From positions 1-15,307 of the forward strand of contig CAKROP010000012.1 of NCBI GenBank assembly GCA_934373375.1: a stretch of 15,307 nucleotides of DNA. Reading direction: 5' to 3'. Each line of letters begins with the position of its first letter. Within the stretch, counting starts at the first letter, position 1. Below the pieces are notes generated by a model, which was given only the letters and a program-made list of their open reading frames with translations, searched no databases and had not been told where the DNA came from. The position numbers and the translations under genes were made by a program. Origin of the DNA: an uncultured Anaerosacchariphilus sp. Its GTDB lineage: Bacteria > Bacillota > Clostridia > Lachnospirales > Lachnospiraceae. Positions 1-15,307 of the stretch are shown here, piece after piece.

Positions 1-1693
1 GGGGAGCGGTCATGGTGTCCGGGGTCAGGTAAGCGACCGGAAGTACAGACGTATTTTCCGAGACTGCAGTGGTGCCATTTTCCCAGAGAACCCGGTAGCC
101 CGCAGGCACCTGGGACGGGCTGGTCTCCAGATAGCGGACGCCCATGAAGTTCAGCAGAAACGGGTTATTGGCGGCAAGGATGGCCAGCCGGTTGTTGATC
201 TGCACCGGGGTCTTCAGGTAGTCATAGTAAACCTTGGAGTACTCGTTACTGTAGACTGACGAATACATGGAGCTCTTGCTGCGGACTGACGAAGCGTCCC
301 GGTTACCATTGACTAACGGATGCGTCAGGGAATCGTAGCGGTACAGGGAGTCCGTATACAGGGTCAGCGCCGGTTTGTCGAGGGCGGCGTCCATATCAGC
401 CTGGGTGACAAATTCTTCCTTCGAAGCCGAGCGCAGGAAAAAGAGGCAGGGCATAATCAGAAGACAGAGGAACGCAAAGCGTGACAGCAGGTAGCGAAGC
501 CTGGAGCCCGGCACAGGCGCGACGCCCCCGGAAGCCTCCGCCCGCTCCTCGCTGACTGCCATAGCCAGCAGCACCACGGCCAGCAGAAAGAGAAAGTCTG
601 TCTGTACCAGTGTCCAGTAGCTCTTATGCAGATAGCGGAAAATGACTGCAAAGAGCAATGGGAACGGCCATAGCTGCCAGCGTTCCCGCCCATTTTTCAG
701 ATCCGACAGAATCAGCGCACAGTGGAGCAGCAAAAGCGGCAGAAAGGGCATCAGAATCTTCGCCCGGGCATAAAGGGTCGCGTTTAATAAATAGGAAATG
801 CCGCCCCAGAGGAACAGCAGAAGAAAAGTCAGGCTGATAGCCCGGTATTTTCGGATGGCGACGCCCAGTATTACCAGATACAGGACGATAAGGGTCACAC
901 CCAGCCCGTAGGAGCTGTAAAGCAGGGACTGGAAATCTTCAAAAAAGGTGGCCAGTCCCGCGTCGCCGGAGGTCGAAGCGCGCCGGTGTTCCAGAATGGA
1001 CAGGCCGGTGGGCAGAAGCAGGGCGAAGGCCATGAAGCCGCCCAGGGCGCAGGATACGAACCAGGGGCGGAAAAAATATTTACCGGACAGCCAGGCCCAG
1101 TACCAGCCGATGACCACGAAGCAGGCAGGTGCATAGTAGAAGCTGTGGAGACAGATGAGCAGCATCCACAGCGGCAGCAGGGCCGGCATCCGCCGGGGGC
1201 TCTTTTTTACCGCCAGCAGGGCCAGCAGCAGGAACGGCATGTAATTCACGAACATCAGCTGCCGGTGCGTATGGAAAAAACAGGAAGCCGTCAGAAAGAG
1301 GACGCTTCCCATAAAAGAGTCAAAGCCGGACAGGTTATGCCGCCGGAGCAGCAGATAAAAGAGCAGGACGCTTAAGAGATAGCCGCCCAGTGCATAGGCA
1401 ATGACGATTTTGTACATAGAAACTGCGGGCAGCAGGCATCCGATCAGGATGTCCGGCCTGAGATACCCGTAATAAGAAAACTGAAAGCCGTTGCTGCCGC
1501 CGCCCAGAGGCAGGTATGTGGGCAGAAGCGTATTCTGTTCCAGCATGGCGGTACGGATGGTCTCCGCCAGGGCTGTGTGCTGGCTCAGCCAGTCAGTGGT
1601 GGAGCCGTAAACGCAGCCTGCAGGGAGCGACAGACGTATAAGCAATGCAAAAAGACCGGTCAGAAGCACCGGATAAATCCATTTTCGAGTCAT
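1..1693 (-). CDS. YfhO-family multipass membrane glycosyltransferase (3' end cut by window edge)
   Basis: An open frame of 564 codons runs from ATG at 1693 off the left edge, with no stop. The start is supported by AAGGAG at 1700-1705. The protein starts with a membrane helix (about residues 6-25), then an outside loop with YGSTTDW (Asp34), where GT-C enzymes usually carry their catalytic acid, then many Leu/Phe/Tyr-rich membrane segments up to about residue 420, and a large extracellular part. Near residue 514 it has NFMGVRYLE followed by a GYRVLWENG and PVAYL stretch, the arrangement typical of YfhO proteins. YfhO members are usually around 850 residues, so about 300 are probably missing to the left. 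In Bacillus, YfhO acts with a CsbB-type enzyme to put a sugar from undecaprenyl phosphate on teichoic acid. Here it lies 37 nt behind a fucosyltransferase-like gene, probably in the same transcript. Family assignment is by recalled pattern; the sugar and acceptor are unknown. Confidence 0.8.
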   Translation of the reverse strand, partial: MTRKWIYPVLLTGLFALLIRLSLPAGCVYGSTTDWLSQHTALAETIRTAMLEQNTLLPTYLPLGGGSNGFQFSYYGYLRPDILIGCLLPAVSMYKIVIAYALGGYLLSVLLFYLLLRRHNLSGFDSFMGSVLFLTASCFFHTHRQLMFVNYMPFLLLALLAVKKSPRRMPALLPLWMLLICLHSFYYAPACFVVIGWYWAWLSGKYFFRPWFVSCALGGFMAFALLLPTGLSILEHRRASTSGDAGLATFFEDFQSLLYSSYGLGVTLIVLYLVILGVAIRKYRAISLTFLLLFLWGGISYLLNATLYARAKILMPFLPLLLLHCALILSDLKNGRERWQLWPFPLLFAVIFRYLHKSYWTLVQTDFLFLLAVVLLAMAVSEERAEASGGVAPVPGSRLRYLLSRFAFLCLLIMPCLFFLRSASKEEFVTQADMDAALDKPALTLYTDSLYRYDSLTHPLVNGNRDASSVRSKSSMYSSVYSNEYSKVYYDYLKTPVQINNRLAILAANNPFLLNFMGVRYLETSPSQVPAGYRVLWENGTTAVSENTSVLPVAYLTPDTMTAP

Positions 1694-1730
1694 AAAATCT
1701 CCTTAGATGTCGGGTGATACAGGTCGCGGG

Positions 1731-2516
1731 CTACTCGCCTGCGATGATTTTTTCAATGCCATGCATATCCGCAGCTGTGTCCGTAAAGGAGCTCCAGTAG
1801 CTGCCGATGATCTTGTCGCTGGCGGCCAGGCAATAGAGATCCAGAAGTGCGTCGTGCATGCCGGCCACGGAATTGCGGTCGATGGTTCGGGACTGATTGC
1901 TGATGATTTTTCCGGGGAAACGGCTGCGGAGCAGATCTTCCTCGTTCTGGTCGTCGGTGGCCAGGAAGAATCGGGTTTCCGGGTGTGCAGCCAGCTCCTT
2001 CTCCATCTCGGCAATAAACTGTTCCGTGGTGCTCTTTCCCATGGAAACGGCGTTGTCGGTACGGCGGATATGGACGCCCACGCAGCGGGGCGCGAAGTCC
2101 TTCGTAAATGCGTCTACACGCTTCAGAAGGGCGTCGGTGGGCACAAAGAGGGAATAATCCTTTGTCGGATCAAAGCGCTCGCAGGTGAAGATGTAGACCC
2201 GCTTTTTCAGTGCCTGATAAAAGTCGTCGTTCAGGCGGTCATTTGTCTTGTTATTGCGGATATCGTCGTCGCCGAAGCGCTGGCCTGCGGAAAGCTGGTA
2301 ATAGAGCTTTCTGGGGTCCTTCAGGGAATGGATGTTGATGAGTGTGATATCCGGCTCAAGGATTGGCTGAAACAGATCCTCAAAGGCGGCATTCAGCTCC
2401 GGATTCAGATACCAGAGAATGACAAGTTTTTCCTTTCTGCGCTTCGCAAGCTTCATTGCGGAATTAATCACGCGCATCCTATTGCATAAACCGCCGGAAG
2501 GTTGTATTATTAACAT
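1731..2516 (-). CDS. fucosyltransferase-like protein (NodZ / O-FucT type fold)
   Basis: The 261-residue protein starts MLIIQPSGGLCNRMRVI and carries two marks of the GDP-fucose transferase superfamily that includes NodZ, FUT8 and protein O-fucosyltransferases: an N-terminal GGLCNR loop (residues 8-13) and HIRRTD (149-154), whose arginines bind the GDP-fucose diphosphate in known members. A C-terminal GSYWSSFTDTAA stretch fits the same family. There is no signal peptide or membrane helix, so it should act in the cytoplasm. The frame is open up to 2639, but I choose ATG 2516: the GGLCNR motif then sits at the N-terminus as usual, and the probable promoter (2613-2641) gives a transcript beginning near 2606, after the upstream ATG. 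The ribosome site is only moderate (CAGGG). It is divergent from fkp, whose product is GDP-fucose, which supports a fucose-transfer role. It could use another GDP-sugar. Confidence 0.72.
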   Translation of the reverse strand: MLIIQPSGGLCNRMRVINSAMKLAKRRKEKLVILWYLNPELNAAFEDLFQPILEPDITLINIHSLKDPRKLYYQLSAGQRFGDDDIRNNKTNDRLNDDFYQALKKRVYIFTCERFDPTKDYSLFVPTDALLKRVDAFTKDFAPRCVGVHIRRTDNAVSMGKSTTEQFIAEMEKELAAHPETRFFLATDDQNEEDLLRSRFPGKIISNQSRTIDRNSVAGMHDALLDLYCLAASDKIIGSYWSSFTDTAADMHGIEKIIAGE

Positions 2517-2567
2517 AGTATACCCTGCCGTAGCTGCGGACAGGTCATGCGACAAAAGCAGCCACGG

Positions 2568-2597
2568 TTGCCTTTCATTCTTATTGATAAATAGTAT
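2568..2597 (+). promoter_or_regulatory. possible promoter for fkp and downstream operon
   Basis: TTGCCT (2568-2573), an 18-nt spacer and TAGTAT (2592-2597) form a weak sigma-A like pair on the plus strand. An alternative -10 is TATTAT at 2612-2617, which overlaps the minus-strand -10 almost exactly but has no good -35. Either would put the fkp start point within the minus-strand promoter region. Confidence 0.22.
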
Positions 2598-2612
2598 AGA
2601 AGTAACGCGGTT

Positions 2613-2641
2613 ATTATAGCATTCCGGCGTAACACACACAA
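2613..2641 (-). promoter_or_regulatory. sigma-A type promoter for the minus-strand pair
   Basis: Reading the minus strand, TTGTGT (2636-2641) is followed by a 17-nt spacer and a perfect TATAAT (2613-2618). The spacer ends in TGC, giving an extended -10. The start of transcription would be near 2606, leaving a leader of about 90 nt before the ATG at 2516. The -35 box touches the fkp ribosome binding site (2641-2646). Confidence 0.55.
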
Positions 2642-2651
2642 GGGAGAACTT

Positions 2652-5600
2652 ATGAAACCACAGAAAATTAAGAATCTGTTTTTACGACAGAGCTATCAGG
2701 ACGCCTGGGAGGAATACGAAAAATCTCTGACCAGGAAATATTTTATTCACTGGGACTATGTGATTTTGACTGCCTCCAATGAGGAGCAGGCGGACGCTTA
2801 CCAGGCACAGATTGACGCCAGACTGGAAGCGGGAAGACTGCCGAAGGAGACCATCTACCGGGTGCTGCCCGATCCGGACGGCAAGCGGGTAGGCAGCGGC
2901 GGAGCCACCTTCCATGTGATGAAATATTTAAGCGAGCAGGGCGAGGGCGCGGACGTTTTCCGGGGAAAACGAATCCTGGTGATTCATTCCGGCGGTGATT
3001 CCAAGCGGGTGCCCCAGTATTCGGCCTGTGGAAAATTATTTTCACCGGTACCCAGGGAACTGCCGGATGGACGGCGTTCCACCCTGTTTGACGAATTTAT
3101 GATCGGAATGGCGGGTATGCCGTCCCGGTTCCGAGAGGGCATGCTGGTGCTCTCCGGTGATGTGCTGCTTTTATTTAACCCGCTGCAGATTGATTTTACG
3201 TTCCACGGAGCAGCGGCCATTTCCATCAAGGAGGATGTGGAGACCGGCAAGGATCACGGCGTATTCTTAGGCGACGAGAGCGGTTATGTGGCCAACTTCC
3301 TGCACAAGCAGAGCGAGGAGCATCTGCGGGAGCTTGGCGCGGTGAACAGTCAGAATGCGGTGGATCTGGATACCGGAGCCATTATGCTGGACTGCGATCT
3401 TCTGGAAAGCCTGTTCTCCCTGATTGGCGAAAACGGAAAAATCGTTCCGGAGAAATATGACCGCTTTGTCAATGAGCGGGCGCGCATCAGCTTTTATGGG
3501 GATTTTCTGTACCCGTTGGCGTCCCGATCCACTTTTGAGCAATTTTTAAAAGAGAAGCCGGAGGGTGAATTCTGCCAGGAGCTTTTAGCCTGCAGGAAAG
3601 AAATTTGGGAGGCCCTGCATCCCTATTCCCTGAAGCTTTTGTGCCTGTCTCCGGCTCAGTTTATCCATTTTGGAACGACCCATGAGCTGCTGAAGCTGGT
3701 GACGGAGGACATCGACAATTATGAGTTCCTGGACTGGAAGCGGCAGGTTCTGGGCGTGGAGGAGTCGGAGGACGCCAACGCCTGCAGCAACAGCTATATC
3801 GAGAGAAATACGAAGATTGCGGAATCTTCCTATATAGAAGACAGTTATATCTACGACGGCAGCGAGGTGGGAGAAGCCTGTGTGATTTCTGCGGTGACCC
3901 TGCGGGGGGAGAAGATCCCGGCAAATACGGTACTGCATGGATTAAAGCAGAAGGACGGCTGCTTTGTGGTGCGCGTCTATGGCGTGCAGGATAACCCGAA
4001 GGTGACGCTGGAGGACGGCGGAGCCTTCCTGAACGGTACCTTGCCGGAGCTTCTGATAAATGCGGGCATGCAGCCGGAAGATCTCTGGGAAAATGCGGAA
4101 GGTACTCATTACCTCTGGACCGCGAAGCTTTATCCGGTGTGTGAAACTATCGAGGAAGCTGTGGCGGCAGCCATGAGAATTCTGGCTATTGCGGATGGCA
4201 CAGCGGACGCGGCGGCGCTTATCTGGTATCGCAGCCAGAAACGTCTGAGCCTGCAGGAGAGCTTTGAGCAGGCTGACGTAAAGGAAATTACCGCATGGCA
4301 GGCGAAGCTTGGTACAAGAGTGAGAATTGCCAGATTTTTACTGATGCTGGAGGAGCGCAAAAGCATCGAAGAAACCAGAACGGTTTTTGGTGAGCAGGGT
4401 GTGACGGCTTCCCAGGTGGAGAAGCTGCGCGACATTGCGGAGCAGTCGGACTTCAGTATCCGCATGCGTATTTACTATTATTTATCGAAAATGACGACCG
4501 GTCAGGTCAGCGAGGATCTGGAAAATCAGTGTTTCCGCTACCTCTGCGACAGCTTATATGAGGCCAGCATCGGCAAGACCCCGGAGGAGGAGCCGTACCA
4601 CATCACAAAGGATGAAGTGAAGGTGGAGCTGCCCATCCGTGTGAATTTCGGCGGAGGCTGGTCCGATACGCCGCCTTACTGCAACGAGCATGGCGGCACA
4701 GTGCTCAATGCGGCGGCGAAGCTGAACGGCATTCTGCCGGTGATTGTGACCGTGAAAAAGATAGACAAGCCCTGTATTGCGCTGGCAAGTACCGATTCAG
4801 GGGCTTACGACGAATTTACGGATGTGAAGGCATTGCAGAGCTGCCGGGATCCCTTTGATACCTATGCCCTTCACAAGGCTGCGCTTCTGGCCTGCGGCAT
4901 CGTGCCCCTGAACCGGGAGACAACGCTTAAGGAGCTTCTTGGTAAGCTTGGCGGCGGCCTGTACCTGTCCACAGCGGTTATGGGAATTCCCAGAGGTTCC
5001 GGTCTTGGCACCAGCAGTATCCTGGCGGGCGCCTGTGTGAAAGCTATTTTCGAATACATCGGGAAAAAAGTGACTGAAAATGAATTATATACCCATGTGC
5101 TCTGCATGGAGCAGCTCATGAGCACCGGCGGCGGCTGGCAGGATCAGGTGGGCGGCCTGACGGACGGTATCAAGCTGGTCAGCACCAAGCCGGGCCTGAT
5201 GCAGAATATCGAAGTACAGCACCTGAACATCCCGGAGGAAGCGCTGCAGGAGCTGAAAGACCGCTTTGTGCTGATTTACACGGGACAGCGCAGACTGGCG
5301 CGGAATCTGCTGCGGGAGGTAGTCGGCGGCTACATCGGTTCCAATCCGAACTCACTGGAAGTACTCTACGAGATCCAGCAGGTGGCAGTCCTGATGAAAT
5401 TTGAGCTGGAAAAGGGTAATATCGACGGCTTCGCGGAGCTGCTTGACAGGCACTGGGAGCTGTCCCGGCGGCTGGACGGCGGCAGCACCAACACCTGTAT
5501 CGACCAGATTTTCCTAAGCTGCGAGGACCTGCTGGCGGCCCGGATGATCTGTGGCGCGGGAGGCGGTGGATTTTTGCAGGCGATTCTGAAAAAGGGCTGC

Positions 5601-5684
5601 ACGAAGGAGCAGCTGCGTGAACGGATTCGCAGCGTATTCCAGGACAGCGGCGTGGACGTATGGGATTGTGAGCTTACATCGTAG
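2652..5684 (+). CDS. fkp: bifunctional L-fucokinase / GDP-L-fucose pyrophosphorylase
   Basis: This 1010-residue cytoplasmic enzyme should phosphorylate L-fucose with ATP and then join fucose-1-phosphate to GTP to give GDP-L-fucose (salvage pathway). The N-terminal half is the pyrophosphorylase: GSGGAT at residues 81-86 as nucleotide loop, and HSGGDSKRVPQYSACGK from residue 112, which matches the GG-S-R-P-Y-SGK signature of Bacteroides Fkp. Around residues 375-430, repeated short NSYIE and SYIYD units suggest a left-handed beta-helix. The C-terminal part is a GHMP kinase: FGGGWSDTPP at 666-675, the ATP loop PRGSGLGTSS at 780-789, and GAGGGGF at 968-974. Length is close to the roughly 950 residues of the Bacteroides enzyme, so both halves look whole. 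AGGGAG at 2641-2646 supports the start. It faces a fucosyltransferase-like gene and leads the plus-strand glycan genes. The main doubt is sugar specificity; a related sugar such as D-arabinose is possible. Confidence 0.9.
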   Translation: MKPQKIKNLFLRQSYQDAWEEYEKSLTRKYFIHWDYVILTASNEEQADAYQAQIDARLEAGRLPKETIYRVLPDPDGKRVGSGGATFHVMKYLSEQGEGADVFRGKRILVIHSGGDSKRVPQYSACGKLFSPVPRELPDGRRSTLFDEFMIGMAGMPSRFREGMLVLSGDVLLLFNPLQIDFTFHGAAAISIKEDVETGKDHGVFLGDESGYVANFLHKQSEEHLRELGAVNSQNAVDLDTGAIMLDCDLLESLFSLIGENGKIVPEKYDRFVNERARISFYGDFLYPLASRSTFEQFLKEKPEGEFCQELLACRKEIWEALHPYSLKLLCLSPAQFIHFGTTHELLKLVTEDIDNYEFLDWKRQVLGVEESEDANACSNSYIERNTKIAESSYIEDSYIYDGSEVGEACVISAVTLRGEKIPANTVLHGLKQKDGCFVVRVYGVQDNPKVTLEDGGAFLNGTLPELLINAGMQPEDLWENAEGTHYLWTAKLYPVCETIEEAVAAAMRILAIADGTADAAALIWYRSQKRLSLQESFEQADVKEITAWQAKLGTRVRIARFLLMLEERKSIEETRTVFGEQGVTASQVEKLRDIAEQSDFSIRMRIYYYLSKMTTGQVSEDLENQCFRYLCDSLYEASIGKTPEEEPYHITKDEVKVELPIRVNFGGGWSDTPPYCNEHGGTVLNAAAKLNGILPVIVTVKKIDKPCIALASTDSGAYDEFTDVKALQSCRDPFDTYALHKAALLACGIVPLNRETTLKELLGKLGGGLYLSTAVMGIPRGSGLGTSSILAGACVKAIFEYIGKKVTENELYTHVLCMEQLMSTGGGWQDQVGGLTDGIKLVSTKPGLMQNIEVQHLNIPEEALQELKDRFVLIYTGQRRLARNLLREVVGGYIGSNPNSLEVLYEIQQVAVLMKFELEKGNIDGFAELLDRHWELSRRLDGGSTNTCIDQIFLSCEDLLAARMICGAGGGGFLQAILKKGCTKEQLRERIRSVFQDSGVDVWDCELTS

Positions 5685-5690
5685 CAATGA

Positions 5691-5808
5691 GCAGTGCCAA
5701 AACAGATAGAGACAAATCGGCTGTTTACAGACGAATTTGACTATAGCTGTTTTGATAGGGCGAAGCCCGTGAGCGAGATGGAGCGAAGCGGAATCGAGCG
5801 TGCACTGC
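5691..5808 (+). repeat. structured intercistronic repeat, copy 1
   Basis: It begins 6 nt after the fkp stop and ends 28 nt before the next start. Outer stem: GCAGTGC (5691-5697) pairs with GCACTGC (5802-5808). A long hairpin follows: CAAAACAG (5698-5705) with CTGTTTTG (5747-5754), ATAG (5706-5709) with CTAT (5741-5744), CAAAT (5713-5717) with ATTTG (5735-5739), and CTGT/ACAG at the tip. Then comes GGGC-GAA-GCCC (5758-5768), and a purine-rich hairpin at 5773-5799: arms GC, GA, GAT, GGA, GC closed over a GAA loop (5785-5787). Positions 5754-5799 match copy 2 at 41 of 46 bases. It could act as RNA or as single-stranded DNA. It has no T-run after either GC-rich hairpin, so it is not an ordinary terminator. 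I do not recognise the family. Confidence 0.75.
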
Positions 5809-5836
5809 GGGGTAGTGAAAGAACAAGGAGACTGTT

Positions 5837-7042
5837 TTGAAAGTATTGCAAATCAACACCATCTGCGGCAGCGGAAGCGTGGGGCGCATCACGGTGGATA
5901 TCGTACATGCCCTGGAGGCCCGGGGGGATGAGGGAATGGTGGCCTTTGGCCGCCGGACCGCGCCGGAGGGCGTACCGACCTATAAGTTTGGCACGAACCT
6001 GGACATGGGCTTTCATGTGCTTTGCACCTTTTTCAAAGGTGAGCACGGCTTCGCTTCGAAAAAGCAGACGGGCAGACTGATAGAGAAGATAAAGGAATAC
6101 GACCCGGATATCATTCATCTGCACAATATCCATGGTTTTTATCTGGATGTGGAGCAGCTGTTCCGGTATTTGAAGCCGGCCGGAAAGCCGGTGGTCTGGA
6201 CCCTGCACGACTGCTGGAGCTTCACAGGGCACTGCGCCCACTTCGATTATATCGGCTGTATGAAATGGAAGACGGGCTGCGGAAATTGTCCTCAGTATCG
6301 GAGCGTATACCCTTACGCGCTATTTAAGGAGAATACCGCGTCGAATTATCGGCGGAAAAAGGCAGCATTTACCGGAGTGCCTTCCCTGACGGTGGTGACG
6401 CCGTCCCGGTGGCTGGCAGGCTACGCGCGTCAGTCCTATCTGGGCGGGTATCCGGTGGAGGTGATACCGAACGGCATTGCCTTAGATAAGTTCCATCCGG
6501 TGGACAACGGGCTGCGGGAGCGCCTGGGCTTTACGGGCAAATACATTCTGCTGGGCGTGGCCAGCATGTGGGAGGAGCGAAAGGGATACGCTTACTTTGA
6601 GCAGCTGGCGGATCGGCTTTCCGACGACTATCAGATTATTTTAATCGGTTTATCGAAGCAGAAAATGAAGAAGCTGCACCCGAAGATCCACGGCGTCATG
6701 CGGACCAACAGCATGGAGGAGCTGGCCGAGTATTATTCCATGGCGGATGCCTATGTGAATACGACCCTGGAGGATACATTCCCCACCACCAATCTGGAGG
6801 CCCTGGCCTGCGGAACCCCGGTGATTACCTTTGCCACGGGCGGCAGTGTGGAATCCGTAGATGAGACCTGCGGCAAAGTGGTGCCCAAGGGCGATATCGA
6901 TGCGCTGGAGGTGGCTGTCAAAGCCATGCGCGGCGAGCCGGATAAGCGGACGGCCTGTCTTGCAAAAGCGTCTCATTATGATAAGAACGAGCGGTTTCAG
7001 GATTATATGAAGCTGTACGCGAAGCTATTATACGAGGAGTAA
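5837..7042 (+). CDS. glycosyltransferase family 4 (GT-B fold)
   Basis: This 401-residue retaining glycosyltransferase has a Rossmann-type N-terminal acceptor domain starting MKVLQINTICGSGSVGR and a C-terminal donor domain starting near residue 225. In the donor domain, EDTFPTTNLEALACGTPV (from residue 312) is the nucleotide-sugar binding region. A cysteine cluster, Cys126, 133, 141, 148 and 151 within the HDCWSF to GCGNCP stretch, is common in the WcaC/WcaL-like subgroup of GT4 and may bind a metal or form disulfides. Translation begins at TTG (5837), with AAGGAG at 5825-5830 six bases upstream; no ATG is better placed. There are no membrane helices, so it should act at the inner membrane face on a lipid-linked glycan. 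Donor sugar cannot be told. It is preceded by structured repeat copy 1 and followed after 4 nt by a GT2 gene, so the two are surely co-translated. Confidence 0.88.
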   Translation: MKVLQINTICGSGSVGRITVDIVHALEARGDEGMVAFGRRTAPEGVPTYKFGTNLDMGFHVLCTFFKGEHGFASKKQTGRLIEKIKEYDPDIIHLHNIHGFYLDVEQLFRYLKPAGKPVVWTLHDCWSFTGHCAHFDYIGCMKWKTGCGNCPQYRSVYPYALFKENTASNYRRKKAAFTGVPSLTVVTPSRWLAGYARQSYLGGYPVEVIPNGIALDKFHPVDNGLRERLGFTGKYILLGVASMWEERKGYAYFEQLADRLSDDYQIILIGLSKQKMKKLHPKIHGVMRTNSMEELAEYYSMADAYVNTTLEDTFPTTNLEALACGTPVITFATGGSVESVDETCGKVVPKGDIDALEVAVKAMRGEPDKRTACLAKASHYDKNERFQDYMKLYAKLLYEE

Positions 7043-7046
7043 AATT

Positions 7047-7793
7047 ATGGAAAATCCAAAGGTTTCGATCATTACGACGACCTATAATGATAAAGAGAAT
7101 CTGAAGAAAATCATTGCCCAGGTGAAGAAGCAGGATTATGACAATATTGAGTATGTCATCGTGGACGGCGGTTCCACCGATGGCACCCGGGAGGTCATTG
7201 CGGAGGCTGAGGCATATTTCGGCGATCGGCTGAAATGGATTTCCGAGAAGGACAAGGGAATCTATGACGCCATCAACAAGGGAATCCGGCTGTCCACCGG
7301 CGACATCTTAGGCTGCTGCTTCGACCAATATGCAGGTCCGGACGTCATCAGTAAGATGGTGGCCATCATGGAAAAGGAGGGCACGGACGGCGTACACGGC
7401 GACCTCTATTATATGGAGGGCGACAAGGTGGTGCGCTATTGGCACCAGGGCCAGGGCAATATCCGCTGCGGCTGGATGCCCGGTCATCCGACCCTGTATC
7501 TGAAGAAAAGCGTGTATGACAAATACGGTCTTTATAAGACCGATTACCGGATTTCCGCGGATTATGAGTTTATGATCCGGATTCTGAAGGATAAGAAAGT
7601 GAAATTATCTTACTTGCCGGAGGTGCTGATTTACATGTCCCACGGCGGCACCAGCACAAACAGTCTGGGAGCGTATCTGGCCGGAATGAAAGAGGGGCAT
7701 CGGGCGCTTCGCGAGAATGGCGTGCGGTTCGCGTGGTTCACGGATTTGTGCAGAACACTTCGTGTACTTGCACAGTTTATAAAAAAGATGTAA
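7047..7793 (+). CDS. glycosyltransferase family 2 (GT-A fold, WcaE-like)
   Basis: The 248-residue protein opens with VSIITTTYND and VDGGSTDGT (residues 39-48), the nucleotide-sugar binding start of GT2 enzymes, followed by EKDKGIYDAINKG, WMPGHPTLY (143-151) and ISADYEFMIRIL, all typical of the inverting WcaE-like subgroup that adds sugars to lipid-linked repeat units. Oddly, the usual N-(S/A)-D-D metal-binding motif in the middle is replaced by GCCFDQY (89-95). It may bind metal through Asp93 only, or be altered in activity. No membrane segments; cytoplasmic. It starts 4 nt after the GT4 gene, whose last codons supply the ribosome site (GAGGAG). Its stop overlaps a possible promoter. Confidence 0.87.
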   Translation: MENPKVSIITTTYNDKENLKKIIAQVKKQDYDNIEYVIVDGGSTDGTREVIAEAEAYFGDRLKWISEKDKGIYDAINKGIRLSTGDILGCCFDQYAGPDVISKMVAIMEKEGTDGVHGDLYYMEGDKVVRYWHQGQGNIRCGWMPGHPTLYLKKSVYDKYGLYKTDYRISADYEFMIRILKDKKVKLSYLPEVLIYMSHGGTSTNSLGAYLAGMKEGHRALRENGVRFAWFTDLCRTLRVLAQFIKKM

Positions 7794-7796
7794 AAT
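7768..7796 (+). promoter_or_regulatory. possible internal promoter before repeat copy 2
   Basis: TTGCAC (7768-7773), a 17-nt spacer and TAAAAT (7791-7796) sit over the end and stop codon of the GT2 gene. The -10 is five of six to consensus, but the -35 only three of six. Transcription would start near 7803, just before the first base of repeat copy 2. No similar pair precedes copy 1. Confidence 0.25.
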
Positions 7797-7809
7797 GTGA
7801 CATACACTA

Positions 7810-7936
7810 AGGCATGCGAAAGTGCAAACATAAGCAGACGTGTCGTGCTTGCACGTAAGCGGCTGTTTATGTTTGTGCTTTCATAGGGCGCAGCCCGACA
7901 GCGAGATGGAGCGAAGCGGCATCGAGCTGCATGCCT
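7810..7936 (+). repeat. structured intercistronic repeat, copy 2
   Basis: It starts 16 nt after the GT2 stop and ends 32 nt before the next start codon. Outer stem: AGGCATGC (7810-7817) pairs perfectly with GCATGCCT (7929-7936). The long hairpin has GAAAGTGCAAACATAA (7818-7833) pairing over 16 positions with TTATGTTTGTGCTTTC (7867-7882), two of them G-T wobbles; inside are CAG/CTG and ACGTG (7838-7842) with CACGT (7852-7856). Then GGGC-GCA-GCCC (7886-7896) and the purine-rich hairpin 7901-7927, as in copy 1 except C at 7920 for A. The shared core is 7882-7927. The outer stem and long hairpin share almost no sequence with copy 1 yet fold the same way. Confidence 0.75.
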
Positions 7937-7968
7937 GGACGATCTATAAAACATAAGGAGACACACAG

Positions 7969-8670
7969 ATGAAATGTCTGGTCATCATCCCCGCCTACAA
8001 CGAAGAAGAAAACATTGTGCGCGTGGTGGAAAACCTGAAAAATAATTATCCAATGTACGACTACATCGTCATCAACGATGGTTCCTCCGACAGCACCGCG
8101 AAGATTTGCCGGAAAAACGGCTATGAGCTGGTGGATCTGCCGGTGAACTTAGGGCTGGCCGGAGCCTTTCAGACGGGCCTCAAATACGCCTATCGGAATG
8201 GCTACGATTACGCCATCCAGTTTGACGCGGACGGACAGCACCGCCCGGAATTTATCGGCCCCATGCTGGACAAGATTCAGGAGGGCTACGATATCGTCAT
8301 CGGTTCCCGGTTTGTGACCGAGAAGAAGCCCCATTCCTTACGGATGCTGGGCAGCAACCTGATTTCCACGGCCATGAAGCTGACCACCGGCCGCAGGGTC
8401 AAGGATCCCACTTCGGGCATGCGGATGTTCAATAAGAAAATGATAGCGGAATTTGCCCTGAATATGAATTACGGCCCGGAGCCGGATACGGTATCCTATC
8501 TTCTGAAGCAGGGTGCCACCATTGCCGAGGTTCAGGTGGAGATGGATGAGCGGATCGCAGGTGAGAGCTATCTGAACCTGACCAGATCCATGATGTATAT
8601 GTTACGGATGCTTCTGTCGATTCTGCTGATTCAGAACTTCCGGAAGCGCAGGGAGGTGAAGGTTTCATGA
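7969..8670 (+). CDS. DPM1-like polyprenyl-phosphate glycosyltransferase (GT2)
   Basis: The 233-residue GT-A enzyme carries VIIPAYNEEENI, INDGSSDST (residues 35-43), GLAGAFQTGL and the metal motif FDADGQH (85-91), then DPTSGMRMF and a short hydrophobic C-terminus with no clear pair of membrane helices. Such proteins move a sugar from a nucleotide donor to undecaprenyl phosphate on the cytoplasmic side. The overlapping DUF2304 gene downstream is its usual partner: the same pair occurs as GacI and GacJ in the group A streptococcal carbohydrate cluster, where it makes undecaprenyl-phosphate GlcNAc. Sugar identity here is an inference only. Ribosome site AAGGAG lies at 7955-7960, 8 nt before the ATG and after repeat copy 2, which occupies the gap to the previous gene. 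Confidence 0.88.
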   Translation: MKCLVIIPAYNEEENIVRVVENLKNNYPMYDYIVINDGSSDSTAKICRKNGYELVDLPVNLGLAGAFQTGLKYAYRNGYDYAIQFDADGQHRPEFIGPMLDKIQEGYDIVIGSRFVTEKKPHSLRMLGSNLISTAMKLTTGRRVKDPTSGMRMFNKKMIAEFALNMNYGPEPDTVSYLLKQGATIAEVQVEMDERIAGESYLNLTRSMMYMLRMLLSILLIQNFRKRREVKVS

Positions 8671-9026
8671 CACCGGTATTTCGCATTGTGCTGATTGTGG
8701 TATCACTCCTCAGCACCTATTATATTTTAAAGAAAATCCGTCAGTCCAAGCTGCAGATCGAATACGCGATCTTCTGGATTGTATTCGCGGGCGTGCTGGT
8801 CATCATCAGCCTGTTCCCGTGGCTCGTGACCCTGTTTACGAGACTTCTGGGCATGCAGCTGCCGGTAAACTTCGTGTTTATGGTGTTCATCTTCATTCTG
8901 CTGCTGAAGCTGTTTATGATGACCATCGAGCTGTCTACCCTGGAAAATAAGGTAAAGGACCTGACCCAGGAGCTGGCTCTGGAGGAAAAGGAGCGGGCGG
9001 ACGAACTGAAAGAAAAGGAGAATTAG
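8667..9026 (+). CDS. DUF2304 small membrane protein (GacJ-like partner)
   Basis: This 119-residue protein has three membrane helices (about residues 5-21, 33-55 and 68-88) and a charged C-terminal helix rich in Glu and Lys that looks like a short coiled coil (95-118). This is the DUF2304 layout. In streptococci the GacJ homologue binds GacI and raises its activity, anchoring it to the membrane. The start overlaps the preceding stop (ATGA), with a strong GGAGGTGA at 8652-8659, so the two proteins are translationally coupled, consistent with a complex. Confidence 0.85.
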   Translation: MTPVFRIVLIVVSLLSTYYILKKIRQSKLQIEYAIFWIVFAGVLVIISLFPWLVTLFTRLLGMQLPVNFVFMVFIFILLLKLFMMTIELSTLENKVKDLTQELALEEKERADELKEKEN

Positions 9027-9030
9027 AAAC

Positions 9031-10659
9031 GTGGAAACGATATACGAGATTACCAGAAATCTCTGGGAAAAGTATGTAAACTGGATGAAAGACGAAAAGA
9101 ATATGGCGAAGTTTCTGGTATGCTGCTTTGTACTGAGTCTGCTTCCGATTCTGGCATTGAGCTTCTTCAACCATCCGGTTATGGACGACTTTAACTATGG
9201 TATTCTGACCCGCCATGCCCTGGAGGAGAACTCCGGACTGGCTGTGATCCCGGCAGTGCTGCGGGCGGCGGTGCAGAGAGCGGAAAACCTGTGGCATGAG
9301 TGGCAGGGAACCTACAGCTTTGCGGTGATTGGAGCTTTGCGGCCCTCGATTATCTCTGAACGCCTGACCTTCATCCAGACCTTTATTCTGGTGGGCGTCA
9401 TGGTGGTTGGTTTTACTTATTTTATCGATGTCATGCTGCACCGAATCTTAGGCATGTCGAGAGCTGTGGCTGTCAGCGTGTCTGTGGTGGTACTGACGCT
9501 CTGCATCCAGTATGTCCCGGTGGGACTGGAAGCCTTTTACTGGTGGATTGGAAGCGTGGGATATACAGGATTTTTCTCCATGCTGCTGATTCTGATGGGG
9601 CTGATTGCCGACGGTATGCATAAAAAGCAGATTTCCGCAAAACGTATGGTGGGAATGATTCTGATCCTGATCCTGCTGGGCGGCGGCATGTATCCCAACG
9701 CGCTGCTGACAGCGGTACTGATGTTCCTGCTGTTCCTGGACGCGATTGTGGAGAAAAAGCGGTATCCGAAGAAGCTGCGGATTCAGCTGGGATCCCTGTT
9801 TATCGTATATCTTCCGGCCTTTTTCCTGAATGTACTGGCTCCGGGCAACTACCGCCGTCAGTCCAATTTCCAGCCCCGTACCCCGATGGAGGCTATTTAC
9901 AAGTCCTATACCAAGTCTCTGGACTATATGTTTAACGAGGCCACCAATGTGGTGATTGTACTGGTGATTTTCGCGCTGTTCCTGGTGATGCTGTGGCAGC
10001 TGAAGAATACGAAGTTTTCCTTCCGGTGCCCGCTGATGTTTACCCTGGTAAGCTACAGCCTTGTGGTGGTTATGTGGGTTCCGGCCATCTTCGCCGTGCG
10101 TTTTATCTCCGGCGGCCGTTATTATAATATCTGCTTCTACGGTGTGATTCTGTTCTACGCGTCCAACGCCATTTACTATGCCGGATGGCTCAGACGGCAG
10201 TATGAGAAATGCGCGCAGGAGGTACAGGATCTTCTGCGGAAAGCCACTCCGGTACTGCTGGGCGTGACAGGCGTATGCTGTGTGATCGTGGGAATGTGGA
10301 AGATTAACATTGTAAGCGATCTGGAAGAAATTACCTTTGCGACGGCGCTGAAATCCATGGTATATGGAGAGGCGCAGGTATACGATAAGGAAATCCGCAT
10401 GCGTGAGAAGCTTTATCATGATCCGGATGTCAAAGAGGTTGTAGTGGAAGAGGTTACCTACCGTCCGGAGCTGCTTTATTTCGGCACACTGACGCCGGAT
10501 CCGGACGACAGCCGCAATCTGGCCATGTGCGATTATTATCACAAGGATTACATGGTGAAGCATGTAGAAGAGGAAGAATCGTCTGAGGAGGATAGCGACG
10601 CTCAGACTGAGGATACAGAAAATGCAGATAATGCAGAAGACGCTGAATCAGCAGAATAG
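9031..10659 (+). CDS. DUF6056-like multipass membrane protein, probable GT-C glycosyltransferase
   Basis: The 542-residue protein has about ten to eleven hydrophobic segments. After the first helix (about 29-45) comes HPVMDDFNYG with Asp52 and Asp53, then WHEWQGTYSF, and later EAFYWWIGSVGYT (from about residue 167); these match the DUF6056 pattern and place a GT-C like acidic pair in the first outer loop. It likely takes the polyprenyl-phosphate sugar made by the preceding gene and adds it to the glycan outside the membrane. Translation begins with GTG at 9031, with AAGGAG at 9015-9020 inside the DUF2304 stop region. The C-terminus (512-542) is an odd acidic tail: 16 of 31 residues are Asp or Glu, and the rest mostly Ser, Ala, Thr and Asn. 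The family call is from memory of the pattern, and enzymatic function is inferred. Confidence 0.7.
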   Translation: METIYEITRNLWEKYVNWMKDEKNMAKFLVCCFVLSLLPILALSFFNHPVMDDFNYGILTRHALEENSGLAVIPAVLRAAVQRAENLWHEWQGTYSFAVIGALRPSIISERLTFIQTFILVGVMVVGFTYFIDVMLHRILGMSRAVAVSVSVVVLTLCIQYVPVGLEAFYWWIGSVGYTGFFSMLLILMGLIADGMHKKQISAKRMVGMILILILLGGGMYPNALLTAVLMFLLFLDAIVEKKRYPKKLRIQLGSLFIVYLPAFFLNVLAPGNYRRQSNFQPRTPMEAIYKSYTKSLDYMFNEATNVVIVLVIFALFLVMLWQLKNTKFSFRCPLMFTLVSYSLVVVMWVPAIFAVRFISGGRYYNICFYGVILFYASNAIYYAGWLRRQYEKCAQEVQDLLRKATPVLLGVTGVCCVIVGMWKINIVSDLEEITFATALKSMVYGEAQVYDKEIRMREKLYHDPDVKEVVVEEVTYRPELLYFGTLTPDPDDSRNLAMCDYYHKDYMVKHVEEEESSEEDSDAQTEDTENADNAEDAESAE

Positions 10660-10669
10660 GAGAAAAGAC

Positions 10670-11536
10670 ATGAAAAAGATTATTGTAACAGGATGCAACG
10701 GACAGCTGGGCAGGGCTGTTAATCAGCAGTATGCAGGCAGCACAGAGTATGAGCTTGTGAACACCGATGTGGCAGAGCTGGACATTACCAGGGTGGACAA
10801 GGTACTGGAGCTGGCAAGAGAAGTAAAGCCCTATGCCATCATCAACTGTGCGGCTTACACCAATGTGGACAAGTGCGAGGTAGAGCAGGATCTGGCTTAT
10901 AAGATCAACGCCATCGGAGCCCGCAACCTGGCGATCGCGGCTGCGGATACCGGCGCGAAGCTCATGCACATCTCTACGGATTATGTATTTCCGGGAAATG
11001 TGTCAGATCACCCGCTGACCGAGTTTGATCCGGTAAGCCCCAGGAGTATGTACGGCGCGACCAAGCTGGCAGGCGAGAATTTTGTGCGCGATTTTGCAAA
11101 TCAGTACTTCATCATCCGTACCGCATGGCTGTATGGCGACGGTCACAACTTCGCAAAGACCATGCTGAAGCTGGCGGAAAATAACGATAAGATCGGCGTA
11201 GTCATGGATCAGGTGGGAACCCCCACCAGCGCGGTAGAGCTGGCCAAGGCTATCAAATACCTGCTTCCGACCGACAATTACGGTCTGTTCCACGGTACCT
11301 GCGAGGGCGACACCAACTGGGCCGAGTTTGCGGCTACCGTACTTCGCCTGGCAGGCAGCAGGACGGAGATCGAGCCGATTACCTCAGAGGAGTACAAGCG
11401 CCGCTTCCCGAACTCCGCAGATCGGCCCGCATATTCCATTCTGGAGAACTATATGCTGAAGCTGACTACCGATTTCTCCTTCGCTTCCTGGCAGGACGCT
11501 ATCGAAGTATACATGAAGGAACTGCTGGCGAAATAA
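10670..11536 (+). CDS. rmlD: dTDP-4-dehydrorhamnose reductase
   Basis: The 288-residue enzyme reduces dTDP-4-dehydro-L-rhamnose with NAD(P)H, the last step to dTDP-L-rhamnose. It has the Rossmann start VTGCNGQLG (glycines 8, 11, 14), AAYTNVDKCE, STDYVF (102-107), the YGATK active pair Tyr128/Lys132, and RTAWLYG, all standard for RmlD. Length is normal. I take ATG 10670 as start because AGGAG at 10658-10662 overlaps the preceding stop with 7-nt spacing; an upstream in-frame ATG at 10622 lies inside the preceding gene. The other three rhamnose genes (rmlA, B, C) are not in the window. Presence here indicates rhamnose in the glycan. Confidence 0.92.
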   Translation: MKKIIVTGCNGQLGRAVNQQYAGSTEYELVNTDVAELDITRVDKVLELAREVKPYAIINCAAYTNVDKCEVEQDLAYKINAIGARNLAIAAADTGAKLMHISTDYVFPGNVSDHPLTEFDPVSPRSMYGATKLAGENFVRDFANQYFIIRTAWLYGDGHNFAKTMLKLAENNDKIGVVMDQVGTPTSAVELAKAIKYLLPTDNYGLFHGTCEGDTNWAEFAATVLRLAGSRTEIEPITSEEYKRRFPNSADRPAYSILENYMLKLTTDFSFASWQDAIEVYMKELLAK

Positions 11537-11567
11537 CATTTGCACATAAGAGAAGGAGAGAGATCCG

Positions 11568-12521
11568 ATGACAGGAAATGATATTTTATATCTGGTAATT
11601 CCCTGCTATAACGAGGAGGCTGTACTGCATGAGACCGCGAAGCAGCTTCTGGAGAAAATGAATTCTATGTTCGAGCGGGGCATGATTTCCCGGGAGAGCA
11701 AAATCATGTTCGTAAATGATGGCTCCAAGGATAAGACCTGGGAAATTATCCGGGAGTTACATGAGTCTAACCCCATATATTCCGGTGTGAAGCTGTCCAG
11801 GAACAAGGGTCATCAGAACGCGCTTCTGGCTGGCCTGATGACGGCGAAGGAGAAGGCGGATATGGCCATTTCCCTGGACGCCGATCTGCAGGATGATGTG
11901 GACGTCATTGACAAGATGGTGGAGAAGTATTATGAGGGAAATGACGTGGTATACGGCGTCAGAAGCGCCCGGGATACGGACACCTTCTTTAAGAAATTTA
12001 CTGCCGAGGGCTTTTATAAGATCATGCAGGCTATGGGCGTGGAAATCGTATTTAACCATGCGGATTACCGTCTTATGAGCAAGCGTGCCCTGGAAGGACT
12101 GTCTGAGTTTCGCGAGGTAAATCTGTTCCTGCGCGGTATCGTGCCGCTCATTGGGTACAAGTCGGACATCGTTACCTACGAGCGTCATGAGCGTTTCGCA
12201 GGCGAGTCCAAATATCCGCTGAAGAAGATGCTGGCTTTTGCTACGGACGGCATTACCTCTTTCAGTATCAAGCCCATTCGTATGATTACCACCTGTGGGT
12301 TCCTGATTTTTGCCATCAGCCTGATTATGCTGATTTATTTCCTGGTGGTGCATTTCATGGGCAGAACTGTACACGGCTGGACCAGCACCATTGTGTCCAT
12401 CTGGGCCATCGGCGGCCTGCAGCTTCTGGCTATCGGTATTGTGGGTGAATATATTGGAAAAATTTACCTGGAAACCAAGGCGCGCCCCAAGTATATTATT
12501 GAGACTGTACTGGATAAATAA
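11568..12521 (+). CDS. GtrB/CsbB-like polyprenyl-phosphate glycosyltransferase
   Basis: This 317-residue GT2 enzyme has VIPCYNEEAVL, FVNDGSKDKT, LSRNKGHQNALLAGL, the metal motif DADLQDD (residues 104-110), a RHERFAGESKYPLKKM region, and two C-terminal membrane helices (about 238-262 and 272-295) ending in VGEYIGKIYLE and RPKYI. That is the GtrB/CsbB architecture: it loads a sugar onto undecaprenyl phosphate, for a membrane GT-C to use on the other side. It is distinct from the DPM1-like gene at 7969, so the operon has two such systems. Start ATG 11568 with AAGGAG at 11553-11558, 31 nt after rmlD. The next gene, a GT-C, is its likely partner. Confidence 0.9.
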   Translation: MTGNDILYLVIPCYNEEAVLHETAKQLLEKMNSMFERGMISRESKIMFVNDGSKDKTWEIIRELHESNPIYSGVKLSRNKGHQNALLAGLMTAKEKADMAISLDADLQDDVDVIDKMVEKYYEGNDVVYGVRSARDTDTFFKKFTAEGFYKIMQAMGVEIVFNHADYRLMSKRALEGLSEFREVNLFLRGIVPLIGYKSDIVTYERHERFAGESKYPLKKMLAFATDGITSFSIKPIRMITTCGFLIFAISLIMLIYFLVVHFMGRTVHGWTSTIVSIWAIGGLQLLAIGIVGEYIGKIYLETKARPKYIIETVLDK

Positions 12522-12534
12522 TTAGGAGAGTTTT

Positions 12535-13737
12535 ATGAACAGCTTTTTGAAAAAGCGTGGGCTGAACCGGATGGATCTGTGCTATCTGGCGGCTCTGACG
12601 CTGATTGGCCTGGGGATCCGTGTCATCCTGCGTGTGGTGATTACGGACGACTGGCTGATGTACTGGGATCCGTGGATTTCTGATTTGAAGGAGATGGGAT
12701 TTTCCTATCTGGCTACGGATCGCTATGATTATACACCGACCTTCGTTTATATCCTCTGGGCCATCAGCAGGCTGCCCATCAACCCGATGACGGCCTATAA
12801 GGGTCTGCACTGTGTGCTGGACTTTGTGGCGGCGGGCATTCTGGGAAAAATGATTTGGAAGGTCACCGGAAGCAAGCGCAAAGGCATTCTGTCCTACGGC
12901 CTGTTTCTCATTGTGCCCACCATCTGGGCCAACAGCGCCCTGTGGGCCCAGTGCGATATTATTTTCATGACCTTTTTGCTGCTGTGCTTTTACTTCCTGT
13001 TTGAGGAACGGCCCTGTATTGCCATGTTTTTCTATGGCATGGCCTTTGTATTCAAGCTCCAGTCCCTGTTTATTTTCCCGTTCCTGGTGATTCTGTGGGT
13101 GAATAAAAAGGTGGATCTGAAGCATTTCCTGTGGATTCCGGCGCTGTATTTCTTAAGTATCGTACCGGCCTGGATCGCGGGACGGCCGCTGATGGATCTG
13201 ATTAACATCTACATGGCCCAGGGAGCCCAGGATGTCTGGTCCCTGTCCATCAAATGGCCGAACATCTATCAGATCATCGGAAATCAGTTCTTTTTGCTTG
13301 AATACGCTTCGGCGGGCACATGGCTGATTCTTGGTATCCTGATGGTCATCCTGTACGCCATGGCTCAGAAGCGCTACCGGATTACCAAGGAATTCATCGT
13401 GCAGATGGCGCTGTTTTTCGCGATTCTGACGCCCTGGTTCCTGCCGCACATGCATGAGCGGTACGGCTGTGTGGCGGATATTCTGGCGATTATCTATGCC
13501 ATGATGAATACGAAGAAGTTCTATTTCCCACTGGTGCAGATTCTGGTGTCCTTCAATTCCTCTATGGCTTACTTCATTCATCTGGGTGCCGACGAGCCGA
13601 CCATTTACTACGGCGTGTGGGCTTTTGCAGAGCTTGGGCTGCTCGTCCTGGTTGGCCTGGATATCTGGCATTATATGCGAAATCCGGAGAACCAGATCCC
13701 TATGGAACATGAGACTGTGAAGAAGGAGGCCGCGTGA
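12535..13737 (+). CDS. GT-C membrane glycosyltransferase, Gpi18-like (COG5542 type)
   Basis: The 400-residue multipass protein has the GT-C layout: after the first helix, an outer loop with ITDDWLMYW (Asp38, Asp39) as probable catalytic acid, then DYTPTFVYILW, a NSALWAQCD motif (133-141) and VFKLQSLFIFPF, closely matching Gpi18-related mannosyltransferases of bacteria. About nine to ten hydrophobic segments are visible. It should use a polyprenyl-phosphate sugar, presumably from the GtrB-like enzyme whose stop is 13 nt upstream, on the outside of the membrane. AGGAG at 12524-12528 supports the start. A shorter, damaged paralogue overlaps its stop codon. Sugar and acceptor unknown. Confidence 0.82.
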   Translation: MNSFLKKRGLNRMDLCYLAALTLIGLGIRVILRVVITDDWLMYWDPWISDLKEMGFSYLATDRYDYTPTFVYILWAISRLPINPMTAYKGLHCVLDFVAAGILGKMIWKVTGSKRKGILSYGLFLIVPTIWANSALWAQCDIIFMTFLLLCFYFLFEERPCIAMFFYGMAFVFKLQSLFIFPFLVILWVNKKVDLKHFLWIPALYFLSIVPAWIAGRPLMDLINIYMAQGAQDVWSLSIKWPNIYQIIGNQFFLLEYASAGTWLILGILMVILYAMAQKRYRITKEFIVQMALFFAILTPWFLPHMHERYGCVADILAIIYAMMNTKKFYFPLVQILVSFNSSMAYFIHLGADEPTIYYGVWAFAELGLLVLVGLDIWHYMRNPENQIPMEHETVKKEAA

Positions 13738-14639
13738 TGGATGAATTTTTGAGAAACTTCATTTCCAGAAAATGGAATGTGCGCGGCGTGACCTTTACCT
13801 TTCTGGATGTGCTGCTGGCAGTATGTATTACCGGTACAGGACTGGCGCTCCGCTCCACGGTCATCGAATATACGCCGACCGACACATGGAAGCTCTGTGC
13901 GGTTGTGCTGGAATTTGCGCTGGCGGTTCTGTGCGGCGCGATTGTACACAGCTATACGGGAAGCAGGCTTCGGGCTTTCCTGACCTATGCGATTCTGGCG
14001 ATTTATCCCACGGTGGTGGCCAACGGCTCCCTGTGGAATATCAATTGTATTTATTATGTGATTCTGTTTTTCCTGGGGCTCTATCTCTACAGCCGGGGAA
14101 ATGCGCTGCTTGGAACCGGAAGCATCCTGGCGGGTCTTCTGATCGCGGTGTTCCGCGTCCGTTCCTGGTGGATGACGCTTGACGTGGCCTATCCGGTGTC
14201 CTTGAATCGGGGGTGGCCGAATTTCTACGAGATTATCGGGAAAAATGCCTTTGTAGAGCTGTATGACAAGGTATCCCTGTTGATTCTCGCGGGTATGATT
14301 TTAACTTGAATTTACTGGTTTGCTGATAAAAAGGTGAAGGTAACGAAGGACATAGTGCTTCGTCTCTTCCTGTTTGCAGCGATTCTGGTGCCTTATTTTG
14401 CGCCCTATATGCCGGCCTGGGCCGGGTATACGGCGGATGTGGCGGCGCTCATCTACTTCATGCGCTGGCCAAAGCGGTTTTATCTGCCGATGCTGCATCT
14501 GATTGTGTCCTACAGTGCTTACGCGTACGCCATCAACGGTGAGACGAAGCTGCCGATGGTGGTATTTTCTGTACTGCTGCTGGCGATGCTTACGAATGTG
14601 GGCGTGGATCTTTATCGTGCGGCTGTGAAGGGCGAGTAA
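13737..14639 (+). pseudogene. decayed paralogue of the Gpi18-like GT-C, interrupted by in-frame TGA
   Basis: From ATG 13737 (overlapping the previous TGA; AAGGAGG at 13723-13729) one frame runs to TAA at 14639, broken only by TGA at 14307-14309. Joined, it would be about 300 residues. It aligns along its length with the 400-residue neighbour: HSYTGSRLRAFLTYAI against KVTGSKRKGILSYGL, VANGSLWNINCIYY against WANSALWAQCDIIF, WPNFYEIIG against WPNIYQIIG, and the part after the TGA (VKVTKDIVLRLFLFAAILVPYF) against RITKEFIVQMALFFAILTPWF. It lacks about 45 residues covering the DDW loop and DYTPTFVYILW, and about 45 more between VFRVRSW and WPNFY, so the catalytic acids are gone. The gene is either a pseudogene or a non-catalytic subunit with a single-base sequence error (TGG would read Trp). 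A restart at GTG 14334 has no good ribosome site. Confidence 0.7.
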
Positions 14640-14661
14640 CATTCCCCTATAGGAGAATAGA

Positions 14662-15307
14662 ATGGTTTCAAATATTATGTTGACCCTGACATTTTTAGCC
14701 GGCGTGGCGGCGGTCTACTACCTGGTTCCAAGGCGGTTCCGGCAGTGGCTGCTGCTTCTGGCAAGCATGCTTTTCTATGTGAGTGCTGGTCCGTGGATGC
14801 TGGTATTGTCCGGCGGAAGCGCGCTCTGGAGCTTCTATGCCGGGGCAAAAATCGAACAGGCGGAGACGAAAGAAAAAAAGAAGGTCTGGCTGTGGGCGGG
14901 AATTCTGCCGATACTGGGCGTTCTTTTTGTGTATAAATATTTCAATTTTTTTGTGGGTTCGTTGGCGGCCTTGCTGGCGTTGGCGGGACTGGGCGGAAGC
15001 GTGCCGGTTCTAAGTCTGGCGGTGCCGCTGGGTATCTCCTATTATACCTTTAAAATGATAAGCTACCTGGCGGATATTTATCTGGGAAAACGGGAAGCAG
15101 AACGCGGCGCGGACGGTTGTGGCGCTTATCTGACGTACATTCTGTTTTTCCCGCAGATTCTGTCGGGCCCCATTGAGCGGTCGGAGCATTTCCTTGAACA
15201 GCTTCATGAGGGACCCACGTACCATGCGGAGCTGTTTTCTATGGGACTTCAGCGAATAGTGCTGGGACTGTTTAAAAAAATCGTGATTGCGAACCGGCTG
15301 TCAGGGT
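14662..15307 (+). CDS. MBOAT-family membrane O-acyltransferase (3' end cut by window edge)
   Basis: 215 codons are visible from ATG 14662 (AGGAG at 14651-14655) to the right edge. The protein starts with membrane helices and has VYKYFNFF, VPLGISYYTFKMISYLADIY, FFPQILSGPIERSEHFLEQL and LFKKIVIANRL, the standard landmarks of the AlgI/DltB-type MBOAT family. These enzymes pass acyl groups, often acetyl, across the membrane onto polysaccharides. The catalytic histidine lies further along, outside the window. About 460-500 residues is usual, so roughly half is missing. It starts 22 nt after the decayed GT-C, so it is probably the next gene of the same operon and may acylate the glycan. Confidence 0.9.
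   Translation, partial: MVSNIMLTLTFLAGVAAVYYLVPRRFRQWLLLLASMLFYVSAGPWMLVLSGGSALWSFYAGAKIEQAETKEKKKVWLWAGILPILGVLFVYKYFNFFVGSLAALLALAGLGGSVPVLSLAVPLGISYYTFKMISYLADIYLGKREAERGADGCGAYLTYILFFPQILSGPIERSEHFLEQLHEGPTYHAELFSMGLQRIVLGLFKKIVIANRLSG

Follow-up and report, generated by a model that had tools for sequence, protein, structure and literature searches.

Clostridiales-1 was described in 2010 by Weinberg et al. as an RNA of Clostridiales and the human gut, with the table entry 'y n n', of which the first column states whether a candidate is a biological RNA or not (PMC2864571). Rfam carries the family as RF01699 and labels it Gene; sRNA, function unknown, and a literature search for 'clostridiales-1' returned no title on function. 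The other two columns of the table reportedly concern cis-regulation and switches. Correia/NEMIS and ERIC elements are, like the element reported here, small dispersed repeats, and Correia elements are reported to create promoters and bind RNase III, with cleavage or protection as the result (PMC2649163, PMC2229807); unlike our element, they are not known to have a conserved four-way junction. REP/RAYT sequences carry a tetranucleotide before the hairpin and are mostly intergenic, predominantly downstream of coding regions (PMC3733652, PMC6006769). Our element resembles them in both respects, its tetranucleotide being ATAG, but differs from REP/RAYT as there described in having no GT[AG]G foot (ATAG in both copies), no constant transposase partner and a much larger fold. 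We know of no sequence relation between the element and Correia/NEMIS or ERIC.

The window, i.e., the whole stretch of 15,307 nt that was analysed, comes from an uncultured Anaerosacchariphilus sp. of the Lachnospiraceae (contig CAKROP010000012.1). An initial annotation had pointed to two copies of a structured element sharing 41 of 46 core bases. This was borne out: the cores at 5754-5799 and 7882-7927 are identical at 41/46 positions, and the runner-up ungapped match in the window reaches 23/46. None of 200 shuffles folded as well as copy 1 (-40.5 kcal/mol, z -4.1) or copy 2 (-65.2 kcal/mol, z -5.5), and the predicted fold of both is a four-way junction with an outer stem P1, a long hairpin P2, a hairpin P3 (GGGCGNAGCCC) and a hairpin P4 (Table 1). 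The outer stems GCAGTGC/GCACTGC and AGGCATGC/GCATGCCT and the P2 arms CAAAACAG/CTGTTTTG and GAAAGTGCAAACATAA, as the annotation had them, are all present in these folds. Model R1 scored copy 1 at 99.4 bits (span 5689-5810) and copy 2 at 121.8 bits (span 7809-7937).

Table 1. Features of the two element copies, in window coordinates.
Feature	Position	Strand	Setting or basis
Element copy 1, four-way junction	5691..5808	+	Between fucose pyrophosphorylase/GHMP kinase gene and glycosyltransferase gene
Copy 1 P1 5' strand GCAGTGC	5691..5697	+	Predicted fold
Copy 1 P2 long hairpin, imperfect	5698..5754	+	Predicted fold
Copy 1 P3 hairpin GGGCGAAGCCC	5758..5768	+	Predicted fold
Copy 1 P4 GC-GA-GAT-GGA-GCGAAGC-GGA-ATC-GA-GC	5773..5799	+	Predicted fold; compared with other members
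Copy 1 P1 3' strand GCACTGC	5802..5808	+	Predicted fold
TAG stop of upstream gene, inside conserved 5' flank of copy 1 (CGTAGCAATGAGC vs consensus CGTAAGCAATGAGC)	5682..5684	+	
Element copy 2, four-way junction	7810..7936	+	Between two family-2 glycosyltransferase genes
Copy 2 P1 5' strand AGGCATGC	7810..7817	+	Predicted fold
Copy 2 P2 long hairpin, tip CGTGCTTGCACG	7818..7882	+	Predicted fold
Copy 2 P3 hairpin GGGCGCAGCCC	7886..7896	+	Predicted fold
Copy 2 P4	7900..7928	+	Predicted fold
Copy 2 P1 3' strand GCATGCCT	7929..7936	+	Predicted fold
TAAAAT, -10-like hexamer overlapping upstream stop codon	7791..7796	+	Sequence; consensus position from other copies

A Pfam scan of ten window proteins found a fucose pyrophosphorylase/GHMP kinase, four glycosyltransferases, DUF2304, DUF6056 and RmlD, with two of the ten giving no match. 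From these domains we read the genes around both copies as one polysaccharide gene cluster; ORF calls were mechanical here and throughout. Copy 1 starts where the fucose pyrophosphorylase/GHMP kinase gene has its stop codon; for copy 2, the distance to the preceding stop codon, that of a glycosyltransferase gene, is 16 nt. The TAAAAT before copy 2 is 3 nt off the position at which other copies usually have TATAAT, and is only possibly a -10 box. Another genome has a homologue of the first gene of the window that ends almost at the same point, and the sequence displayed there contains no element. A divergent ORF of 302 aa (window 1731-2639, minus strand) adjoins the cluster and had no Pfam match at E<=1e-5.

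The element is not confined to the window. A search of genome_contigs for a 19-base core pattern, GCGAGATGGAGCGAAGCGG, gave 90 matching stretches, most of which belong to Lachnospiraceae according to their record titles. Among the matches listed, eight (L006, L025, L031, L038, L046, L055, L089 and L090) were set aside by eye as chance. In ten carrier genomes, with up to 150 candidates scored for each, model R1 gave between 2 and 37 hits per genome, a count that takes in type B-like hits (see below). With stricter filters (E<=1e-6), 35 of 196 genomes from the order had at least one hit. To examine covariation, window copy 2 was aligned with 22 copies from other genomes; copy 1 was left out. In this alignment of 23 copies 95.9% of pair cells were paired, compared to 36-47% in slid controls, and 30 of the 45 aligned pairs had changed on both sides, including 4/6 in P1 and 24/24 in P2. 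None of 500 shuffles matched the observed value on any of five alignment measures. Together with the folding result, this covariation bears out the four-way-junction-like element that had been proposed from two copies. Because most aligned copies had been gathered by an exact P4 pattern, P4 was unable to vary in that alignment. In members found with the model, the helix between the tandem GA pairs read GAT/ATC, GGT/ACC, ACT/AGT, ACG/CGT, GAC/GTC or CAT/ATG, and both GA pairs were kept, by eye, in 31 of the 33 rows printed (exceptions L097 and L174), these rows having been found by a model biased towards the fold. The counts include related species and tandem copies, which are not independent. 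At five loci (L018, L040, L061, L068, L081) the full element is followed by tandem repeats of a P3-P4-P1' module. Some mechanical ORFs begin inside the core, in the frame VSEMERSGIE (L036, L015, L042), and are probably annotation artefacts.

The initial annotation had not recognised the element among Rfam families. This stood insofar as no Rfam match was found in the window by a standard scan and a permissive scan of 5600-8000 gave a chance microRNA match only, but not entirely: RF01699 matches copy 2 over exactly 7810-7936 with 29.8 bits, below its gathering score of 48 bits. It did not match copy 1. Two of nine other loci tried also matched, in H. hathewayi (38.7 bits, the best RF01699 score of a window-type copy) and C. 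fessum (31.1 bits), both under 48, and all three matches span the whole model. By itself the score is weak, and P2 supplies much of it, since unrelated microRNA models reach similar values (as much as 31 bits for the P2 hairpin of H. hathewayi and 22 for copy 2). Conversely, R1 hit five of 23 RF01699 loci at E<=0.01, four of them along the whole model, with the score coming mostly from P2 in the two alignments displayed. At E<=1e-5, RF01699 was found in 31 of the 196 genomes, frequently as numerous copies, and in 27 of them it exceeded the gathering score. H. hathewayi, for which R1 gave 17 hits, yielded no RF01699 match at this threshold. One genome (G120) held at least 13 high-scoring, similar Clostridiales-1 copies in both orientations (L358-L369), perhaps a recent expansion of this Rfam 'sRNA'.

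Rather than the score, shared architecture and setting carry the link to RF01699. Clostridiales-1 likewise has a P1 enclosing a long P2 plus two hairpins in identical order. Its P2 tip is GCTTGC at 14 and GCTCGC at 2 of 22 loci examined, and P4 has the same purine internal loop of GGGA/GGA type, with GGA on the 3' side at 11/22. P3 is GA-rich, a likeness scored with a very loose expression. Clostridiales-1 copies, too, often begin at a stop codon or immediately after a terminator, and several occur per genome. The differences lie in P3, which in Clostridiales-1 is long and has a tandem-GA motif, whereas the window family has a short GGGC-loop-GCCC P3 with the tandem GA in P4, and in length: the 23 RF01699 loci read measure 147-181 nt, the window element and its kin about 120-140 nt. 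On these likenesses, we read the window element as what looks like a divergent, unrecognised branch of the Clostridiales-1 family. The branch may already be listed among the 3161 candidate RNAs of PMC8040213.

The mismatches in P2 bear on which strand folds. In a set of 66 hairpins, collected with a search expression that had the GA/GA and GNA features built in, the top strand showed 44 G.U vs 18 A.C mismatches (p 0.0013) and 94 G.A vs 6 C.T, the copies not being independent. Given that an unconstrained double-stranded palindrome would yield equal numbers, we infer that the top strand is the folding strand, as RNA or as single-stranded DNA. P2 itself is a near-perfectly paired duplex of arbitrary sequence that counts 24 aligned pairs below its tip, and its arms vary widely from copy to copy. 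The replacement of both P2 arms, which the initial annotation took as strong evidence of selection, is real. As evidence it is weaker than claimed, because the arms of close relatives differ by blocks that restore complementarity, e.g., GAA vs TCC, and template-switch correction of a palindrome could restore pairing without selection. At two loci, in different species, GAA/TCC blocks in one arm break or restore pairing (L117, L264-L266, L271; L109, L269, L273-L275); these differences likely reflect template-switch correction or gene conversion. At one orthologous locus P2 (58 nt) is missing and P3-P4 are kept in three of four relatives (L280, L284 and L286 vs L277). Given the block changes and this loss, part of the P2 covariation may come from template switching. 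Better evidence for a selected structure is provided by the P1 covariation, the P4 helix changes, the asymmetry of P2 mismatches and conservation in place.

Short, duplicate and contig-edge rows were excluded before placement, strand and 5'-end counts were made. A clear 5' end could be assigned in 94 copies. Of these, 32 carry a TATAAT-like box in a constant position 5' of the element, a low count, as copies with a shifted TATAAT (such as L026 and L069) fell into the boxless group. In 40 of the 62 boxless copies the stop codon of an open frame of at least 90 codons starts no more than 8 nt before the element; this is so in none of the 32 boxed copies. Beyond the first bases after P1, no conserved sequence follows the element in the copies with a clear 5' end. 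Boxes at a fixed place, and the Gene; sRNA label of RF01699, raise the idea of a family of trans-acting small RNAs, each copy with a promoter of its own. We regard this as very unlikely, given the boxless copies that abut a stop codon and the absence of conserved sequence after P1; further, no shared target region is evident, since the P2 arms differ so widely between copies.

The boxed copies might instead point to transcription control, for the element would then be the first transcribed structure. It would act as a signal for antitermination or attenuation, in a leader or between cistrons, similar in kind to epsC/EAR RNA or to a LoaP-type recognition hairpin, a role that would also suit the occurrence of two copies within one polysaccharide gene cluster. 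Of 69 copies examined for this, 37 have a P2 whose 3' arm is T-rich like an intrinsic terminator (at least 6 T in the last 10 nt), but the other 32 arms have no such T-tract. Further, the window gave no Rfam match to epsC/EAR RNA (RF01735), and most neighbours outside the window, named by eye, are not polysaccharide genes but a diverse set that includes ribosomal proteins, groEL, purA, lepA, def, metK and others. Transcription control is an unlikely explanation in our judgment.

Copies of the window's family, here called type A, are sense to at least one neighbour in 102 of 106 cases and to both in 68. This adds little, since in H. hathewayi background gaps read along the leading strand, orientation alone would give 94-96% sense. 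Orientation does track replication: GC skew is positive at 100 of the 106 copies. In the complete H. hathewayi genome all 17 model hits, type B-like ones included, point away from the origin, an outcome with a chance of 0.034 given about 82% leading-strand ORFs. Convergent gaps, in which the next gene is antisense, are rarer than expected, with 5/91 copies vs 13-18% in the background (p 0.003-0.03). The element may act as RNA or as DNA, the two forms that the initial annotation had allowed, as replication and transcription account equally well for the orientation bias.

Leading-strand placement would also be explained if the copies were mobile DNA, i.e., old MITE- or REP-like insertions that owe their bias to insertion into the lagging-strand template and for which it is the single-stranded DNA fold that counts. 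The copies are dispersed, and a related repeat, type B, is a MITE with inverted ends GTAACnnTTCAG and a P1-P2-P3 fold like that of the element, found in Hungatella and Lachnoclostridium sp. An14 (L291-L295, L297-L310, L160-L165). In 16 type B copies with both ends intact there is an 8-bp target duplication, with a mean identity of 0.875 at width 8 and 0.22-0.37 at the other widths from 3 to 12. Type B shares with type A the P1, the long P2, a P3-like hairpin and the GTAA 5' end, seen by eye on many type A copies; it differs in its inverted ends, target duplications, weak strand bias and P4. The similar RF01699 copies in both orientations in G120 also fit mobility, as do the GNA loops that many copies have in P3 and P4. 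The d(GCGNAGC) mini-hairpin has special stability in DNA. That stability is unlikely to be the point, since it would need constant loops, yet the loops of RF01699 P4 vary.

Against mobility, the 94 type A copies showed no clear peak of target duplication at widths 4, 5, 6, 8 and 9. Skew is positive at 16/24 type B copies (H. effluvii only) vs 100/106 type A copies (many genomes; Fisher p 0.0006), and 5/23 type B copies (H. effluvii) vs 3/91 of type A are antisense to both neighbours (Fisher p 0.008). With no target duplication and a stronger strand bias, type A is, by these sequence comparisons, not a fresh MITE of the type B kind. Mobilisation of REP/IS200 type by a Y1 transposase (PF01797) was rejected, the domain being present in six and not found in four of ten carrier genomes other than the window's own. 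An IS66 transposase as partner of type B, whose ends we take to be IS66-like, was likewise rejected: PF03050 occurs in 5/9 genomes but not in G004, which holds type B, and the ends were unmatched. Finally, blastn of copy 2, the only copy so searched, gave no match that would suggest a phage or plasmid origin. One core pattern missed viral_contigs, and a shorter pattern met one stretch there, by eye without the fold.

Conservation in place also argues against mobility. Across eight full-length orthologous pairs of H. hathewayi and H. effluvii, element identity is 92%, compared to 82% over 200 nt of upstream sequence and 55% over 100 nt of downstream sequence, where random pairs give 46%. These are eight of ten pairs noticed; in the other two, one copy has a large deletion and the element is less conserved than its own flanks. 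For all ten pairs the values are 84% for the element, 81% upstream and 62% downstream. Two of the eight pairs have a different P4 (L130/L147 and L132/L148). Three element loci were retained across five closely related genomes. A clean empty site was looked for and none was found; the H. effluvii site matching copy L123 was rejected as one, because a P2-like hairpin alone is retained there. Taking these points together, we hold the explanation by mobile DNA to be rather unlikely.

Our preferred reading, to which we would give a probability of a little over one in three, is that the element is a cis-acting RNA at mRNA gene boundaries in Lachnospiraceae, belonging to an unrecognised branch of Clostridiales-1. 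The observations beneath it are the predicted fold with its covariation, conservation in place, and a location at stop codons or downstream of a TATAAT-like box. The RNA would be made in the predicted form and act in cis on the mRNA. Its long P2 duplex would be a barrier or an RNase III substrate, cut by the enzyme or blocking exonucleases, and would so keep the upstream gene's message apart from the downstream gene's. Closed by P1, the conserved core of P3 and P4 would serve as a stable or perhaps protein-bound cap. The covarying junction, the lopsided P2 mismatches, the starts at stop codons, the Hungatella conservation, the rarity of convergent placement and the existence of a less strand-biased MITE speak for this boundary role. 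Against it stand the two Hungatella deletions, the site with a P2-like hairpin alone, the loss of P2 in three of four relatives, the diverse neighbours and a sense placement like that expected from replication. Because sense placement equals the replication expectation, we graded the boundary role slightly lower, and mobile DNA marginally higher. A combined explanation, which we consider quite unlikely, is a domesticated mobile riboregulator that spread like a MITE in some genomes and became fixed elsewhere precisely at stop codons or behind -10 boxes; P1 would close only after the terminating ribosome had left, so that what becomes of the downstream message would be tied to translation upstream.

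In sum, an orphan RNA of 2010 gains an apparent second large branch and a clear genomic rule, namely position at stop codons or following a TATAAT-like box. Orthologous copies conserved in place, with a mobile relative as a control, make its function testable. If the boundary reading is true, such partitioning of mRNA would be a widespread post-transcriptional device of gut bacteria.
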